Of a stretch of DNA of 64,000 bases, positions 1-64,000 are shown piece by piece. The number at the start of each line of letters is the position of its first letter. Within the stretch, counting starts at the first letter, position 1. The notes beneath the pieces were generated by a model. That model worked only from the letters and a program-made list of their open reading frames with translations, was not told the origin of the DNA and made no database searches. Location: assembly GCF_001984035.1 (NCBI RefSeq), contig NZ_CP019449.1:1364001-1428000 (forward strand), in the 5' to 3' direction. The position numbers and the translations under genes were made by a program. Source of the stretch: Sphingopyxis sp. QXT-31 (GTDB lineage: Bacteria; Pseudomonadota; Alphaproteobacteria; Sphingomonadales; Sphingomonadaceae).

Positions 1-235
1 GATATTGCAGGATCGCTCCCGATTCGAAGACGGCCACCGGATCGCCGCCCCAGGCCGGCGCATGATCGACGATCGCGGGCAGCTTGTGGTCGGGATTGAT
101 GCGGCCGAATTCGGGGGTGAGCTGGTCACCCTCGAAAATATCATAGGGGATGACGCGATAGGCGGCGCCGATCTCTTCGAGCATGATCGCGATCTTCTGC
201 CCGTTCGGCGTCGCCGAATAATGGAGGTCGATCAT
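1..235 (-). CDS. Glutathione S-transferase, N-terminal part (cut by window edge)
   Basis: About 78 residues are visible, starting at an ATG ending at 235 and running off the left edge. They form the thioredoxin-like N-terminal domain of a GST: an opening LHYSATPNGQKIAIMLEE, then INPDHKLPAIVD with the cis-proline that contacts glutathione, then ESGAILQY. By family it would conjugate glutathione to, or isomerise, an electrophilic metabolite in the cytoplasm. Its ATG overlaps the stop of the upstream DUF3237 gene (ATGA), so the two are probably translated together. The helical C-terminal domain that sets substrate choice is not visible, so no closer assignment is possible. Confidence 0.85.
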   Translation of the reverse strand, partial: MIDLHYSATPNGQKIAIMLEEIGAAYRVIPYDIFEGDQLTPEFGRINPDHKLPAIVDHAPAWGGDPVAVFESGAILQY

Positions 236-741
236 CAGAGAATCTCGTGGATCTGGTGGCGGACGCCGAAATCGGTGCGCTCGCCGACGCCGACCGCGAG
301 CAGGCCGTTCAGCCAGCCATATTTCTCGCTCGCGGTTTCGAACACCGGGGCGATTCGCAGATAGTAAAGTGACGGATCCACCGGCGGCGCGGCGGGGTCG
401 GCGAAGGATGCGCGCACCGCGTCGGAGACGACGCTGCGGCCATTGTAGGTCAGGTAGATGAGCGCGCCGTCGTCGGTCTGCCACACGGCGCGCGCGTCGA
501 AGGTGCCGACCGCCTCGCCCGACACGAGCCGCCCGGCGCGCGACCAGTTGCCGCCGCCGGGAAGAACGATGCCGTTGATTCGCGGTCCGAAAAATCGTCC
601 GCCGGTCACATAGCCGACGCGCTGGTCGCCGAAGGGCGAAGCGCCGATGCCGAAGATGCCGCCCCCGACCTCGAACTCCACCGTGCACAGATGACGGCTC
701 GCCAATGGCGCCGCGGCGCCCGATGCATTTTCCCGTCCCAC
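235..741 (-). CDS. DUF3237 family protein
   Basis: This is a 168-residue protein of unknown function that matches the DUF3237 pattern from memory: an early LCTVEFEV strand, then GGRFFGPRINGIVLPGGGNW, then a closing region with YYLRIAPVFET. No signal peptide or membrane segment is seen once the GTG at 741 is taken as the start; that GTG has an upstream AGGAG. A longer reading to 804 would run through the palindrome at 786-797 and is unlikely. It is followed by a GST with an overlapping start codon and diverges from a TonB receptor. DUF3237 genes often sit in aromatic or hydrophobic-compound catabolic clusters, but no reaction is assigned here. Confidence 0.8.
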   Translation of the reverse strand: MGRENASGAAAPLASRHLCTVEFEVGGGIFGIGASPFGDQRVGYVTGGRFFGPRINGIVLPGGGNWSRAGRLVSGEAVGTFDARAVWQTDDGALIYLTYNGRSVVSDAVRASFADPAAPPVDPSLYYLRIAPVFETASEKYGWLNGLLAVGVGERTDFGVRHQIHEIL

Positions 742-785
742 GCTTTCGACTCCTGCTTGTGAGGCTCTGGACAAGCATAAAACAA

Positions 786-797
786 TTAGTATACTAA
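786..797. promoter_or_regulatory. Class A palindrome (putative operator)
   Basis: TTAGTATACTAA is a perfect 12-bp palindrome in the divergent region between the DUF3237/GST pair and the TonB receptor. It is one of seven closely similar sites in the window (also at 3494, 9259, 17148, 18307, 18982 and 21050). A second short dyad, TCAATCAGATTGA, follows at 801-813. It is likely bound by a MarR-type regulator (inference). Confidence 0.6.
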
Positions 798-867
798 GGG
801 TCAATCAGATTGACGGACCGGAGTGCATTTCCGGCACCGTCGGCAACATACCAATGGGAGGGTCATG

Positions 868-3237
868 ATGAATATTCGCAACCATATTCTACTGTCGGGC
901 GCCGCGTCGATCGCGATGCTGGGGCTCGCCGCGCCGGCGATGGCGCAGGATAGCGCCGCCCCCGCCGACACCGGCGAAACCGCCGACGATGCGGGCACCG
1001 ACGAGATCATCGTCACCGCACGTTTCCGCAACGAAACGCTGCAGGACGTGCCGCAGGCGATCTCGGCCTTCGGCGAGGAGCAGCTGACCAACATCGCAGC
1101 GCGCGACATCACCGACCTCGCGCCCTCGACCCCCAACATCAGCATCCAGCCGGTCGCGACCTTCTCGAACTCGGCGGCGATCTTCATCCGCGGGCTCGGT
1201 GCGCAGGGCATCGAATCGACCGAGGAAAGCCCGGTCGGCGTGTCGATCGACGGCGTCTATGTGACGCGCCCGGTCGCGACGATGCTCGACACCTTCGACC
1301 TCGACCGCATCGAAGTGCTGCGCGGCCCGCAGGGCACGTCGTTCGGCAAGAACTCGCTGGCGGGCGGTATCGCCGCCTATACCAAGAACCCGGGCCGCGA
1401 CTGGGGTGTGCAGGCCGAGGTCACCGTCGGCAATTTCGGGCGCATGGACGCGCGCGCCGCGGTCGATATGCCGCTGATCCAGGATACGCTGGCGGTGCGG
1501 CTGGTGCTGAACAAGGAAACTTATGACGGCTATTTCACCAACCGCGTGAACGGCAAGAAGATCGGCGGGCAGGACCGGCTGACGCTGCGCGGCACGGTGG
1601 TGTTCACCCCGACCGACAATCTGGACATCAACCTGAAGGCCTTCCTCGTCCGCGACCGGTCGAGCGCGCCCGGCGGCGACGCCGCGCCGAACCGCAATCA
1701 GCTCTTGTGGCAGGTCTTCCGCTTCGAAGAGCCGAACGACGGCGCCTATACGATCGGCCGCGATTTCCCTGCCGATCACGACACCGACCAGCTGGGGCTG
1801 ATCAGCAACATCGGGCTCGACATGGGGTCGTGGGAGATGAAGTCGGTCACCGGCTATATCGAGACCGACGATTTCAACGACAGCGACTTCGACCAGTCGG
1901 AGATCTTCTTCTTCCCGACCTTCCGCCTGCAGTCGCACCGCCAGTTCAGCCAGGAACTGCGCCTGCAGTCCGATTTCTCCGACCGCACCGATGCGCTGTC
2001 GCGGCTGAACCTGGTCTTCGGCGGCTATTTCCTGAAGCAGAGCTTCGAGCTGGCGCAGGCCTTCCCGACGCTGCCCGTGCTGCTGGCGCCCGCGCTCAAT
2101 TTCGGCAGCCAGGATTTCGTCACGCAGGACAACACGGCAAAAGCGCTCTTCGCGCAGGCAATCTATGGCATCACCGATCGCCTCAACATCACGCTGGGCG
2201 TGCGGCAGAGCTGGGAATCGAAGGATTATTTCCGCGATCCGACCGGCGTGCTGATAAGCCCCTCGCGCTTCTCGTCGCGGTCGGCGGTGCGCTCGCTCGC
2301 CGAGATGGAGGCGATCGCCAACGCCAATTTCGCTGCGGGCAAGGCGTTCAAGCTCGGCTACGACCGCGACCGCACGACCTTCAAGGCCGGGATCGACTAT
2401 CGCCTGACCGACGATCTAATGGTCTATGCCGGGTTCAGCCAGGGCTATAAGGGCGGCGGCTTTGGCGCACGCTCCGCGACGACGACGACCGCGGGGCCGA
2501 CCGAGGATAATACCGCCGACCTCTACGAGTTGGGCTTCAAGGGCGACTTCTTCGACAATCTGCTGCGGCTGAACGTCACGGGCTTCGTAACCAAGTTCAA
2601 GCAGCTCGAATTCGGCGTCTTCTTCCCCAACCCCAATGTCGCTTCGGGGCAGGAAACCGCGCAGCTCAACATCGGCGCGGCGACCACCAAGGGGCTGGAG
2701 TTCGAAGCGACGCTGAAGCCGACGCAGGATTTCCGCCTGTCGGCGAACGTCGGCTATCTCGACGCGAAATATACCGACTTCTGCGCCGACATCGACGGCC
2801 CGTCGGCCTTCGCGACCCCGCCGACCTCGACCTGTGGCGACGTGACCTTGCTGCCGAACGGCACCTATCTGGTCGATATCGACCATACGGGCAAGAAGCT
2901 GGTCCGCGCGCCCAAGTGGCAGACCAATCTCTCGGCCGACTACAGCATCCCGCTGGGCAGCGCCGGGACGATCAACCTGCGCGCGGCGATGACCTATCGC
3001 AGCACCTATTTCTCGAGCGTCGCCAACGATCTGGCGGGCAAGACCGGCGACTTCACGCTGGTCGACGGATCGATCAGCTGGCAGAGCGAGGACGAACGCT
3101 TCCGCGTGATGCTGTGGGGCAAGAATCTGACCGACAAGACCTATGTCGCCGCGCTGACCCCGACCGCGAACTTCTTCACCCAGCGCTTCTACAACGCGCC
3201 GCGGACTTTCGGCCTGACGCTCGGCGCGAGCTTCTGA
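868..3237 (+). CDS. TonB-dependent outer-membrane receptor
   Basis: This 789-residue receptor should take up an energetically costly or bulky ligand across the outer membrane using TonB. The N-terminus is a signal peptide (basic NIRNH, hydrophobic stretch, cleavage near APAMA-Q), then a TonB box-like DEIIVTA and a plug domain with IEVLRGPQGTSFGKNSLAGG. A long beta-barrel follows and ends in an aromatic residue (LTLGASF). The start at 868 is preferred because GGGAGGG (856-862) lies at good spacing; the ATG at 865 is too close. It diverges from DUF3237/GST with a class A palindrome between them, and a strong terminator follows. The ligand is not identifiable; sphingomonads use many such receptors for hydrophobic organic compounds. 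Confidence 0.95.
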   Translation: MNIRNHILLSGAASIAMLGLAAPAMAQDSAAPADTGETADDAGTDEIIVTARFRNETLQDVPQAISAFGEEQLTNIAARDITDLAPSTPNISIQPVATFSNSAAIFIRGLGAQGIESTEESPVGVSIDGVYVTRPVATMLDTFDLDRIEVLRGPQGTSFGKNSLAGGIAAYTKNPGRDWGVQAEVTVGNFGRMDARAAVDMPLIQDTLAVRLVLNKETYDGYFTNRVNGKKIGGQDRLTLRGTVVFTPTDNLDINLKAFLVRDRSSAPGGDAAPNRNQLLWQVFRFEEPNDGAYTIGRDFPADHDTDQLGLISNIGLDMGSWEMKSVTGYIETDDFNDSDFDQSEIFFFPTFRLQSHRQFSQELRLQSDFSDRTDALSRLNLVFGGYFLKQSFELAQAFPTLPVLLAPALNFGSQDFVTQDNTAKALFAQAIYGITDRLNITLGVRQSWESKDYFRDPTGVLISPSRFSSRSAVRSLAEMEAIANANFAAGKAFKLGYDRDRTTFKAGIDYRLTDDLMVYAGFSQGYKGGGFGARSATTTTAGPTEDNTADLYELGFKGDFFDNLLRLNVTGFVTKFKQLEFGVFFPNPNVASGQETAQLNIGAATTKGLEFEATLKPTQDFRLSANVGYLDAKYTDFCADIDGPSAFATPPTSTCGDVTLLPNGTYLVDIDHTGKKLVRAPKWQTNLSADYSIPLGSAGTINLRAAMTYRSTYFSSVANDLAGKTGDFTLVDGSISWQSEDERFRVMLWGKNLTDKTYVAALTPTANFFTQRFYNAPRTFGLTLGASF

Positions 3238-3287
3238 ACCGAAGGACGCGCGGCGCGCGACTTAGGCGTCCGAGTCCCACGGACGAC

Positions 3288-3321
3288 AGCCCCCTGCCCC
3301 GATCGGCAGGGGGCTTTTGTT
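3288..3321 (+). terminator. Rho-independent terminator after the TonB receptor
   Basis: AGCCCCCTGCC (3288-3298) pairs perfectly with GGCAGGGGGCT (3305-3315) across a six-base loop and is followed by TTTGTTT. It lies about 50 bp past the receptor stop. Confidence 0.85.
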
Positions 3322-3331
3322 TGGAGTATAT

Positions 3332-3452
3332 CCCCCTCCCTAAAAGGGAGGGGTTAGGGGTGGGTCGCGAGCACAGCGAGCAAGAGGCAGAGCGCCGCCT
3401 TCGGCGGCCACCCACCCCCAGCCCCTCCCTTGCAGGGAGGGGAGTGCACACG
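3332..3452. repeat. Intergenic inverted-repeat element (sphingomonad type)
   Basis: Nested inverted repeats: CCCCTCCCTAAAAGGGAGGGG-like stems at each end, with GGGGTTAGGGGTGGGT facing ACCCACCCCCAGCCCC, around a middle hairpin CGCCGCCTTCGGCGGC-like core. No ORF is present. This fills most of the 309-bp gap between the receptor and the MFS gene. Similar elements are at 10373, 29331, 37685, 43071 and 52570. Its role is unknown; it could act as an RNA hairpin or be a non-autonomous mobile repeat. Confidence 0.7.
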
Positions 3453-3480
3453 TACCGCTATCCCGCCACCGTAAAGCGCG

Positions 3481-3509
3481 TTGACAGATAAACTTAAATA
3501 TCTAAGTAT
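3481..3509 (+). promoter_or_regulatory. Putative promoter with class A operator for the MFS operon
   Basis: TTGACA (3481-3486) is a consensus -35 box and AAGTAT (3504-3509) lies 17 bp downstream as a weak -10. The near-palindrome ACTTAAATATCTAAGT (3492-3507, core TTAAATATCTAA at 3494-3505) overlaps this -10 and resembles the other class A sites, so a bound repressor would block transcription. This is the most divergent of the seven sites. Confidence 0.5.
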
Positions 3510-3546
3510 TTTTCCACCGAGAAGACTCATGCGTCCGGGGAGAGAC

Positions 3547-4836
3547 ATGACCGAGGCCACCACCCTCCAAGGCGCCGCGGCGCCCGATACGGGGCTGACG
3601 CTGCGCCGCAACGTCGCGCTGGCGATGCTGTTCGTGGTCGGCACGATCAATTTCATCGACCGCCAGCTGCTCTCGATGCTGATCGAGCCGATCCGCGCCG
3701 ATATCGCGCTCAGCGACACCCAGTTCGGGCTACTCACCGGCCTCGCCTTCGCGCTCTTCTATGCGGGCATGGGCGTACCCGTCGCGATCCTCGCCGACCG
3801 CTGGAACCGCGTGAAGCTGGTCGGTATCGCGTGCATCGTGTGGAGCGGCTTCACCGCCGCTTGCGGGATGGTGTCCAATTTCTGGCAGCTCGCCTTGATG
3901 CGCTTCGGCGTCGGCGCGGGCGAAGCCGGCGGCACCGCGCCGTCGGTGTCGGTGCTCGCCGACTATTATCCGCCCGAGCGGCGCCCGATCGTGATGGCAC
4001 TGTTCACCTGCAACGGGCCGTTCGGGGTGTTCGTCGGCGCCGCTTTCGGCGCCTGGGCAGCGTCGACGATCGGCTGGCGCAATGCCTTCCTGTTGATCGG
4101 CGCGGTCGGCATCGTCGTCGGGCCGCTGCTGATATGGCTGGTGCGCGAGCCCGCGCGCGGGCAGATGGACAAGGGCGCAAGCGACGAGGCCGTGCCTTTC
4201 AGCCGCGCGCTGGCGCTGTTCGGCGAGAGGCGTTCGCTGATGCTGGTCCTGCCCGCGACCGCCTTTGCCGCCTTCGTGAGCTATGGCATGCTCAACTGGA
4301 TCCCCGCCTATCTGATGCGCGTGCAGGGCATGCCGCTCGCCGCGATGGGGACGTGGTTCGCCCCCGTCGCGGGGATTACCTTCGCCGCGGGTACGCTGGG
4401 CGGCGGCTGGCTGGTGGCGCGGATGGCGCGCAAATCGCCGCGCGCCTATGGGCTGGTCCCGGCGATCGCAACCGCGATCCTGATTCCGTCGCTGATCGCC
4501 GCGCTGACGATCGACGGCTGGCCCGCGGTGCTGGCGCTGATGGTCGTGCCGCTGACCGCCTGCACCTTCTATATCGCGCCGTCGCTGGCGCTCGTCCAGA
4601 ATCTGACCCCGCCGCGCGCGCGCGCCACCGCGACCTCGATCCTGATGCTGATGTTCAACATCATCGGGCTGGGTTTCGGACCGCTGTTCGTCGGTTTCGT
4701 GAGCGATGCGCTGAAGCCCGACTATGGTATCGACAGCCTGCGCTGGGGATTGATGGCGCTGATGCCCTTTGCGCTCGCGGCATGCGCGGTACAGCTGGCG
4801 ATGATGCGCCACCTGGAGAAAGATTTCGCGGCCTGA
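3547..4836 (+). CDS. MFS transporter (spinster/aromatic acid-type)
   Basis: This 429-residue inner-membrane protein has the hydrophobicity of about 12 transmembrane helices. Helix 1 carries NFIDRQLLSMLIEPIRAD and the first cytoplasmic loop has ILADRWNRVKLVG, the MFS signature region. It probably moves a small organic acid across the cytoplasmic membrane. The start at 3547 has GGGGAGAG just upstream; a longer frame to 3481 would overlap the promoter. It is the first gene of a compact plus-strand group (SnoaL-like, CMD-like, GST, VOC) that ends at the terminator at 7229. The substrate is unknown. Confidence 0.9.
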   Translation: MTEATTLQGAAAPDTGLTLRRNVALAMLFVVGTINFIDRQLLSMLIEPIRADIALSDTQFGLLTGLAFALFYAGMGVPVAILADRWNRVKLVGIACIVWSGFTAACGMVSNFWQLALMRFGVGAGEAGGTAPSVSVLADYYPPERRPIVMALFTCNGPFGVFVGAAFGAWAASTIGWRNAFLLIGAVGIVVGPLLIWLVREPARGQMDKGASDEAVPFSRALALFGERRSLMLVLPATAFAAFVSYGMLNWIPAYLMRVQGMPLAAMGTWFAPVAGITFAAGTLGGGWLVARMARKSPRAYGLVPAIATAILIPSLIAALTIDGWPAVLALMVVPLTACTFYIAPSLALVQNLTPPRARATATSILMLMFNIIGLGFGPLFVGFVSDALKPDYGIDSLRWGLMALMPFALAACAVQLAMMRHLEKDFAA

Positions 4837-4850
4837 AAAGGGAGATCAAT

Positions 4851-5246
4851 ATGAGCGAGCTGGACGAAATCCGCGCGATGGCGACGCGCTTCTTCGACGC
4901 GATCGAGGCGGGCGACATCGAGACGATGCGGGACAGCTTCGCCCCCGGTGCCGAGATCTGGCACAACACCGACGAGCTGATCGTGACGCGCGACCAGACC
5001 GCGGCGACGCTGACCGGCATGGTCGCGCGGATCGGCGCGCGCGAATATGCCGACCGCCGGCTGACGGTCTTTCCGGGCGGTTTCGTGCAGCAACATGTCC
5101 TGAAAGGCGTCCGCACCCACGACGGCGGCGCGGTGCGCCTGCCCTGCGCGATCGTCTGCAAGGTCGAAGGCGGCAGGATCACGCGCCTCGACGAATATTT
5201 CGACAGCGAGCATGTCGCCGAGTTCCGCAAATTCGCCAACGCCTGA
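4851..5246 (+). CDS. SnoaL-like / NTF2-fold protein
   Basis: This 131-residue protein has the NTF2-like cone-fold pattern: an N-terminal helix pair (MATRFFDAIEAGDIETMRDSF), then a central APGAEIWHN strand and a closing strand VCKVEGGRITRLDEYFDS. Family members include ketosteroid isomerase-like and polyketide cyclase-like enzymes as well as binding proteins, so a small hydrophobic substrate is likely but the reaction is unknown. It follows the MFS stop by 14 bp with AAGGGAGA as ribosome binding site, and precedes a CMD-like gene by 9 bp. Confidence 0.85.
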   Translation: MSELDEIRAMATRFFDAIEAGDIETMRDSFAPGAEIWHNTDELIVTRDQTAATLTGMVARIGAREYADRRLTVFPGGFVQQHVLKGVRTHDGGAVRLPCAIVCKVEGGRITRLDEYFDSEHVAEFRKFANA

Positions 5247-5255
5247 GGAGTATTT

Positions 5256-5903
5256 ATGCCCGTTTTGCGCCAGGTTCCCCGGTCCGAAGTCACCGACGAG
5301 ACCGTGCTCACCTACTACAACCGCCTGTTCGGCGACCGCGATCCCGTCGCCGAACCGGGCACCGCGACCGGCACCCCCGGCGACTGGTGGACGGTGTTCG
5401 CGCTGTCGCCCGACATCTTCGAACATGCGGTCAAGGGCTTCGCGGTGTACCGCAATCCCGCGCGGACGATCGACCCGATCCTGCGCGAGCTCGGCCAGAC
5501 GCGCGCGGGATGGGTCAAGGGCAGCCAGTTCGTCTTTTCACAGCACTGCAAGTCGCTCCGCGGTCTCGGCGCCAGCGAGGAGAAAATCGCATCGATCGCG
5601 CACTGGCAGGTCGCCGATTGTTACGACGAGCAGGAGCGAGCGGTGCTTGCCTATGCCGATTGCCTGGCGCAGGCGGGCGGGCGCGTGCCGCTCGAGGTCT
5701 TCGACAAATTGAGGACCTTCTGGAACGACGAGCAGATCTTCGAATTCACCTACATCACCTGCCTGTACGACATGCACGCGGTGATCACGCGCGCGCTGCG
5801 CATGGAATATGATGCGCGCGAGGACCCGATCGTCGAGATCGCGGCACCCGAAGGCTTCACGGCGGCCGACTTCCTGAGCGCGCCGCGGCCCGCGGGTGGA
5901 TGA
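5256..5903 (+). CDS. Carboxymuconolactone decarboxylase (CMD)-family protein
   Basis: This 215-residue all-helical protein contains the CMD/AhpD-type core at about residues 60-125. ELGQTRAGWVKGSQFVFSQH takes the place of the usual ARxxxCxYEWxxH motif, and HCKSLRGLGASEEKI follows. The redox CxxC of AhpD is absent, so a peroxidase role is unlikely. By family it could decarboxylate or isomerise a lactone-type intermediate. It sits between the SnoaL-like gene and the GST, separated from the GST by a long perfect inverted repeat. The function remains a guess. Confidence 0.8.
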   Translation: MPVLRQVPRSEVTDETVLTYYNRLFGDRDPVAEPGTATGTPGDWWTVFALSPDIFEHAVKGFAVYRNPARTIDPILRELGQTRAGWVKGSQFVFSQHCKSLRGLGASEEKIASIAHWQVADCYDEQERAVLAYADCLAQAGGRVPLEVFDKLRTFWNDEQIFEFTYITCLYDMHAVITRALRMEYDAREDPIVEIAAPEGFTAADFLSAPRPAGG

Positions 5904-5910
5904 GCGCCGG

Positions 5911-5945
5911 CGCGATAATCGTCAATCTACTTGACGATTATCGCG
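5911..5945. repeat. Perfect 15-bp inverted repeat inside the operon
   Basis: CGCGATAATCGTCAA (5911-5925) and its exact reverse complement (5931-5945) flank the five-base loop TCTAC. There is no T-tract, so it is not a standard terminator. It begins 8 bp after the CMD-like stop and ends 31 bp before the GST start. It could be an operator for an internal promoter or an RNA hairpin that tunes expression of the last two genes. Confidence 0.75.
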
Positions 5946-5975
5946 AAATCGGCTATGCGGAAGAGAGAGGACAAT

Positions 5976-6584
5976 ATGAAATTCTATAACAGCGTCGGTC
6001 CGAACCCGCGCGTCGTGAAGCTGTTCATGGCCGAAAAGGGTATCGAGCTCCCCGAGGTCGACGTCGACCTGCGCGGCGGCGAGAACCGGCGGGCGCCCTA
6101 TAATGTCGAGGTCAATCCCGCCGGACAGACGCCGGCGCTCGAACTCGACGACGGGTCGGTCCTCACCGAGATCACCGCGATCTGCGAATATCTGGACGAG
6201 AAATTCCCCGCGACGCCGCTGATCGGCACCACCGCCGAGGAGCGCGCGGCGACGCGGATGTGGACGCGGCGCATCGACCTCAAGATCTGCGAACCGCTGA
6301 CCAACGGTTTCCGCTTTGCCGAGGGGCTGCCGCTGTTCGAGCCGCGGCTGCGTTGTTTGCCCGAGGCGGCGGCGGGGCTCAAGGCGACCGCGCAGGACGG
6401 CGTGCGCTGGCTTGATCCGCTGATCGCGGGGCGCGAGTTCGTCGCGGGCGAGCGACTGACGCTCGCCGACCTGATGCTCTTCGCCTTCCTCGATTTCGGC
6501 ATTTCAGTCGGCCAGCCGATCGATCCCGCCGCGACCAATGTCATCGCCTGGTACGAGCGGATGAAGGCGCGTCCGACGAACTGA
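5976..6584 (+). CDS. Glutathione S-transferase
   Basis: This 202-residue GST has an N-terminal thioredoxin domain (KFYNSVGPNPRVVKLFMAEK, then NPAGQTPALELDDGS with the cis-proline, then TEITAICEYLDEKF) and an all-helical C-terminal domain with AGERLTLADLMLFAFLDFG, where the conserved Asp caps a core helix. It is expected to use glutathione in the cytoplasm on an electrophilic intermediate. The ATG at 5976 has AGAGAGGA upstream and lies after the 5911-5945 inverted repeat; a longer frame to 5931 would start inside that repeat. A VOC gene follows, and GST/VOC neighbours are common in detoxification of reactive carbonyls. Confidence 0.9.
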   Translation: MKFYNSVGPNPRVVKLFMAEKGIELPEVDVDLRGGENRRAPYNVEVNPAGQTPALELDDGSVLTEITAICEYLDEKFPATPLIGTTAEERAATRMWTRRIDLKICEPLTNGFRFAEGLPLFEPRLRCLPEAAAGLKATAQDGVRWLDPLIAGREFVAGERLTLADLMLFAFLDFGISVGQPIDPAATNVIAWYERMKARPTN

Positions 6585-6608
6585 ATGGAAACCATAAGGA
6601 GACGGATC

Positions 6609-7202
6609 ATGGCTGCAGCGAATAGCGAGTTCGAATTTCTGGGGGTCAACCACCTAGCGCTGGTGTGCAAGGACATGGCCAAGACGGTCGAATTTTATCG
6701 CGACATATTGGGCATGCCGCTGACCAAGACGATCGACCTGCCCGGTGGGCGCGGCCAGCATTTCTTCTTCGACATCGGCAATGGCGACAGCCTGGCCTTT
6801 TTCTGGTTCCCAGAGGCGCCCGAGGCGGTGCCCGGCATTTCGGCGCCGGCGCACCTGCCGACGCAGGGCAGCTTCGTGTCGGCGCACGGATCGATGAACC
6901 ACATCGCGATCAACGTACGCGCCGACAAGTTCGACGATTATTACAACCGGCTGGTCGAGAAGGGCATCGCGGTCTCGAAAATCCTGAACCACGACGACAG
7001 CCCGATGCAGTCGACCGACGAATTGCACCCCGGGGTGTTCGTGCGCTCGGTCTATTTCTTCGACCCCGACGGCGTGTGCCTGGAATTCGCGGCGTGGACC
7101 AAGGTGTTCGACAACAGCGACGTGGCGCACGATCCGATCCGCGCAGACGGCACCAAGGCGGAAGGCCTGATCACCGGTCGGACGCCGGTGCCGGCGGAAT
7201 AA
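6609..7202 (+). CDS. VOC-fold (glyoxalase/extradiol dioxygenase superfamily) protein
   Basis: This 197-residue protein has two betaalphabetabetabeta modules typical of the VOC superfamily: VNHLALVCKDMAKTVEFYRD at the start with a potential metal-ligand His, HIAINV in the middle, and FFDPDGVCLEFAAW near the end with a metal-ligand Glu. Members are metal enzymes acting as lyases, isomerases or ring-cleavage dioxygenases. The start at 6609 has AAGGAG at 6596-6601; the in-frame ATG at 6585 lies before that site. It is the last gene of the MFS operon and is followed by a strong terminator. The precise reaction is not determinable. Confidence 0.85.
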   Translation: MAAANSEFEFLGVNHLALVCKDMAKTVEFYRDILGMPLTKTIDLPGGRGQHFFFDIGNGDSLAFFWFPEAPEAVPGISAPAHLPTQGSFVSAHGSMNHIAINVRADKFDDYYNRLVEKGIAVSKILNHDDSPMQSTDELHPGVFVRSVYFFDPDGVCLEFAAWTKVFDNSDVAHDPIRADGTKAEGLITGRTPVPAE

Positions 7203-7228
7203 CAGCTCCTCCTCAAGGAACTCCTCTT

Positions 7229-7261
7229 GGCCCGGCGTGCGAGCGCCGGGCCGTTTTTTTT
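7229..7261 (+). terminator. Rho-independent terminator after the VOC gene
   Basis: GGCCCGGCG (7229-7237) pairs perfectly with CGCCGGGCC (7244-7252), loop TGCGAG, followed by eight T residues (7254-7261). It ends the plus-strand MFS-to-VOC operon and abuts the stop of the convergent lipoprotein gene. Confidence 0.92.
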
Positions 7262-7650
7262 CAGCGGGCAACGGCCTCGTAGCTGATCCGCACCCCCAAG
7301 ACGGTTTCGTCCTGGTCGAAGATGCGCGATTTCGCGGCGTAGCGGACATGCAACTGGTCGGGCGCCACCCATTTCATCTCGGCCCATGGACCGCCCCAAT
7401 CACCCAAGGCCGCCGCGCCATGATCGTCGTCGGCGCGAAAGGCATTGCCGCCGCCGGACGGCTGTTCGCCGGCATCGACGATCGAAATCTGAGTCGAGAA
7501 TCCGGTCGTCGCGCCGCAATCGCGCTGAAACATCACCGCACTACGCGAACCGTCGGGCGCATCCACGCGGCTGACGACCTCGTTACCGCAACCTTCGGCG
7601 CAGCCGCCCAAAAAGACGACCACCAACGCGAGCGGCACCGATCTCCACAC
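7261..7650 (-). CDS. Hypothetical lipoprotein
   Basis: This 129-residue protein begins at a GTG (7650) with AGGGAG upstream. The N-terminus is a lipoprotein signal: a short hydrophobic run (VPLALVVVFLGG) and lipobox LGGC, so the Cys near residue 17 would be acylated and the protein anchored in a membrane on the periplasmic side. The mature part contains APDGSRSAVMFQRDCGATTG and ends with a beta-rich stretch LHVRYAAKSRIF. I recall small uncharacterised lipoproteins with the QRDCGATTGF pattern but know of no function. It lies 11 bp downstream of the acyl-CoA ligase and is probably cotranscribed with it. Confidence 0.75.
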   Translation of the reverse strand: MWRSVPLALVVVFLGGCAEGCGNEVVSRVDAPDGSRSAVMFQRDCGATTGFSTQISIVDAGEQPSGGGNAFRADDDHGAAALGDWGGPWAEMKWVAPDQLHVRYAAKSRIFDQDETVLGVRISYEAVAR

Positions 7651-7661
7651 GGTCGGGCTCC

Positions 7662-9224
7662 CTAACCGACCGCCCTGCCCTTGCCCTCCCAATAGGGCGC
7701 GCGCAGTTCGCGGCGGAGGACCTTGCCCGAGGGGTTGCGCGGCAATGCGTCGATGAAGTCGATGCTCTTGGGCGCCTTGTAGGCGGCGATGCGTTCGCGC
7801 GCCCAGGCGATGACCGCGGCGGGATCGGGTGCGCCGTCGGCGCCGGCGACGATCAGCGCCTTCACCGACTCGCCCCATTTGTCGTCGGGCACGCCGATCA
7901 CCGCGACGTCGGCGACGCCGGGGCAGCCCATGATCGCACTCTCGACCTCGGCCGGATAGACATTCTCGCCGCCCGACACGATCATGTCCTTGATCCGGTC
8001 GTGGACGAAATAGAAACCGTCGGCGTCGCGATAGCCGACGTCGCCGGTGTGGAGCCAGCCGCCCGCGAGCGTTTCTTCGGTCGCGGGGCCGCGGTTCCAA
8101 TAACCCTTCATCACGATGCCGCCGCGGATCGCGATCTCGCCGATCTCGCCGTCGCCGAGTTCGTTACCATCGCCGTCGAGGATCGCGAGGTCGACGTTTG
8201 GCCAGGGCTTGCCGCACGAGGTGAGCTTGCCGGGAATATCGTGCGCGCTGGGCGAGAGATAGGAGCCGCCGCCCGCGGATTCGGTCATGCCGTAGAATTG
8301 GACGAAGTCGCAGCCGAAGGCGCTGCGCGCGCGGCGCAGCACGTCCTCGGCGATCGGCGAGGCGCCATAGGCGATCGACTTCAGCGCGGGATAGCGGCCG
8401 GCGGTCGCCGAGGACTGCATCAGCATCATCTGGATCATCGCGGGGGCGAGGAAGGCGTGGGCGACACGCTCGTGGCGGAGCAGCTGGATCGCGTCGTTGG
8501 GCGTGAAATCCTTGACGAGCAGCAGGCGGCCGCCCTGCGCTAGCCCCGAGAAGCTGACGTTGGTGCCCGCGACGTGGAAGAGCGGCATGACGATGATCAC
8601 CGTCTCGTCCTCGCCATAGGCGAAGCCGTCGACCTCGGTCGCGGCCTCGAGGAAGCTGCGGTAGTTGCGATGCGTCAGCACGACGCCCTTGGGAAGGCCG
8701 GTCGTGCCGCTCGTGTAGAGCTGCAGCACATCGTCGGCGAGGTCGGGGCCGGGCAGCGCGGCGTCGGAGGCGGTGCCGAGCCATTCGTCGAAGGGGGTGA
8801 ACTGCGGATGTGCGCCATAGAGCGCGACGAGGCGCGGCGGGTTGGCGAGGCCGGCGACCGCGGCGAGCGCGCAGTCGAAGAAATCCTCGCCGACGAAGAG
8901 ATATTTGGGCGCCGCATCGCCGACAATGAAGCCGACCTCGGCAGGCACAAGGCGGTTGTTGATCGGCGCGAAGCAGGCGCGTGCGAGCGCGGTGCCGAAG
9001 AAGAGCGGGTACCAGGCGTCGTGGTTCTTGGTGAGCGCCGAGACGCGGTCGCCGGGCTGGATGCCTGCTGCGATCAGGGCGTTGGCGACGCGGTTCGACC
9101 GGCGGTCGAGATCGGCAAAACTCGTTTCGCGCTCGCCATATTTGACCGCGATCGCATCGCCGCGGGCGCGGGCCTGCGCGCCCGGGATATGGGCCAGGGT
9201 CCGGATGGCATCCAGATCGATCAT
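7662..9224 (-). CDS. AMP-dependent acyl-CoA synthetase/ligase (1)
   Basis: This 520-residue ANL-superfamily enzyme activates a carboxylic acid to its adenylate and then to the CoA thioester. Motifs in order are the P-loop-like LYTSGTTGLPKGVVLTHRN (near residue 175), the aromatic motif FYGMTESAGG, GWLHTGDVGYRDADGFYFV, the hinge region DRIKDMIVSGGENVYPAEVE and the catalytic lysine in NPSGKVLRREL. The sequence is full length. It is transcribed away from the MetE-like gene, with a class A palindrome in the shared upstream region. The substrate cannot be predicted; it resembles medium/long-chain or cyclic-acid ligases rather than acetyl-CoA synthetase. Confidence 0.93.
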   Translation of the reverse strand: MIDLDAIRTLAHIPGAQARARGDAIAVKYGERETSFADLDRRSNRVANALIAAGIQPGDRVSALTKNHDAWYPLFFGTALARACFAPINNRLVPAEVGFIVGDAAPKYLFVGEDFFDCALAAVAGLANPPRLVALYGAHPQFTPFDEWLGTASDAALPGPDLADDVLQLYTSGTTGLPKGVVLTHRNYRSFLEAATEVDGFAYGEDETVIIVMPLFHVAGTNVSFSGLAQGGRLLLVKDFTPNDAIQLLRHERVAHAFLAPAMIQMMLMQSSATAGRYPALKSIAYGASPIAEDVLRRARSAFGCDFVQFYGMTESAGGGSYLSPSAHDIPGKLTSCGKPWPNVDLAILDGDGNELGDGEIGEIAIRGGIVMKGYWNRGPATEETLAGGWLHTGDVGYRDADGFYFVHDRIKDMIVSGGENVYPAEVESAIMGCPGVADVAVIGVPDDKWGESVKALIVAGADGAPDPAAVIAWARERIAAYKAPKSIDFIDALPRNPSGKVLRRELRAPYWEGKGRAVG

Positions 9225-9258
9225 TTCGCTCTCCCTCGGTTCATTTTTCTTGAATTAG

Positions 9259-9270
9259 ATAGAATACTAA
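9259..9270. promoter_or_regulatory. Class A palindrome (putative operator)
   Basis: ATAGAATACTAA, one mismatch from the class A consensus, sits between the divergent ligase (start 9224) and MetE-like gene (start 9309). It contains a -10-like TAGAAT, so a bound repressor could silence one or both directions. Confidence 0.55.
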
Positions 9271-9308
9271 GCAAATACTGGCCAGCCCAAAAATCGAGAG
9301 GATTGGCC

Positions 9309-10361
9309 TTGTTTGACCACCCCATATTGCCGACAACGATCGTCGGAAGCTACCCCCAGCCCGACTGGCTGATCGACCGCGAACGGTTGAAGGCGAGCCT
9401 GCCGCCGCGGGTGCGCGCCGAGACCTTGTGGCGCATCCCCGAACCCTGGCTGGCCGACGCGCAGGAGGCCGCGACGCTGATGGCGATCCGCGACCAGGAA
9501 GAGCTGGGCATCGACATCGTCGGCGACGGCGAGATGCGCCGCGAAAGCTATTCGAACCGGCTGGCGACCGCGCTGTCGGGGATCGATACCGAGAAGCATG
9601 GCACCGCGATCGACCGCACCGGCAACGCCAATCCGGTGCCGCTCGTGTCGGGTCCGATCCGGCGGGTGGCGCCGATTGAGGCGCAGGATGCCGCCTTCCT
9701 GCGGCGCCATTCGACCAGGCCGGTGAAGCTCACGTTGCCCGGCCCCTTCACGATGACGCAGCAGGCCGAGAATGGCTATTATCCCGACGCGCGGTCGCTC
9801 GCGATGGATTATGCCGACGCGGTCAATGCCGAGGTGAAGGATCTGTTCGCGGCGGGGGTCGATGTCGTCCAGCTCGACGAACCCTATCTGCAGGCGCGCG
9901 CCGCCGAGGCCAATGCCTATGCGATCGAGTCGATCAACCGCGCGCTCGACGGCGTCGGCGGGACGACCGCGCTGCATATCTGCTTCGGCTATGCGATGGT
10001 GCACCATGGCGCGGGCGCGACCGGGCCGAAGCCCAAGGCCTATGACTTCCTGGCCGAGCTCGAGGCATCGGCGATCGACGTGATCTCGGTCGAGGCGGCG
10101 CAGCCTGGGCTCGACCCGTCGATCCTCGCCGAGCTGCCGACCAAGACGATCATGTACGGCGTGCTCGACCTGTCGATCCCCGAGGTGGAGACGCCCGAGG
10201 TGGTCGCGGGACGCATCCGCGAAGCGCTGCGTTATGTCGACGCCGAACGGCTGTGGATCGCGCCCGATTGCGGAATGAAGTACCACAGCCGCGAGCATAG
10301 CCAGGCCAAGCTGAAGGCGATGGTCGATGGCGCGGCGCTGATGCGGGGGGAGCTGAAGTAG
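9309..10361 (+). CDS. Single-domain MetE-like (cobalamin-independent) methyl/alkyltransferase
   Basis: This 350-residue protein matches only the C-terminal catalytic domain of MetE, about half the size of the housekeeping enzyme. All zinc/thiol-site elements are visible: LHICFGYA (His and Cys), the Glu in VISVEAAQP, and the Cys in APDCGMKYHS, plus VVQLDEPYL. Such proteins move a methyl or alkyl group to or from a thiol; the family also includes coenzyme M alkyltransferases. The start is a TTG at 9309 with GAGAGGA at 9296-9302; no ATG fits. It diverges from an acyl-CoA ligase across a class A palindrome, which points to a catabolic role instead of methionine synthesis. Confidence 0.85.
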   Translation: MFDHPILPTTIVGSYPQPDWLIDRERLKASLPPRVRAETLWRIPEPWLADAQEAATLMAIRDQEELGIDIVGDGEMRRESYSNRLATALSGIDTEKHGTAIDRTGNANPVPLVSGPIRRVAPIEAQDAAFLRRHSTRPVKLTLPGPFTMTQQAENGYYPDARSLAMDYADAVNAEVKDLFAAGVDVVQLDEPYLQARAAEANAYAIESINRALDGVGGTTALHICFGYAMVHHGAGATGPKPKAYDFLAELEASAIDVISVEAAQPGLDPSILAELPTKTIMYGVLDLSIPEVETPEVVAGRIREALRYVDAERLWIAPDCGMKYHSREHSQAKLKAMVDGAALMRGELK

Positions 10362-10372
10362 GCGACAATGAT

Positions 10373-10434
10373 GTTCCCGGCGAAAGCCGGGGTCCAGTCG
10401 ACGCTTGCATGGCCCCCGGCTATCGCCGGGGAAC
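10373..10434. repeat. Intergenic inverted-repeat element
   Basis: GTTCCCGGCGAAAGCCGGGG faces CCCCCGGCTATCGCCGGGGAAC. It consists of two GC-rich hairpins and an outer inverted repeat in the 81-bp gap between the convergent MetE-like and hydrolase-like genes. It may serve as a bidirectional transcription end. There is no coding sequence. Confidence 0.65.
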
Positions 10435-10442
10435 ACAAAGCA

Positions 10443-11135
10443 TCAGGCGTCGACAAAACTGGTCAGCAACGGCACCACAACCTCCGGCGCCTCGATGGTC
10501 GGGAGATGCCCGACCCCCGCGATGACTTCGAGCCTCGCGCCGGGGATCGCGTCCAAAATCTCGTCATGATGCGCGCGGCTGGTGATGCCGTCCTTTTCGC
10601 CCCAGATCAGCAGCGTCGGAACCGTAATCTCGCCGATTCGGGGGCGGCTGTCGATGCGCGCCATGATCGCGCGCTGCTGGGCGAGGAAGGTCTCGGCGCC
10701 GGTTTCGGCGGCCATCCGGCGCGCGATACCGAGCAGGCGTTCGTCGTTCCGCTTTTCCTCGGGGAAGAGGATCGGGATGCGCTCCTCGACGACCTGATCG
10801 AAATTGCCGCTCTCGACGAGGTCGATATAGCCCTGCCGCCGCGCGGTCTGCGCGGGGCCGTCGGCGGAGGCGAGCGTCGAGATCAGCGCGAGTTTCGCGA
10901 CGCGCTCGGGCGCGCGGCGCATGACCTCGAACGCGATGAAGCCGCCCATGGCGTGGGCGACTAGGGCGAATTTGGATGGAGCGTTGTCGAGGAGGCGCTG
11001 GGCGAAGCCTTCGATCGTGTCGTCGCTCTGGTTATCGGCGACGATGATGTCGCGGTCGGGCCAGGCGTCGAGCAGCGGCTGCCAGACGGCATCAGTGAGG
11101 AGCTGGCCGGTGATGAGTACGATGGGAAGCGACAT
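10443..11135 (-). CDS. Alpha/beta-hydrolase-fold protein lacking the nucleophile Ser
   Basis: This 230-residue protein has the alpha/beta-hydrolase layout: an opening strand PIVLITGQLLTDAVW, a nucleophile elbow VAHAMGGF, an acid strand LLIWGEKDG (Asp 182) and a histidine loop GVGHLPTIEAP (His 210). The residue at the nucleophile position (62, in HAMGG) is Ala (codon GCC) where active esterases have Ser. It is therefore probably not an esterase; it may be a non-hydrolytic lyase-type member or a binding protein. It is the last gene of the six-gene ligase-kinase-enolase operon, and its start overlaps the dehydrogenase stop by one base (TAATG). Confidence 0.85.
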   Translation of the reverse strand: MSLPIVLITGQLLTDAVWQPLLDAWPDRDIIVADNQSDDTIEGFAQRLLDNAPSKFALVAHAMGGFIAFEVMRRAPERVAKLALISTLASADGPAQTARRQGYIDLVESGNFDQVVEERIPILFPEEKRNDERLLGIARRMAAETGAETFLAQQRAIMARIDSRPRIGEITVPTLLIWGEKDGITSRAHHDEILDAIPGARLEVIAGVGHLPTIEAPEVVVPLLTSFVDA

Positions 11136-12055
11136 TAGATCACCTGATGCAGGAGCGGTTCGCCGGCGTCGAGGCGGCGGCAGTTTTCGTGCGCGACGGT
11201 CAGGCTGCGCACAAGCGTTTCGGGGGTGAGCCAGGCGATGTGTGGGGCGAGCACGGCGTTGGGCAGGCCCAGCAGCGGATTGCCGCGCGGCAGAGGTTCT
11301 TCTGCAAAGACATCGAGGCCGGCGCCGCGGAGATGGCCGATGGTCAGCGCTTCGACCAGCCTGGCCTCGTCGACCAGTTCGCCGCGCGCGGTGTTCACCA
11401 GCACCGCGCCCTTCTTCATCGCGAAGGGATCGACGCTGGCGCGCGTCTCGTCGGTGAGCGGGATGTGCAGCGAGACGATGTCGCTGGTTGCGAGCAGGTC
11501 GCCGAGCGGCAGATATTCATAGGGCACGTTGCGCTTGCTGCGCGCGGTGTAGACGATCTTCGCGCCGAGCGCCGCCAGCGCGGGGGCAAGCAGCAGCGCC
11601 GAATTGCCGAAGCCGACGAGGCCGATGGTGCGCCCGCCGATCTCGCCGACCTGATCGAGTTCGGAGGGGTCGGCGGTCCAGCCCTGCCCGGCGCGGGTGC
11701 GCGCGTCGAAAAAGCAGGTGCGGCGGAGCACCGCCATCATCAGCGACAGCGCCATTTCGGCGACCGCCTGGCTGTTGGTGCCGGGCATGTTGCACACCGC
11801 AACGCCGTGATCGCGGGCGGCGTCGAGCGCGATGGTGTTCACCCCGACGCCGAGCTTCTGGATCAGCTTCAAATTGGGTGCGGAGGCGATGAACTCGGGG
11901 GTGACCGGGGTCAGGACATGGAGCAATGCGGTGATGTCGGGCGCGACCGCGTCGAGCGGCGCGGCTTCGTCGACATGCGTCACGACGCCCGGTCCGAAGA
12001 TCGTATCGACCGCCTCGCGAAAGCCAGGGCTGGGGCGTGCGTGAAGGACGATCAT
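11135..12055 (-). CDS. D-isomer-specific 2-hydroxyacid dehydrogenase
   Basis: This 306-residue NAD(P)-dependent enzyme interconverts a 2-oxo acid and a D-2-hydroxy acid (the family includes phosphoglycerate dehydrogenase and hydroxypyruvate reductase). The catalytic set is present: Arg in NTARGELVDE, Glu in DVFAEEPL and His in APHIAWLT. The Rossmann motif is IGLVGFGNSALLLAPAL, without the usual third Gly. The N-terminal substrate-domain motif LKLIQKLGVGVNTI is also present. The start at 12055 overlaps the enolase stop (ATGA), implying coupled translation. Next to a kinase and an enolase paralog, it could make or consume a glycerate-like substrate (inference). Confidence 0.92.
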   Translation of the reverse strand: MIVLHARPSPGFREAVDTIFGPGVVTHVDEAAPLDAVAPDITALLHVLTPVTPEFIASAPNLKLIQKLGVGVNTIALDAARDHGVAVCNMPGTNSQAVAEMALSLMMAVLRRTCFFDARTRAGQGWTADPSELDQVGEIGGRTIGLVGFGNSALLLAPALAALGAKIVYTARSKRNVPYEYLPLGDLLATSDIVSLHIPLTDETRASVDPFAMKKGAVLVNTARGELVDEARLVEALTIGHLRGAGLDVFAEEPLPRGNPLLGLPNAVLAPHIAWLTPETLVRSLTVAHENCRRLDAGEPLLHQVI

Positions 12056-13350
12056 GCCGCGACCGCGCCGATGCTGCCAGCAAAGGCCGAGAAGCCGGCG
12101 AACACCGCGTCGGGGCCCATCGCTTCCTCGATGCGCAGCATCTCGTTCCATTTCGCCATGCGCTCGGAACGGGTGAAGCTGCCGACCTTGAGTTGGCCGG
12201 CGTTCCAGCCGGTCGCGAGATGCGCGATGGTGACGTCCTCGCTCTCACCCGAGCGCGCCGAGACGATCGCGCCCCAGCCGCGTGCGACGGCGGCGTCGAG
12301 CGCGGCCTTGGCCTCGGTGACAGTGCCGACCTGGTTGACCTTGATCAGCGCGGCGTTGCACACCCCCGCGTCGTCGGCACGGGCGACGCGATCGGCATTG
12401 GTGACGAGCACATCGTCGCCGATGATCTGGACGCGGTCGCCGATCGCGGCGGTGACCGCAGCCATCGCGGTCCAGTCGTCCTGCCCGGCGGGGTCCTCGA
12501 TCGACAGGATCGGATAGCGACCCGCCCATTCGATGATGCGCGCGGCCATCGCTTCGCTCGTCAGCCGGCCGTCGTCGAGCGCGAGGCTGTAGCCCGAGGC
12601 GTCGCCGAGTTCGTTGGCGGCGATATCGAGCGAGATGAAGACATCCTCGCCGGCGCGATGGCCGCTCGCCTCGATCGCCTTGGTCAGCGTGTCGAGGGCA
12701 TCCTCGTTCGACGCGAAATTGGGCCACCAGCCGCCCTCGTCGGCGACGCCCGACAACGGCCCTTTCGCTTCCATGAGCTTGCCGGCGGCGCGGTAGACAT
12801 CGTCGGTGATCTCGAGCGCGCGGCGGAAGCTTCCCGCGATGGGGCACATGATCATGAAGTCCTGCACGTCGGTGCGCCGCCCGGCGTGCGCGCCGCCGCC
12901 GAAAATCTGGATTTCGGGGAGCGGGATGCGGACTTTCTTGTCGCCTGCGAGATAGCGCCACAAGGGCAGCCGCGCATCGGCGGCGGCGGCGTGAAGCACC
13001 GCCATCGAAACCGCGACGACGGCGTTTGCGCCGAGGCGTGCCTTGTTGGGAGTGTTGTCGAGCGCGCAGAGTGCGGCGTCGACCGCAGCCTGATCCCGCG
13101 CGTCCATGCCGGTGATCGCCGACGCGATTTCGGACCCGATTCCCGCGACGGCGCGGTTGACGCCATAGCCGCCGAAGGCGGTGCCGCCATCGCGCAGGTC
13201 GATCGCCTCATGCGCGCCGCGCGAGGCGCCCGCGGGGGCGATGGCGCGGCCGGCGGCGCCCGAGGCCAGCGTGACTTCGGCCTCGACCGTGGGGCGGCCG
13301 CGCGAATCCCAGAGCTGGCGGCCGGTGACGGAGGCGATGGGCGATGGCAT
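12052..13350 (-). CDS. Divergent enolase-superfamily protein (enolase paralog)
   Basis: This 432-residue protein aligns end to end with bacterial enolase and keeps the three metal ligands (Asp 242 in SLDIAA, Glu 285 in SIEDP, Asp 312 in GDDVL), the base Lys 337 in IKVNQVG, Lys 388, His 155 and Glu 205 in ADEGG. Three active-site positions differ from true enolase: the QEF Glu is Asp 164, the SHRSGE His is Ala 365, and the catalytic loop reads PAGASRG instead of PSGASTG. It should remove water from a phosphorylated 2,3-dihydroxy acid other than plain 2-phosphoglycerate (inference). It is coupled to the dehydrogenase downstream and lies 1 bp after the kinase. Confidence 0.9.
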   Translation of the reverse strand: MPSPIASVTGRQLWDSRGRPTVEAEVTLASGAAGRAIAPAGASRGAHEAIDLRDGGTAFGGYGVNRAVAGIGSEIASAITGMDARDQAAVDAALCALDNTPNKARLGANAVVAVSMAVLHAAAADARLPLWRYLAGDKKVRIPLPEIQIFGGGAHAGRRTDVQDFMIMCPIAGSFRRALEITDDVYRAAGKLMEAKGPLSGVADEGGWWPNFASNEDALDTLTKAIEASGHRAGEDVFISLDIAANELGDASGYSLALDDGRLTSEAMAARIIEWAGRYPILSIEDPAGQDDWTAMAAVTAAIGDRVQIIGDDVLVTNADRVARADDAGVCNAALIKVNQVGTVTEAKAALDAAVARGWGAIVSARSGESEDVTIAHLATGWNAGQLKVGSFTRSERMAKWNEMLRIEEAMGPDAVFAGFSAFAGSIGAVAA

Positions 13351-13351
13351 T

Positions 13352-14323
13352 CTAGGTCCTTTTCCAGCTGGCGACGAGCGCTTCGATGGCGCGCGGCGCG
13401 CGGATCAGCGCGCGAGCCTGATCGCGGACGATATTCTTGTGTTCGGGGTCGGTGAGATAGGGCGCGGGCGACTTGCCCTCGACGCGCGCGAGGAGCAGCG
13501 CGGCGGTGAGCTTGCCCGCGCGGAGCAGCAGGGCTTCGGCATCCTCCCAATCGATGCCCGCGCGGTAAGCGGCGACCAGCGCCGCAGCGGCTTCATTCAT
13601 CCGCGCATCGCCCGACCAGACCACCTTGAGCAAAAGATGCGTGGTGCAGAAGGCCAGGTCGAACGCGGGATCGCCATAAACCGCGCATTCGGCGTCGAGG
13701 AAGACCGGGCCGTCGGCGCTGATGAGGATATTCTTGGGGCTGACGTCGCCGTGGACGAGCGCGATCTTGCGCCCCGACAAATCCTCGGCGAGCGCGGTGA
13801 GAGCGGGCGCGAGTTCGACGTCATGCTGCGCAACATAAAGCAGGAAGGGATCGACGCGCAGCGCGCGGAACATGTCGTCGTTGGGGAAGTCGGCGCGGTC
13901 GCCGTCGTTATAGGCGGTGGCGGCGTGGACCGCGGCGATGCCCTTCCCCACCTGCGCAGCAAAACCGGCGTCGACGCGGCCCGCCATCAACTCGTCCTTC
14001 CACACCGGGCAACCGGGGAGGAAGCGCATCGCAAAGGAATGGCCCGGCAGCTCGGCGAGCACCTCGGGCGCGATGTGGGGATCGACGCCGCGGGCGCGGC
14101 GCAGCCAGCGCACCTCGCTGGTCCCGCGCTCGACGGGGGCAAGCCATTCGGCGGCGACGCGCAGTTGCGGTAGCGGGCGCTTGACGACGATCGGGCCGGC
14201 CGGGCCGTCGACCTTCCACACGTCGCACGACACGCCGCCGGTCAGCGGCTGAAGGACAACCTCGTCCTCCCCCGCCAGCCCGGCGCCGCGCAGCGCGTCG
14301 ATGATGTCGGCGTCGGCCGTCAC
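13352..14323 (-). CDS. APH-family (aminoglycoside phosphotransferase-like) small-molecule kinase
   Basis: This 323-residue kinase has the protein-kinase-like APH fold: Lys 48 in IVVKRPL for ATP, the catalytic loop LVHGDVSPKNILI (Asp 193, Asn 198) and the metal-binding Asp 210 in FLDAECAVYGDPAFDLAF. In catabolic operons, APH-like proteins are known to phosphorylate hydroxyacyl-CoAs or hydroxy acids (LvaA of levulinate catabolism, the kinase domains of ACAD10/11). The GTG at 14323 is chosen as start, with GGGAGA upstream and only one base after the hydrolase stop; an ATG at 14350 would overlap that gene. It lies directly upstream of the enolase paralog, suggesting it makes the phospho-substrate for it (inference). 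Confidence 0.85.
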   Translation of the reverse strand: MTADADIIDALRGAGLAGEDEVVLQPLTGGVSCDVWKVDGPAGPIVVKRPLPQLRVAAEWLAPVERGTSEVRWLRRARGVDPHIAPEVLAELPGHSFAMRFLPGCPVWKDELMAGRVDAGFAAQVGKGIAAVHAATAYNDGDRADFPNDDMFRALRVDPFLLYVAQHDVELAPALTALAEDLSGRKIALVHGDVSPKNILISADGPVFLDAECAVYGDPAFDLAFCTTHLLLKVVWSGDARMNEAAAALVAAYRAGIDWEDAEALLLRAGKLTAALLLARVEGKSPAPYLTDPEHKNIVRDQARALIRAPRAIEALVASWKRT

Positions 14324-14324
14324 G

Positions 14325-15452
14325 TCACAGCTTCTCCCGGATCCATGCACCGACGAGGTCGGCGGCGTCCTGCCGTTCCTTGATCGAATCCTCGAAATAA
14401 TGCGCGCCGGGGATCAGTTCGATCTTTTTGTCGGTCGAGCCAAGGAAATCGAAGATCTTGCGCGCGTCGCTGGGGAACACGCCGGTGTCGGCAAGGCCCT
14501 GCACCACCAGCGCCGGGGTGTCGTGCTTCGCAAGGTGCGGCCGGCCCTGGCACGGCGAGGTTTCGAGGCTCCACATGTTGAGCCAGGTCTTGAGCGTGTT
14601 GGCGCGGCCGATGCTGGGGGTGCGGTTGGCGATCGCGGGGTCGCCGCGATAGCACCAGTTGGGCTTGCGCTCCGACGGGTCGATCGCGGGATCGACGCAG
14701 CGGATGTCGCCCCAGCAGCGGAACAGCGGGAAGATGCGGTCGGGAATGCCCGCCGCGTTGAGCCGTACGAGCTCGGCCTTGGCCCAGTCGGTGATGCGCT
14801 GGTTGCGGGCGCGCTGGCCGGCGCGATATCTGGCGATGAAGGCGTCCGAATAGGGCGGGCCGTTGTCGGGGTTGAAGGGGTCGAGTTCGGGGTCGGTGAG
14901 CGTCGGGTCATTCTCGTCGATCACCGAGGCGTCCATCCAGTCGGTGAGGACTTCCGGGCGGCCCTGATGCGCGTTGAAGCTGATGTAAAGGTCGCCCTTG
15001 ATGAGCTGTGCGAGCGCGTCCTGCCCCACCGAGGGCAGCCGGTCGGTGAGCGTCGGCGCGATGGCTTCGGCCTGATAGGCGCCCATCAGCGAACCGCCGC
15101 CCGAATTGCCGAGGATGACGATCGCTTCGACCCCGGCCTCTTCCTTCAGCCATTTCATGCCGACACCGATGTCGAGCACCGCATGTTCGAGCAGGAACTG
15201 GTCCTCGAAGCCGCGATAGCGCGTGTTCCAGCCGAGGAAGCCGAAGCCCTGCCGCGCAAAGTAAGGGGCGATATAATGTTCGGAGAAATCGACGTTGTAG
15301 TGGGTGGCGATGATCGCGACCTTCGGCCGCTTGCCCGCCTCGGTCCAATAGATGCCCTGGCACGGGTGGCCGCCCGCCTGGATGCGCGGCGCGGTCGGCG
15401 GTGCGCGGCCGATGAAGGTCGCGTCGAGGCCCTCGATGCCGTTGGGGTCCAT
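14325..15452 (-). CDS. Alpha/beta hydrolase
   Basis: This 375-residue hydrolase has a complete triad by eye: Ser 117 in ILGNSGGGSLMG, an Asp in VVQGLADTGVFPSDARK and a His in IPGAHYFEDS. It begins with a substrate-entry region rich in aromatic residues and contains a long inserted lid (about residues 130-290) with WCYRGDPAIANR. It probably cleaves an ester or thioester. The ATG at 15452 has AGGAGAG upstream. It is second in the six-gene operon, 25 bp after the acyl-CoA ligase, so a thioesterase or ester-opening step on the same carbon skeleton is plausible. Confidence 0.85.
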   Translation of the reverse strand: MDPNGIEGLDATFIGRAPPTAPRIQAGGHPCQGIYWTEAGKRPKVAIIATHYNVDFSEHYIAPYFARQGFGFLGWNTRYRGFEDQFLLEHAVLDIGVGMKWLKEEAGVEAIVILGNSGGGSLMGAYQAEAIAPTLTDRLPSVGQDALAQLIKGDLYISFNAHQGRPEVLTDWMDASVIDENDPTLTDPELDPFNPDNGPPYSDAFIARYRAGQRARNQRITDWAKAELVRLNAAGIPDRIFPLFRCWGDIRCVDPAIDPSERKPNWCYRGDPAIANRTPSIGRANTLKTWLNMWSLETSPCQGRPHLAKHDTPALVVQGLADTGVFPSDARKIFDFLGSTDKKIELIPGAHYFEDSIKERQDAADLVGAWIREKL

Positions 15453-15477
15453 TGATCTCTCCTGTTTTAGGGTTGTA

Positions 15478-17112
15478 CTAGCGGGTGACCTCGAAGGGCA
15501 ATTTATAGCCCTCCAGCCCTGCGCGGATCGCCTTTTTGTCGATCTTGCCGGTCGGGCCGAGCGGGATGTCGTCGACGAAGAGCACGTCGTCGGGCATCCA
15601 CCATTTGGCGATCTTGCCGTCGAGATAGGCGGTCAGGTCGCCGGCGTCCGCGCTCGCGCCGGGCTTCAATTGGCAGAGCAGGATCGGGCGCTCGTCCCAT
15701 TTGGGGTGCGACACGCCGACGACCGCGGCGTTGGCGACCGCTTCGTGCCCCATGGCGATATTCTCGATCTCGATCGAGCTGATCCATTCGCCGCCCGACT
15801 TGACGACATCCTTGGCGCGGTCGGTGATCTGCATATAGCCCTCGCCGTCGATCGTGCTGACGTCGCCGGTGTCGAAAAAGCCCTCGGCATCGAGCACATC
15901 GCCTCCCTCTCCGCCGAAATAAGCGCCGGCAATCGTCGGGCCCTTGATCATCAGCCGGCCGGGAGTCTTGCCGTCGTGCGGCAGCCGGTTGCCGGCGTCA
16001 TCGACGAGCTTCATCTCAAGCCCGCAGAGCAGGCGGCCCTGCTTGAGCTTATACGCCATCTGCTCGGACTTAGACTTTGCCGCGACCGACGCGTTAGGAA
16101 CCGACACGGTGCCGAGCGGCGAGGTTTCGGTCATGCCCCAGCCTTGGATGACGTCGACGCCATAATCGTCGCGGAAGGTGCGGATGATCGATTCGGGGCA
16201 GGCCGAACCGCCGATGGTGACGCGTTCGAGCGTGGTGAAGCGTTTGCCATTTTCCTGCATATATTGGAGCAGCATCTGCCACACGGTCGGGACGGCGGCG
16301 GAGTAAGTGACGCCCTCCTGCTCGATCAGGTTGTAAATCGATTCGCCGTCCATCCGCTGCCCCGGCAGCACCAGCTTCGCACCGACCGTGGGCGCCGAAT
16401 AGACGACGCCCCACGCATTGGCGTGGTACATCGGGACGACGAGCAGCACGGTATCGCGCGCCGAGAGGCCGAGCGCGTCGCGCTGGAGCGTCATCAGCGC
16501 GTGGATATAGTTGGAGCGGTGCGAATAGAGCACGCCCTTGGGATTGCCGGTGGTGCCGCTGGTGTAGCAGAGGCCGCAGGCGGCATTTTCGTCGAAACCA
16601 CCCCAGACATAGTCGGCGGGCTGGCCGGCGATCCAGTCGTCGAAGGCGATGGCAGGAAAGCTGGTTTTCGGCAGCGAGGCGGCGTCGCAGAAGAAGATCA
16701 CCTTCTCTATGCTCGGCACCTGCGGCAGCAATTCTTCGACGAGTTCGGCGGTCGCGGGGTCGGCTATCAGCAAGCGGTCGCTGGCGTGTTTCGCGATATA
16801 GGCGATCTGTTCGAGAAAGAGTCGCGGGTTGAGCGTGTGGAGCACGGCGCCCATGCCCGCGGCGCCATACCAGGCCGACAGGTGGCGCGCGCTGTTCCAG
16901 CCCATCGTCGCGACGCGGTCGCCCGGCTGGACGCCTTCGGCGGCGAGCGCGTTCGAGACGCGCTTGGCATCGGCGTGGATGGCGGCATAGGTCGAGCGGG
17001 TGACGCGGCCCTTGGCATCGCGCGACACGATTTCGCGGCCGCCGTGCCAGTTTGCGGCATGATCGAGGATGCGATCGACCGTCAGCGGCACATCCTGCAT
17101 CAATCCCATCAT
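15478..17112 (-). CDS. AMP-dependent acyl-CoA synthetase/ligase (2), fatty-acid type
   Basis: This 544-residue ANL enzyme resembles the long-chain fatty acid-CoA ligase branch. Motifs are [73 protein letters not shown] and the catalytic Lys in [12 protein letters not shown]. It would convert a free acid to acyl-CoA in the cytoplasm. The start at 17112 has GGAGGA upstream; a reading up to 17670 would run through the operator and the divergent MarR gene. It leads the six-gene operon that ends at 10443, and a class A palindrome lies 35 bp upstream. Confidence 0.93.
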
Positions 17113-17147
17113 GGTCCCGCGATCCTCCGTCCCAGCTTGCCAGAAAG

Positions 17148-17180
17148 ATAGTATACTAAGCATTTTGGCATTGCAATGCC
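17148..17180. promoter_or_regulatory. Class A palindrome plus a second palindrome in the MarR/ligase divergent region
   Basis: ATAGTATACTAA (17148-17159) matches the class A consensus and contains a -10-like TATACT in both directions. Immediately next to it GGCATTGCAATGCC (17167-17180) is a separate perfect 14-bp palindrome. The pair sits 35 bp from the ligase start and about 75-107 bp from the MarR start, so the MarR product is the first candidate to bind here. Confidence 0.6.
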
Positions 17181-17254
17181 GCTTCGCCTTGCGCCGCCCC
17201 TGCCCTTCTTCTAGCGTCGGATCGGGCAAAACAGGGAATTTCCAGCTGCATATC

Positions 17255-17713
17255 ATGCGCACCAACCAGTTGATCATCGCGCTTTTCCAACGCTTCTGCT
17301 GGCTCGACGAGGGGCTGCAGGCGCGGCTGCACGACCGCGGCTGGCCCGACGTCAACCGCCCGCAATCGATGGTGATGACCAATATCGTCAGCGGCGTGGT
17401 GCGCCCGTCGGACATCGCGCGCAACCTCGGCGTGTCGCGGCAAGCCATCCACAGCACGATCAACCAGATGGTCGCGCTGGGCATCGTCCAGCTGGAGACC
17501 GACCCCAGCGACCGGCGGCACATGATCGTGTCGCTGACCAAAACGGGCGCGCGGATGCGCAAGGATGCGCAGCGCGCGATGGACGCGCTGACCGCGCAGA
17601 TCGCCGCGGTGCTGGGGCAGGACAAGTTCGACGCCTTGCTCGCCGCGCTCGAAGCCGACTGGGGCGACAATATCGAGCGCGCGGCGCCGCCGGCGAAGAA
17701 GAAGTCGGCCTAG
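17255..17713 (+). CDS. MarR-type winged-helix transcriptional regulator
   Basis: This 152-residue DNA-binding protein has a MarR-like core: the recognition helix in SDIARNLGVSRQAIHSTINQ, the wing ETDPSDRRHMIVSLTKTG, and flanking dimerisation helices. It ends with a basic tail (PAKKKSA). MarR proteins usually repress catabolic genes and let go on binding an aromatic or acyl-CoA ligand. The ATG at 17255 is the best start by content, but its ribosome site is weak. It diverges from the six-gene operon across a class A palindrome and overlaps the convergent FMN reductase gene by 4 bp. Confidence 0.85.
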   Translation: MRTNQLIIALFQRFCWLDEGLQARLHDRGWPDVNRPQSMVMTNIVSGVVRPSDIARNLGVSRQAIHSTINQMVALGIVQLETDPSDRRHMIVSLTKTGARMRKDAQRAMDALTAQIAAVLGQDKFDALLAALEADWGDNIERAAPPAKKKSA

Positions 17714-18285
17714 GCCGTCAGCGCCTTTGCCACCGCGACCAGCCGCGCGGCGGTCATGTCGACGAGCGAGGCGGGGAGCGCGTCCTTGAGCTGGCCGTCC
17801 TCGTCGAACGCCGCATGCGCGCTGGGTACGAGCACCTGGTCGGGGATCACGAGCATCTGCACGGTGCCGAGGATCTGGCGGAGGTGCGCGAGGCCGCGGA
17901 TGCCGCCGAAGGGGCTGATCGACGCGCCCATGATCGCCGCCGCCTTGCCGCGAAAGGCGCTGAGCGCGACGAGCCCCTCGTCGCCGGTGGGGCGCGAGGC
18001 CCAGTCGATGGCGTTCTTGAGCAGCGCCGGGATCGAGCCATTATATTCGGGCGACACCAAAAGCAGCCCGTCCTGCGCGACGAGCGTCGCCTTGAGCTTC
18101 AGCGCGTCGGCGGGAAAGGCGTTCGCTTCGAGCGCGGCGGTGTAGATCGGCAGGTCGAGCGTGGCGAGGTCGACGAGCGTCACCTCGGCGCCATGCGCTT
18201 CCAGTCGCGCCGCCGCGAGCGCGCCCAGCGCCCGGTTGAACGACCCGTCGCGCGTGCTGCCGACGATTACCGCAATCTTCGTCAT
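17710..18285 (-). CDS. NADPH-dependent FMN reductase
   Basis: This 191-residue flavodoxin-fold protein has VIVGSTRDGSFNRALG for the FMN phosphate and LLVSPEYNGSIPALLKNAID for the isoalloxazine ring, both standard for the NADPH:FMN reductase/azoreductase family. It could supply reduced flavin to an oxygenase or reduce a quinone-like intermediate. A class A palindrome lies 22 bp upstream of the ATG at 18285, so it appears to belong to the same regulon. Its stop overlaps the stop of the convergent MarR gene. Confidence 0.9.
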   Translation of the reverse strand: MTKIAVIVGSTRDGSFNRALGALAAARLEAHGAEVTLVDLATLDLPIYTAALEANAFPADALKLKATLVAQDGLLLVSPEYNGSIPALLKNAIDWASRPTGDEGLVALSAFRGKAAAIMGASISPFGGIRGLAHLRQILGTVQMLVIPDQVLVPSAHAAFDEDGQLKDALPASLVDMTAARLVAVAKALTA

Positions 18286-18304
18286 GATCCCTCCCGAAGC
18301 GAAT

Positions 18305-18320
18305 GGTTAGAATGCTAACC
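18305..18320. promoter_or_regulatory. Class A palindrome (putative operator)
   Basis: GGTTAGAATGCTAACC has perfect 6-bp arms around AATG (core TTAGAATGCTAA, 18307-18318). It lies between the FMN reductase start (18285) and the end of the second MarR gene (18336), so it should control the reductase. Confidence 0.6.
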
Positions 18321-18335
18321 GATACGCCGGAACGA

Positions 18336-18842
18336 TCAAGCCTTGACGTCGGAGAGTACCGAAAGATTGCGCGTCTCATCGGCGAGATTACCGATCACGC
18401 GGCGCATCAGCCCCTGCAGCAACTCGACCTCCTCGTCGCTCATCCCGCGCGTCGCGATCTCGTGAATCTCGGCATTCATCGGCGCCAGGACGAGCTCGAG
18501 CTTCTTCGCGTGCGGGGTGAGGAAGATGAAGGTCTTGCGGCGGTCGTCGCTGGTCTTCTTGCGCGTGATGAAGCCCGCCTTTTCGAGGCCCTTGAGCGCC
18601 ACCACCGTGGTGGGTTCGCGCATGCCCACGCGTTCGCTGAGCTCGCGCTGGGTGATGCCGTCCTCGCGCCACAACTGGCGCAGAAAGCGCCACGGGCCCG
18701 CCGAGACATCGTGCGTCAGCGTGCGGCGTTCGAGCAGCCGCGAAAAGGAACGGAAGACCACGCGCGCGAGATAGCCGATACTGTTTTCGGGATCGGTGTA
18801 ATATTCGGCGGGATGCCGAAAGCTCTCTTTGGTCTTGGCCAA
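18336..18842 (-). CDS. MarR-family transcriptional regulator
   Basis: This protein is about 168 residues from a TTG at 18842, which has GGGGAG (18848-18853) upstream; a longer TTG reading to 18962 has no clear ribosome site. The winged helix is obvious: DGITQRELSERVGMREPTTV as recognition region, then RKKTSDDRRKTFIFLTPHAK as wing. The N-terminal helix FRSFSRLLERRTLTHDVS and the C-terminal helices form the dimer. It is flanked by two class A palindromes (18305-18320 and 18980-18995). It shares the region with FMN reductase and the LeuD paralog and is a second candidate controller of the class A regulon. Confidence 0.88.
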   Translation of the reverse strand: MAKTKESFRHPAEYYTDPENSIGYLARVVFRSFSRLLERRTLTHDVSAGPWRFLRQLWREDGITQRELSERVGMREPTTVVALKGLEKAGFITRKKTSDDRRKTFIFLTPHAKKLELVLAPMNAEIHEIATRGMSDEEVELLQGLMRRVIGNLADETRNLSVLSDVKA

Positions 18843-18979
18843 TGCACTGCTCCCCTGTGGCCGATTGGGCGGCCTTGTGTCCTCAATTCTTAGAGGCCCC
18901 GGATTCGGGCGGCAACCACTATCGTCGCCGCGGCGGCCGGAGCCGTTCGATTGAGTGGACAAAATGACTTTGCATCATT

Positions 18980-18995
18980 ACTTAGATTACTAAGT
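18980..18995. promoter_or_regulatory. Class A palindrome (putative operator)
   Basis: ACTTAGATTACTAAGT has perfect 6-bp arms (core TTAGATTACTAA, 18982-18993). It ends 6 bp before the AAGGAGGA ribosome site of the LeuD paralog, so it likely overlaps its transcription start; it may also serve the divergent MarR gene. Confidence 0.6.
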
Positions 18996-19013
18996 TAAAG
19001 CAAGGAGGATCGG

Positions 19014-19598
19014 GTGCGGAAGTTCGAACGGGTGCCCGGGGTCGCGGTATCGCTGCCGCTGGCCAATGTCGATACCGACATGATCATCCCCGCGCGCTTC
19101 ATGAAGGCGCTGACCCGCGAAGGGCTCGGTCGGCATCTGTTCGAGGAACTGCGCCGCGCGCCCGATGGCAGCGAGCGCGCCGATTTCGTGCTGAACCGGC
19201 CAGCGGGACGCGCGGCGCAGATATTGATCGCCGACCGCAATTTCGGCTGCGGCTCGTCGCGCGAACATGCGGTGTGGGCGCTCGCCGATTTCGGCATCCG
19301 CTGCGTGATCGCGCCGAGCTTCGGCGACATCTTCGCGGGCAATGCGCGCAAGAACGGACTGCTGCTGATCCGCTTGCCCGACGAGCTTTGCACAAGCCTG
19401 GCGCGCGAGATCGAGCTGGCGCAGCATGCGCCGGTCGAGATCGACCTGGAAGCGCAGGAAATCCGGCTGGCATCGGGCGAGGTAGTGGCGTTCGCGATCG
19501 ACGCGGGCGACCGGCGGGTGCTGATGGAGGGGCTCGACGATATCGGGCGGACGCTGCGGCATGCGGACGCGATCGCGCGGTTCGAGAGGGCGGCCTAG
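19014..19598 (+). CDS. leuD: LeuD-like hydro-lyase small subunit (3-isopropylmalate dehydratase family)
   Basis: This 194-residue swivel-domain subunit shows the LeuD signature: [16 protein letters not shown] near the N-terminus, [15 protein letters not shown] and [16 protein letters not shown]. With LeuC it forms a [4Fe-4S] hydro-lyase that moves a hydroxyl between adjacent carbons of a dicarboxylic acid. The GTG start at 19014 has a strong AAGGAGGA. The gene is convergent with, and overlaps the 3' end of, a LeuC-like gene; normal leucine operons have leuC and leuD side by side on one strand. A class A palindrome in front suggests a catabolic paralog, though leucine synthesis cannot be excluded. 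Confidence 0.88.
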
Positions 19599-21025
19599 CC
19601 CAGCATCTCGGGCGCAGCGATTGCGCCCGCAACGGCGCTGGCGGCGGCTAGCGCGGGGCTCATCAGATGCGTACGGCCGCCGCGGCCCTGGCGGTTCTCG
19701 AAATTGCGGTTCGAGGTCGAGGCGCAGCGCTCGCCCGGGGCGAGCCGGTCGGGGTTCATGCCGACGCAGAGCGAGCAGCCGGGTTCGCGCCAGTCGAAGC
19801 CTGCCGCGCGGAAGATCGTATCGAGCCCCTCGGCCTCGGCCTGCTGCTTGACGAGCCCCGAGCCCGGCACGACCATCGCGCGGACATGCGGCGCGACTTT
19901 GCGCCCGCGCGCGACGGTCGCCGCAATGCGCAGATCTTCGATCCGGCTGTTGGTGCAGCTGCCGATGAAGACGCGGTCGAGACGTACGCCGGCGATGGGC
20001 TCGCCTGGGCTGAGGTCCATATAGGCGAGCGCGCGATAGGCGCTTTCGCGCGCATCGGGATCGTCCAGCGCCGCAGGGTCGGGGACAAGCTCGCCGATAC
20101 CGACGACCTGCGACGGGTTGGTGCCCCAGCTGACCATCGGACCGACATCGGTCGCATCGATGTGAAGGTCGCGGTCGAAGGCGGCGTCGGCGTCGCTGGC
20201 GAGCCTCTGCCAGCGGGCGACCGCCCTGCCCCATGCATCCCCCCGCGGCGCCGACGGGCGTCCTTCCAGATAGGCAAAAGTCGTTTCGTCGGGCGCGACA
20301 AGCCCGGCGCGCGCGCCCATCTCGATGCTGAGGTTGCAGAGCGTCATCCGCGCCTCCATCGACAGCGCACGCACCGCGGATCCGGCATATTCGATGACAT
20401 GGCCGGTCGCGCCATCGACGCCGACGCGCCGCAGCAGGTGTAGCGCGAGATCCTTGGCCGAGACGTGCGGCGCCAGCGCGCTGTCGACGATGACCCGCAT
20501 GTTGCGCGACTTGCGCTGGCGGATCGTCTGCGTCGCGAGCACATGCTCGACCTCGCTGGTGCCGATCCCGAAAGCGAGCGCGCCGAAGGCGCCGTGGGTA
20601 GAGGTATGGCTGTCGCCGCAGACGATCGTCATCCCCGGCAGCGAGCGCCCCTGCTCGGGGCCGACGACATGGACGATGCCGTTTCGGGCATCGCCCATCG
20701 CGAAGCGCGCGATGCCGAAGCGGTCGGCATTGGCTTCGAGCGCCGCAAGCTGCGCGCGCGCCTCGGGATCGGCGACCGCCGCGACGCCCGCCGCCTGCCC
20801 CTGGGTCGGGACATTATGGTCGGAGAGCGCGAGCGCGCGTTCGGGACGGCGTACCGTTCGCCCCGCCGCCGCAATCCCCGCGAAGGCCTGCGGCGAGGTG
20901 ACCTCGTGCAGCAGGTGCAGGTCGATGTAGAGGATCGATTCGCCATCGTCGTCGGCGACGACATGTGCGTCCCAGATCCTGTCGTAGAGCGTGCGCGGTC
21001 GTCCGCTCGCGTCCTGATCCCGCAA
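19595..21025 (-). CDS. leuC: LeuC-like hydro-lyase large subunit (3-isopropylmalate dehydratase family)
   Basis: This large subunit of about 476 residues is the aconitase-superfamily partner for LeuD. The three cluster cysteines are present in [14 protein letters not shown] and [24 protein letters not shown] and [13 protein letters not shown] bind substrate. Start choice is uncertain: a TTG at 21025 has GAAGG upstream, while a TTG at 21046 would abut the operator at 21049-21062; both add a short tail before the usual [12 protein letters not shown] beginning. It runs convergently into the LeuD paralog with a 4-bp overlap and carries its own class A palindrome, so both subunits look co-regulated despite opposite orientation. 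Confidence 0.88.
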
Positions 21026-21048
21026 CTCTTTGCCGCCTTCGTACAATA

Positions 21049-21062
21049 GTTAGAATACTAAC
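21049..21062. promoter_or_regulatory. Class A palindrome (putative operator)
   Basis: GTTAGAATACTAAC has perfect 5-bp arms (core TTAGAATACTAA, 21050-21061). It lies immediately upstream of the LeuC-like gene and beyond the end of the CDF exporter gene. Confidence 0.6.
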
Positions 21063-21103
21063 CATTATAGCCTGAACTCGAAACCGCAAGGGTTTTACGC
21101 CCA

Positions 21104-21721
21104 TCAGGCGGTGGAGAGTTCGGCGCGCGCTTGTCGGAAGACCTCGAGGCTGCCCCAAATGGCGAGCCCCGCCATGATGCCTGCGACGACAAGGTCGGGC
21201 CAGCCGCGCCCCGTGCCGAACACGCCGAGTGCCGCGGCGAGCACGGCCAGGTTGCCGATCGCGTCGTTGCGCGAGCAGATCCACACCGAGCGCATGTTCG
21301 CGTCGCCGGTGCGCCACCGATAGAGCATGACCGCGACCGCGACATTGGCGGCGAGTGCCGCGGCGCCGACGACGCCCATCGTCTCGGCATGCGGCGCGGT
21401 GCCGTTCATGAAACCCCAGAGCGTCGCGCCGAGCACGCCAAGCCCGAAGGCGAGCATCGTCGCGGCCTTGAACAAGGCGGCGCGAGCGCGCCACGCCAGC
21501 GCCATGCCCGCGACGCCGAGGCTGATCGCATAATTGGCCGCGTCGCCGAGGAAGTCGAGCGCGTCGGCTTGCAACGCACGCGAGTCAGCGGCAACACCTG
21601 CGGCGATCTCGACCGCGAACATGCCCGCGTTGACGATGAGCGCGATCCAGAGGACGCGCCTCCATCTGGGATCATTGAGCGCGGTCTTGCCGCTCTTACC
21701 GGCGCAGCATTGGTCGGCCAT
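21104..21721 (-). CDS. Cation diffusion facilitator (CDF)-like metal exporter
   Basis: This 205-residue inner-membrane protein has about six hydrophobic helices and starts with MADQCCAGKSGK, a Cys pair that could sense or bind metal. ALQADALDFLGDAANYAISL matches the CDF helix-2 metal-site region, and RNDAIGNLAVLAAALGVF the helix-5 region, where Asn replaces the usual His. It lacks the long cytoplasmic tail of CzcD-type proteins. It likely exports Zn, Cd or a similar cation. The start at 21721 has AAGGAGAT upstream. It diverges from a MerR regulator across a classic MerR-type promoter. Confidence 0.85.
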   Translation of the reverse strand: MADQCCAGKSGKTALNDPRWRRVLWIALIVNAGMFAVEIAAGVAADSRALQADALDFLGDAANYAISLGVAGMALAWRARAALFKAATMLAFGLGVLGATLWGFMNGTAPHAETMGVVGAAALAANVAVAVMLYRWRTGDANMRSVWICSRNDAIGNLAVLAAALGVFGTGRGWPDLVVAGIMAGLAIWGSLEVFRQARAELSTA

Positions 21722-21756
21722 GTGCCGAATCTCCTTGGGGTTTCGAGTCGACCGCC

Positions 21757-21787
21757 TATATGCACCCTGTAGCAACTACAGGGTCAA
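21757..21787 (-). promoter_or_regulatory. MerR-type promoter/operator of the metal exporter
   Basis: ACCCTGTAG (21764-21772) and CTACAGGGT (21776-21784) form a perfect 9-bp dyad with a 3-bp centre. On the minus strand it sits between a -35 TTGACC (21787-21782) and a -10 CATATA (21762-21757) spaced by 19 bp. Such an overlong spacer is the hallmark of promoters that MerR proteins untwist on metal binding. Confidence 0.85.
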
Positions 21788-21790
21788 GGC

Positions 21791-22204
21791 ATGAAAATCG
21801 GCGAACTCGCGCGGGCGACCGGCGCCAATATCGAGACGATCCGCTATTATGAGCGCATCGGGCTGCTGCCCGAGCCGCATCGTACCGCGGCCAATTACCG
21901 CAGCTATGGCGAGGCGCATCGCTCACGGCTGGCCTTCGTGCGCCATTCGCGCGACCTGGGCTTCACGATCGAGGAAATCCGCTCGTTGCTCGACCTGTCG
22001 GACCATCCCGAGCGCGATTGCGGCGAGGCCGACCGGATCGCGACGGGGCATCTGGAGCAGGTCGAGGCGAAGATCTCACAGCTCGAAGCTTTGCGCGACG
22101 AACTGGCGCGGATCGTCGGGCGTTGCCGCGGTGGGCTGGCGGGCGACTGCCGCGTGATCGAGGCGCTGGGCGACCATCATCTGTGCGAAGGCACCCACGC
22201 ATGA
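21791..22204 (+). CDS. MerR-family metal-responsive regulator
   Basis: This 137-residue regulator has the MerR N-terminal domain ([31 protein letters not shown]), a long dimer helix around residues 80-110, and metal-loop cysteines Cys 77, Cys 112 and Cys 120 in [10 protein letters not shown]. An additional Cys 132 lies in a His-rich tail ([10 protein letters not shown]). The pattern is that of Zn/Cd/Pb/Co-type sensors. It should activate the divergent CDF exporter through the 21757-21787 promoter. The gene for a YnfA-type membrane protein starts within its stop codon, so the three form one metal-response module. Confidence 0.92.
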
Positions 22205-22539
22205 GTGCGCCGCTGGCGACGATCGGCTGGTATATCCTCGCGGCGCTGGGCGAAATCGCGGGCTGCTTCGCCTTCTGGGCTGTGCTGCGGCTCGACAAAT
22301 CGCCCTGGTGGCTGGTGCCGGGCGCGCTCGCGCTCGCCTTTTTCGCCTATGCGCTGACGCGGGTCGAGGCCGAGGCGGCGGGGCGCGCCTTCGCGGCCTA
22401 TGGCGGGGTCTATATCATTGCCTCGCTGTTGTGGCTGAAGATGGTCGAGGGCGTATCACCCGACCGCTGGGACCTGCTCGGCGGGCTGATCTGCCTCGGC
22501 GGCGCGGCGCTGATCCTGTGGGGACCCGGAAGAAATTAG
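22201..22539 (+). CDS. ynfA: YnfA/UPF0060 small membrane protein
   Basis: This 112-residue inner-membrane protein of the UPF0060 (YnfA) family has four hydrophobic helices, with [20 protein letters not shown] in helix 1-2 and [18 protein letters not shown] in helix 3. The fold is like small multidrug resistance transporters, so efflux of a cation or small molecule is possible, but the natural substrate is not established. The ATG overlaps the MerR stop (ATGA). Its 3' end overlaps the convergent acyl-CoA ligase gene by 4 bp. Confidence 0.93.
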
Positions 22540-24065
22540 GGCCAATAGCGTTTGCGCACGGCCTGCTTGTACAGCTTGCCCGTATCATGGCGCGGCAGTG
22601 CGGGGTCGAAGTCGACCGAACGTGGGCATTTGATCGGGCTGAGATGTTCGCGGCAATGGGCGATCAACCGCGCCGCGAGGTCGGGGCCGGCGGCGTTCCA
22701 GTCGTTCGGCTGGACCACCGCCTTGACCTCCTCGCCCATCTCGGCGTGCGGGACGCCGATCACCGCGACGTCGACGACCTCGGGATGCTGGATGAGGAGG
22801 TTCTCGGCCTCCTGCGGATAGATGTTCACCCCGCCCGAGATGATCATGAAGCTCTTGCGGTCGGTCAGGTAGAGATAGCCGTCGGCATCGACATGGCCGA
22901 TGTCGCCAAGCGTGCTCCAGCCGGGATGCCGCGGGTGGCGCGCGTCGCGGGTCTTGGCGGGGTCGTTGAGATACTGAAAATCCCAGCCGCCCTCGAAATA
23001 AACGAGCCCGTCGACGTTCGGGCCGACTTCTTCGCCATCCTCGCCGCAGATATGGAGCGTCCCCCAGTCGGCGCGGCCGACCGAACCGGGGTGTGCGAGC
23101 CACTCCTCGGGGGTGATGAAGGTCGAGCCATTGCCTTCCGATCCGCCATAATATTCATAGACGATCGGCCCGAGCCATTCGATCATCCGGCGCTTGACCT
23201 CGACCGGGCATGGAGCGGCGGCGTGGACGATCTTTTGAAGCGACGAAATGTCGTAGCGTGCGCGGACCTCGTCGGGGAGCGCGAGCAGGCGGATGAACAT
23301 CGTCGGCACCATCTGCATGAAGGTGACGCGGTGCTTCTCGATCAGGCGCAGCACCTCCTCGGCGTCGAACTTCTCCATGATGACCACGGTCGCGCCGAGG
23401 CGATGCGCCGACATGCCGTAAGCGAGCGGCGCGGTGTGGTAGAGCGGCGCGGGCGACAGAAGGACACTGTCCGAGCCGATGCCGTAGCGCGCCGCCATGC
23501 GCTCGGCGAGCATATGCGGGGCGTCGGCGGGCTCGCCCGAGAGCGGCAGGCGGATGCCCTTCGGGCGCCCGGTGGTGCCCGAGGAATAGACGAGGTGATA
23601 GCCCGCCGATTCGTCGGCGATCCGCGCCGCGGGATGATTCGTCAGGGCGGCCTGCCAGGAGGGCGCGAGACCGGTGCCGAGGTCGAAGATATGCGCGATG
23701 TCGGGGATCAGGTCGGCGCGGGCCGCGACCAATGCCGCCGCGGCGGGGACATCGGCGTGGGTGACGAGCAGTTTCGAGCCGCTGTCGTTCAGGATATAGG
23801 CGGCTTCGTCAGGCGTCAGCTGGCTCGAGATCGGGCAGAGATAGAGGCCGGCGCGCTGCGCGGCCCAATAGATCTCGAAATATTCGCGGACATTCTTCAG
23901 CCAGACCGCGACCGTATCGCCACGCTCGATGCCGAGCGCGCGGAACAATTGCGCGCCGCGATTTGCGACGGCTTCGAGTTCGACGTAACTTGTCGCCGCG
24001 CCATCGGCCGCCATGACGATCGCCGGGCGGCCGGGCGTCGCCGCCGCAAAATGCCGTGGGTGCAT
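22536..24065 (-). CDS. AMP-dependent acyl-CoA synthetase/ligase (3)
   Basis: This 509-residue ANL ligase has [20 protein letters not shown] as ATP-phosphate loop (Ser in place of the more usual Thr), [53 protein letters not shown] and a catalytic Lys in [12 protein letters not shown]. The lid and C-terminal domain are complete. EYYGGSE instead of the GMTE motif is typical of a branch common in actinobacterial and sphingomonad steroid/terpenoid clusters (from memory). It diverges from the operon starting at 24177, with a class B palindrome 22 bp upstream of its start. Confidence 0.93.
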
Positions 24066-24086
24066 GGCTCTCCCTTTGCTCTTTCA

Positions 24087-24098
24087 AGTTATATAACT
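24087..24098. promoter_or_regulatory. Class B palindrome (putative operator)
   Basis: AGTTATATAACT is a perfect 12-bp palindrome between the ligase (start 24065) and the divergent five-gene operon (start 24177). Four closely similar sites occur at 31113, 49350, 51382 and 56533. The core GTTATATAAC fits the GT-N-AC layout of GntR-type operators, and a GntR gene is present at 50622. Confidence 0.6.
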
Positions 24099-24176
24099 AC
24101 GTTTACTTTCTATGTCGATTGACATATTGGCGGAGCAAAGGCGACAGACGGGCGCCACGGGAAAGGATCGAGGGAC

Positions 24177-24485
24177 ATGGAACTTAAGCCGGGTTCGCGC
24201 TGGAAATCCGCGGTATGCGACGCGCAGCTTGTGGTCGTGCGGCCGCCGAGCGTCGCCGGCGAATTGCAGTGCGGCGGGGCGCCGGTGCTGCCGATCGACG
24301 ATGCGGCCGCGCCGAGCGGCGACGTCAGCGCCGATTTCGCCGAGGGCGTGATGATCGGCAAGCGCTACACCGACGAGGCGAGCGGGATCGAGGTGCTCGG
24401 CGCCAAGGCGGGCAAGGGATCGCTCGCGTTCAACGGCACCCCGATGACGATCAAGGGCGCGAAGCCGCTTCCCGCCTCGGACTGA
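24177..24485 (+). CDS. Small conserved-looking hypothetical protein
   Basis: This 102-residue soluble protein has no signal peptide or membrane helix. Two cysteines (14 and 32) lie in KSAVCDAQLVVVRPP and ELQCGGAPVLP, and the second half reads IGKRYTDEASGIEVLGAKAG. I recall similar short proteins beside acyl-CoA synthetases in sphingomonads and actinobacteria but know no function. It is first in the operon with ligase, ECH-like, CoA-transferase-like and amidohydrolase genes; the next ATG is 5 bp after its stop. The start at 24177 has a GAGGG upstream. It could be a small chaperone or substrate-handling protein. Confidence 0.7.
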   Translation: MELKPGSRWKSAVCDAQLVVVRPPSVAGELQCGGAPVLPIDDAAAPSGDVSADFAEGVMIGKRYTDEASGIEVLGAKAGKGSLAFNGTPMTIKGAKPLPASD

Positions 24486-24490
24486 CGGAC

Positions 24491-25996
24491 ATGCGCACGC
24501 CGCTGCTCCTCGACATTGCCGCCGACGCCTGTTTCGACCGCATGGCGGTCGGCGGGCGCGCGGACGGCCTCGATTTCGCCGCCTATCGCGCGCGCGCCAG
24601 CCGGGTGGCGGCGTGGCTGGCGGGCAAGGGCAGGGCGAACACCGCCTTCCTGGGCATGAACGGCGACGCCCTGCCCGTGCTGCTGTTCGCGAGCGGGATG
24701 GCGGGCACGCCTTTTGTGCCGCTCAACTATCGGCTGGCCGACGCCGAGCTGAACAAGCTCGTCGCACGCACCGCGCCGACGGTGCTGATTGCCGACGACG
24801 AAATGCTCGCGCGCATCGCGCCGATCGACGGCGTCGAGCTGGTCGCGCGCAGCGCCTTCGAGGCCAAATTCCTGCGCGGAGAGGTGCCCGAGCCGGTGCT
24901 GCTCGACGAGGCCGAGAATGACATCGCCGTGCTGCTGTTCACCAGCGGCACGACGGGCGAGCCCAAGGCGGCGGTGCTGCGGCATGGCAACCTCACCTCC
25001 TATGTGATGTCGACGGTCGAGTTCCTCGGCGCCGACGAGGACGAGGCGGCGCTGGTGAGCGTGCCGAGTTACCATATCGCGGGGATTTCGGCGATTTTGA
25101 CCGCGGCCTATGGCGGGCGGCGGCTCGTCTATCTGCCCGCCTTCACCGCCGAGGATTGGGTCGCGACCGCGGCGCGCGAGGGGATCACCCATGCGATGGT
25201 CGTGCCCACGATGCTGGGCCGCATCCTCGACGCGATGGCGGCGACGGGAGAAACCCTCCCTGCCCTGCGCGCGCTCTCCTATGGCGGCGGCAAGATGCCC
25301 GAGCCGGTAATCGCGCGCGCGCTGGGCATGTTGCCGCACGTCGCCTTCGTCAACGCCTATGGGCTGACCGAGACGAGCTCGACGATCGCGCTGCTCGGGG
25401 CCGAGGACCATCGCGCGGCCTTTGCCTCCGACGATCCCGTCGTGCGGCGGCGCATCGCGTCGGTGGGGCAACCGCTGCCGAGCCTCGAGCTCGAGATACG
25501 GCGCGACGACGGCAGTTGCTGCGACGTCGGCGAGCATGGCGAGATCCATGTCCGCGGCGAGCAGGTGTCGGGCGAATATCTGCACAAGAAGGCGATCGCC
25601 GACGACGGCTGGTTCGCGACCAACGATGCGGGGTGGCTCGACGCGGGCGGCTATCTGTTCGTCGAGGGGCGGCTCGACGATGTGATCGTGCGCGGGGGCG
25701 AGAATATTTCGCCTGGCGAGATCGAGGATTTGCTGCGCAGCTTCGATGATATCGCCGACTGCGCGGTGCTGGGCATCCCCTGCGAAAAATGGGGCGAGAA
25801 GGTCGTCGCGGTGATCGTGTCGCGATCGGGCGCGCCCGATACCGCAGCGATGGCGGCAACGATCAAGGCGAAGCTGCGTTCGACAAAGACCCCGGAACAA
25901 TGGTTTGTGCGCGATGAGCTTCCTTACAACGAGACCGGAAAGCTGCTGCGCCGTGTCCTCAAGGCCGAACTGGCGGAAGAGGTTTGCGCCGGGTAG
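24491..25996 (+). CDS. AMP-dependent acyl-CoA synthetase/ligase (4)
   Basis: This 501-residue ANL ligase has AVLLFTSGTTGEPKAAVLRH, where the usual KG is KA, then VNAYGLTETSSTI, GWFATNDAGWLDAGGYLFV, GRLDDVIVRGGENISPGEIE and the catalytic Lys in NETGKLLRRVLK. It activates an acid for the downstream hydratase-like and CoA-transferase-like proteins. The ATG at 24491 immediately follows the small gene, and a frame extending to 24215 is an artefact overlapping that gene. The ECH-like gene begins 9 bp after its stop. Confidence 0.93.
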   Translation: MRTPLLLDIAADACFDRMAVGGRADGLDFAAYRARASRVAAWLAGKGRANTAFLGMNGDALPVLLFASGMAGTPFVPLNYRLADAELNKLVARTAPTVLIADDEMLARIAPIDGVELVARSAFEAKFLRGEVPEPVLLDEAENDIAVLLFTSGTTGEPKAAVLRHGNLTSYVMSTVEFLGADEDEAALVSVPSYHIAGISAILTAAYGGRRLVYLPAFTAEDWVATAAREGITHAMVVPTMLGRILDAMAATGETLPALRALSYGGGKMPEPVIARALGMLPHVAFVNAYGLTETSSTIALLGAEDHRAAFASDDPVVRRRIASVGQPLPSLELEIRRDDGSCCDVGEHGEIHVRGEQVSGEYLHKKAIADDGWFATNDAGWLDAGGYLFVEGRLDDVIVRGGENISPGEIEDLLRSFDDIADCAVLGIPCEKWGEKVVAVIVSRSGAPDTAAMAATIKAKLRSTKTPEQWFVRDELPYNETGKLLRRVLKAELAEEVCAG

Positions 25997-26005
25997 GACG
26001 GCGCG

Positions 26006-26989
26006 ATGACGACGTCCGACCATCTGGGAGCTGACCGCCTGTCCGCGCCGGGCGGCGAGCCGGTGCTGGTGGTCGATGCGGCGCGCTGGGTGCGACCGAA
26101 GGTGGCGATCCAGGCGGTGGTGATCGGGGTCGATCGCGAAGGCGTGCTGCCGGCGGTCCTGATCGACGATTTCGACCTGTTGGTAACGGCCGCGATCGGC
26201 GCGCCGCGGCCGTGGGTCTCGCTCGGCAGTTTCGAGCAGGTCGAGGCACTGGCCGATGCGGTGCGGGCAAACCCCAACGCAGCGACGATCGCCGCGCAAT
26301 TGCTGCGGCTGGCCGCGAGGATGCCGCTCGCCGATGCGTTGACCGCCGAATCCTTTGCTTATTCGTCGCTGCTCGGTGGGGCGGAATTTGCGCGCTGGCT
26401 GGAGGCGGCGAGGATCGACGATGGTCCGCAGGCGCCCGATGATCTGGTGGCGATCGCGCGCGACGGCGACCGGCTGACGCTGACGCTCGACGATCCCGCC
26501 AATCACAATGCGATGACCGCGTTGATGCGCGACGCGCTGTACGAGGCGCTGGCCAACGCGCTCGACGATCCGAGCCGGCCCGACGTGCTGCTGCGCGGTG
26601 CGGGAAAATGTTTCTCGACCGGCGGCGACCTGCCCGAATTCGGCAGTGCGCACGATCTTGCCGAGGCGCATCTAGTGCGGACGCTGCACAGCTGCGCGCG
26701 CGCGCTCGATGCGTTGGGCGAACGGGCGACGGTGCGGCTGCACGGCGCCTGCGTCGGATCGGGAATCGAGGTCGCGGCGGCGGCGCACCACCGCATCGCG
26801 GCGCCCGATGCCTGGTTCCAGCTGCCCGAACTCGGCATGGGGCTGATCCCCGGCGCGGGTGGGACCGCGACCGTCGCGCGCGCTATCGGGCGGCATCGCA
26901 CCTTGTGGATGCTGCTGTGGGGCAAGCGGATCGGCGCAAAGCAGGCGCTCGATTGGGGGCTGGTGCACAGCATCGAGGGCAGCGCGTGA
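26006..26989 (+). CDS. Enoyl-CoA hydratase/isomerase-family protein with permuted-looking domain order
   Basis: This 327-residue crotonase-like protein has its parts in unusual order. Residues 148-327 are the N-terminal and core part of an ECH: both oxyanion-hole motifs (GAGKCFSTGGDL at 198-209 and HGACVGSGIE at 246-255) and PELGMGLIPGAGG with Glu 275. They stop just where the C-terminal helices normally begin. Residues 85-135 instead look like those C-terminal helices (PLADALTAESFAYSSLLGG, EFARWL). It should hydrate or isomerise an unsaturated acyl-CoA. Its stop overlaps the GTG start of the next gene, which shows the same reversed order. Confidence 0.85.
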   Translation: MTTSDHLGADRLSAPGGEPVLVVDAARWVRPKVAIQAVVIGVDREGVLPAVLIDDFDLLVTAAIGAPRPWVSLGSFEQVEALADAVRANPNAATIAAQLLRLAARMPLADALTAESFAYSSLLGGAEFARWLEAARIDDGPQAPDDLVAIARDGDRLTLTLDDPANHNAMTALMRDALYEALANALDDPSRPDVLLRGAGKCFSTGGDLPEFGSAHDLAEAHLVRTLHSCARALDALGERATVRLHGACVGSGIEVAAAAHHRIAAPDAWFQLPELGMGLIPGAGGTATVARAIGRHRTLWMLLWGKRIGAKQALDWGLVHSIEGSA

Positions 26990-27951
26990 CGGCGCTGCTT
27001 GAGGCGGTGGCAGCGGCGGGCGAGCGGCTGGTCGCGGCGTCGGGCGGGCGCATCGCCTTCGACCCGCGCCGCGCGCTATCGCGGAACGACGATCTGACGC
27101 TCGCCGAACCGGGCGAGTGGTCGCCGAACCGCCATTGCCGGATGGTGAAGTGCCGCGATGGGTGGATGGCGGTCTCGATGGCGCGCCCAGAGGATTTCGA
27201 ACTGGTTCCGGCATGGACCGGCGCAGCGCTAGATGAAGAGCCGTGGCCGGCGATCCTGGGCAGTGCCGAGGCGCGGTCGGCGGAGGAGATGGTGACGGCC
27301 GCGGCGGAGCTGCATCTGCCGGTGGCGCGCTTCGGTGAGGCAGAGCCGCTGGCGGTGTCGGAGCTTTCCGCATGCGCGCCGTGCGACGGGATCGTGATCG
27401 ACCTGTCGGCGCTGTGGGCTGGTCCCTATTGCGGTGCGCTGCTCGCCGAGGCGGGGCATGCGGTGGTCAAGGTCGAAAGCGACGAGCGGCCCGACCCGAC
27501 GCGGCTGCATACACCCCAATTGGATGCGCGGCTGAATGGCGGCAAAAGGCAGGTTACGGTCGATATCGACGGGGCCGAAATGCTGGCAATGATCGAGGAG
27601 GCGCGGGTTCTGATCACCTCCGCGCGGCCGTATGCGCTGGCGCGGCTGGGGCTCGATGAAGACCGGCTGTTCAGCATCAATCCCGACCTGTTGTGGGTCG
27701 CGATCACCGCGCACGGCTGGACCGGCGACGCCGGGATGCGCGTCGGGTTCGGCGACGATTGCGCGGCGGCTGGCGGACTGGTCCGGTGGGAGGAGGATCG
27801 ACCGCAGTTTGTGGGCGATGCGCTCGCCGACCCGCTGACCGGGCTGACGGCGGCGACGCTGGCGCTTGAGGCGCTGGCGGGACAGCAAGGCGGGGTGATC
27901 GACGTTTCGCTTGCACGGACGGCGGCGACTTTCGCACAAGCGATGGCGTGA
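26986..27951 (+). CDS. Class III CoA-transferase (CaiB/BaiF)-like protein with permuted-looking order
   Basis: This 321-residue protein begins at a GTG overlapping the ECH stop (GTGA). The CaiB N-terminal half lies at the end: IDLSALWAGPYCGALLAEAG and HAVVKVES at about 138-165, NGGKRQVTVDID, NPDLLWVAITAHG, a candidate catalytic Asp (257/258 in FGDDCAAAGG) and GVIDVSLARTAATFA. The first 120 residues instead resemble the later half of CaiB (NRHCRMVKCRDGWMAVSM, then EEPWPAILGSAEARS). The intact paralog at 35310-36542 has these blocks in the opposite order. It would move CoA between acids if active, and it is about 80 residues shorter than usual. Confidence 0.82.
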   Translation: MTALLEAVAAAGERLVAASGGRIAFDPRRALSRNDDLTLAEPGEWSPNRHCRMVKCRDGWMAVSMARPEDFELVPAWTGAALDEEPWPAILGSAEARSAEEMVTAAAELHLPVARFGEAEPLAVSELSACAPCDGIVIDLSALWAGPYCGALLAEAGHAVVKVESDERPDPTRLHTPQLDARLNGGKRQVTVDIDGAEMLAMIEEARVLITSARPYALARLGLDEDRLFSINPDLLWVAITAHGWTGDAGMRVGFGDDCAAAGGLVRWEEDRPQFVGDALADPLTGLTAATLALEALAGQQGGVIDVSLARTAATFAQAMA

Positions 27952-29267
27952 GCGACGGTTTCGACCTGATTATCCGCGATGCGCGCGGGGCCGATGGCAA
28001 GCCGCTGGCGGTCGGCGTGCGCGACGGGCGCATTGCGGCGATGGGCGCAGCAGTGGTGGGGCATGGACCCGAATTCGATGCGCGCGGGCTGACGCTCGGC
28101 GGCGGGCTGCACGATCATCATCTGCATCTCCTGGCGACGGCGGCGCGGATGGAGTCGGTCGACCTGAGCGATTGCAGGCGCGTCGATGCCGTGATCGCCA
28201 AGCTGCGTGCCGCTGCGCCGGGAGCATGGGTGCGCGCGATCGGTTATGATGAGCGCGTCGCGGGATTGCCCGACCGCGCGAAGCTCGACGACTGGCTGCC
28301 CGACCGGCCCCTGCGGGTGCAGGACCGGACGGGAGGCTATTGGCTGCTCAACAGCGCGGGGCTGGCGCAGCTCGGCAAAGGCCCCTTCCCCGCCTGTGTC
28401 GAGCTTGGCCCCGAGGGGCGGCCGAATGGACGTATCTGGCGCGGCGACGCCTGGCTGCGCGAGCGGATCGGCGGGGGGCCGCCCTCGCTCGCGGCGCTGG
28501 GCACGAAATTCGCCGAGTGGGGCGTAACCGCGGTTACCGATGCCGGCGCCTCGAACGGCGCGGCCGAGGCGGCGCTGCTGGCGCGGGCGATGCCGCAGCG
28601 GCTGGTGATGATGGGGACCGAGGCTTTGCCGGCCGGCGATGGTTATGCGCTGGGGCCGGTGAAGCTGCTGCTCGACGAGAATGATCTGCCGCCGGTCGAG
28701 GCGGTGGCGGAGCGGATCGCGGCGGCACGCGCGCGGGGTCGCAATGTCGCGGCGCATTGCGTGACGCTCGGCGAGCTGGTCTTCTATCTGGAAGCGCTGG
28801 CGGTCGCGGGCGGCGCCAAGCCTAGCGACCGGATCGAACATGGCGGGGTGATCACGGCGAGCCTGATCGGCGATATCGCGGCGACCGGGCTGACGGTGGT
28901 GACGCAGCCGAATTTCATCCACGATCGCGGCGATCGCTATCGCGCGCAGATGGACGCCGATGCATTGGACGACCTGTATAGGCTCGGCTCGCTGATGCGC
29001 GGCGGGGTGCGAGTGCTCGGGGGATCGGATGCGCCCTATGGCGATGCGAATCCGTGGGTGGCGCTGCGCGCGGCGACCGACCGCCGGACGCGGGGCGGCG
29101 ATGTGATCGGCGGCGGCGAAGCGGTCGGGCGGTCGGAGGCGCTGGCACTGTATCAGGGGCCGCTAGCGGTCGGGGGGCCGGCGGACCTCATCCTGTACGA
29201 CTGGCCCGAGGACGCTGGGGCGCTAGGTGCGGTGGCATTGACACTGATCGGCGGCGAGATCGTTTGA
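27948..29267 (+). CDS. YtcJ-type amidohydrolase
   Basis: This 439-residue metal-dependent hydrolase of the amidohydrolase superfamily has the opening metal site GGGLHDHHLHLLAT (HxH), a middle His in NVAAHCVTLGE, then SDRIEHGGVI, and a late Asp in GGSDAPYGDANPW. The C-terminus (GPADLILYDW, LIGGEIV) rejoins the small beta-sandwich domain seen at the N-terminus (FDLIIRDARG). It cleaves a C-N or C-O bond, possibly in a cyclic or amide intermediate. The GTG start overlaps the CoA-transferase stop (GTGA). It is the last gene of the operon and an inverted repeat follows. Confidence 0.88.
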   Translation: MSDGFDLIIRDARGADGKPLAVGVRDGRIAAMGAAVVGHGPEFDARGLTLGGGLHDHHLHLLATAARMESVDLSDCRRVDAVIAKLRAAAPGAWVRAIGYDERVAGLPDRAKLDDWLPDRPLRVQDRTGGYWLLNSAGLAQLGKGPFPACVELGPEGRPNGRIWRGDAWLRERIGGGPPSLAALGTKFAEWGVTAVTDAGASNGAAEAALLARAMPQRLVMMGTEALPAGDGYALGPVKLLLDENDLPPVEAVAERIAAARARGRNVAAHCVTLGELVFYLEALAVAGGAKPSDRIEHGGVITASLIGDIAATGLTVVTQPNFIHDRGDRYRAQMDADALDDLYRLGSLMRGGVRVLGGSDAPYGDANPWVALRAATDRRTRGGDVIGGGEAVGRSEALALYQGPLAVGGPADLILYDWPEDAGALGAVALTLIGGEIV

Positions 29268-29330
29268 CAGGGCTAGGATTGGTGGGCGCAATAGAAAATA
29301 CGGAAGCGGCAAACACGACCCATATAGCAT

Positions 29331-29433
29331 CGTCATCCTGAACTTGTTTCAGGATCCATGGTCTGCCGCATCCTTCTGCGCAGCGTACAATTCTAACTCA
29401 GGCCATGGATGCTGAAACAAGTTCAGCATGACG
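29331..29433. repeat. Intergenic inverted repeat (31-bp arms)
   Basis: The 31-bp arm at 29331-29361 is answered by a near-perfect reverse complement at 29403-29433; key parts are CTGAACTTGTTTCAGGATCC and GCTGAAACAAGTTCAG, both ending in CCATGG. It lies between two convergent operons and could act as a double-sided terminator. The rest of the 248-bp gap shows nothing recognisable. Confidence 0.75.
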
Positions 29434-29515
29434 AGAATGATAAGTTAGCGCCCTACCCCGCTTTGGCACTTTCCTCGACATGCTGGTTGCCGCTCCGTCT
29501 CCCGATAGGCTTTCT

Positions 29516-30700
29516 TCAATCCCGCACCAGCAACATCGCCCCTGCCAGCGGGCCACCCGAGGTCGAGGTGGCGCAGATTTGCGGGTCGCCCTTGACCTGC
29601 CGCGCCCCCGCCCGGCCCCAGAGCTGGGTGCAGGCTTCGTGGACGGCGCCATAGGCGTGGAGGCGGCCGCCCGACATCGCGCCGCCGCCCGTGTTGACTG
29701 GGAGTTCGCCGTCCAATGCGATGCGGTGGCCGCCGTCGATGAAGTCCTTGGCGCCATAGCGCTCGCAGAAGCCGAAATTTTCGAGCCAGTTGATCGTGTG
29801 GAAGCTGAAGCCGTCGTAGAGCTGGGCGATATCGACGTCGGCGGGCTTGAGGTCGGTGCGGCTCCACATCATTTTGGCCACCTTGGGCTGTGCCTGGGTG
29901 TCGAGTTCGGCAAGCTGGGTCCAGCTGTTGCGGTAGCGCATCGACGATCCGATCGCCTCGATGCGGATCGGCGGATTTTTGAGGGTGCGCGCGACGTCCA
30001 TGCGCGAGACGATGATCGCCGCGGCACCGTCGATGGGGACGTCGCAGTCGTAGAGGCGCAGCGGGGTCGCGATCAGCGGCGAGGCGAGATAATCGTCGAT
30101 GCTGATCGGGGTCTTGTAGATCGCCTTGGGATTGAGCGCGGCGTTCCGGCGCTGGTTGACCGCGACCTGGCCCACCTGGTCGGGGCGAATGCCGCTCTTG
30201 TGGACATAGAGGTTGAAGAAAAGCGCCTGCTGGAGCGCGGCGGCATAGGTGTAATAGGGGGCGTACCCGGAAAAGGGGCCCGCCTGTCGCTGGCCCTCGC
30301 GAAGCAAGCTGTTGGCATAGGCCGTCTTGCGCGCAGTTGCCTCGCACATGGTGCGGAAGATGAGGACGTTGCGGCAGAGGCCCGCGGCGATGGCGCCGAT
30401 CGCGTTGAACACCGCGCCATATTGACCGGGTGCCTCGCCGCCGCCGCCGTACCAGCCGACCTCGAGCCGCAGCGCGTCCTGCAAGGCCGCGCAGCCGACC
30501 GGCGAGAAGCCCGAGCCGTCGGCGCGCTCGCCGGGCCAGGTCGCGATGCCGTCGATGTCGGCGCGGGTCAGGCCGGCGTCGGCGATGGCTTCGAGCGCGG
30601 CGTCGACGGTCAGCGCGAGAGCAGACTTGGTGGCGCCGCGCGAAACGTCGGATAGGCCGACGCCGGTAATCGCGGTGTCCTTTTCGGCGAAGCGCGTCAT
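29516..30700 (-). CDS. Thiolase-like protein (SCP-x/Ltp2 type), DUF35 partner
   Basis: This 394-residue protein of the thiolase superfamily lacks the classical nucleophilic Cys motif. Features include LYDCDVPIDGAAAIIVSR, the tyrosine-bearing IAQLYDGFSFHTINWLENF, GELPVNTGGGAMSGGRLHAY and HEACTQLWGRAG. These are features of lipid-transfer-type thiolases such as Ltp2, which with a DUF35 protein performs retro-aldol cleavage of steroid side chains. The ATG at 30700 overlaps the stop of the DUF35 gene (ATGA), supporting a two-subunit enzyme. Its actual bond cleavage is inferred from the family, and the substrate is unknown. Confidence 0.88.
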   Translation of the reverse strand: MTRFAEKDTAITGVGLSDVSRGATKSALALTVDAALEAIADAGLTRADIDGIATWPGERADGSGFSPVGCAALQDALRLEVGWYGGGGEAPGQYGAVFNAIGAIAAGLCRNVLIFRTMCEATARKTAYANSLLREGQRQAGPFSGYAPYYTYAAALQQALFFNLYVHKSGIRPDQVGQVAVNQRRNAALNPKAIYKTPISIDDYLASPLIATPLRLYDCDVPIDGAAAIIVSRMDVARTLKNPPIRIEAIGSSMRYRNSWTQLAELDTQAQPKVAKMMWSRTDLKPADVDIAQLYDGFSFHTINWLENFGFCERYGAKDFIDGGHRIALDGELPVNTGGGAMSGGRLHAYGAVHEACTQLWGRAGARQVKGDPQICATSTSGGPLAGAMLLVRD

Positions 30701-31101
30701 GCGGTCACTGGGCGAAAGAGCGGGACCCAGAGGTCTTCGGTCTGTTCGAAGACCACTTCGACCTCCATGTTGAAATCGACCTTGTCGGCGTCGCATCCGA
30801 CGATGTTGCAGGGAATGCGGACATCGTCCTGCTCCGCGATCGCGACGAGCGCCAGGACGTAAGGCTCGGAAAGTTCAGGCACCCACGCCTTGTGGTTGAT
30901 GGTGAAGGTCACCACCCTGCCCCGCCCCGACACCGCCCGCGGCGCGACGTCGCGGCTCTCGCAGCGCGGGCAGAAGGGCACCGGCGGATGGACGAAATAT
31001 TCGCAAGCGGCGCAGCGGTGGATCGCGAGCTTGCCCTCGCGGCCCCAGGTCCAATAGGCTTCGTTGTCGCGGTCGATCGCGGGCAATGTTCGGGCGACCA
31101 T
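30697..31101 (-). CDS. DUF35 OB-fold/zinc-ribbon protein
   Basis: This 134-residue protein has a rubredoxin-like zinc ribbon (CAACEYFVHPPVPFCPRC, two CxxC pairs) after an N-terminal helix with NEAYWTWGREGKL, then an OB-fold domain with GRGRVVTFTINHKAWVPEL. DUF35 proteins bind acyl-CoA ends and pair with thiolase-like proteins. It is first in a two-gene operon with the thiolase. A class B palindrome lies just 12 bp before its start, and the class C site at 31142 is also near, shared with the divergent amidohydrolase operon. Confidence 0.93.
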   Translation of the reverse strand: MVARTLPAIDRDNEAYWTWGREGKLAIHRCAACEYFVHPPVPFCPRCESRDVAPRAVSGRGRVVTFTINHKAWVPELSEPYVLALVAIAEQDDVRIPCNIVGCDADKVDFNMEVEVVFEQTEDLWVPLFRPVTA

Positions 31102-31112
31102 CTCTCTCTCCC

Positions 31113-31156
31113 ACTTATTTAACTATGTCATAAACCAAGAGTTGACACATCGTCAA
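31113..31156. promoter_or_regulatory. Class B and class C palindromes in a divergent promoter
   Basis: ACTTATTTAACT (31113-31124) resembles the class B consensus, and TTGACACATCGTCAA (31142-31156) is a class C dyad with one arm mismatch to TTGACG-N3-CGTCAA. Both sit between the DUF35/thiolase pair and the amidohydrolase-P450 operon, so that region may be under double control by a GntR-like and a TetR-like protein. Confidence 0.55.
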
Positions 31157-31205
31157 TTTTTGCGATGATGAGGGCAACAACAAACCATCTGAGAGGAGAG
31201 TCGCC

Positions 31206-32519
31206 ATGCAGATGGACGACATGGTGATCATCAGCGTCGACGATCATGCGGTCGAACCGCCCGAGGCCTTCATCCGTCATTATCCCGAGGGGAAGAAGGA
31301 CCGCGCCCCGCGCATCGTCAACGAGAATGGCAAGGACATCTGGTCGTGGAACGGCCAGCGTTTCCCGACCATCGGCCTGAACGCCGTGGTCGGCCGTCCG
31401 CGCAGCGAATATGGGATGGAGCCGAGCGCCTTCGCGCAGCTCCGCCCCGGCACCTATGACCCCAAGCTGCGCGTCGACGACATGAACGCCAATGGCGTGC
31501 TCGCCTCGCTCAACTTTCCGACAATGCCGAGCTTTGCCGGCGGCACCTTCGTGTCGATGGCGCAGAAGGACCCCGAGGAGGCGTTGCTCGCGTGCCGCGC
31601 GTGGAACGACTGGCATGTGCAGGAATGGTGCGCGACCGCGCCGGGACGCTTCATCCCGATGTGCCTGATCCCGATGTGGAACATGGACGACACGCTGGCC
31701 GAACTGAAGCGGATGAGCGACCTTGGCGTCCATGCCGTCAGCTTCTCCGACAACCCGTCGAACATCGGCCTGCCGAGCATCCATAATGAATATTGGGAGC
31801 CCTTCTGGAAAGCCTGTTCAGATTACAAGATGGTGATCAACTGCCATATCGGCACTGGCGCGCGGGCGATGCACCCCTCGCCCGAAAGCCCAATCGACGC
31901 GTGGATCACCGCGATGCCGATCTCGATCGCCAATTCGGCGGCCGACTGGACCTTCGCGAAATTCTGGCAGCGCTATCCCGACCTCCGCATGGCATTGAGC
32001 GAAGGCGGCATCGGCTGGATCCCCTATTTCCTCGAGCGCGCCGATTTCACGCACGAGCATCATCACGAATGGACCTTCACCGACTTCAACGGCGAACGCC
32101 CGTCGGACCTGTTCAAGCGGCACATCATCTGCTGCTTCATCGACGACCAGTTTGGGGTGAAGAATCTCGACTATATGAACACCGACATGGTCGCCTATGA
32201 ATGCGATTATCCGCATTCGGACACGGTGTGGCCCAATGTTCCGGAATATCTGTGGGCATCGGTCAACGGGCTCGACAAGGCCATCATCGACAAGATCACC
32301 CATCTCAACGTCATGCGCGAATATAGCTTCGATGCCTTCGCGCTGAACGGCGGGCGCGAGAATTGCACCGTCGGCCACCTGCGCAAGCTGGGCAAGGATG
32401 TCGACGTCAGCCCGCGGCACAATCTGGGCGGGCTCAAGACCGACAGTATGGACGCGATCGGTCAGGCGCGGCGTCCGGTGACCTCGGGCGACATCGAACG
32501 CATGTTCGCCTCGGCCTGA
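31206..32519 (+). CDS. Amidohydrolase family 2 (TIM-barrel metal enzyme)
   Basis: This 437-residue protein belongs to the amidohydrolase-2 branch with decarboxylases and lactone or C-C hydrolases. Metal/catalytic elements are VDDHAVEPP (Asp-x-His) at the N-terminus, VINCHIGTGARAM in the middle and YECDYPHSD near residue 340. It may hydrolyse or decarboxylate a ring-opened intermediate in the cytoplasm. GAGAGGAGA directly precedes the ATG. It heads a five-gene operon (P450, aldehyde dehydrogenase, CoA-transferase, oxidoreductase), which fits stepwise oxidation of a terminal methyl or alcohol. A related protein is encoded at 51446. Confidence 0.9.
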   Translation: MQMDDMVIISVDDHAVEPPEAFIRHYPEGKKDRAPRIVNENGKDIWSWNGQRFPTIGLNAVVGRPRSEYGMEPSAFAQLRPGTYDPKLRVDDMNANGVLASLNFPTMPSFAGGTFVSMAQKDPEEALLACRAWNDWHVQEWCATAPGRFIPMCLIPMWNMDDTLAELKRMSDLGVHAVSFSDNPSNIGLPSIHNEYWEPFWKACSDYKMVINCHIGTGARAMHPSPESPIDAWITAMPISIANSAADWTFAKFWQRYPDLRMALSEGGIGWIPYFLERADFTHEHHHEWTFTDFNGERPSDLFKRHIICCFIDDQFGVKNLDYMNTDMVAYECDYPHSDTVWPNVPEYLWASVNGLDKAIIDKITHLNVMREYSFDAFALNGGRENCTVGHLRKLGKDVDVSPRHNLGGLKTDSMDAIGQARRPVTSGDIERMFASA

Positions 32520-32530
32520 ACGGAGGACCT

Positions 32531-33811
32531 ATGACCGAGACGACGCTCTCTCGCTGTCCGATCGCGCATGCCCCGGCGGATGCTCCGCCGGTGCCCGCGC
32601 ATGTGCCGGCCGACCGGGTGCTCGATACGCGCTTTGCACAGGGCATGATCGCAAACGACCTGCCCGATCCCTATCTGCCCGCCGACGTGATGCGCGATCC
32701 CGAAGTGCCGCGCATCCTCTACTATCCCTGGCCGACGAGCGGTCGCCAGCATGGCGCTTGGACGGTGTCGCATTATGAGGACATCCGCCGCGTTTACGAG
32801 GACAACGACCTCTTCTCGACCGAGGGCGCGGCGCAGTTTCAGGCGCTGGCGGGCGAGACCTTCCCGTCGATCCCGCTCGGCATCGATCCGCCCGACCATG
32901 GCCGCTATCGCCGTTTCCTGAACCCCTGGTTCACGCCCGTGGCGATGAACGCGATGGAGCCCAATATCCGCGCGATCGTTACCGAGATGATCGACGCGGT
33001 GGTCAAGGATGGCGAGGTCGACATCGCCTATGACTTCGGGCGCATCTATCCGGTCCGGGTGTTCCTGAACCTGATGGGTTTTCCTTTCAGCATGTTCGAC
33101 CAGTTTCTCGAATGGGAATATGCGATCCTGCACAACCCCGACATCGGCGCCAAGGCCGAGGCGGTGAAGGGCATTCTCGCGTACTTGCGCGGTTTCATCG
33201 CCGAGAAGCAGGCGAACCCCGACGAGACGCTTGGCAGCTATATCGCCAATGGCCAGATGGACGGCCAGCCGCTGACCGCCGACGAGACGATCGGCATGAC
33301 CTGGTTCCTGTGGCTCGGCGGGCTCGACACCGTCGCCTCGACGATCAGCCAGATGTTCCGACGCATGGCGCTCGACACCGAACTCCAGGCGCGCATCCGC
33401 GCCAATCCGGAAATCATCAACAGCGCGGTCGAGGAATTCTTGCGCGTCCAGCCGCTGGTCAACAGCGGGCGGCGGATCAAGAAGGATTTCACCTGGCACG
33501 GCGTCGAGCTGAAGGAAGGCGACTGGATCGCCTGCATCAACAGTTCGGGCAATTTCGACGAGAAGCAGTTCGCTTGCCCGCGCGACTTCGACCCCGAGCG
33601 CAAGAACAACCGCCATTTTACGCTGATCGGCGGGGTCCATATCTGCCTCGGCGCGCATCTGGCGCGGCGCGAGCTGCGCGTGCTGCTGCAGGAATTCCTG
33701 TCGCGCGTGCCGCCCTTCACGATCAAGGAAGGCGCCGATACCACCGTGATCCCGGGCCTGCTGTCGATCCGCAACCTGCCGATCGTCTGGGACGCAAAAG
33801 CCGTTTCATAA
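32531..33811 (+). CDS. Cytochrome P450
   Basis: This 426-residue soluble P450 has all landmark motifs: the I-helix oxygen site WLGGLDTVAST (263-271), the K-helix EEFLR (ExxR, 302-305) and the heme-thiolate loop LIGGVHICLGAHLARRE with Cys 372. Leu occupies the usual Phe position of FxxGxxxC. It lacks a membrane anchor and so needs a separate ferredoxin and reductase, which are not encoded in this window. It should hydroxylate an unactivated carbon; with the aldehyde dehydrogenase next door, oxidation of a methyl group to a carboxylate is a reasonable guess. Confidence 0.95.
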   Translation: MTETTLSRCPIAHAPADAPPVPAHVPADRVLDTRFAQGMIANDLPDPYLPADVMRDPEVPRILYYPWPTSGRQHGAWTVSHYEDIRRVYEDNDLFSTEGAAQFQALAGETFPSIPLGIDPPDHGRYRRFLNPWFTPVAMNAMEPNIRAIVTEMIDAVVKDGEVDIAYDFGRIYPVRVFLNLMGFPFSMFDQFLEWEYAILHNPDIGAKAEAVKGILAYLRGFIAEKQANPDETLGSYIANGQMDGQPLTADETIGMTWFLWLGGLDTVASTISQMFRRMALDTELQARIRANPEIINSAVEEFLRVQPLVNSGRRIKKDFTWHGVELKEGDWIACINSSGNFDEKQFACPRDFDPERKNNRHFTLIGGVHICLGAHLARRELRVLLQEFLSRVPPFTIKEGADTTVIPGLLSIRNLPIVWDAKAVS

Positions 33812-33821
33812 GGACAAAAAT

Positions 33822-35297
33822 ATGGCTTTCTTGAAATATGACGACGCCATTTATGTCGGCGGCGAATGGGAGAAGACCGACCAGCGCGAGGCGGTGATCA
33901 ACCCCGCCGACGAGAGCCTGCTGATCGAGGCCCCGGTCGGCAGCGCGGCGCAAGTGGACGCGGCGATCGGCGCGGCGCGCACCGCGTTCGACAAGGGCGA
34001 CTGGCCGCACCTGCCCGTCGCCGAGCGGCAGGCCGTGCTGACGCGCTTCCTGAACGCGCTAGACGCGCGCAAGGGCGAGATCGTCGACATGATCGTCGCC
34101 GAGGCGGGCGCGACGCGGATGCTCGCCGAATTCCTGCAGTACGGCATCCCGATGAAGCATGCGCGGCGGACGGTCGAGGTCGCCTCGCGCCCCGCGGTCT
34201 CGTCGCTGCCGGTCGAGCTGACTCCCAATGCGCTGGGCCGCACGACGCTGGGCACCGGAGTGGTGAGCCGCGAACCGGTCGGGGTCGTCGCGGCGATCTC
34301 GCCGTACAACTTCCCCTTCTTCCTCAACATCGGCAAGGTGATCCCGGCGCTGGCGGTCGGCTGCACCGTGGTGCTCAAGCCCTCGCCCTATACGCCGATG
34401 CAGGCGCTGATCCTCGGCGAGATCGCCGACGAGGTCGGGCTGCCCAAGGGCGTGCTGAGCATCGTCACCGGTGATATCGAGACGGGAAAGCTGCTCACCA
34501 CCGACCCCCGCGTCGACTTGGTCCACTTCACCGGGTCGGACAAGGTCGGATCGATGATCCAGGCGCAGGCCGCACCGACGCTGAAGCGTATCGTGATGGA
34601 ACTCGGCGGCAAGTCGGCGCTGATCGTGCGCGCCGACGCCGATATCGCGAAGGCCGCGGCGGCGGGGATCATGGGCTTTACGACGCACGGCGGCCAGGGC
34701 TGCGCGCTCACCACGCGCCACCTCGTCCACAACAGCGTCCGCCCGCAGTTCGTCGAGGCGATGAAGGCGATGCTCGGGCATCTGAAGATCGGCAATCCTA
34801 TTGACCCCAGTGTCAATTATGGCCCGCTGATCCGCGAAGTCGCGCGCAAACGCACCGAGGATTATGTCGCGATCGCGCAGGACGAGGGCGCGACGCTCGT
34901 GGCGGGCGGCAAGCGGCCCGCGGGGCTCGACAAGGGCTATTATTACGAGCCGACCCTGTTCGACAATGTCAGGAACGACAGCCGCATCGCGCAGGAAGAG
35001 GTGTTCGGGCCGATCGGCGCGGTCATCGGCTTCGACGACGATGCCGAGGCCATCGCGATGGCGAACGACAGCGATTTCGGCCTGTCGGGCGCCATATACT
35101 CGGCCGATGCGGGCGAAGCCTATCGCATGGCGCTCAAGATCCGCACCGGCGGGGTGTCGATAAACGGCGGTGCGGGCACGATGCAGTCGGACGCGCCCTT
35201 CGGCGGCATCAAGCGCTCGGGCTATGGCCGCGAATATGGCGAGGATGGCCTCAACGAATTCACCTATCAAAAGGTGATCAGTTTCCACGCCGAATAG
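33822..35297 (+). CDS. Aldehyde dehydrogenase (NAD(P)-dependent)
   Basis: This 491-residue ALDH is full length. Catalytic Cys 294 lies in GQGCALTTRH, the general base Glu 260 in MELGGKSAL, the oxyanion Asn 163 in PYNFPF, the cofactor Lys in LKPSPYTPMQ and HFTGSDKVGS for NAD. It oxidises an aldehyde to the acid, presumably the product of the upstream P450 plus an alcohol dehydrogenase, of which the window has several. It is separated by only 10 bp from the P450 and 12 bp from the CoA-transferase that would next add CoA. Confidence 0.96.
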   Translation: MAFLKYDDAIYVGGEWEKTDQREAVINPADESLLIEAPVGSAAQVDAAIGAARTAFDKGDWPHLPVAERQAVLTRFLNALDARKGEIVDMIVAEAGATRMLAEFLQYGIPMKHARRTVEVASRPAVSSLPVELTPNALGRTTLGTGVVSREPVGVVAAISPYNFPFFLNIGKVIPALAVGCTVVLKPSPYTPMQALILGEIADEVGLPKGVLSIVTGDIETGKLLTTDPRVDLVHFTGSDKVGSMIQAQAAPTLKRIVMELGGKSALIVRADADIAKAAAAGIMGFTTHGGQGCALTTRHLVHNSVRPQFVEAMKAMLGHLKIGNPIDPSVNYGPLIREVARKRTEDYVAIAQDEGATLVAGGKRPAGLDKGYYYEPTLFDNVRNDSRIAQEEVFGPIGAVIGFDDDAEAIAMANDSDFGLSGAIYSADAGEAYRMALKIRTGGVSINGGAGTMQSDAPFGGIKRSGYGREYGEDGLNEFTYQKVISFHAE

Positions 35298-35309
35298 GGA
35301 GAGACGGCG

Positions 35310-36542
35310 ATGACAAAGGTCATGGAGGGCATTCGCGTCCTCGAAGTCGCGCAATTCACCTTCGTTCCCGCGGCGGGCGGGGTGATGACCGACTGGGGCG
35401 CCGATGTGATCAAGATCGAGCATCCGGTGCGCGGCGACGCGCAGCGCGGTATCCAGATGCTACAGCGGCTCGCGGTGAATCCGCAGCGCTCGTCGCTGAT
35501 GCAGCATCCGAACCGGGGGAAACGCAGCGTCGGGATCGACATCTCGACCGAGGAAGGGCGCGAGCTACTCTATGAGATCGCGAAGACGGCCGACGTCTTC
35601 CTGACCAACTACCTGCCCTCGGCGCGGCAGAAACTAAAGATCGACATCGAGCATATCCGCGCGGCAAACCCCGACATCATCTATGTTCGCGGCAGTGCGT
35701 TCGGCGACAAGGGGCCCGAGCGCGACAAGGGCGGGTTCGACAGCACGGCATACTGGGCGCGCGGCGGGTCGGCGGTGCTGGTGACGCCGAAGGAGCTCGA
35801 TGGGCCGCTGACGCAGCCTGGCCCGGCCTATGGCGACACGATCGGGGGGATGAATATCGCGGGCGGCATCGCCGCGGCGCTGTTCCACCGCGAACGTACC
35901 GGCGAGGCGACCGAGGTCGATGTGTCGCTGCTGTCGTCGGGCATCTGGGCGACCGCCTGTTCGGTCGACGTCGCGATGGAATTGGGCAAGGATCCGTTCG
36001 AGAATCTGATGCCCGGTGGCGGGCAATCGGTGGGCACCAACCCCTTTATGGGCGTGTTCAAGACGGCGGACGGCAAGTTCATCAACCTGACCGTGCTGTC
36101 ACCCGGCCCCTATATCGACGATGTGTTCGGGCATCTCGGCATCGCCGAGGCGGCGCAGGACGAACGTTTCTCGACTGCCGAGGCGATCATGGCGAATGCG
36201 GCGGAGGCCTATCCTTTGGTCAAGGCTGCGATCGCGGCGCAGCCCTATGCCTATTGGATCGAGCATCTCAAGACGATGAAGGGGCAATGGGCCGCCTATC
36301 AGTCGGTGCACGATGTTGCGAGCGACGAGCAGGTGCTGGCGAACGACCTGATCTTCGAGGTCGAGTCTGCGGACGGCGGGGCGCCGATCCGGCTGGTCGC
36401 GAACCCGGTGCAGTTCAACCATGCGGGGGTCGAGAACACGCGCGCGCCCGAGGCGTCGGAGCATACCGAATTGTTCCTGATGGAACTGGGGCTCGAATGG
36501 GACCGGATCGAGGATCTCAAAAACAAGAAGGCGATCGCCTGA
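35310..36542 (+). CDS. Class III CoA-transferase (CaiB/BaiF family)
   Basis: This 410-residue transferase has the normal order: VLEVAQFTFVPAAGGVMTDW and GADVIKIEHPVRG for CoA binding, RGKRSVGIDI, GGFDSTAYWARGG with the catalytic Asp, and EVDVSLLSSGIWATA, followed by the small domain with GVFKTADGKFINLT. It moves CoA onto the carboxylate produced by the P450/aldehyde dehydrogenase pair (inference). It is also the in-window reference for judging the permuted relative at 26986. The next gene follows 11 bp after its stop. Confidence 0.94.
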   Translation: MTKVMEGIRVLEVAQFTFVPAAGGVMTDWGADVIKIEHPVRGDAQRGIQMLQRLAVNPQRSSLMQHPNRGKRSVGIDISTEEGRELLYEIAKTADVFLTNYLPSARQKLKIDIEHIRAANPDIIYVRGSAFGDKGPERDKGGFDSTAYWARGGSAVLVTPKELDGPLTQPGPAYGDTIGGMNIAGGIAAALFHRERTGEATEVDVSLLSSGIWATACSVDVAMELGKDPFENLMPGGGQSVGTNPFMGVFKTADGKFINLTVLSPGPYIDDVFGHLGIAEAAQDERFSTAEAIMANAAEAYPLVKAAIAAQPYAYWIEHLKTMKGQWAAYQSVHDVASDEQVLANDLIFEVESADGGAPIRLVANPVQFNHAGVENTRAPEASEHTELFLMELGLEWDRIEDLKNKKAIA

Positions 36543-36553
36543 GAGCGGCGGCG

Positions 36554-37693
36554 ATGGCCCCTCCCCTTCGCGTCGGCATCATCAGCGCCGCTTGGGGCGC
36601 GAAGGCGCATCTGCCCGCGTGGCGCAGCCTCGACGGAATCGAGGTGACCGCGATCTGCACCTCACGGCCCGCGACGGCGGCGAAGGCGGCGGAGGATTTC
36701 CAGGTGGCGCGGGCCTTCCACGACTTCCGCGCGATGGCCGCCGATCCCGAGATCGACATCGTCGATTGCGGCACGCGGCCGCCGCTGCGTTTCGCCATGG
36801 TGATGGCGGCGCTTGGCGCGAGCAAGCATGTCTATAACGGCATTCCCTTTGCCAAGGATCTGAACGACGCGCGGGCGATGACCGATGCCTGGCGCGCGGC
36901 CGGGACGGTCGCGGTGGTCGACGCCTTCATGCAGGCCGTGCCCGCGATGGTGCAGATGAAGGCGATGATCGATACCGGCTGGCTCGGCGAGGTCTTCGGC
37001 GCCGATGTCGCGTTCGAGGTGCCTTTGTTCAGCGCCGCGCAGACCAATGTCCCCGGCTATGTCTGGTTCGCCGATCCCGCGAACGGCGCGAGCGCGGGAC
37101 GCAATCTGGGGAGCCATATGCTGCACCTGCTGGTGCATTTTTTCGGGCCGGTGGCGGCGGTGACGGCGGACCAGTCGTTGGCGCTGAAGGCGTGGCCTTT
37201 GGACGGCGAAATCATCCGTCCAGGGGTGCCCGACCGGGCGTCGATGTTGCTGCGCCACGCCTCGGGCCTGCCGACGCGGCTGGAGGCGAATTGGTGCAAG
37301 ATCGGCGGCGACGGGTTCCGCTTTTCGGTGTGGGGATCGAAGGGACGGCTCGAAGCGCGCGCGCCGGTGTTTCCGATGGCGCACGATACGCGGCTGTTCG
37401 GGACGAGGGATGAGGCGCTGGGGAGCGCGGCGATCGAGGCGATCGCGATCGGGCCCGAGTATCTGTCGGTGCCGGGGTGCCATGCGGTCGCCGATCGGCC
37501 CGAGACGGGGCTGCTGGCGCTGGCGTCGATCTTTGCCAAGACGCGCGATGCGATCGGTGGCGTGGGAATAGCGGCGCCGGATTTTGCGCAAGCTCTGCAT
37601 GTTCATGAGGTCGTAGAGGCGGCGGTGCTGGCGAGCGACGAGCGGCGGTGGGTCGATATCCCCGCGGCAAACGTACAAACCCATTCGCCCTGA
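36554..37693 (+). CDS. Gfo/Idh/MocA-family oxidoreductase
   Basis: This 379-residue NAD(P)-dependent oxidoreductase has an N-terminal Rossmann segment (RVGIISAAWGAKAHLPAWRS, where the usual GxGxxG is altered to AAWGA) and the motif GIPFAKDLNDAR in place of the family's EKP, so the hydride-transfer Lys is retained in a shifted context. The C-terminal beta-sheet domain carries NLGSHMLHLLVHFFG with the catalytic-region His. It may oxidise a hydroxyl or reduce a ketone on a cyclic substrate. It is the last gene of the P450 operon and is followed by an inverted repeat. Confidence 0.85.
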   Translation: MAPPLRVGIISAAWGAKAHLPAWRSLDGIEVTAICTSRPATAAKAAEDFQVARAFHDFRAMAADPEIDIVDCGTRPPLRFAMVMAALGASKHVYNGIPFAKDLNDARAMTDAWRAAGTVAVVDAFMQAVPAMVQMKAMIDTGWLGEVFGADVAFEVPLFSAAQTNVPGYVWFADPANGASAGRNLGSHMLHLLVHFFGPVAAVTADQSLALKAWPLDGEIIRPGVPDRASMLLRHASGLPTRLEANWCKIGGDGFRFSVWGSKGRLEARAPVFPMAHDTRLFGTRDEALGSAAIEAIAIGPEYLSVPGCHAVADRPETGLLALASIFAKTRDAIGGVGIAAPDFAQALHVHEVVEAAVLASDERRWVDIPAANVQTHSP

Positions 37694-37770
37694 GCTTGTC
37701 GAAGGGCCGTTCTTTCTTTTCGACGTCGGAAGAAGGAAGAACGGTGCTTCGACAAGCTCAGCACGAACGG
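37685..37770. repeat. Intergenic inverted repeat
   Basis: CTGAGCTTGTCGAAG (37690-37704) faces CTTCGACAAGCTCAG (37747-37761), with CCGTTCTTT and AAGAACGG pairing inside. This is a common sphingomonad intergenic repeat (from memory). It separates two convergent operons and may end both transcripts. Confidence 0.75.
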
Positions 37771-37792
37771 AAATTTGTATCGATAGCGATGA

Positions 37793-38962
37793 TCAATCCC
37801 GCCGCAGCAGCATCGAACCCGCGATAAAGCCGCCGCCCATGCCGCACGCACCGACCTTGGCCCCATCGACCTGACGCCCGCCGGCCTGCCCCCAGAGCTG
37901 GGTGCAAACTTCATGCAACAGACCGAAACCATGCAACCGCCCGCCCGACAATTGCCCGCCGCCCGTGTTCACCGGGAAGCGTCCGCCGGGGCCGATATTG
38001 CCCTCGGCGATAAAGTCCTTCGCCTCGCCATGGCCGCAGAAGCCCATGGCTTCGAGCCAATAGGGCACGAAGATGCTGAAACCGTCGTAGAGGCCGAGAA
38101 CATCGACGTCGGCGGGCTTCAGGTCGGTGCGCGTCCACATGTCGGCGGCCGCGTCGTGCGCGCCCATCGTGGTGAGGTCGGGGCGCTGGTCCCAGCTCTC
38201 CTGCGAGCCGAGCGCGGCGCCCATCGCCGCGATCGTCAGCGGCGCCTGGGCGCAATCCTTCGCGGCGTCGGCGGCGGAAACGATCACCACGCAGGCGCCG
38301 TCGATCGGCACGTCGCAGTCGAACAGCCCGAGCGGCGACGAGATCGTGCGGGCGCCAAGATAATCCTCCATAGTCAGCGGGGTACGCATCACCGCCGATG
38401 GATTTTGCTGCGCAAACGCGCGCTGGCCGGTCGCGACCAAGCCGAGATGTTCGCGTGTCATACCGAACTCGTGGAAATAGCGCTGCGCCATCCAGCCGGC
38501 CCAGTTCGACGCCGACATCGCCTTGGCGGGGACAAGGTAGCTGTACCATCCGCCGAGCCGCGCGCGGCCCGCGCCGGGGATGCTCGCGCGCTGCGTCGCG
38601 GTCTGCGACGAGCTTTCGGTGAGCGCACGAAAGCACAGGACATGCCGCGCCTGCCCCGTCGCGACCGCCATGGCAGCCACCTGGATGGGCGCCATCTGCG
38701 ACGGGCCGTCGGGGACCGCGCTGTGCCAGCGCGTCTTGAGGCCGAGCGCATTGCGCACCTCGCCGGTGCCGAGCGGCGACATGCCCGGCGAATTGTCGGC
38801 CTTGCCCGGATAGGTCGAAATGCCGTCGATATCGCCCTTGGTCAGCCCCGCACAGTCGAGCGCGCGCCGCGCGGCCTCGGCAAGGTGGATCATCGCTGGA
38901 CGGTTCGTCTTGCGACCGATGTCGGACATGCCGACGCCGGTGATGGCGGCTGCGAGGGTCAT
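37793..38962 (-). CDS. Thiolase-like protein (SCP-x/Ltp2 type), DUF35 partner (2)
   Basis: This 389-residue thiolase-superfamily protein lacks the canonical active-site Cys. It has LFDCDVPIDGACVVIVSA, VLGLYDGFSIFVPYWLEAM, FPVNTGGGQLSGGRLHGFG and HEVCTQLWGQAGG, closely matching the blocks of the pair at 29516. It probably works with the DUF35 protein encoded just upstream, whose stop its ATG overlaps (ATGA), as a C-C lyase or thiolase on a CoA ester. It is the last of five genes that start at 42300, and an inverted repeat follows. Confidence 0.88.
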   Translation of the reverse strand: MTLAAAITGVGMSDIGRKTNRPAMIHLAEAARRALDCAGLTKGDIDGISTYPGKADNSPGMSPLGTGEVRNALGLKTRWHSAVPDGPSQMAPIQVAAMAVATGQARHVLCFRALTESSSQTATQRASIPGAGRARLGGWYSYLVPAKAMSASNWAGWMAQRYFHEFGMTREHLGLVATGQRAFAQQNPSAVMRTPLTMEDYLGARTISSPLGLFDCDVPIDGACVVIVSAADAAKDCAQAPLTIAAMGAALGSQESWDQRPDLTTMGAHDAAADMWTRTDLKPADVDVLGLYDGFSIFVPYWLEAMGFCGHGEAKDFIAEGNIGPGGRFPVNTGGGQLSGGRLHGFGLLHEVCTQLWGQAGGRQVDGAKVGACGMGGGFIAGSMLLRRD

Positions 38963-39354
38963 TGCGCAGGCTCCCACTGCGGGAACCAGACGTCGTCGAT
39001 GTTGAAGAAGCCGACCTTCAACTTCTGGCCGATGGCGATGCTTTCGGGATCGGCATTCACCACCTCGGCGGTGACGCGGACGCCGGACGCGCCATCGATG
39101 TCGACCACCGCGAGCGCGAAGGGCACCGGCATATCGGGCATCCAGGGCTGATGGTTGACGGTGAAAGTGTAGACCGTTCCGGTGCCGGGAACGGGTTTGA
39201 ACTCGACCGCTTCGGACCAGCATTTCGGGCAGACGAGCTGCGGCGGGTGGATCGCGTGCTGGCAGTCACCGCAGAAGGCGATCAACAGCTTGTTCTTAGC
39301 GCCGCCGGTCCAGAAGGCGGTATTCTCGGGGGTGAGTTCGGGGAGCGGTCTCAT
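38959..39354 (-). CDS. DUF35 OB-fold/zinc-ribbon protein (2)
   Basis: This 131-residue partner protein has a zinc ribbon CGDCQHAIHPPQLVCPKC and an OB domain with GTGTVYTFTVNHQPWMPDM. ATG 39354 is used because it lies 10 bp after the SDR stop; a frame extending to 39408 would overlap that gene. It is paired with the thiolase-like gene downstream through an ATGA overlap. The NHQPWMPDMPVPFALAVV strand marks the acyl-CoA-facing side of the OB fold in DUF35 proteins. Confidence 0.92.
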   Translation of the reverse strand: MRPLPELTPENTAFWTGGAKNKLLIAFCGDCQHAIHPPQLVCPKCWSEAVEFKPVPGTGTVYTFTVNHQPWMPDMPVPFALAVVDIDGASGVRVTAEVVNADPESIAIGQKLKVGFFNIDDVWFPQWEPAQ

Positions 39355-39364
39355 AGTCTCGCAA

Positions 39365-40114
39365 TCATATCTGGAGCGTGGCGCCGCCGCTGACGCGGAT
39401 CGTTTCACCGGTGATAAAGCTGGCCGATGTTGAGACGAGCCACAGCATCGCCTCGACGATGTCGCGTTCCTCGCCTTCGCGCTGGAGGATCTGCATCGCC
39501 ATCACATGATCGACCACCGGCTGCGGCAGTTCCGCGCGGACCGTGTCGGTGAAGATCAGTCCGGGTGCGATGGCGTTGACCCGGATGCCATCGGGCGCGA
39601 GCTCATTCGCGAAAGAGACTGTCAGGCCGCGCACCGCGAGCTTGGACACGCCATAGGCCTTTTGCGCGCCATAGGCGGCCATCGAGGAGATGTTGACGAT
39701 CGACGCCCCCGCGCGCGCCGCCATGAAGGGCCGCGCCGACAGCGTGCAATAGATGACGCCCCAGATGTTGACGTCGAACATGCGCCGCGTGCGCGCGGTG
39801 CCGAGCGTGCCGATAAACTCGTTGGCTTCAGCCGAGTGGATGCCGGCGTTGTTGATCAATATGTCGATGCCGCCGTGGCGCGCGGCGATGTCGGCCATGA
39901 CGCGCTCGACTTCGGGTTCGTCGGCGACATCGAGGCAGATCGCTTCGGCGCCATGGCCGATCTCCGCGGCCGCCGCCTTTGCCGCATCTTCGTCGAGATC
40001 GAGTTGGACCAGTTGCGCACCGCGCGCTGCAAGTGCATGGCCGAAGGCCTTGCCGAAGCCGCGCCCGCCGCCGGTGACGACAGCGATCTTGCCGGTCAAG
40101 TCATCCGACACCAT
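39365..40114 (-). CDS. SDR-family dehydrogenase (1)
   Basis: This 249-residue classical SDR has the cofactor motif TGGGRGFGKAFG, NNAG in LINNAGIHSA, the catalytic Ser in VNISSMAAYG and the Tyr/Lys pair in AYGVSKLAV. An acidic Asp in QLDLDED after strand 2 favours NAD. It should interconvert a secondary alcohol and a ketone. It lies between the MFS gene (14-bp overlap) and the DUF35 gene within the operon starting at 42300, so a hydroxyacyl-CoA or sterol-like alcohol is a plausible substrate. Confidence 0.93.
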   Translation of the reverse strand: MVSDDLTGKIAVVTGGGRGFGKAFGHALAARGAQLVQLDLDEDAAKAAAAEIGHGAEAICLDVADEPEVERVMADIAARHGGIDILINNAGIHSAEANEFIGTLGTARTRRMFDVNIWGVIYCTLSARPFMAARAGASIVNISSMAAYGAQKAYGVSKLAVRGLTVSFANELAPDGIRVNAIAPGLIFTDTVRAELPQPVVDHVMAMQILQREGEERDIVEAMLWLVSTSASFITGETIRVSGGATLQI

Positions 40115-41516
40115 GGTCTTGCTCCTTTGCCGGTGCGGGTGCCTTTGGCAACGCGAGCGCGGTCAGCACCGCGGCGGTGCACAGCGCGGCGATCACGGCG
40201 ACGGTGATGTCGTAGGCAAACGGCGATGGGTAGCTTTCCTCGCCGCGGCGGACGATGTCGGCCGCCAGCAACGTCGTCACCATCTGTGCGCCGATGCCCA
40301 TGAAGAGCTGACGGATGACGGTGAGCAGCCCCGAGATTTCGCTGATCCGCTCGGGCGGCGAGGCCTGCGCGATGATCGTCGGCGCGACCGAGAAGAGCAT
40401 CGTGGTGCCGAAGCTGATGATGATGAGCTGCACTACGACCTTGGGAAAGCTGTCGACGTCCATCACGAACCACAGCAACCAGCCGGCGACGGTGACGAAA
40501 CCGCCCGCGATCAACGCGAAACGCCCACCGCCGCGCGCCGCGAGCCAGCCGCCGAGCGGGCCGGCGAAGACCGAGCTGAGGTTCGAGGGCAGCTTGGCGA
40601 TGCCCGCGAGCGTCGCGGTGAAGCCGAGGCCGGCGAGCGTCCACAGCGGCGCCTGCATCAGCAGCGAGAAGAAGACGGTGATCTGGAGCGCGCTCATCGC
40701 GACGAGCGCGGTCACCGCGCTGCCGATCGCGATGGTGCGGTCGGAGAAGCTGCGCACCGCGATCAGCGGGTTCGGGCTCGCGAGGCTGGCGCGCCACCAC
40801 CAGAGGGTGAGCAGCAGCCCTGCGCCCAGCGCGGCGAGCGGCAGCGGCGCGGCCCAGCCCCAGTCCTTGCCCATCGTGAAATAGACGAGCACCAGCGCGA
40901 CGCCGGGCGCGAAGGCGAGCCCCGAGAGCCAGTCGACGGGTTCGGAGGCGGGCTGGCGCGGCGAGCGCGGAAGCAGGCCACCGATCGCGGCCGCCGAGAC
41001 CGCGCACAGGCCCGCACTGGCGAAGAACACCCCGTGCCAGCTGAAATTATCGACGATCATGCCGCCGGCGACGAGCCCCGCCGCGGTACCGATCGACGCG
41101 CCCGAGATCATCAGCCCGATCGCCATCGGGGCGCGTTCCTTGCCCGCGTTCTCGTGCACGAGCCCGATGCAGAGCGGCAGGATCGCCCCGGTGACGCCCT
41201 GCATCAGGCGGCCCGCGAGCAGCACGGGGAAGTTGGTCGACAGCGCGCTGATCAGCGACCCGACCGCGCCGACGATCAGCACGGCGACGAGCACCTGCCG
41301 CCGCCCGAACAGGTCGCCGAGGCGGCCGACGATCGCAGCGATCGCGGCGCCGACGATGAGGTAACCCGTGATCAGCCAGCCGACCATCGCGGGGTTGCCG
41401 AAATCCTCGATCAGCTTCTTGAGCGCCGCGAGGATCATCGCGGTTTCGAACGAGCCGGTGACCTCGGCGATCCAGAGCGCGCCGATGATGAGGGGAAGGT
41501 TGCGGCGGTCGGTCAC
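40101..41516 (-). CDS. MFS transporter, 14-helix drug-efflux (DHA2) type
   Basis: This 471-residue inner-membrane protein has about 14 hydrophobic helices. VGRLGDLFGRRQVLVAVLIV matches the MFS loop 2-3 motif, and AGRLMQGVTGAILPLCIGL matches motif C of proton-antiporting exporters. It may export a toxic intermediate or import the substrate. The start is a GTG at 41516, one base after the stop of the SDR upstream. It overlaps the next SDR gene by 14 bp, supporting a single transcript. Confidence 0.9.
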   Translation of the reverse strand: MTDRRNLPLIIGALWIAEVTGSFETAMILAALKKLIEDFGNPAMVGWLITGYLIVGAAIAAIVGRLGDLFGRRQVLVAVLIVGAVGSLISALSTNFPVLLAGRLMQGVTGAILPLCIGLVHENAGKERAPMAIGLMISGASIGTAAGLVAGGMIVDNFSWHGVFFASAGLCAVSAAAIGGLLPRSPRQPASEPVDWLSGLAFAPGVALVLVYFTMGKDWGWAAPLPLAALGAGLLLTLWWWRASLASPNPLIAVRSFSDRTIAIGSAVTALVAMSALQITVFFSLLMQAPLWTLAGLGFTATLAGIAKLPSNLSSVFAGPLGGWLAARGGGRFALIAGGFVTVAGWLLWFVMDVDSFPKVVVQLIIISFGTTMLFSVAPTIIAQASPPERISEISGLLTVIRQLFMGIGAQMVTTLLAADIVRRGEESYPSPFAYDITVAVIAALCTAAVLTALALPKAPAPAKEQDHGVG

Positions 41517-41517
41517 G

Positions 41518-42300
41518 CTAGCTCGCGACGGCCTTCGCCCCTTCGGGCAGGCCGACCTGCGCGGCGCGGACCTCGATCAGATCGACGCCGATGTCGGCGG
41601 GCAGGCCGATGACCGAGAGCAACGCCTTGGCCATCGATTCGGGGGTCGCCCCCTCGCCGGTCATCGACGCGTGGCCGGTCTCGACGATCTTCTTGTAGAA
41701 GGCGGCGACGGTTTCCTGCGACCAGGCCTTGCCGCCCGAGCCGCCCTTGACCGAACCCGAGCGAAGGACGGTGACGCGGATGTCGTCGCTGCGCAGTTCG
41801 TCGCGCAGGCCGTGGCAGAGCGTTTCGACCGCCGCCTTGGTCGCGGCGTAGAGCGCGAGCATCGGGAAGGGCATGTTCACCGATTCGCTGCTGATCGCGA
41901 TGATCTGGCCCTTGCTGGCGCGCAGATGCGGGATCGCGGCGCGGACCAGCCACGAGACGCCGAGGATGTTGATGTCGACATGGTTGCGGATCATCGCGTC
42001 GCTGCCGGTCTCGAAAGCGAAGGGATGATAGACCGCGGCGTTGGCGACGACGACGTCGATGCGGCCGAAATGCGCCGCGGTCTGCGCGACGGCGGCGTTC
42101 ACCGCGTCCGATGAGGCGACGTCGCAGGCCACCGGGAGCACGGCATCGCCAAATTCGGCGGCGAGCGTATCGAACTCATCGGAAGGGCGCGCGAGGCACG
42201 CGACCTTCACTCCCGATGCGACGAGCGCGGCGACGAAATGCCGCCCCATGCCCTTCGATGCGCCGGTCACGACGGCGACCTTGCCGGCTAGCCTCTCCAT
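41518..42300 (-). CDS. SDR-family dehydrogenase (2)
   Basis: This 260-residue SDR has the cofactor motif TGASKGMGRHFV, ANAAVYHPF in place of NNAG, the catalytic Ser in IAISSESVNMP and Tyr/Lys in LYAATKAAVE. An Arg after strand 2 (CLARPSDEF) suggests NADP(H). It is the first gene of a five-gene minus-strand operon (SDR, MFS, SDR, DUF35, thiolase). It diverges from a TetR gene, with the class C palindrome 38 bp upstream of its ATG, so it is probably TetR-controlled. Confidence 0.93.
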   Translation of the reverse strand: MERLAGKVAVVTGASKGMGRHFVAALVASGVKVACLARPSDEFDTLAAEFGDAVLPVACDVASSDAVNAAVAQTAAHFGRIDVVVANAAVYHPFAFETGSDAMIRNHVDINILGVSWLVRAAIPHLRASKGQIIAISSESVNMPFPMLALYAATKAAVETLCHGLRDELRSDDIRVTVLRSGSVKGGSGGKAWSQETVAAFYKKIVETGHASMTGEGATPESMAKALLSVIGLPADIGVDLIEVRAAQVGLPEGAKAVAS

Positions 42301-42337
42301 CCCATGTCCCCTGATTTTCGTGTTTTAGGTTTCATTT

Positions 42338-42352
42338 TTGACGATACGTCAA
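42338..42352. promoter_or_regulatory. Class C palindrome (putative TetR operator)
   Basis: TTGACGATACGTCAA is a perfect 15-bp dyad with 6-bp arms in the divergent region between the SDR operon (start 42300) and the TetR gene (start 42417). A near copy is at 31142-31156. TetR genes are usually autoregulated from such positions. Confidence 0.65.
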
Positions 42353-42416
42353 TTTTTTGCCATATCGCAACCCCGCTGTTAGGATAGCGGGCGAATATCG
42401 GGGCAGGATCACCTAT

Positions 42417-43070
42417 TTGGCGCAGGCACAGTCCATCATCGCGGCAGAAGCGCCGCCCGAGCGCAAGCTGGGCGCGAAGGGGCAACGCACGCGGCAGCAA
42501 TTGATCGACGCGACGGTCGACCTGCTCGAGACGCACGGGCTGCGCGACGTGTCGGTGGTCGACGTCGCGCGCGCGGCGCAGACCTCGCCCGCGACCTTCT
42601 ATGTCTATTTCAAGGGGGTGCCCGAGGTGGTGCTGGCGGCGCTTGAGCATGCGAGCCAGACCACTCCCGAGCTCGAAGCAATCGTCGCGCGCGACTGGCT
42701 GGCGCCGGGGGCCGACGCGGCCGCGGCGGCGTTCGTCGAGGAATATACCGGCATCTGGAATCGCAACCGGACGATCTTCGTCGTGCGTAACCTCGCCGCC
42801 GAGGAAGGCGACACGCGCTTCTACGAGGCGCGGATGACGCAGGCGCGGCCGATGATGGATGCGATCAGCCGGCAGGTCGAGCGCGCACAGGCCGCGGGGC
42901 GCACCCCGGCGCATCTGTCGCCGCGGTCGTGCGCGGGCACCGTGCTGATGATCCTCGAGCGCCTGTCGGCGATCGGACCGATGAGCAGTCACAGCGACGG
43001 CGTCGGTTACGCGGACCTCAAGGCGGCGGCGGCGCATAGTATCGCGATGATGCTGGGGGCGCGGGGGTAG
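42417..43070 (+). CDS. TetR-family transcriptional regulator
   Basis: This 217-residue regulator has the TetR DNA-binding domain: TRQQLIDATVDLLETHGLRD, then VSVVDVARAAQTSPATFYVY as helix-turn-helix, and FKGVPEVVLAAL. The all-helical C-terminal ligand domain carries EYTGIWNRNRTIFVVRNLAA. It should repress and release DNA on binding an acyl-CoA or hydrophobic ligand. The TTG at 42417 is the most likely start; a reading to 42357 would begin within a few bases of the operator. It diverges from the SDR-MFS-SDR-DUF35-thiolase operon. Confidence 0.9.
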   Translation: MAQAQSIIAAEAPPERKLGAKGQRTRQQLIDATVDLLETHGLRDVSVVDVARAAQTSPATFYVYFKGVPEVVLAALEHASQTTPELEAIVARDWLAPGADAAAAAFVEEYTGIWNRNRTIFVVRNLAAEEGDTRFYEARMTQARPMMDAISRQVERAQAAGRTPAHLSPRSCAGTVLMILERLSAIGPMSSHSDGVGYADLKAAAAHSIAMMLGARG

Positions 43071-43257
43071 TCCGTTATCCTTCTCCCTTGATGGGAGAAG
43101 GATACGGAGCCTTGCGCCTTTGGCGCTAGGCGAAGTTGGATGAGGGTGATGGTGCGTCATGGCATCGTCGTGTCAGGCCGAAACCACACCCCCACCGCTG
43201 CGACTAGGCAGCAAGCTGCCAAGTCTCGCTGCCTCCCCCATCCAGGGGGAGGAAACA
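43071..43257. repeat. Intergenic repeat element with strong hairpin
   Basis: TATCCTTCTCCC (43076-43087, one extra T) pairs with GGGAGAAGGATA (43093-43104), and TCCG with CGGA outside it. Further downstream GATGAGGGTGATGG and CCCCCATCCAGGGGG give weaker stems. The element lies between the convergent TetR and SDR genes and has no ORF. It resembles the other sphingomonad intergenic repeats in this window. Confidence 0.65.
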
Positions 43258-44085
43258 TCACGCCCCCGTCGCCTCGGCGATCATCTTCTGGATGTCGAGT
43301 ACGCCCGTCGCGAGGCCGCCCGCGAGGCCGGCGTCGACCGGAAGGCACACGCCGCTGATGAAGCTCGCGGCGTCGCTGTTGAGCAGGATCAGCGGCAGCG
43401 CCTGCTCCTCGGCGGTCGAATAGCGGCCTTTGGCCTTGGCGAAGGCACCAAGCACCGCGTCACCCGCCACCTTGCGGAACTCGCCGAGCATCGGGGTGTC
43501 GATCGGGCTGGGCATGGTGCAGTTGATGCGGATGTCGCGGCCGATCAGGTCGGGCGCGCGGACCTGGGTCCAGGTGTTGATGGCTTCCTTGGCGAGACTG
43601 TAGGGATCGCCGACCTCGCCCGCGCGATCCAGATACCATTGGCGCGCCTCAGCGAAATCCTCGATCGCGATGAACTCGCGGAGCAGCGGCTGGCGCGTGA
43701 GCCATTTCATGCCGCCGAGCGACGAGACCGAGACGATCGCGGCGCCGGGGTTGAGATGCGGGACCCAGCCTTCGGTCCAGGCGCGAATGCCGAGGAAGTT
43801 GACCGTGACGACATCCTCGCCGGGGAAGGTCTGCGGCAGGCCGGAGACGTTGAACACGGCGTCGATCTTGCCGCCGATGCTGGCGATGCCCGCGGCGATG
43901 GCGTCGGGGTTTTTGAGATCGACCTCGGTAAAGCTCGCAAGGTTCACCGGCGAGGGCTTGATGTCGGCGCCGTGCACTTCGGCGCCGAGGTCGACGAGCG
44001 CGCGGGCGCAGGCCTCGCCGGTGCCCGAGAAGCAGCCCATGACGACGACGCGCTTGCCCTTATAGCTTAGAATATCCTTCGACAT
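43258..44085 (-). CDS. SDR-family dehydrogenase (3), 3-alpha-hydroxysteroid dehydrogenase-like
   Basis: This 275-residue SDR resembles the 3-alpha-HSD/carbonyl reductase branch of Comamonas: a short nucleotide-binding motif MGCFSGTGEACA, no NNAG (FNVSGLPQ instead), the catalytic Ser in VSVSSLGGMKW, an inserted segment before the Tyr/Lys motif DPYSLAKEAIN, and INCTMPSPIDTP. It could oxidise a hydroxyl on a ring system. It is last in the thiolase-DUF35-CoA transferase-kinase-SDR operon beginning at 49331. The assignment to steroids is suggestive only. Confidence 0.88.
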   Translation of the reverse strand: MSKDILSYKGKRVVVMGCFSGTGEACARALVDLGAEVHGADIKPSPVNLASFTEVDLKNPDAIAAGIASIGGKIDAVFNVSGLPQTFPGEDVVTVNFLGIRAWTEGWVPHLNPGAAIVSVSSLGGMKWLTRQPLLREFIAIEDFAEARQWYLDRAGEVGDPYSLAKEAINTWTQVRAPDLIGRDIRINCTMPSPIDTPMLGEFRKVAGDAVLGAFAKAKGRYSTAEEQALPLILLNSDAASFISGVCLPVDAGLAGGLATGVLDIQKMIAEATGA

Positions 44086-44106
44086 GGTCCTCTACCCTTC
44101 CTGATC

Positions 44107-45480
44107 TTATTGTAATGGTGCGAATTTGGTGTCGGCGAGGCCGCCCATCGCATCGGCCATCAGCGCCGCCTCGCGCGTTTCGTGCGCGTTGCAGAGGATG
44201 ATCGCGGCATCGGTGGCGATGCGGCCGCCGGCGACGGCGTCGCGGAAGGCGGTCCAGGCGGTGCGATAGTCGGCGAACTCCAGCGCGAGCGCGGTTTCGA
44301 TCTCGGCTTTTTCGGCGGCGTAGAAGCCGGGTTCGAAGCGCTCGATCGCCCTCCACCATTTGATGAGGCGCGCCATGCCCTTGGCCTTCACGGCCGCTTG
44401 TTGATCCGACAGGCGCGGGACGATGGTGTCGCGGATATCGTCGAGCGCGATCGCGAAGCTACGATCGTGCGCGCCGAGCGGGGCGTCGGGCAGCGCGACG
44501 GGCGGCAAGGCGATGCCCGCGGCGTCGGCGAGCGCGTGCGAGAGGACGCGGCGATGGATCGTCGAATAGACGAGGTTCATGCCGAGATTGGGCGGCGGCG
44601 GCGTGTCGGGATCGTCGTAGCGCGAGCGGCGCGCGAAGCTCGTCTGGAAGAGCAGGCGCCAGTAGATGAGGCGCGGCAGGTCGACCTTGTGCCCGCCCGC
44701 AGCCTCATAGGCGGCAAAGGCCTGCGGCAGCGGCACGAAACCCTGGAAGAGCATGCGGATCGCGAGCATCGCAAGATCGGCCATCGGGTCGCCATAATGG
44801 ACGAGCTCCCAGTCGAGCAGCGCGGTGACGCGGTCGTCGTCGTAGAGGAAATTTCCGGGGCCGGCGTCGCCATGGACGATGACCGGTGCGGGCATGTTCG
44901 CGGGGACATTGGCTTCGAGCCAGTCGAGCGACAGGTGGATCAGCGGGTCCCAACCCTTGCCGCCGTTGCCCGCGCGCAGCTCGGCGATGCGGCGGCGGAC
45001 CAAGGTCTCGGCGGGTTCGACCGGGCCCATGCCCTCGACGGGATTCGCCGCGACGTCGATGCGGTGGAGCGCGGCGAGCTGGCTCATGAAGTCGGCTGCG
45101 AGCGTGTCGCGCTGGGCGGTGTCGGCGATGCCGCCGAAGCGGTCGTTGCCGGAGATCATGCCGCAGACGAGCGCGCGCTGGTCGGGGACCGAAGCGTAGA
45201 ACGGCGCGACGCGGACTCCGGCGTGGGCCAGCGGGCCCGAAAGCGCGCGGAGGACCGCGGCTTCGCGGTGGAAAGCAGCGTCGTCGCCCGCCCCGGCCTT
45301 GTGCACGTCGTAATTCATATAGGCGCTGGCGGCGCGGCCGTCGGGCCATAGGAGATCGAGCTCGGCACCCTCGCGCGAGGCGCCGCCGCCGCCGCGTGGG
45401 CGGACCGCGGTCACGCGCGCGCCGCTGGCGCTTTCGACCGCGGTGGCCAGTCCGTTGGGGAGGAGGTCGTGCGGATTCAT
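44107..45480 (-). CDS. APH-family phosphotransferase with C-terminal extension
   Basis: This 457-residue protein has an APH kinase domain in the first 300 residues, with VIVHGDAGPGNFLYDDD (Asp 205, Asn 210) and metal Asp 223 in ALLDWELVHYGDPMADLAML, and a further 130-residue helical C-terminal domain. I think this tail resembles DUF6285, which is usually a separate protein next to such kinases. It may phosphorylate a hydroxyacyl-CoA so that phosphate can later be eliminated. The ATG overlaps the fused CoA-transferase stop. Confidence 0.85.
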   Translation of the reverse strand: MNPHDLLPNGLATAVESASGARVTAVRPRGGGGASREGAELDLLWPDGRAASAYMNYDVHKAGAGDDAAFHREAAVLRALSGPLAHAGVRVAPFYASVPDQRALVCGMISGNDRFGGIADTAQRDTLAADFMSQLAALHRIDVAANPVEGMGPVEPAETLVRRRIAELRAGNGGKGWDPLIHLSLDWLEANVPANMPAPVIVHGDAGPGNFLYDDDRVTALLDWELVHYGDPMADLAMLAIRMLFQGFVPLPQAFAAYEAAGGHKVDLPRLIYWRLLFQTSFARRSRYDDPDTPPPPNLGMNLVYSTIHRRVLSHALADAAGIALPPVALPDAPLGAHDRSFAIALDDIRDTIVPRLSDQQAAVKAKGMARLIKWWRAIERFEPGFYAAEKAEIETALALEFADYRTAWTAFRDAVAGGRIATDAAIILCNAHETREAALMADAMGGLADTKFAPLQ

Positions 45481-47678
45481 CCGACGATCTTTGCCTCGCG
45501 AAAGGCGGCGACTTCTTCGGCCGAATAGCCGATTTCACGCAGGATCTCGTCGCTATGCTCGCCGACGGCGGGGCAGCAGCGTTTGAACACGACCGGGGTA
45601 TCGCCGAAATTCCAGAAGGCGCCGGGCTGTTCGACGATGCCGTAGAGCGGCTGCGGCAGGACCGAGATCAGGTTCAGTTCGCGGTTGAGCGGATCGTCGA
45701 AGAAGCGGTGCATCGCATTTTCGAAATTGACGACGTCGCAGGGCACGCCAGCGGCTTCGAGCGCCGCGGTCAGTTCGTCGGCCTTGTTGCCCTTGGCGGC
45801 GTCGGCGAAACCATCCTCGTCGCTGCCCATCGCTTCGCGCATCGCGGCCTGCTGGCCGGATTTGAGCGCCGCGACCGCGACCCAACCGTCGATGCATTCG
45901 AAAATGCGGTGGTAGGGCGAAAAGCCGGTCTGATCGCTCGTCAGGTGATAGGTTTCGGTGAGTTTGCCATCGGCGTCGATCAGCCGCTCGCCCTGCGTGA
46001 AGGCGGCCATGCCGAGCAGCGAGGTCTGCGTCGTGTAACCACGCCCCGTGGTGCGCTTGGCGTAGAGCGAGGCCATCAGCTCGACGAGGCAGCTTTGCGC
46101 GGTCGCGACGTCCATCGTGCCGGGGCGATTGAAGACGGGGCGATTGCCCTCGCCCGCGTTCTCGAACTCCCAGCCGGCGATCGCGTTGAAGATCGAGTCA
46201 TAGCCCGGCCAATTGCCGCGCGCGCCGCGCTGGCCATAGGCGCTCGAGTAATTGAACGCGATGTCGGGGTTGTATTGGCGGATGCCCTCTTCGCTGAGGC
46301 CGAGCTTCGCTGCGCCCTTGAAGCGCATATTGTGATGGACGAGTTCGGCCCATTTCAGGAGCCGTCCGAGGATTGGCTGCGCCTCGGGCCGGGTCAGGTC
46401 GAGCGCGAGGCTGCGCTTGCTGCGCGCCGCGGCCTGATAATAGCGGTGCATGAAACGGATGCGGTCGCCGGTCAGCGCTTCGACCTTGATGACGTTGGCG
46501 CCCATGTCGCCCATCATCGACGGCCCCATCGGACCGGCGAGGAACATGCCGAGATCGAGGACGCGGACACCTTCGAGCACTTCGGCAGGGGCGGTGCCGG
46601 AGGCCGGTGCCGCTTTGGCGGGCCAAGCGGTATCGCCACCTTCGCCGAGGCGCGGGGCCGGGCGGCCCTGCGGGAGGTCGGCGTCGCTGTGGAAGGGCGT
46701 GTTGGGCTGGCGCGTCTGGCCGAGATCGGGGTCGTCGACTTCGATGACGTAGCGGTTGGCAACGGCATCGTCGTGGCGGAGCACCTCGCCCATCGGGAAG
46801 GCGGGTTCGGCGGCGATGTCGGCGGCGCGAAGATCGGCAAGCCAGTTTTCGAGCGGGCGGAGTTTGAAGGCCGCGGCCTGTCCGGTCTCGGTCTCGAGGT
46901 CGACCTCGGTCTCGGCCATGACGTCCCACATCGTCGGCATGGTGGCGTAGTCGAACTGGCGGGTCGGATCCATGATCTGGAGCCAGTCGCCGCCCGCGCA
47001 TTGGAAGAGCTGCTGCGCGATCGGGCGCGGGCCGAGCGGATAGGTGACCGGGTCAGGCATCGGCCCCTCGCTGTTGCGCGCCCAGACCAGCGGGAGCGTC
47101 GCGAGAAAGCCCTGGAAGATCGAGGTGTGGGCGGCGCCGCCCTGCCCCGTCTGGAGACGCATCACGAGCCGCGCGAGCAGCCCTGCGGCGGCGAGGTGCG
47201 CGGCGGACCAGCTGCCTTGGCGGTAGCGATAGGCGATCGGGCCCGCGCGGTGGCCGTCATTCTCGTACATCGCGCCGACGCGCGCGGCGACGAGCAGTTC
47301 GTCGTCGCTGCGCTCGACATCGGGATGGTTCGCGGGTGAGCCGGTGATCGCGGTGACGACGAGATGCGGATGGTGCGCGGCGAGGGTCGCGTCGTCGAGG
47401 CCGAGCGCTTTGGCGCGCGACGGAGTGAATTGGTGAAGCAAGGCGTCGGCGCCGGCGAGGCGCTGATTCAGGGTCGCCAGCCCCTCGGGCGTGTCGAGAT
47501 CGAGGACGACACTCTTTTTGCCGCGGTTCCAGTTGGCGAAGGGCGCGGTGCCACGCGCGGGGTCCCCGCCCGGGCGTTCGACCTTCAGAACCTCGGCGCC
47601 GAGTTCGGACAGCATCAGACCGGCGACCTGAACCGCCATCCCCTGCCCGATCTCGACGATGCGAAGGTCGCCCAGCAT
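45477..47678 (-). CDS. Double-domain class III CoA-transferase (CaiB/BaiF fusion)
   Basis: This 733-residue protein has two consecutive CaiB-like units. The first starts at LGDLRIVEIGQGMAVQVAGL (residues 2-360) and the second with EGVRVLDLGMFLAGPMGP near residue 385. The second repeat has the catalytic-Asp region GYDSIFNAIAGWE and TSLLGMAAFTQGE; the matching region of the first is less clear (SDDELLVAARVGAM). Class III transferases work as interlocked dimers, so a fusion could form a single-chain pseudo-dimer. It sits between the DUF35 gene (5 bp) and the APH kinase (overlap). Confidence 0.9.
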   Translation of the reverse strand: MLGDLRIVEIGQGMAVQVAGLMLSELGAEVLKVERPGGDPARGTAPFANWNRGKKSVVLDLDTPEGLATLNQRLAGADALLHQFTPSRAKALGLDDATLAAHHPHLVVTAITGSPANHPDVERSDDELLVAARVGAMYENDGHRAGPIAYRYRQGSWSAAHLAAAGLLARLVMRLQTGQGGAAHTSIFQGFLATLPLVWARNSEGPMPDPVTYPLGPRPIAQQLFQCAGGDWLQIMDPTRQFDYATMPTMWDVMAETEVDLETETGQAAAFKLRPLENWLADLRAADIAAEPAFPMGEVLRHDDAVANRYVIEVDDPDLGQTRQPNTPFHSDADLPQGRPAPRLGEGGDTAWPAKAAPASGTAPAEVLEGVRVLDLGMFLAGPMGPSMMGDMGANVIKVEALTGDRIRFMHRYYQAAARSKRSLALDLTRPEAQPILGRLLKWAELVHHNMRFKGAAKLGLSEEGIRQYNPDIAFNYSSAYGQRGARGNWPGYDSIFNAIAGWEFENAGEGNRPVFNRPGTMDVATAQSCLVELMASLYAKRTTGRGYTTQTSLLGMAAFTQGERLIDADGKLTETYHLTSDQTGFSPYHRIFECIDGWVAVAALKSGQQAAMREAMGSDEDGFADAAKGNKADELTAALEAAGVPCDVVNFENAMHRFFDDPLNRELNLISVLPQPLYGIVEQPGAFWNFGDTPVVFKRCCPAVGEHSDEILREIGYSAEEVAAFREAKIVG

Positions 47679-47682
47679 CGCG

Positions 47683-48108
47683 TCAGGCCTTGAAGTTGGG
47701 GAGGACCCAGCCGTCCTGGATCGGGGTCCAGTCGACGCTGACCTTCATCCCGATATGGACGTCCTCGGCATCGCAGCCCGACACATTGGCGTTGAGGCGC
47801 GTGCCCGGGGCGCCGTCGAGGTCGACAACGACGGGGACATAGACATAATCCTCGCCATTTTTCGGGTTCTTGTTGCAGATCGCGAAGCTGAAGATCGTCG
47901 CTGTGCCGGGCAACGTCGGCCAGTTCTTGGCGCGGCTGCCGCATTCGGGGCAGATCGCGGTCGGCGGCATGCGGAAATGCCCGCACTCGCCGCACTGGCA
48001 GGCGGTGAGCCTGCCCTCCTTCGCCGCCTGCCAGAAGGGCTCGGTGTCGGGGTTGGTGGTGATGCGGATCTGGTCGCCGGGAAGCGCGCGGGCGGGGCCA
48101 TAGGTCAT
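47683..48108 (-). CDS. DUF35 OB-fold/zinc-ribbon protein (3)
   Basis: This 141-residue protein has zinc ribbon CGECGHFRMPPTAICPEC preceded by PDTEPFWQAAKEGRL, and an OB domain with GTATIFSFAICNKNPKNG. It follows the thiolase-like gene by 5 bp and precedes the fused CoA-transferase by 4 bp. Together with the thiolase it should form the acyl-CoA-handling unit. The OB sequence NKNPKNGEDYVYVPVVVD is clearly different from those of the other two DUF35 proteins, suggesting a separate substrate. Confidence 0.92.
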   Translation of the reverse strand: MTYGPARALPGDQIRITTNPDTEPFWQAAKEGRLTACQCGECGHFRMPPTAICPECGSRAKNWPTLPGTATIFSFAICNKNPKNGEDYVYVPVVVDLDGAPGTRLNANVSGCDAEDVHIGMKVSVDWTPIQDGWVLPNFKA

Positions 48109-48113
48109 GTCGG

Positions 48114-49331
48114 TCAGTCCTTGCGCAGGATGAGGCTGGAGACGGGGAGCGACGCCGGGCCGCCCGAGACGAGCGCAAATTCGGCGTCCTTGACCTGATT
48201 GATCGCGGTGCCGCGCACCTGTTCGACCCCCTCGACGATGTGCGTCATGCCGATGATATAGGCTTCGTTGAGGTTGCCGCCGTGGGTGTTCACCGGCACG
48301 CCGCCATTGACGCCCTTGCCCGTCGCGGGATCGTAGCGCAGCTTGCCGGAGAGGACATAGTCATTGCCCTCGCCTTTCTCGCAAAAGCCATAATCCTCAA
48401 GCTGCATCAGCACCATCGGACTGAAATGATCGTAGATCAGCGCGACGTCCATGTCCTTCGCGGTCAGCCCCGACTGCGCCCAGACGCGGTCGGCGGTAAA
48501 TTTATGGCCCGAACTCGCGAAATGCGGGTCGGGCATGCCCATCCAGGCGAAGGCGCGGCCCCATTCGCGCTGGCCACCATGCGCCGCGGCGTGGACGACC
48601 GCGGGTTTGTGGCGGCAGTCTTTCGCACGGTCCATCGTCGTCGTGATCACCGCGACCGCGCCGTCGGTCTCGAGGCAGAAGTCGAGGCGGCGCAGCGGAT
48701 CGGCGAGCATCACCGAGGCGTCATATTGTTCCTTGGTCAGCGGCTCCTTGCGCACCGCCTTGGGGCGGTTGTGGGTGTTGGCGCGGGTCGCCATCACGAC
48801 CTCGCCGAAGGCGTCCTGCGTTGTGCCGTAAAGGTGCATGTGGCGGCGCGCGAGCACCGACATCAGATGGCCGGGGCCGACGAGGCCCGAGGGCTGCAAG
48901 AAACTATTCTCGGGATTGGGCGCCGCGGCGCCGAAGACGACGCCGAGGCGATGCTGCGGCAATTGCTGCAGCGCCATCAGCGTGACGGTGTAGGTGCAAT
49001 CCTCGTTCATCAGCCCCGCGGTGGCGAGGCCGATCGCGCCGGGGCAGCCGCCGCCGCCGCTGGTCAGAGTCGCCGACCAACTGATGTGCGGCATGCCGAG
49101 CGTTTCCATCAGGCTGGCCGTGTCGAACTTGTCGAGATAACCGGCGCCCGCGGTCGAATAATAGGAAAAGCCGTCGATCTGCTTGTGGCTGATCCCCGCG
49201 TCGGCGCAGGCGTTCATGATCGCCTCGGCCGCCATGTCGTTGATCGTCCGCGGCCAGCTTTTGCCGCGGACATAATAGTCGGTCGCCCCGACGCCGACGA
49301 TCGCGCATTTGTCCTGATTGACCCAGGCCAT
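48114..49331 (-). CDS. Thiolase-like protein (SCP-x type), DUF35 partner (3)
   Basis: This 405-residue thiolase-superfamily protein has LTSGGGGCPGAIGLATAGLM where canonical thiolases have their active-site CxS segment, so the usual nucleophile is missing. It has LDFCLETDGAVAVITTT, VALIYDHFSPMVLMQLEDYG and GGVPVNTHGGNLNEAY. Unlike the other two, the tyrosine-bearing loop reads IYDHFS. It leads a five-gene minus-strand operon (DUF35, fused CoA-transferase, APH kinase, SDR). A class B palindrome lies 18 bp upstream of its ATG, so GntR control is expected. Confidence 0.88.
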   Translation of the reverse strand: MAWVNQDKCAIVGVGATDYYVRGKSWPRTINDMAAEAIMNACADAGISHKQIDGFSYYSTAGAGYLDKFDTASLMETLGMPHISWSATLTSGGGGCPGAIGLATAGLMNEDCTYTVTLMALQQLPQHRLGVVFGAAAPNPENSFLQPSGLVGPGHLMSVLARRHMHLYGTTQDAFGEVVMATRANTHNRPKAVRKEPLTKEQYDASVMLADPLRRLDFCLETDGAVAVITTTMDRAKDCRHKPAVVHAAAHGGQREWGRAFAWMGMPDPHFASSGHKFTADRVWAQSGLTAKDMDVALIYDHFSPMVLMQLEDYGFCEKGEGNDYVLSGKLRYDPATGKGVNGGVPVNTHGGNLNEAYIIGMTHIVEGVEQVRGTAINQVKDAEFALVSGGPASLPVSSLILRKD

Positions 49332-49349
49332 GCTTCTCTCCCGATTCCC

Positions 49350-49361
49350 AGTTATCTAACT
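49350..49361. promoter_or_regulatory. Class B palindrome (putative operator)
   Basis: AGTTATCTAACT, one base off a perfect palindrome, lies 18 bp upstream of the thiolase operon start at 49331 and just before the end of the hydrolase/flavin reductase gene at 49399. Confidence 0.55.
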
Positions 49362-49398
49362 AGGTTGGATATGATGCCTAGGCCACTTTGTCCAGCGG

Positions 49399-50625
49399 TC
49401 AAGCAAAATGGAGTTTGCGATATTTGCCGCGGAAGTAGAGCAAGGGGTCACGGCGCGGCTCGAAAATCGCCTTCAGCACCCGCCCGACGAGAATGAAATG
49501 GTCGCCGCCGTCGTGCACCGCGTCGCGCGAACATTCGAAGCTTGAGAGCGAGCCGGTGAGCACCGGGGTGCCATATTCGCCGATCTCCCACGGGGTGACG
49601 CCAAAGCGATCCTCGCCCTTGCCCGCGAAGCGGTTCGAGGTCGGCTGCTGGCCGATCTGGAGGACATTGACCGCAAAGCGCTCGGCGTCGCGCAGATAGG
49701 GGGCGCTGCCGGCGTTGTTGGCGATGCAAACGAGCAATAGCGGCGGATCGAGCGAGACCGAGGTGAAGCTGTTCGCGGTGAGCCCGACGGGGGTGCCGTC
49801 GGGGCAGATCGCGGTGACGACAGTGACCCCGGTCGCGAAGCAGCCCAATGCGTCGCGGAAGGTGCGCGCGTCGCTGCCCGCTCGAAATTCGGGCGAGCCG
49901 CGCGGGGCGCGGCGTTCGAGAAAATCGATGAGGTAGCCGCCGAGCGCGTCGGCGCGGTCGTCGGTGACGACGAGCGCGCTATTCTCGACCTCGACGAGCT
50001 CGCCGTCGGGGAGCTGCGCGACGAAGGCAGCCGCGTCGGCTTTGGTGACGAGCTCGCTGATCGCGCCGCGGACATAGAGCGTCGGCAACGCGATTTTCGC
50101 GGCAACACCGTCGAGGCGGTCGGCCATCGCCGAAGTGTCGAGCGTGTCGAACAGGCGCACGTCCCATTGCGCCTGACCCGGCGCGAGCGTGGCGGCTTCG
50201 CGGATGCGTTCGCCGACGCGCTTGGCGAGCACAGGGTCGACGTGAACCGGCGAATCGACGAGGACGAGGCCCGAGGCGAGCACCGCGGCATCGCGTTCGA
50301 GCGCCGCGCTGGCGATCCAGCCGCCGAGCGTCGAGGCGACGACGACGGGGCGCGTGCCCATCTGCGCCAACACCGCGCGCAGGTCCTCGACCAGCGCCTC
50401 GAAATCGTAACGCGCGTCCTCGGGCCATTCGCTGCCGCCGTGACCGCGCAGGTCGAGGCTGATCACCCGACGCCCGGCTTTTTCGAGTGCGGACGCGACG
50501 CCCGACCAGACGGCGCGGGTTTGGCCGGCCCCGTGGAGCAGCAGCACCGCGGGATCGTTTTCTGCGCCGAGCACCTCGGCCTCGAGCCGGACGCCCGCGA
50601 AACCCCGATATTCGACGATGCTCAT
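49399..50625 (-). CDS. Alpha/beta-hydrolase (degenerate) fused to flavin reductase
   Basis: This 408-residue two-domain protein has an alpha/beta-hydrolase fold in residues 1-240 with oxyanion HGAGQTRAVW, but the triad positions appear changed: nucleophile Thr 99 (VASTLGG), acid Glu 191 (GAISELVT) and Ala 217 in place of His. Residues 250-408 match flavin reductases: TFRDALGCFATGVTVVTAIC, GLTANSFTSVSLDPPLLL and HFILVGRV. It could supply FMNH2 to a monooxygenase, with the N-domain as a binding module. The ATG overlaps the GntR stop, so the pair is coupled. Confidence 0.85.
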   Translation of the reverse strand: MSIVEYRGFAGVRLEAEVLGAENDPAVLLLHGAGQTRAVWSGVASALEKAGRRVISLDLRGHGGSEWPEDARYDFEALVEDLRAVLAQMGTRPVVVASTLGGWIASAALERDAAVLASGLVLVDSPVHVDPVLAKRVGERIREAATLAPGQAQWDVRLFDTLDTSAMADRLDGVAAKIALPTLYVRGAISELVTKADAAAFVAQLPDGELVEVENSALVVTDDRADALGGYLIDFLERRAPRGSPEFRAGSDARTFRDALGCFATGVTVVTAICPDGTPVGLTANSFTSVSLDPPLLLVCIANNAGSAPYLRDAERFAVNVLQIGQQPTSNRFAGKGEDRFGVTPWEIGEYGTPVLTGSLSSFECSRDAVHDGGDHFILVGRVLKAIFEPRRDPLLYFRGKYRKLHFA

Positions 50626-51350
50626 GCCTGCTTCTTCTCCTCAATGCCGCCCAGGTGCAGCCATAAGTCGAACTGGTCCGACCGGCGGCGCATCATCAGC
50701 CGGGCGATGTCGGCATCGCCGTCGATGATCGCCTGGCACAGGCTGCGCTGCATCGCGCGGGTGCGCGCGCGCCGGTCGGGATCGGCGTAGAGGTCGCTGC
50801 CGCGTTCGTCGAGACCGAAGCTGTATCCGATTTCGAGGATCAGCTCGACCACCGGATTGCCGCTCATGCCCGAGATGAGGCGCGCCATCTCGACTTCGGC
50901 GGCGATCAGCTCGCGCGGGGTGTCGCGCGCGTCGATGGTGGCGATAAAGGCTTGCAGCGCCTCGACATCGGTCGCGCTACGGTGGCGCGCAGCGGCAACC
51001 GCGGCTTCTTCGGAAACCGGGCGGGTGACCTGGATGACATGGCCGAGGTGTGCGCCCTTCATACGCATGAAGCGCGCGAGCGACTGGATCGCGTCGCGCG
51101 CGTCGGGGCGCTCGGCATAATAGCCGCCCTGCGCGCCGCGGCGGATGCTGATGAGGCGGTCGCGCTCGACGAGCTTGGCTGCCTGGCGCAGCGTTGGGCG
51201 GCTGACCCCGAAGCGGGCGAGGAGGTCGTCCTCTGCGCCGAGGTGGGTGCCTGGGTCCGCGGCGAGGCTGAGATTGGCGAGGTTCCGCGCGGTGCGGGTA
51301 GCGAGGGTCTCGGTTGCGATGGCCATAACAGGTATCTGTTTAAGCCTCAT
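50622..51350 (-). CDS. GntR-family (FadR/FCD-type) transcriptional regulator
   Basis: This 242-residue regulator has an N-terminal winged helix (LGAEDDLLARFGVSRPTLRQ then LISIRRGAQGGYY) and a C-terminal helical FCD-like domain with QVTRPVSEEAAVAAARHRS and HLGGIEEKKQA. FadR-type members bind acyl-CoA or carboxylate ligands. Start choice is uncertain (ATG 51350 or 51326; neither has a strong ribosome site). A class B palindrome lies 31 bp upstream, shared with the divergent amidohydrolase, making this the strongest candidate to bind all class B sites. It is cotranscribed with the hydrolase/flavin reductase fusion. Confidence 0.88.
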   Translation of the reverse strand: MRLKQIPVMAIATETLATRTARNLANLSLAADPGTHLGAEDDLLARFGVSRPTLRQAAKLVERDRLISIRRGAQGGYYAERPDARDAIQSLARFMRMKGAHLGHVIQVTRPVSEEAAVAAARHRSATDVEALQAFIATIDARDTPRELIAAEVEMARLISGMSGNPVVELILEIGYSFGLDERGSDLYADPDRRARTRAMQRSLCQAIIDGDADIARLMMRRRSDQFDLWLHLGGIEEKKQA

Positions 51351-51381
51351 ACGGCGCAATGTCTATCCCATGCAGCGCTTG

Positions 51382-51393
51382 ACTTATATAACT
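51382..51393. promoter_or_regulatory. Class B palindrome (putative GntR operator)
   Basis: ACTTATATAACT lies between the divergent GntR gene (start 51350) and the amidohydrolase gene (start 51446). It matches the class B consensus and would allow autoregulation. Confidence 0.6.
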
Positions 51394-51445
51394 AGGTATC
51401 TTTTAATCGTGCAAAGACCGATAGCGAGTCGCGAGGAGACTGCCG

Positions 51446-52561
51446 ATGAAACCCTTTGTGTTCAGCGCCGACAGCCACATCATGGAACCGTCGGACATCT
51501 TCCTCAATGGCCTGCCCGCCTCGCTCAAGGACCATGCGATCCACGCGCGAATGGAGGGCGAATATCTGGTCACCGGGACCAAGGACAAGATCATCTATCG
51601 CCTGCGCGTCGGGCAGCATCGCGAGAAGCAGCTCGGCGATGCGCAGCGGCGTGGTATCCGCGAGATCGCGGGACGGCTCGAGGATATGGAGCTGGAGGGG
51701 ATCGACAGCGAAATCTGTTTCCCGTCGCTGGGCTTGTGGCTCTATTGCCTCGACAGCCCCGATGCCGAGGCGGCGTCGGCGCGGCTGTACAACGACTGGA
51801 ACGACAGTTTCCTCGGCGGGCACCCGAACCGTTTCGTGCGCTGCGGCATGCTGCCGGTGCTCGATTTTTCGAACACGCTGGCCGAGCTCGATTATCTGGC
51901 ATCGAAGGGTTTTACCGCGGCGATGCTGCCCGCGGTGACACCGCCGGGGCTGCCGAAGTACAACAATGAAGCTTGGGATCCGGTGTTCGCCAAGGGCGCG
52001 GCGCTGGGGGTGGTGTTCGTGATGCACACCGGCACCGGGCTCGAAAGTGTGATCGTCGAGCGCGGGCCGGGCGCGGGGATCATCAACTACACCAACCAGA
52101 TGAACGACGCGCAGCACAGCGCGATGTACCTGACCGCGGGCGGCGTGCTCGACCGCAATCCGGGCGCGAAGGTCGCGTTTATCGAGAGCGGCGCGAGCTG
52201 GCTCGTCGCGCTCGCCGAGCGGATGGACGAGGTGTCCGTCGCGCACGCGAATTTCGTGTTTCCCAAGCTGTCGCGCTCGCCGAGCCAGATCGTCGACGAC
52301 CAGATCTGGGCGAGCTTCCAGCACGACCGCGCCTGCATCGCGTCGGCCGCCGCGGGGCTGCCGGGGGCGAAGAATGTGATGTGGGGGTCGGACTATCCGC
52401 ACGCCGAGGGCACCTTCCCGATCAGCCGCCGCATCGTCGACGAGCTGTTCGAGGGGATGGAGGTTAGCGATGAGGTGCGGCGGAATATCCTGGGGCTGAA
52501 CGCCGCGCGGCTGTTCGGGCTGGAGCCCAGGGTTGCGACGAGCGCAAAGGTGGCGGCTTAG
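51446..52561 (+). CDS. Amidohydrolase family 2 (TIM-barrel metal enzyme) (2)
   Basis: This 371-residue amidohydrolase-2 protein is related to the one at 31206. Metal-site elements are FSADSHIMEPSDI (DxH), VFVMHTGTGLESV and MWGSDYPHAEGTFP with the conserved Asp. The family includes decarboxylases and meta-cleavage-type hydrolases. It diverges from the GntR regulator and so probably belongs to that regulon. It is a single-gene unit: an inverted-repeat element follows, then the convergent MFS gene. Confidence 0.9.
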   Translation: MKPFVFSADSHIMEPSDIFLNGLPASLKDHAIHARMEGEYLVTGTKDKIIYRLRVGQHREKQLGDAQRRGIREIAGRLEDMELEGIDSEICFPSLGLWLYCLDSPDAEAASARLYNDWNDSFLGGHPNRFVRCGMLPVLDFSNTLAELDYLASKGFTAAMLPAVTPPGLPKYNNEAWDPVFAKGAALGVVFVMHTGTGLESVIVERGPGAGIINYTNQMNDAQHSAMYLTAGGVLDRNPGAKVAFIESGASWLVALAERMDEVSVAHANFVFPKLSRSPSQIVDDQIWASFQHDRACIASAAAGLPGAKNVMWGSDYPHAEGTFPISRRIVDELFEGMEVSDEVRRNILGLNAARLFGLEPRVATSAKVAA

Positions 52562-52569
52562 TCACCGTC

Positions 52570-52706
52570 GATCCTCCCCACGCGAAGCGATGGGGAGGTG
52601 GCAGCGCGAAGCGCTGACGGAGGGGTAATGGCGCTGGCGTCGAAACCCCTCCACCACGCCCTACGGGCGCGGTCCCCCTCCCCAACGCTTCGCGATGGTG
52701 AGGATC
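52570..52706. repeat. Intergenic inverted-repeat element
   Basis: GATCCTCCCCACGCGAAGCG at 52570 is answered by CGCTTCGCGATGGTGAGGAT at 52686-52705, with GGGGAGGTGG and ACCCCTCCACC-like stems inside. It separates the convergent amidohydrolase and MFS genes and probably ends both transcripts. No coding sequence is present. Confidence 0.7.
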
Positions 52707-52709
52707 TTT

Positions 52710-53960
52710 TTACTCCACCAGCGGCTTCGCGGTCCGCCCCGCCATGATCGCGGCAATCCCGCCGACCAGCAAGCATCCCGACAGGATCGCCAGCGACGGC
52801 TGCAGCGAGAGATCGCCATAGCCCGGCGTGAAGGCCTTGCTGAGATAGCCCGCGACGGTGCCGCCCAGCCCGACCCCCGCCAGCCCGATGAACATGTTGA
52901 TCGTCGCCGACATCATCGCGCGCATCTGCACCGGCACCTGCGCGAAGCAGAGTGCGATGATCGGGCCGAGGTGCAGCGTCATCATAAACTTAACCACGAC
53001 GAAGCAGGCGAGCGCAACATAGGCGTTCCCGGCGAGCGCGAAACCGACGCCGAAGGGGAAGCTGACGAGCAGGCCGATGCCGGCGAACCAGCCGTTGAAG
53101 CGCGGGTCGGCCTTGCCATAACGATCGCTGACCCAGCCCGCGACGAGATTGCCGATGACGAGCCCCGCGGCCATCGCGCCGCCGAGCCAGAAGCCGGTCT
53201 CGGTCTTGTCCATGCCGTGCACGCGCTGGAAGAAGGAGGCGCCCCACAGGATGAAGGCGAAGCCGGTGAGAGGGACCATGCAGAGCAGCAGGCCGACCCA
53301 GCGAAGCGAGGTGCTGGCGCCCATGGTGCGGAGGACTTCGCCGAGGCTGGTCTGCGGCGGGGCCACCGGTTCGACGACGCCGCGGCGGCGAGGTTCGGCG
53401 GCGAGCAGATAGACGAGCAGACCGACGGCAATGCCCGGTAGGCCGACGATCAGGAAGACGGTGCGCCAGTCGTACCATTGCGACAACCAGCCCGCGAGCG
53501 CGAGCCCGCCCGACAGGCCGACCGCATTAGCGGCGAGCATCACCGAGATGATCGTCGTGCGGCGGTCCTTGGGGAAGATGTCGGTGAGCAAGGACATGCC
53601 CGCGGGGCCCGCCCCCGCCTCGGCCGCGGCGAGGCCGATGCGCGCGAGCAGCATCTGCCAGAAGCTGTGCGCGAAGGCCGAGAGCGCGGTCGCGGCGCTC
53701 CAGATCGAGACGCAGACGGCGATGACCAGACGGCGGTCGCCACGGTCGGCGTAGCGCGCGATCGGAAAGGCCGCGAGCGCGTAGAAGGCGGCGAAGGCGA
53801 TACCGGTGAGCAGCCCGAGCTGGCCGTCGTCGAGCCCGAGCTCGACCTTGATGTCGTCCTGGAACAAGGTGAAGACCTGGCGGTCGACGTAGCTGAGGAC
53901 CGCGACGACGACGAGCAGGCCCAGCGTCAGACCGCGGCGGCTCGAGATTTCCGAAGACAT
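52710..53960 (-). CDS. MFS transporter (3)
   Basis: This 416-residue inner-membrane MFS protein has about 12 helices, SYVDRQVFTLFQDDIKVEL in helix 1, and RYADRGDRRLVIAVCVSIWS as the loop 2-3 signature. It is close in layout to the transporter at 3547 (both share an xDRQ motif in helix 1). It is probably a carrier for the acid whose degradation the nearby genes encode. The ATG at 53960 has AAAGGA upstream; the in-frame extension to 54047 lacks support. It is downstream of the TonB receptor on the same strand but separated by 112 bp. Confidence 0.9.
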   Translation of the reverse strand: MSSEISSRRGLTLGLLVVVAVLSYVDRQVFTLFQDDIKVELGLDDGQLGLLTGIAFAAFYALAAFPIARYADRGDRRLVIAVCVSIWSAATALSAFAHSFWQMLLARIGLAAAEAGAGPAGMSLLTDIFPKDRRTTIISVMLAANAVGLSGGLALAGWLSQWYDWRTVFLIVGLPGIAVGLLVYLLAAEPRRRGVVEPVAPPQTSLGEVLRTMGASTSLRWVGLLLCMVPLTGFAFILWGASFFQRVHGMDKTETGFWLGGAMAAGLVIGNLVAGWVSDRYGKADPRFNGWFAGIGLLVSFPFGVGFALAGNAYVALACFVVVKFMMTLHLGPIIALCFAQVPVQMRAMMSATINMFIGLAGVGLGGTVAGYLSKAFTPGYGDLSLQPSLAILSGCLLVGGIAAIMAGRTAKPLVE

Positions 53961-54072
53961 GTCATTCCTTTCGCGGGGGGATACGAAGGCAAAAAAGGCG
54001 GGGCCGGAAAAAAAGAGGGGAGGTCCGGCAAGCCGTCCCTCCCCCAATGCTCCTAGGAGCGCCCTGTGGTCC

Positions 54073-56487
54073 TCAGAATTTGAAAGTCCCCGTCACGCCG
54101 TAGCTGCGCGGTTCGTTGTACGAGGTGCCGACGTAGATGTTGCTCAGCAAAAGCGTGTATTGCTGTTCCTGGTCGTTGGTCAGGTTCTTGCCCCACAGCG
54201 CCAGCTCGAAATTGCGCTCGGGCCCGAAGCTGACCGCGACGCGGGCGTTGAGGATGCCGAGCGAGCCCGAATTCTTCACCGCTGCCAGCTGCGCGGCCTG
54301 CGCCGGGGTGAGGCCAAGGCCGCCGATGCCGGTTGACGTGTAAAGGCTCGTCGGTGCCTCCAGCTGCGGCATCTTGCCCTGCCAGGCATAGACGACATTG
54401 GCGTCGAGCCCGACGCTGCCGAGGTCCTTCTTGAGGTTGGCGCCCACCGAGAATTGCTTCTTGACGATGCCGACGAACGCATAATCGGATTTGTCGACCG
54501 GGACGATGACCTGGCTGCCGAAAGCGCCCGAGACGCCCTTGCCCTCGTAACGCGTATATTTGGGATCGGTCAGCGCGCCGTTCGCGAACACCGTGAAGCC
54601 GTCGACGACCTCAAACGAGGCATCGACTTCGCCGCCCCAGGTTTCGGTGTCGGCATTCTCGATCACCGTCTGGCTCTGGCCGTTGGGGGCGAGCACCGGA
54701 CTGCGCTGTGCGCCCTTCACGACATTGTGATAGCCGGCGACGTTGAACCGGGCACGGCCATCGAGGAACGTCGTCTTGATGCCGACTTCCTGTTCATAGA
54801 CGATTTCGGGCTGCGACGGGATCGAGTCGGCGAGCGTTAACGTGCGCAGCTGCAACGCGCCCGAGCGATACCCCTTGCTGTGCTTGGCGTAGAGCAGCAC
54901 GTCTTCGGTCACGTCATAATCGATGCCGGCGGTGTAGGAGAGATTGGTGAAATCCTCCTTGTTGGTGCGCAGGCACGGGATCGCCGTGGCAAAGGGGCTG
55001 CACCGCACGAAAACGTCGGTATTGTTCGCGACGTCGCCGGACTGCGTGGTCACGCCCTTGTCGTCGATCGAATAGCGCAGGCCGCCGGTGACGCGAAGCG
55101 CGTCGGTCAGCTTGTAGTTGAGCTGGGCATACATGCCGTAGCTGTTGTTATCGAGCGTACCGCTGAAATTCGACCAGTTGGTGGCACCGACGAATTGCGG
55201 CGGGACGGTCGGGCCCGCGGTGAAGGTGGCGGCGAACAGGTTGGAGCGCGACTGATCGAAACCGGTCTCGCGGAAGTAGGTGAGACCCGCGGCAAAGTTC
55301 AGCCGGTCGTCGAAGCCGGTGCCCGTCACCTGCAGTTCGGACGAATATTGCTTCAGGTCCTGCGTGCCTTCGGTGAAGTGTGCGGCGAAGCTGGAGCCGT
55401 CGAGATCGACGAGATTTTCGCTCTGGATGCCGCGATAGCCGTTGATCCAGCGCACCTGCCCGAAGCTGGTGTCGAGGATGAACTTGGCCGAATAGGTCTG
55501 GGTGCGGGTGTCGTTGAAGATGCCGCGCGGATCGGCGCCGACGACGGCCGACGGCGGCGTGATCGCTACGCGGTTCGCGTTCCCGTCGAACTGCGCGCGG
55601 TCGGTCGCGGCGATGCCGTCGACGATCGGCTTGGCGGCGCCGAAGTTGGGCGGCGCGTTGAAGAAGAGATTCTGGCGCGCCGGACCGTCGATGAAGGTGT
55701 CGTACCATTCGCCCGACAGGATCAGTTCGAAGGTATCGGTGGGCTTCCAGCCCAGCTTGACGCGGCCGTTCCACGTCTCGCGGCCTTCATATTTGCGGCC
55801 GGTATCGACGTCGGTCTTGTAACCGTCGCGCTTCTGATAATAAAGCGCGCCGCGGATCGCGAGTTCGTCGCTGAAGCCGAGGTTGATCGCGCCTTGGAAG
55901 GTCCGTTCGTCGAAGCGGCCGTAGGTGGCGCTGAGCTTGCCCGAATATTCGCCGTAGCGCGGATTGGCAGTCTGGATCAGCACCGCGCCCGCCGACGTGT
56001 TGCGGCCGAACAGGGTGCCCTGAGGCCCCTTGAGCACCTGAACGCTTTCGACATCGACGAGCTCGGTATTGAGGCCATAAGCGCGCGCGATGTACAATTC
56101 GTCGAGATAGGTGCCGACCGACGGTTCGAGCGTCGCGATATTGTCGTTCTGGATTTGCCCGCGCATGGCAAAGGTCAGCGCGGTCGGATTGTTGCCGGCG
56201 CCGCGGATGTTGAAGCCGGGGGTGAAGGTCGCGATTTCGTCGACCTTGTTGATGCCCTGTTCCGTCAGTTTCTCGCCGCTGAAGGCGGTAATCGCGATCG
56301 GCGTATCCTGGATGTTCGCGTCCTGTTTGGTGACGCCGATAACGACGATCGCATCGTCGTCATATTGAGTCTCATCCTCGGCCGGGGCAGCATCCTGCGC
56401 ATAGGCGGGGACCGACGACAGCGCCAACGCCGCCATCGACGCGGCGACGAGCAAGCGGGCCGAATCGCGCTTTTGCTTGAAATTCAT
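54073..56487 (-). CDS. TonB-dependent outer-membrane receptor (2)
   Basis: This 804-residue receptor starts with a signal peptide (FKQKRDSARLLVAASMAALA, cleavage after AYA), a TonB box-like DDAIVVIG, and a plug with VQVLKGPQGTLFGRNTSAGA. The barrel ends in a Phe (GVTGTFKF). The ATG at 56487 is chosen; the ATG at 56496 leaves no room for a ribosome site. A class B palindrome lies 46 bp upstream, so it likely belongs to the GntR regulon and imports the substrate of those operons. It is not closely similar to the receptor at 868. Confidence 0.95.
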   Translation of the reverse strand: MNFKQKRDSARLLVAASMAALALSSVPAYAQDAAPAEDETQYDDDAIVVIGVTKQDANIQDTPIAITAFSGEKLTEQGINKVDEIATFTPGFNIRGAGNNPTALTFAMRGQIQNDNIATLEPSVGTYLDELYIARAYGLNTELVDVESVQVLKGPQGTLFGRNTSAGAVLIQTANPRYGEYSGKLSATYGRFDERTFQGAINLGFSDELAIRGALYYQKRDGYKTDVDTGRKYEGRETWNGRVKLGWKPTDTFELILSGEWYDTFIDGPARQNLFFNAPPNFGAAKPIVDGIAATDRAQFDGNANRVAITPPSAVVGADPRGIFNDTRTQTYSAKFILDTSFGQVRWINGYRGIQSENLVDLDGSSFAAHFTEGTQDLKQYSSELQVTGTGFDDRLNFAAGLTYFRETGFDQSRSNLFAATFTAGPTVPPQFVGATNWSNFSGTLDNNSYGMYAQLNYKLTDALRVTGGLRYSIDDKGVTTQSGDVANNTDVFVRCSPFATAIPCLRTNKEDFTNLSYTAGIDYDVTEDVLLYAKHSKGYRSGALQLRTLTLADSIPSQPEIVYEQEVGIKTTFLDGRARFNVAGYHNVVKGAQRSPVLAPNGQSQTVIENADTETWGGEVDASFEVVDGFTVFANGALTDPKYTRYEGKGVSGAFGSQVIVPVDKSDYAFVGIVKKQFSVGANLKKDLGSVGLDANVVYAWQGKMPQLEAPTSLYTSTGIGGLGLTPAQAAQLAAVKNSGSLGILNARVAVSFGPERNFELALWGKNLTNDQEQQYTLLLSNIYVGTSYNEPRSYGVTGTFKF

Positions 56488-56532
56488 GGTCAACATCCTC
56501 CCCACGAGGCTTCCTGGCGTCCTCGCTTGGTC

Positions 56533-56544
56533 AGTTATATAACT
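56533..56544. promoter_or_regulatory. Class B palindrome (putative operator)
   Basis: AGTTATATAACT, identical to the site at 24087, lies 46 bp upstream of the TonB receptor start and 63 bp past the end of the DUF2889 gene. Confidence 0.6.
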
Positions 56545-56606
56545 AAGTCTAACACGTCAGACAAGTGGATTGCGGCAATTTGTCACAATACGCTACGGAA
56601 ACGGTG

Positions 56607-57626
56607 TCAGTCGTGGTTTTCGGGCAACATTGCTGCGAGCGCCGGAACGTCGGCGAGCGCGCGCAGCACGTCGTTGAGATGGGTGCAGCCGATCGTCCCG
56701 ACGAGCGTGTCGAGCACCGCCTGACGAAAGGTGCCGACGTCCTGCCCGACCATGCGCGCGGCTTTCATCGACGCGCCGGGGCATTCGCGGAAAGGCAGGA
56801 TCAAGGGCAGCGCTTGGAGCGCGAGCAAGGTGCCGCTCGCCTCGTCGATCTCAGCATAGACGCGATATTCGTGGATCGCGGTGCGCGTGCCCTCGGGGTT
56901 TGGGCCGCTGTCCTGAAAGCCCGCGTCGACCTTGAGTACCCCCTCGGCGCGCCAGAGGTCGATGCGGCGCGCGCGGCGCGCCATCGGGCGGCCCTCCTGC
57001 ACCGGCAGCTCGTGCCAGCCGACGAGGTCATCGGGGTTGACGAGCGGGCCGACTTCGGTCGCCGACTGGTCGCCATGGTCGACATCGCCCTCTTCCGATA
57101 GCGAACTGCCCCCTTCGGTGAAGCCGGTGCAGATATTGACCATCCGGCCTTTGTTGCCCGCGCCCAATTTCTCACGGTTGGCGCGCATCCGCTCGTGCCA
57201 GTCGGGGACCCAGCGCGACCAGATCCAACCGGCGACGAGGCTGGCGCCGGCAAAATCGTCGAGCAGCTGGAACAGGGGCGTGCCGCGGAGGTCGCCGAGC
57301 GTCGCCGCCAGCGCCTGGCGGCTCGCGCCCCCTGCCCGCACCCCGACCATCTCCTGCGCGCGCGCATGGTGCGGCGCGACGTCGATCTCCATGATCTCGC
57401 GGATCGGCGAAGTGCGGATGCGGAACTCGCCGCTGGCGAGCGCGTCGGGTTTGCCCTCGAACGTCGTCAGCAGGTCGCGCACGCGCCCCGACATGATCCA
57501 CGGCTGGCCGAAGCCGTCGGGCCAGTCGGAATCGATCGAGCTGGTGCGGCGGATCGATCCCGGGCGGCGGAGCGGCGCGGGGCCCGCCGACTGGCGCGCG
57601 AAGGGGAATTGCTGGGGTGCGTTCAA
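56607..57626 (-). CDS. DUF2889 family protein
   Basis: This 339-residue protein matches DUF2889 by eye: RRTSSIDSDWPDGFGQPWIM early, RIRTSPIREIMEIDVAPHH and a late GTIGCTHLNDVLRALADVPA with Cys and His. No membrane segment is present, and no reaction is known to me. The start is a TTG at 57626 with AGGA 8 bases upstream; the in-frame extension to 57776 would overlap the SDR gene. It is the last gene of the eight-gene operon that runs from beyond the right edge. Its Cys/His-rich tail suggests metal or thiol chemistry (guess). Confidence 0.8.
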   Translation of the reverse strand: MNAPQQFPFARQSAGPAPLRRPGSIRRTSSIDSDWPDGFGQPWIMSGRVRDLLTTFEGKPDALASGEFRIRTSPIREIMEIDVAPHHARAQEMVGVRAGGASRQALAATLGDLRGTPLFQLLDDFAGASLVAGWIWSRWVPDWHERMRANREKLGAGNKGRMVNICTGFTEGGSSLSEEGDVDHGDQSATEVGPLVNPDDLVGWHELPVQEGRPMARRARRIDLWRAEGVLKVDAGFQDSGPNPEGTRTAIHEYRVYAEIDEASGTLLALQALPLILPFRECPGASMKAARMVGQDVGTFRQAVLDTLVGTIGCTHLNDVLRALADVPALAAMLPENHD

Positions 57627-57636
57627 GTCATCGATC

Positions 57637-58431
57637 CTATTTGGGGGGCATGCGGATGGCGCCGTCGAGACGTAAGGTCTGACCATTGAAATAGCCGTTG
57701 CGCGCGAGTTCGAGCACGAGACTGCCGAATTCGTGCGGGTGGCCGAGGCGTTTGGGGAAAGGCACCGAGGCGGCAAGCCCTTCGAAGATCGCGGGCGCCT
57801 TGTCCTTCACCGCGAGCATCGGCGGGGTCGCGAAGATGCCGGGCATGATCGAATTGACGCGGATGCCGAGGTCCATCAGGTCGCGCGCCATCGGCAGCAC
57901 GAGACCGTTCACGCCGGCCTTCAAGGAGCCGTAGCCCACCTGCCCGATCTGCGCGTCCTGCGCCGCCGCCGAGGCGGTGAGCACGATCGCGCCGCGTTCG
58001 CCGTCCTCGTTCAGCGGATCGGCATTGGCCATACCGAGTGCGGCGAGCGAGGCGAGACGATAGCTGGCGATAAGGATGCCCTGCGCCGAGAAGGCATAAT
58101 CCTCGGTCGCGTAGCGGACGTAACCGCCGCTGGTCTTGTCGAAGCGGACGGTCTTGCCGCCCTTCGAGATTTGCGCGCAGTGGACGAGGATGCGTTCCTG
58201 ACCATGCGCGGCGCGGGCGGCCTCGTAGCCCGCCACGACGCTGTCCTCGCTGGTGATGTCGACCTTGCAGAAGACCCCGCCGATCGCGTCGGCGACCGCC
58301 TTGCCGCCCTCTTCGTTGACGTCGAAGATCGCGACCTTCACCCCCTCGGCTGCCAGCGCCTCGGCGCTCGCGCGGCCGAGGCCCGAGGCGCCGCCGGTGA
58401 CCACTGCCGCAATGTCACTTCCCAGTTTCAT
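57637..58431 (-). CDS. SDR-family dehydrogenase (4), HSD10-like
   Basis: This 264-residue SDR looks like the 3-hydroxyacyl-CoA dehydrogenase type 2 (HSD10) group: VVTGGASGLGRASAEALA for cofactor, an Asp in IFDVNEEGG favouring NAD, an acyl-binding insert, the Ser in VLTASAAAQDAQIGQ, Tyr/Lys in VGYGSLKAGVNG and VNSIMPGIFATPP. NAAG is replaced by CAQISKGG. It probably oxidises a 3-hydroxyacyl-CoA. It is separated by 24 bp from the SDR upstream and 10 bp from the DUF2889 gene. Confidence 0.9.
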   Translation of the reverse strand: MKLGSDIAAVVTGGASGLGRASAEALAAEGVKVAIFDVNEEGGKAVADAIGGVFCKVDITSEDSVVAGYEAARAAHGQERILVHCAQISKGGKTVRFDKTSGGYVRYATEDYAFSAQGILIASYRLASLAALGMANADPLNEDGERGAIVLTASAAAQDAQIGQVGYGSLKAGVNGLVLPMARDLMDLGIRVNSIMPGIFATPPMLAVKDKAPAIFEGLAASVPFPKRLGHPHEFGSLVLELARNGYFNGQTLRLDGAIRMPPK

Positions 58432-58455
58432 GTCTCTTCCTTCGATTGCTAATCG

Positions 58456-59250
58456 TTACTGCAGAACTTCGAGATTGCCACCATCGATCACGAGCACCTG
58501 CCCGGTGATGAAGCCGGCGCGGTCGGAGCAGAGGAAGGCCGCCGCCGCGGCCATATCCTCAGGCGTACCCATGCGCGGGATCGGGTAATGGCTGGTACGC
58601 TCAGTAATATGTTCGTCGTATGTCTGGCCCTGCGCCTCGGCGATCTTCGTGAAGACCTCCTTGAACTGCGGCGTTGCGATCGCGCCGGTGCCGAGCGTGT
58701 TGACGGTGATGCCCATCGGTCCGAGTTCGGCCGAGATCGTCTTCGACAGCGCGAGCGCGCCGACGCGGTAGGTGTTCTGCGCCGCGCGCGCGAGCTTGCG
58801 GTGCGGCGCCTTCACCGAATTGGTGCCGATGGTGAGGATGCGGCCCCAGCCCTGCTTTTGCATATGCGGTACGACCGCCTGCACCGCCCAGCGGAAGGCC
58901 ATGACATTGTTGGTGTTCGCGGCGGCGAAGGTGTCGTCGTCGACCTCGAGAAAACTGCCCTTGGGGCCCGAATCGACGTTGAAGATCAATATGTCGGGCG
59001 GCGCGAAAGCATCGGTCGCGGCCTTGACAGCCTGCCCTATGCCGTCCTTGGTCGTGCAGTCGGCGGAGATGCCGATCGCCTGCCCGCCCGCCGCCTGCAC
59101 CTCGGCAACCGCAGCATCGATCGTTGCCTGGGTGCGCGCGGCGATGACGGTCTTGCAGCCTTCGCGCGCGAATTCATGCGCGCAGCCGAGGCCGATGCCC
59201 TTCGAGCCGCCGAAGACGAGCGCGACCTTCTCCTTGATCCCGAGGTCCAT
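58456..59250 (-). CDS. Divergent SDR-family protein lacking the YxxxK motif (5)
   Basis: This 264-residue SDR keeps the cofactor motif FGGSKGIGLGCA and the C-terminal ITGQVLVIDGG, but the catalytic segment differs. NNAG reads FNVDSG (90-95), the Ser region is GTNSVKAP and the Tyr/Lys motif is replaced by QNTYRVGAL at about 158-166, with no YxxxK. It belongs to an SDR branch that often has Arg in place of Lys; it may still bind NAD(P) but use other residues. The ATG at 59250 lies one base after the stop of the next SDR; in-frame sequence upstream belongs to that gene's shadow. Confidence 0.88.
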   Translation of the reverse strand: MDLGIKEKVALVFGGSKGIGLGCAHEFAREGCKTVIAARTQATIDAAVAEVQAAGGQAIGISADCTTKDGIGQAVKAATDAFAPPDILIFNVDSGPKGSFLEVDDDTFAAANTNNVMAFRWAVQAVVPHMQKQGWGRILTIGTNSVKAPHRKLARAAQNTYRVGALALSKTISAELGPMGITVNTLGTGAIATPQFKEVFTKIAEAQGQTYDEHITERTSHYPIPRMGTPEDMAAAAAFLCSDRAGFITGQVLVIDGGNLEVLQ

Positions 59251-59251
59251 G

Positions 59252-60073
59252 TCAGGGGGCCTTTCCGTGCTGGAGCTTGAGCCGGTCCTGCAAAATGTCG
59301 TTGCGCCCCGGCGAGGCCGCGACGGTCGAGCCGCCGTCCATCTTGATCGTCGTCCCGGTGATATAGTCCGAGCGCGCCGAAGCGAGGAACAGCGCGGCGT
59401 GCGCGATATCGGCAGGGGTGCCCGCGCGGCCGACGGGCACGGTCGCGCCATAGGCGGCGAGGCCTTCGTCACCGAGCACGGCTTTCGCCCGGTCGCTGGC
59501 GACGAGACCGGGGTTGATCGCGTTGACGGTGATCCCCTCGCCGACGACGTCGCCTGCCGCAGCGCGGATGAAGGCGTCGAGCGCGGCCTTCGCCATGCCA
59601 TAAGCCGTCATATTGGGCACGACGTTGAAGGTACCGTTGATCGAGCCGATCGCGATGAAGCGACCGCCATCGCGCGCCCGCGCCAGATGCGGCCGCGCGG
59701 CGTCGAGCAGCCACCAGGCCGCCTTGGCGATGCTCGCGAAGCCCGCTTCGAGCCTTTCGTCGTCGACATGGCCGAGCCCGCCATGCGGGATGTCGGCGGC
59801 GGCGTGGACGATGATATCGACCCCGCCGAACGCTTCGGTCGTCGCCGCGACGAGCGCACGGCAATCGGCGTGATTCGCTATGTCGGCGGCAAAACATTCG
59901 GCGATACCGCCGGCCTTCTCGATCCCGGCCTTCACATCCTCGGCGTAGGAGATGGTACGCGCGCCGAGCATCACCTCGGCACCGGCTGCGGCGAAGGCCT
60001 CGGCGATGCCGCGCCCGACGCCCTTGCCGCCGCCGGTAACGATCACCGATTTTCCGGTGAAGCTCTCGCTCAT
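59252..60073 (-). CDS. SDR-family dehydrogenase (6)
   Basis: This 273-residue classical SDR has the cofactor motif TGGGKGVGRGIA, the Ser in IAIGSINGTFN, Tyr/Lys in AYGMAKAALDA and VNAINPGLVAS. Arg in LGARTISYAE fits NADP(H). The NNAG motif is replaced by HAAADIPHG. Its ATG overlaps the stop of the DapB-like gene upstream (4 bp), so the operon is translationally coupled here. It probably acts on a hydroxyl or keto group of an acyl-CoA. Confidence 0.92.
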   Translation of the reverse strand: MSESFTGKSVIVTGGGKGVGRGIAEAFAAAGAEVMLGARTISYAEDVKAGIEKAGGIAECFAADIANHADCRALVAATTEAFGGVDIIVHAAADIPHGGLGHVDDERLEAGFASIAKAAWWLLDAARPHLARARDGGRFIAIGSINGTFNVVPNMTAYGMAKAALDAFIRAAAGDVVGEGITVNAINPGLVASDRAKAVLGDEGLAAYGATVPVGRAGTPADIAHAALFLASARSDYITGTTIKMDGGSTVAASPGRNDILQDRLKLQHGKAP

Positions 60074-61143
60074 GCGCTTTCTCCTTTAGCGGTCGCGGCA
60101 CCGAACTGGCGCGGCGGGAAGAGCGGGATGTCCATCTGGGTGAGCACGCCGGGCGGCGCGGCATGGACGAAGGGGATCGCGTTGACCGCGATCGTCGGCG
60201 TCGCCGAGGTACCGCGCGGGCGGTGCAGTTCCTCGCTGACCTCGGGCGCGCCTTCGACGAAGATCTTGTGCGTGACGCCCGCGCCTTTCGCGAGCGCGGG
60301 GCGCTCCCATTCGGGCGCGGCGGCGTGGTGGAGCCGCAAGATCTTTTCATAACGGATCATCGGCCGGCCGAGGCAATGCGCGGTGACGCGCCAGCGCGTC
60401 GCAGCGGTGCGTCCCGCCGGCACGGTACCGAAGGCGGCGGTGTCGATCGGATAATCGACCGCGATCGAGTCCCAATGCTGTTCGATGCGATCGACCGTCA
60501 GGCCGAGAAAGTCGGCGATGCCGCGCAGCGTGGCGATATGCCAGGACGCACCGACCTGGCTGGTGAACATCGGCGGCTGCACTGCAGGGTCGCCGTTGAA
60601 GCCATACATCAGCAGCGAGTCGGTGCCGCCATAGCCCTGCACGTCGGACATCTCGACGATGCGCACGCTATCGAGCCGCGCGATCGTCGAGAGGATCGCG
60701 AACAGCTGTTGCCCGAAAGCGAAGCCGGGTTCCTCGCCGGTGAGCAGGAAGCTCGACCCGCCGCGTTCGCACGCCGCGACGATGGGCGCGACATGGCGCG
60801 GGTCGCCATGCGCGGGGTATTGCAGGTCGAAATGCGAGATGCTGACGACGTCGGTCCCGGCTTCGAGGAAGGGCAGGATTTCGGCGGTCGCCTCGTCGTC
60901 GCGGCCGACGGTGCTGGCAAAATAGACGAGGCAGTCGGCGCCGAGCGCGAGCAGTTCGGCACTGTCGGAGGTCGCGACGACGCCGGTGGGAGCGGTTCCC
61001 GCGATCTCGCCCGCGTCGCGGCCGCGCTTGTCGTCGCGCGAGACGTGGAGGCCCACGAGTTCGAGCGCGGGGTCGCCGATGATCTGAAGCAATCCCTGCT
61101 TGCCGAGATAGCCCATGCCCCAAGCGATGACGCGGATCGCCAT
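60070..61143 (-). CDS. DapB-like NAD(P)H-dependent oxidoreductase
   Basis: This 357-residue protein has an N-terminal Rossmann domain (RVIAWGMGYLGKQGLLQI) and a C-terminal domain like those of 2,4-diaminopentanoate/amine dehydrogenase relatives: GVVATSDSAELLALGADCLV, then SHFDLQYPAHG and GTDSLLMYGFNG. It is often named dihydrodipicolinate reductase-like, but lysine synthesis is unlikely here. In steroid-type clusters it may reduce an enone or imine (inference). It lies 3 bp after the ligase gene and overlaps the next SDR. Confidence 0.85.
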   Translation of the reverse strand: MAIRVIAWGMGYLGKQGLLQIIGDPALELVGLHVSRDDKRGRDAGEIAGTAPTGVVATSDSAELLALGADCLVYFASTVGRDDEATAEILPFLEAGTDVVSISHFDLQYPAHGDPRHVAPIVAACERGGSSFLLTGEEPGFAFGQQLFAILSTIARLDSVRIVEMSDVQGYGGTDSLLMYGFNGDPAVQPPMFTSQVGASWHIATLRGIADFLGLTVDRIEQHWDSIAVDYPIDTAAFGTVPAGRTAATRWRVTAHCLGRPMIRYEKILRLHHAAAPEWERPALAKGAGVTHKIFVEGAPEVSEELHRPRGTSATPTIAVNAIPFVHAAPPGVLTQMDIPLFPPRQFGAATAKGESA

Positions 61144-61146
61144 GAC

Positions 61147-62643
61147 CTATCCTTCCGCAAACAGCGCGCGCAGCCCCGGCGCCGAGGGTTTCATCGACGG
61201 GGTGCGCGGGAAGTCGGGGACGAAGCGGATATGGACCGGGACCTGATAGGCGATCAGCCGGCCCTTGAGCCACGCCTTGAGATCGTCGGTGGCGGGAGCG
61301 GGGGCGCCGTCCTTGAGGATGATCGCGGCGGCGGGGACGGCGCCGAGACGCTCGTCGGGGACGCCGACGACGGCGGCCTCGCGGATCGCGGGATGATCGT
61401 TCAGCGCGGTCACGACATCGTCGGGATGGATCTTGAAGCCGCCACGGATGATCGCATTGTCGGCGCGGCCCTTGACGAAGAGAAAGCGGTCCGCGTCGAG
61501 CACGGCGCGGTCGGTGGTGCGCAGCCATGCGAGATCGTTGCCGAGTTGCTGCCCCTTGATCTCGAGCAGGCCTTCTTCGCCATGCGACAGGATCGCGCCG
61601 GTTTCGGGATCGACGATACGCGCCTCGATATCGGCATGGACGCGGCCGACCGCGCCGCGCTTTTCGGGCCAGAGTTTGCGGAAGTCGTCGATCGTCCAGC
61701 CGGCGATCGCGCCGGCAAACTCGGTCGCGCCGTAATTGCTGCAGATCGGGATGCCGTATTTCGCCATGAAGGCGTCGACGAGGTCGGGCGCGAGCGGCGC
61801 AGTGCCGGTGATCAGCGACTTGAGGCTGGCGAGGTCGGCGGGATCGACGTCGGCGTCGAGCAGCATACGCACCGCCGAGGGCACGGCCGAGGCGACCGCG
61901 GGGCGGTTGCGGCGCACCGCCGCCACCCAGGCCTCGACGCCGAATTTTTCAAGCAGCGCGATCCGCCGCCCCGCCGCGAGCGCGCCGATGCAGCCGTAGA
62001 TGCCACCGATATGGGTGAGCGGATTGACCACCATCGTGCAGCCCGAATTGAGCCGCGGCGGATCGTCGAAACTGCGCCCGCGCTCATATTTGGTGAAGCC
62101 GCGGAAGCTGGCGTCGAAAGCATCGCGGCTCAAGGGCACACGCTTGGGCGTGCCGGTGGTGCCGCTGGTGAGCATCTCGATCGCGACGCCGGGCGAGGTC
62201 TGGATCCGGGTGCGAACTTCGCCTTGCACGACGCGGACACCGTCTAGAAAAGGGTCGATTTCGATCACCGCCGAACCGGCACGGGCGAGCGCCTCGGCGA
62301 GACCCGGGCGTGCAAGGTCGGTGGCGTCGGCGATGATCGCGGGCAGGCCCAGCGTCTCGACATCGGCGAAGAGTTTGGCGTCGGGGAGGACCGGGTTGAG
62401 CGTGACGAGGCAGCGGTCGGTCGAAAGCACCGCGACGATCGCCGCAACATGGCCGGGGCGGTTGCGCAGCATCACCCCGACGCGGGCGTCCTCGGGCAGG
62501 CCCATCGTATCGAGCGCCGCCTCGATCGCGCGGACATTCTCGGCGATCTGGCGCCAGCTGTAGTCGGCGCCGCCGAAATCGATCTGCGTCCGGTCGGGAT
62601 CGAGCGCCATGATCGCGCGCAATTTTTCGGTCATCAGCGCCAT
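61147..62643 (-). CDS. AMP-dependent acyl-CoA synthetase/ligase (5)
   Basis: This 498-residue ANL ligase has IEMLTSGTTGTPKRVPLSRD (KR in place of KG in the P-loop), ICSNYGATEFAGAIAGW instead of the usual GMTE, then LRTTDRAVLDADRFLFV, GRADNAIIRGGFKIHPDD and a C-terminal SMKPSAPGLRALF where the catalytic GK Lys is shifted to MKPS. These changes mark it as divergent but likely active. The ATG overlaps the SDR stop (ATGA), so coupling with SDR (7) is expected. It activates an acid for the dehydrogenases of this operon. Confidence 0.9.
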   Translation of the reverse strand: MALMTEKLRAIMALDPDRTQIDFGGADYSWRQIAENVRAIEAALDTMGLPEDARVGVMLRNRPGHVAAIVAVLSTDRCLVTLNPVLPDAKLFADVETLGLPAIIADATDLARPGLAEALARAGSAVIEIDPFLDGVRVVQGEVRTRIQTSPGVAIEMLTSGTTGTPKRVPLSRDAFDASFRGFTKYERGRSFDDPPRLNSGCTMVVNPLTHIGGIYGCIGALAAGRRIALLEKFGVEAWVAAVRRNRPAVASAVPSAVRMLLDADVDPADLASLKSLITGTAPLAPDLVDAFMAKYGIPICSNYGATEFAGAIAGWTIDDFRKLWPEKRGAVGRVHADIEARIVDPETGAILSHGEEGLLEIKGQQLGNDLAWLRTTDRAVLDADRFLFVKGRADNAIIRGGFKIHPDDVVTALNDHPAIREAAVVGVPDERLGAVPAAAIILKDGAPAPATDDLKAWLKGRLIAYQVPVHIRFVPDFPRTPSMKPSAPGLRALFAEG

Positions 62644-63407
62644 CAGAGCGCGAGGCCTCCGCTCGCCTCGATGACCTGCCCGGTGACCCAGCGCGCATCG
62701 TCGCCGAGCAGCATCATCACCGCGCCCGCGATATCCTCGGGCTCTCCGAGACGTCCCATCGGGGTGTGCTTCGCGGTGGCCTCGTCCCAGCCGGGCTGGT
62801 CGCGCAGCGCGGCGATGAAATCGGTGGCGACTGCACCGGGGGCGATGCAGTTGCATGTGATGCGGCGCTTCGCCACGGCGAGCGCGGTAGAGAAGGTCAG
62901 GCTCTGGATCGCCCGCTTGGTCATCGCATAGCTCGCCGCGAAAGGCTGGCCGACCTTGCCCGACATCGAGCCGATGTTGACGATCCTCCCGCCGTCGCGC
63001 AGCCGCGGCAGCGCGGCCTGCGTCACGAAATGCGGGCCCTTCACATTGACCGCGAACAGTTCGTCGAACAGATCCTCGCCCGCGCCCTTGAGCGTGCCGT
63101 CGCGGCCGCCGCGGCCGACCCCGGCGTTGTTGATCAGGATATCGAGATTGGGCGTGCCGCCGAATTCGCGGTCGCAGGCGGTGAACATCGCCTCGATCCC
63201 CGACAGCGACGAAACGTCGGCCTGGACCGGAAAGGCTTTGCCGCCTGCGGTCTCGATCTCGGCCACGAGCGCGTCGACCGCTTCCCTGCTGCTGGCATAG
63301 TTGATCGCGACATGCGCGCCTGCCTGCGCCAGCCGCCGCACGATCGCAGCACCGATGCCGCGCGAGCCGCCGGTGACGAGCGCGGTCTTTCCAGTCAGAT
63401 CGCTCAC
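62643..63407 (-). CDS. SDR-family dehydrogenase (7)
   Basis: This 254-residue classical SDR has TGGSRGIGAAIVRRLA, NNAG in LINNAGVGRGG, the Ser in VNIGSMSGKVG, Tyr/Lys in SYAMTKRAIQS and GPHFVTQAALPRL. The loop CNCIAPGAVATDF is well kept. The start is a GTG at 63407 overlapping the stop of the next SDR (GTGA). It is strikingly similar to SDR (8), and the two look like a tandem duplication. NADP(H) is likely, and the substrate is unknown. Confidence 0.92.
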   Translation of the reverse strand: MSDLTGKTALVTGGSRGIGAAIVRRLAQAGAHVAINYASSREAVDALVAEIETAGGKAFPVQADVSSLSGIEAMFTACDREFGGTPNLDILINNAGVGRGGRDGTLKGAGEDLFDELFAVNVKGPHFVTQAALPRLRDGGRIVNIGSMSGKVGQPFAASYAMTKRAIQSLTFSTALAVAKRRITCNCIAPGAVATDFIAALRDQPGWDEATAKHTPMGRLGEPEDIAGAVMMLLGDDARWVTGQVIEASGGLAL

Positions 63408-64000
63408 AGGAACAGCCCTCCGCTCGCTTCGACGATCTGGCCGGTGACCCAATGCGCCTCGTCGCGGCAGAGCATCATCACCGCGCCCGCGATGTCCTCG
63501 GGCACGCCTAGGCGCTTCATCGGAGTGAGCTTCGACGTCGCTTCGGCCCAGCCGGGCTTTTCGGACAGCGTCTTGTTGAATTCGGTATCGACCGCGCCGG
63601 GAGCGACGAGATTGCAGGTAATCCCGCGCGGACCGACGACGACCGCGGTGGACATCGTCAGGCTCTGCAGCGCGCGCTTCGTCGCGGCATAGGCGGCGAA
63701 GGGCGGCAGCGCCGAGCGCCCGCCGAGCGAGCCGATGTTGACGATGCGGCCATTGTCGCGGAGGCGGTCGAGGCAGAGCTGGGTAATGAAATGCGGCGCC
63801 TTCTGGTTCACCGCGATCATGCGGTCGAACAGGTCCTCGCTGCACTTTTTGAGGCTGCCGGTGTCGCCCTCGCCGCCGACCCCCGCGTTGTTGACGAGGA
63901 TGTCGAGATTGGGGGTGCCGCCGAAGGCCGCGTCGCAGGCGGCGAGCATCGATGTGATGCCGGCCATGGTGCCGACGTCGGCCTGCACGGCAAAGGCCTG
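63404..64000 (-). CDS. SDR-family dehydrogenase (8), N-terminus beyond the right edge
   Basis: This is a partial SDR; the visible 198 residues start in FAVQADVGTMAGITSMLAA and include NNAG (LVNNAGVGGEG), the Ser in VNIGSLGGRSA, Tyr/Lys in AYAATKRALQS and CNLVAPGAVDTEF. The cofactor motif lies outside the window. It matches SDR (7) along its whole visible length, including the FGGTPNLDIL block, and the operon therefore continues to the right. The first gene of that operon cannot be seen here. Confidence 0.92.
   Translation of the reverse strand, partial: QAFAVQADVGTMAGITSMLAACDAAFGGTPNLDILVNNAGVGGEGDTGSLKKCSEDLFDRMIAVNQKAPHFITQLCLDRLRDNGRIVNIGSLGGRSALPPFAAYAATKRALQSLTMSTAVVVGPRGITCNLVAPGAVDTEFNKTLSEKPGWAEATSKLTPMKRLGVPEDIAGAVMMLCRDEAHWVTGQIVEASGGLFL

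Follow-up and report, generated by a model that had tools for sequence, protein, structure and literature searches.

What might an APH-fold kinase and a second enolase accomplish together when their genes lie side by side, among genes for an acyl-CoA ligase, a 2-hydroxyacid dehydrogenase, and two hydrolases? This question is raised by a locus in Sphingopyxis sp. QXT-31, from which we analyzed a stretch of 64,000 nucleotides, referred to here as the window. Six genes occupy positions 10443-17112 of its minus strand, in the order ligase, hydrolase 1, kinase (KIN), enolase paralog (ENO), 2-hydroxyacid dehydrogenase (HADH), and hydrolase 2. The six-gene operon of a preliminary description is real, and its order and boundaries were confirmed. 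The genes and two neighbors are listed below.

15478-17112, minus strand: acyl-CoA ligase (AMP-binding), operon gene 1; ATG start, 544 aa; PF00501
14325-15452, minus strand: alpha/beta hydrolase 1; elbow motif GNSGG intact; outside any curated family
13352-14350, minus strand: APH-fold kinase (KIN), core gene; GTG start; PF01636
12052-13350, minus strand: enolase paralog (ENO), core gene; TIGR01060; Asp164 and Ala365
11135-12055, minus strand: D-isomer-type 2-hydroxyacid dehydrogenase (HADH); PF02826 and PF00389
10443-11135, minus strand: alpha/beta hydrolase 2; PF00561; nucleophile Ser replaced by Ala
17255-17713, plus strand: MarR-type regulator, oriented divergently to the operon; start predicted from a homolog (L071)
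17710-18285, minus strand: FMN-reductase-family gene (PF03358, 146.4 bits), co-conserved neighbor

Products of the operon

Hydrolase 2 and HADH overlap by 1 base. HADH starts at the ATG at 12055, overlapping the ENO stop by 4 bases; the listed reading frame to 12151 begins too early. For KIN, an in-frame GTG at 14323 is an alternative start that would give no overlap with hydrolase 1. The MarR-type regulator reached 39.6 bits against PF12802, scored on the longer reading frame 17069-17713. A search of positions 10300-18400 for sigma-70-like promoters returned none, where shuffled sequences lead one to expect a mean of 0.9.

Pfam cut-offs were reached by five of the six operon proteins, the exception being hydrolase 1. 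The ligase matched PF00501 (261.6 bits) and NF004674 (854 bits; cut-off 766), and stayed below the cut-off of NF005426, 3-(methylthio)propionyl-CoA ligase (739.9 bits versus 822). Both domains of HADH scored above their cut-offs (PF02826, 153.3 bits; PF00389, 71.3 bits), and the two types of HADH found among KIN-ENO loci share 34% identity. Homologs of hydrolase 1 numbered 4478 among 8000 scored, and among the 120 matches listed, those that were named carried generic names only (alpha/beta hydrolase, carboxylesterase, hypothetical protein); within its cluster, the elbow reads GNSGG in 31 of 33 members and GWSGG in the other two. Hydrolase 2 matched PF00561 (Abhydrolase_1, 58 bits) with the elbow VAHAMGG in the window. 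Of 31 homologs, 30 have alanine in place of the nucleophile-elbow serine and the remaining one could not be read by the motif; the earlier label of a dead hydrolase is thus correct.

KIN belongs to PF01636 (APH; 71.8 bits, cut-off 23.2). K57, HGD.SPKN, and DAE are invariant across 19 aligned homologs, and the APH catalytic motifs HGD..N and D.E are thus present. ENO is a full-length, two-domain enolase (Enolase_C, 284.4 bits; Enolase_N, 158.6 bits), and a mandelate-racemase-type (MR/MLE) identity was ruled out by its score of only 36.7 bits against MR_MLE_C. The genome of the window holds two enolases (432 and 286 bits), and ENO is 46% identical to the ordinary one, in agreement with its earlier designation as a paralog. 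Its database name is that of an ordinary enolase (phosphopyruvate hydratase).

Conservation of the kinase-enolase pair

A profile scan confirmed at least 574 loci with relatives of the kinase, and neighborhoods were counted in the best 80 of these. ENO lies on the same strand within 300 bp of KIN in 67 of the 80; ten of the 80 loci are without ENO, two of them cut by a contig end at most 142 bases from the kinase and another, from Streptomyces, having a paralog elsewhere in its genome. Across 396 genomes of Sphingomonadales, the ENO motif was present in 23 and KIN in 26; all 23 genomes with ENO carry KIN, and the motif occurred in none of the 370 genomes without KIN. Eleven whole genomes were reached through chosen KIN loci: nine have one ordinary enolase and one paralog each, and the two in which the paralog is absent have a single enolase each. 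KIN and ENO tree distances were correlated over 55 non-window-type loci (r = 0.556, a value that includes shared species history; 0 of 2000 permutations were as high). The conserved core of the operon is the pair KIN and ENO.

The remaining genes are less constant. Of the best 80 loci, 42 have HADH no more than 300 bp away from KIN or ENO, and in 37 of 56 named non-window-type loci it is farther off or absent; KIN-ENO without adjacent HADH is the commonest non-window-type arrangement (35 of 68 loci, duplicates retained). A homolog of hydrolase 1 was found in 24 of the best 80 loci, 22 of these 24 being titled sphingomonads, Caulobacteraceae, or Phenylobacterium, and we rejected the idea that all six genes form one conserved unit. 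What the preliminary description had named beforehand as a possible refutation, a lack of joint conservation of the genes in related genomes, did not materialize for kinase and enolase paralog, as their adjacency extends far beyond the genus. Its set of kinase, enolase, and dehydrogenase held for the first two members and less often for the third.

The genes around the pair are diverse. Rhizobium and Rhodococcus clusters contain a gene annotated as NAD(P)H-dependent oxidoreductase, the KIN locus of a Ramlibacter (L129) has a PF03358 gene, and a ketopantoate-reductase-type gene precedes KIN in L101, L134, and L139 (Pfam check on L101). Within 7 kb of KIN in the 56 named non-window-type loci, we found relatives of the FAH query in four, of LacI in five, and of SDR in two; VOC, CMD, FMN reductase, alcohol dehydrogenase, and binding protein in one each; and of PEP carboxylase in none. 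A single substrate class was not reached from these neighbors: a sugar type, a Rhizobium/Rhodococcus type, the window type, and KIN-ENO without HADH all occur, and since each query appears in only 0 to 5 of the 56 loci, no general substrate class emerges. A sugar-acid dehydratase is also encoded in three loci (UxuA in L136, the galactarate/altronate type in L127, and MR/MLE in L059), which weakens the notion that KIN-ENO replaces an aldonate dehydratase as a rule.

The altered active site and the reaction it suggests

The active site of ENO differs from that of ordinary enolase in a constant way. Ninety-two paralogs were read, 88 of them full-length (duplicates retained). In 88 of 88, Ser43, His155, Glu205, Asp242, Glu285, Asp312, Lys337, Arg366, Ser367, and Lys388 are kept; these ten positions include the base lysine and three metal ligands, so that the metal and phosphate ligands expected of an enolase are present. 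The same 88 all have Asp164 and Ala365 at the positions of the catalytic Glu and His of ordinary enolase. In a comparison set, Glu and His were found in 41 of 41 ordinary enolases and Asp and Ala in 48 of 48 paralogs (seven genes entered twice). ENO forms a separate clade in the enolase tree (support 0.999), in which ordinary enolases and paralogs were labeled by the residue at position 365. A study of Synechococcus enolase describes Glu168 and His367 as hydrogen-bonding a water near C3 (PMC8996150). Aligning ENO with chain 4rop places Asp164 and Ala365 at these two positions, the numbering of that study being obtained by adding 4 to the chain index. Judged by this alignment, the residues replaced in ENO are those that activate the leaving hydroxyl in ordinary enolase, and so uniform a change on the side facing C3 favors a substituted substrate.

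We therefore propose, with a probability of roughly 0.58, that KIN and ENO constitute a two-enzyme phosphorylating dehydration unit for a C3-substituted (2R)-2,3-dihydroxy acid, both the chemistry and the substrate class being deduced from sequence. KIN would use ATP to place a phosphate on the 2-hydroxyl of a (2R)-2,3-dihydroxy acid bearing a C3 substituent. ENO, acting as an enolase does, would bind phosphate and carboxylate with metal ions together with Arg, Ser, and Lys; Lys337 would abstract the proton from C2 and the hydroxyl on C3 would depart, leaving a 3-substituted phosphoenolpyruvate. Replacement of Glu by Asp and of His by Ala puts shorter side chains where ordinary enolase activates the hydroxyl from the solvent side, which would leave space for the group carried on C3. 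The HADH of the window may act as a reductase on a 2-oxo-3-hydroxy acid and so deliver the 2-hydroxy acid, the direction being presumed, and the CoA ligase and hydrolases may catalyze further reactions of a local catabolic pathway. The conversion of a substituted 2,3-dihydroxy acid to a substituted phosphoenolpyruvate had been suggested before; the C3-side change now favors its substituted substrate, and its chemistry stays at the level of prediction. A search of open-licence literature found no description of the KIN-ENO pair, leaving the earlier statement that no such pathway is described uncontradicted.

The main rival is a plain glycerate route, in which HADH would act as hydroxypyruvate reductase, KIN as a so far unrecognised glycerate 2-kinase, and ENO as an ordinary enolase isozyme, with PEP as the end product. 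The best solved relative of HADH is 2cuk, a glycerate dehydrogenase/glyoxylate reductase (178.7 bits), and phosphoglycerate dehydrogenase is also among its top solved relatives. ENO reaches 471.8 bits against TIGR01060 (cut-off 300), and the NCBI model thus scores it as an ordinary enolase. The glycerate 2-kinase domains PF05161 (MOFRL) and PF02595 (Gly_kinase) are not the family of KIN, and a whole-genome search found neither kind of glycerate kinase in the genome of the window, the latter result favoring this route. A PEP carboxylase gene adjoins HADH-KIN on two Rhizobium plasmids, consistent with plain PEP as the product. However, all nine paralog-bearing genomes examined also hold an ordinary enolase, and the invariant replacements fall on the residues that activate the leaving hydroxyl; we consider this route unlikely. 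Less probable still is that ENO catalyzes something other than hydroxide loss, with a different leaving group or an epimerisation for which KIN sets up the phosphate: the altered part is indeed the leaving-group side, but the ten other catalytic residues, base lysine and three metal ligands included, are invariant. Finally, the operon combines a CoA ligase with an APH-fold kinase, and ACAD10/ACAD11 kinase domains are reported to phosphorylate 4-hydroxyacyl-CoAs (PMC11342911 and PMC12440821). Both points would fit a hydroxyacyl-CoA kinase system of the ligase and KIN, as in levulinate catabolism or ACAD10/ACAD11, with ENO as a mere neighbor. This reading is very improbable given that KIN is closely tied to ENO (67 of the best 80 loci), that window-type hydrolase 1 is absent in 56 of those 80, and that no acyl-CoA dehydrogenase is among the six operon genes.

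Beyond the phosphorylating dehydration proposed for the window, KIN-ENO might, more tentatively and against our expectation, act on 2,3-dihydroxy acids in general, aldonates and similar compounds among them, as a phosphorylating dehydratase encoded by two genes; 2-oxo-3-deoxy acids would then have a second origin in addition to direct dehydration by sugar-acid dehydratases. The scarcity of sugar-type genes among the 56 loci counted lowers the odds of this reading. The phosphate would again sit on O2 and hydroxide would be lost from C3; because the resulting high-energy enol phosphate can rephosphorylate ADP, the step need not cost net ATP. If this wider reading is true, the enolase lineage itself has a new reaction, masked by the annotation phosphopyruvate hydratase in what are probably hundreds of genomes. 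To our knowledge, enolase is usually regarded as a one-function lineage. Since the ENO clade is altered and kinase-linked yet scores far above the NCBI cut-off, some genes named phosphopyruvate hydratase probably encode something else, and such misnamed genes can mislead glycolysis reconstructions. KIN and ENO are a two-protein pair open to direct test.

Comparison with known systems

With glycolytic enolase, ENO shares a full-length, two-domain architecture, the score of 471.8 bits against TIGR01060, and ten catalytic residues; it differs in having Asp and Ala on the leaving-hydroxyl side, in forming a separate clade, and in its link to a kinase. The serine-cycle segment consists of hydroxypyruvate reductase, glycerate 2-kinase, and enolase. 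The operon has the same order of reaction types (dehydrogenase, kinase, enolase), with PEP carboxylase added in two Rhizobium clusters, but its kinase has the APH fold rather than MOFRL or Gly_kinase, and the active site of its enolase is changed.

Some KIN-ENO loci resemble non-phosphorylating sugar-acid pathways of the L-2,4-diketo-3-deoxyrhamnonate type in carrying an FAH-family hydrolase (341 bits to 8gsr in L033), SDRs, LacI, and sugar transporters, such sugar-type loci being a minority of those surveyed. Unlike in those pathways, an aldonate dehydratase is not among the genes listed beside KIN-ENO in plasmid stretches of Paracoccus and Roseibium, where the pair could take the place of that step. 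KIN resembles methylthioribose kinase in that 2olc is, with 2pyw, among its nearest solved chains by sequence, yet it falls far under the TIGR01767 cut-off (45.7 versus 275 bits), which rules out that identity.

In ACAD10/ACAD11, phosphate is the group eliminated. The parallel with the KIN-ENO pair is that a kinase readies a hydroxy compound for elimination; under our proposal, by contrast, hydroxide would leave, the phosphate would be retained, and the partner of the kinase would be an enolase.

The operon and its genome

Six consecutive genes, which overlap or are separated by gaps of at most 25 bases, run on the minus strand from 17112 to 10443 in the following order:

From 17112, minus strand: acyl-CoA ligase
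14325-15452, minus strand: alpha/beta hydrolase 1
13352-14350, minus strand: APH-fold kinase (KIN)
12052-13350, minus strand: enolase paralog (ENO)
11135-12055, minus strand: D-isomer-type 2-hydroxyacid dehydrogenase (HADH), its start at 12055 giving a four-base overlap with the ENO stop
10443-11135, minus strand: alpha/beta hydrolase 2

A MarR-type gene, with an inferred start at about 17255, diverges from the operon. The genome is a single contig of 4.29 Mb, Sphingopyxis is the source of the nearest named proteins, and an ordinary enolase with 46% identity to ENO is encoded elsewhere in it. The six-gene set with an enolase paralog reported in the preliminary description was therefore confirmed, as was its call of a dead hydrolase: of 31 homologs of hydrolase 2, 30 have alanine in place of the nucleophile serine, and one is unreadable by motif. 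Hydrolase 2 would be either a pseudo-hydrolase that has been conserved or an alpha/beta enzyme with a non-hydrolytic role.

Several nearby genes were also noted. A cobalamin-independent methionine-synthase-like gene (PF01717; 9303-10361) is convergent with the operon and recurs with it. LeuD-like and LeuC-like genes lie on opposite strands at 19014-21046 and are found repeatedly next to the operon among sphingomonad loci; the LeuC-like gene is one of three aconitase-family genes in the genome. The cluster of the DUF3237 gene at 235-804 has two members in locus L116 upstream of KIN, one of them directly.

Active site of the enolase paralog

Among the 88 full-length ENO paralogs (out of 92; not de-duplicated, with some genes in twice), ten catalytic positions are unchanged in all 88; among them are Lys337 as the base, Arg366 and Ser367 as ligands of the phosphate, and Asp242, Glu285, and Asp312 as ligands of the metal. 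A further two positions differ in 88/88: glutamate is replaced by Asp164 and histidine by Ala365. In a second set, glutamate and histidine were found in 41/41 ordinary enolases and aspartate and alanine in 48/48 paralogs (seven genes in twice), which form one clade with a support of 0.999. Near-fixed changes also affect sequence neighbors of catalytic residues: around Glu205, Gly to Ala at 203 (88/88) and Ala to Trp at 209 (86/88), and beside Lys388, Thr to Val at 389 (87/88). In a deep subclade (L038, 7397-8704; L119, 8683-9966; and L209), Leu-Ser replaces aromatic-Trp at 208-209; L038 and L119 share the order HADH-ENO-KIN.

Residues were mapped by alignment to chain 4rop, whose index plus 4 gives the numbering of PMC8996150, a rule that holds for Glu168, Glu209, Asp246, Glu287, Asp314, Lys339, His367, Arg368, and Ser369. 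In the Synechococcus enolase, Glu168 and His367 hydrogen-bond a water near C3, and Lys339 removes the proton from the opposite side (PMC8996150). Asp164 and Ala365 align with Glu168 and His367, so that ENO is altered at two residues acting on the leaving hydroxyl and retains the remaining catalytic set. The simplest reading of the altered site is a bulkier C3 substituent on the substrate; a different leaving group is possible.

Co-occurrence of the kinase and the enolase paralog

KIN was found in 26 of 396 Sphingomonadales genomes (E 1e-10 or better), which are not independent, since 14 come from one genus. The ENO motif, searched as a DNA pattern for S-A-R-S-G-E-[ST]-E-D, was present in 23 of the 396, all among these 26. 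One of the three KIN-only genomes has a kinase about 60% identical, and the DNA pattern found no ENO motif in that genome; the remaining two are weak matches near 1e-11. By genus, KIN occurs in 11 and the motif in 8 of 84. At the level of the phylum, KIN (1e-20 or better) was found in 9 of the 398 genomes sampled.

A profile scan of named genomes confirmed at least 574 KIN loci, of which the best 80 were kept, a selection biased toward relatives of the window. Within these 80, ENO lies on the same strand within 300 bp of KIN in 67 and farther away on the locus in 3, and the remaining 10 loci show none; two of these ten stop within 142 bases of the kinase, and another is from Streptomyces spongiae, whose genome encodes a paralog at a different site. 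Out of 11 whole genomes reached via chosen KIN loci, nine carry one ordinary enolase and one paralog each, and the other two, where ENO is absent at the KIN locus, have one enolase each. An HADH gene adjoins KIN or ENO (within 300 bp) in 42/80, that is, in 23/24 window-type loci (those with a hydrolase 1 homolog, 24/80) versus 19/56 others. Conservation of the genes together, on which the glycerate-like reading had been staked, thus holds for the KIN-ENO pair and less often for HADH, and the six genes are not supported as one conserved unit.

Tree distances of KIN and ENO are correlated (r = 0.749, 90 loci; r = 0.556, 55 non-window-type loci), as are those of KIN and HADH (r = 0.581, 23 loci), with 0/2000 permutations as high in each case, and those of ENO and HADH (r = 0.455, 20 loci; 5/2000), values that include a contribution from shared species history. 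The gene orders KE, KEH, EK, HEK, HK, and KH were seen (K, KIN; E, ENO; H, HADH). The pair is separated by a few kilobases in L055, L056, L106, L129, and L133, and likewise on two Rhizobium plasmids. An ENO-KIN pair lies near plasmid partition genes on Methylobacterium nodulans pMNOD02 (L168, 8745-11026).

Gene neighborhoods and proposed reactions

Neighborhood types of KIN loci
Type 1, window type: ligase, hydrolases, HADH, MarR genes, FMN reductase, VOC, CMD, methionine-synthase-like gene; a LeuCD-like pair in many loci
Type 2, sugar-acid type (e.g., Paracoccus and Roseibium plasmids): FAH hydrolase, SDRs, LacI, sugar ABC or TRAP transporters
Type 3, Rhizobium/Rhodococcus type: HADH, NAD(P)H-dependent oxidoreductase, alcohol dehydrogenase, VOC; two of the Rhodococcus plasmids add FAH genes and two of the Rhizobium plasmids PEP carboxylase
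Type 4, frequent: KIN-ENO pairs without a recurring neighbor (at 56 named non-window-type loci, relatives of the FAH query occur within 7 kb of KIN in 4, of LacI in 5, of the SDR queries in 2, and of PEP carboxylase in none)

We propose that KIN would phosphorylate O2 of a (2R)-2,3-dihydroxy acid, which ENO would dehydrate to a 3-substituted phosphoenolpyruvate; HADH, where present, would form the dihydroxy acid from a 2-oxo-3-hydroxy acid. In L139 and in the Comamonadaceae loci L101 and L134, the gene before KIN is of the ketopantoate-reductase type (Pfam-checked in L101 only), so that an unrelated type of 2-oxoacid reductase occupies the place that HADH has in other loci. Both families usually yield (R)-2-hydroxy acids, in keeping with a C2 side that is unchanged in ENO.

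The strongest rival, a plain hydroxypyruvate-glycerate-PEP route, is less likely than this proposal. In its favor, HADH resembles glycerate dehydrogenases, neither a MOFRL nor a Gly_kinase glycerate kinase was found in the window genome when both families were searched, and PEP carboxylase adjoins HADH-KIN on two Rhizobium plasmids (L167, 5190-7946; L176, 8185-10938). However, this route does not account for the retention, alongside an ordinary enolase, of a second one whose leaving-group side carries fixed changes. A hydroxyacyl-CoA kinase reading, suggested by the local CoA ligase, is less probable still.

Near one window-type cluster (L036, 642-4194), genes resembling, on inspection by eye, a dihydroxyphthalate-decarboxylase relative, a Rieske oxygenase, and an oxidoreductase of the Gfo/Idh type hint at an aromatic or cyclic substrate.

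Under the proposed phosphorylation and dehydration, KIN-ENO in type 2 loci would make the 3-deoxy position required by an acylpyruvate-type FAH hydrolase. Sugar-acid dehydratases also present in three loci (UxuA; galactarate/altronate type; MR/MLE) count against this role as a general rule. The FAH hydrolase of L033 matches L-2,4-diketo-3-deoxyrhamnonate hydrolase (8gsr) with 341 bits. A search of the open-licence literature returned no description of the KIN-ENO pair and did not contradict the preliminary statement that no described catabolic pathway with this combination was known. Within that literature, neither the pair nor the altered enolase clade appears to have been described; their component families are already known.
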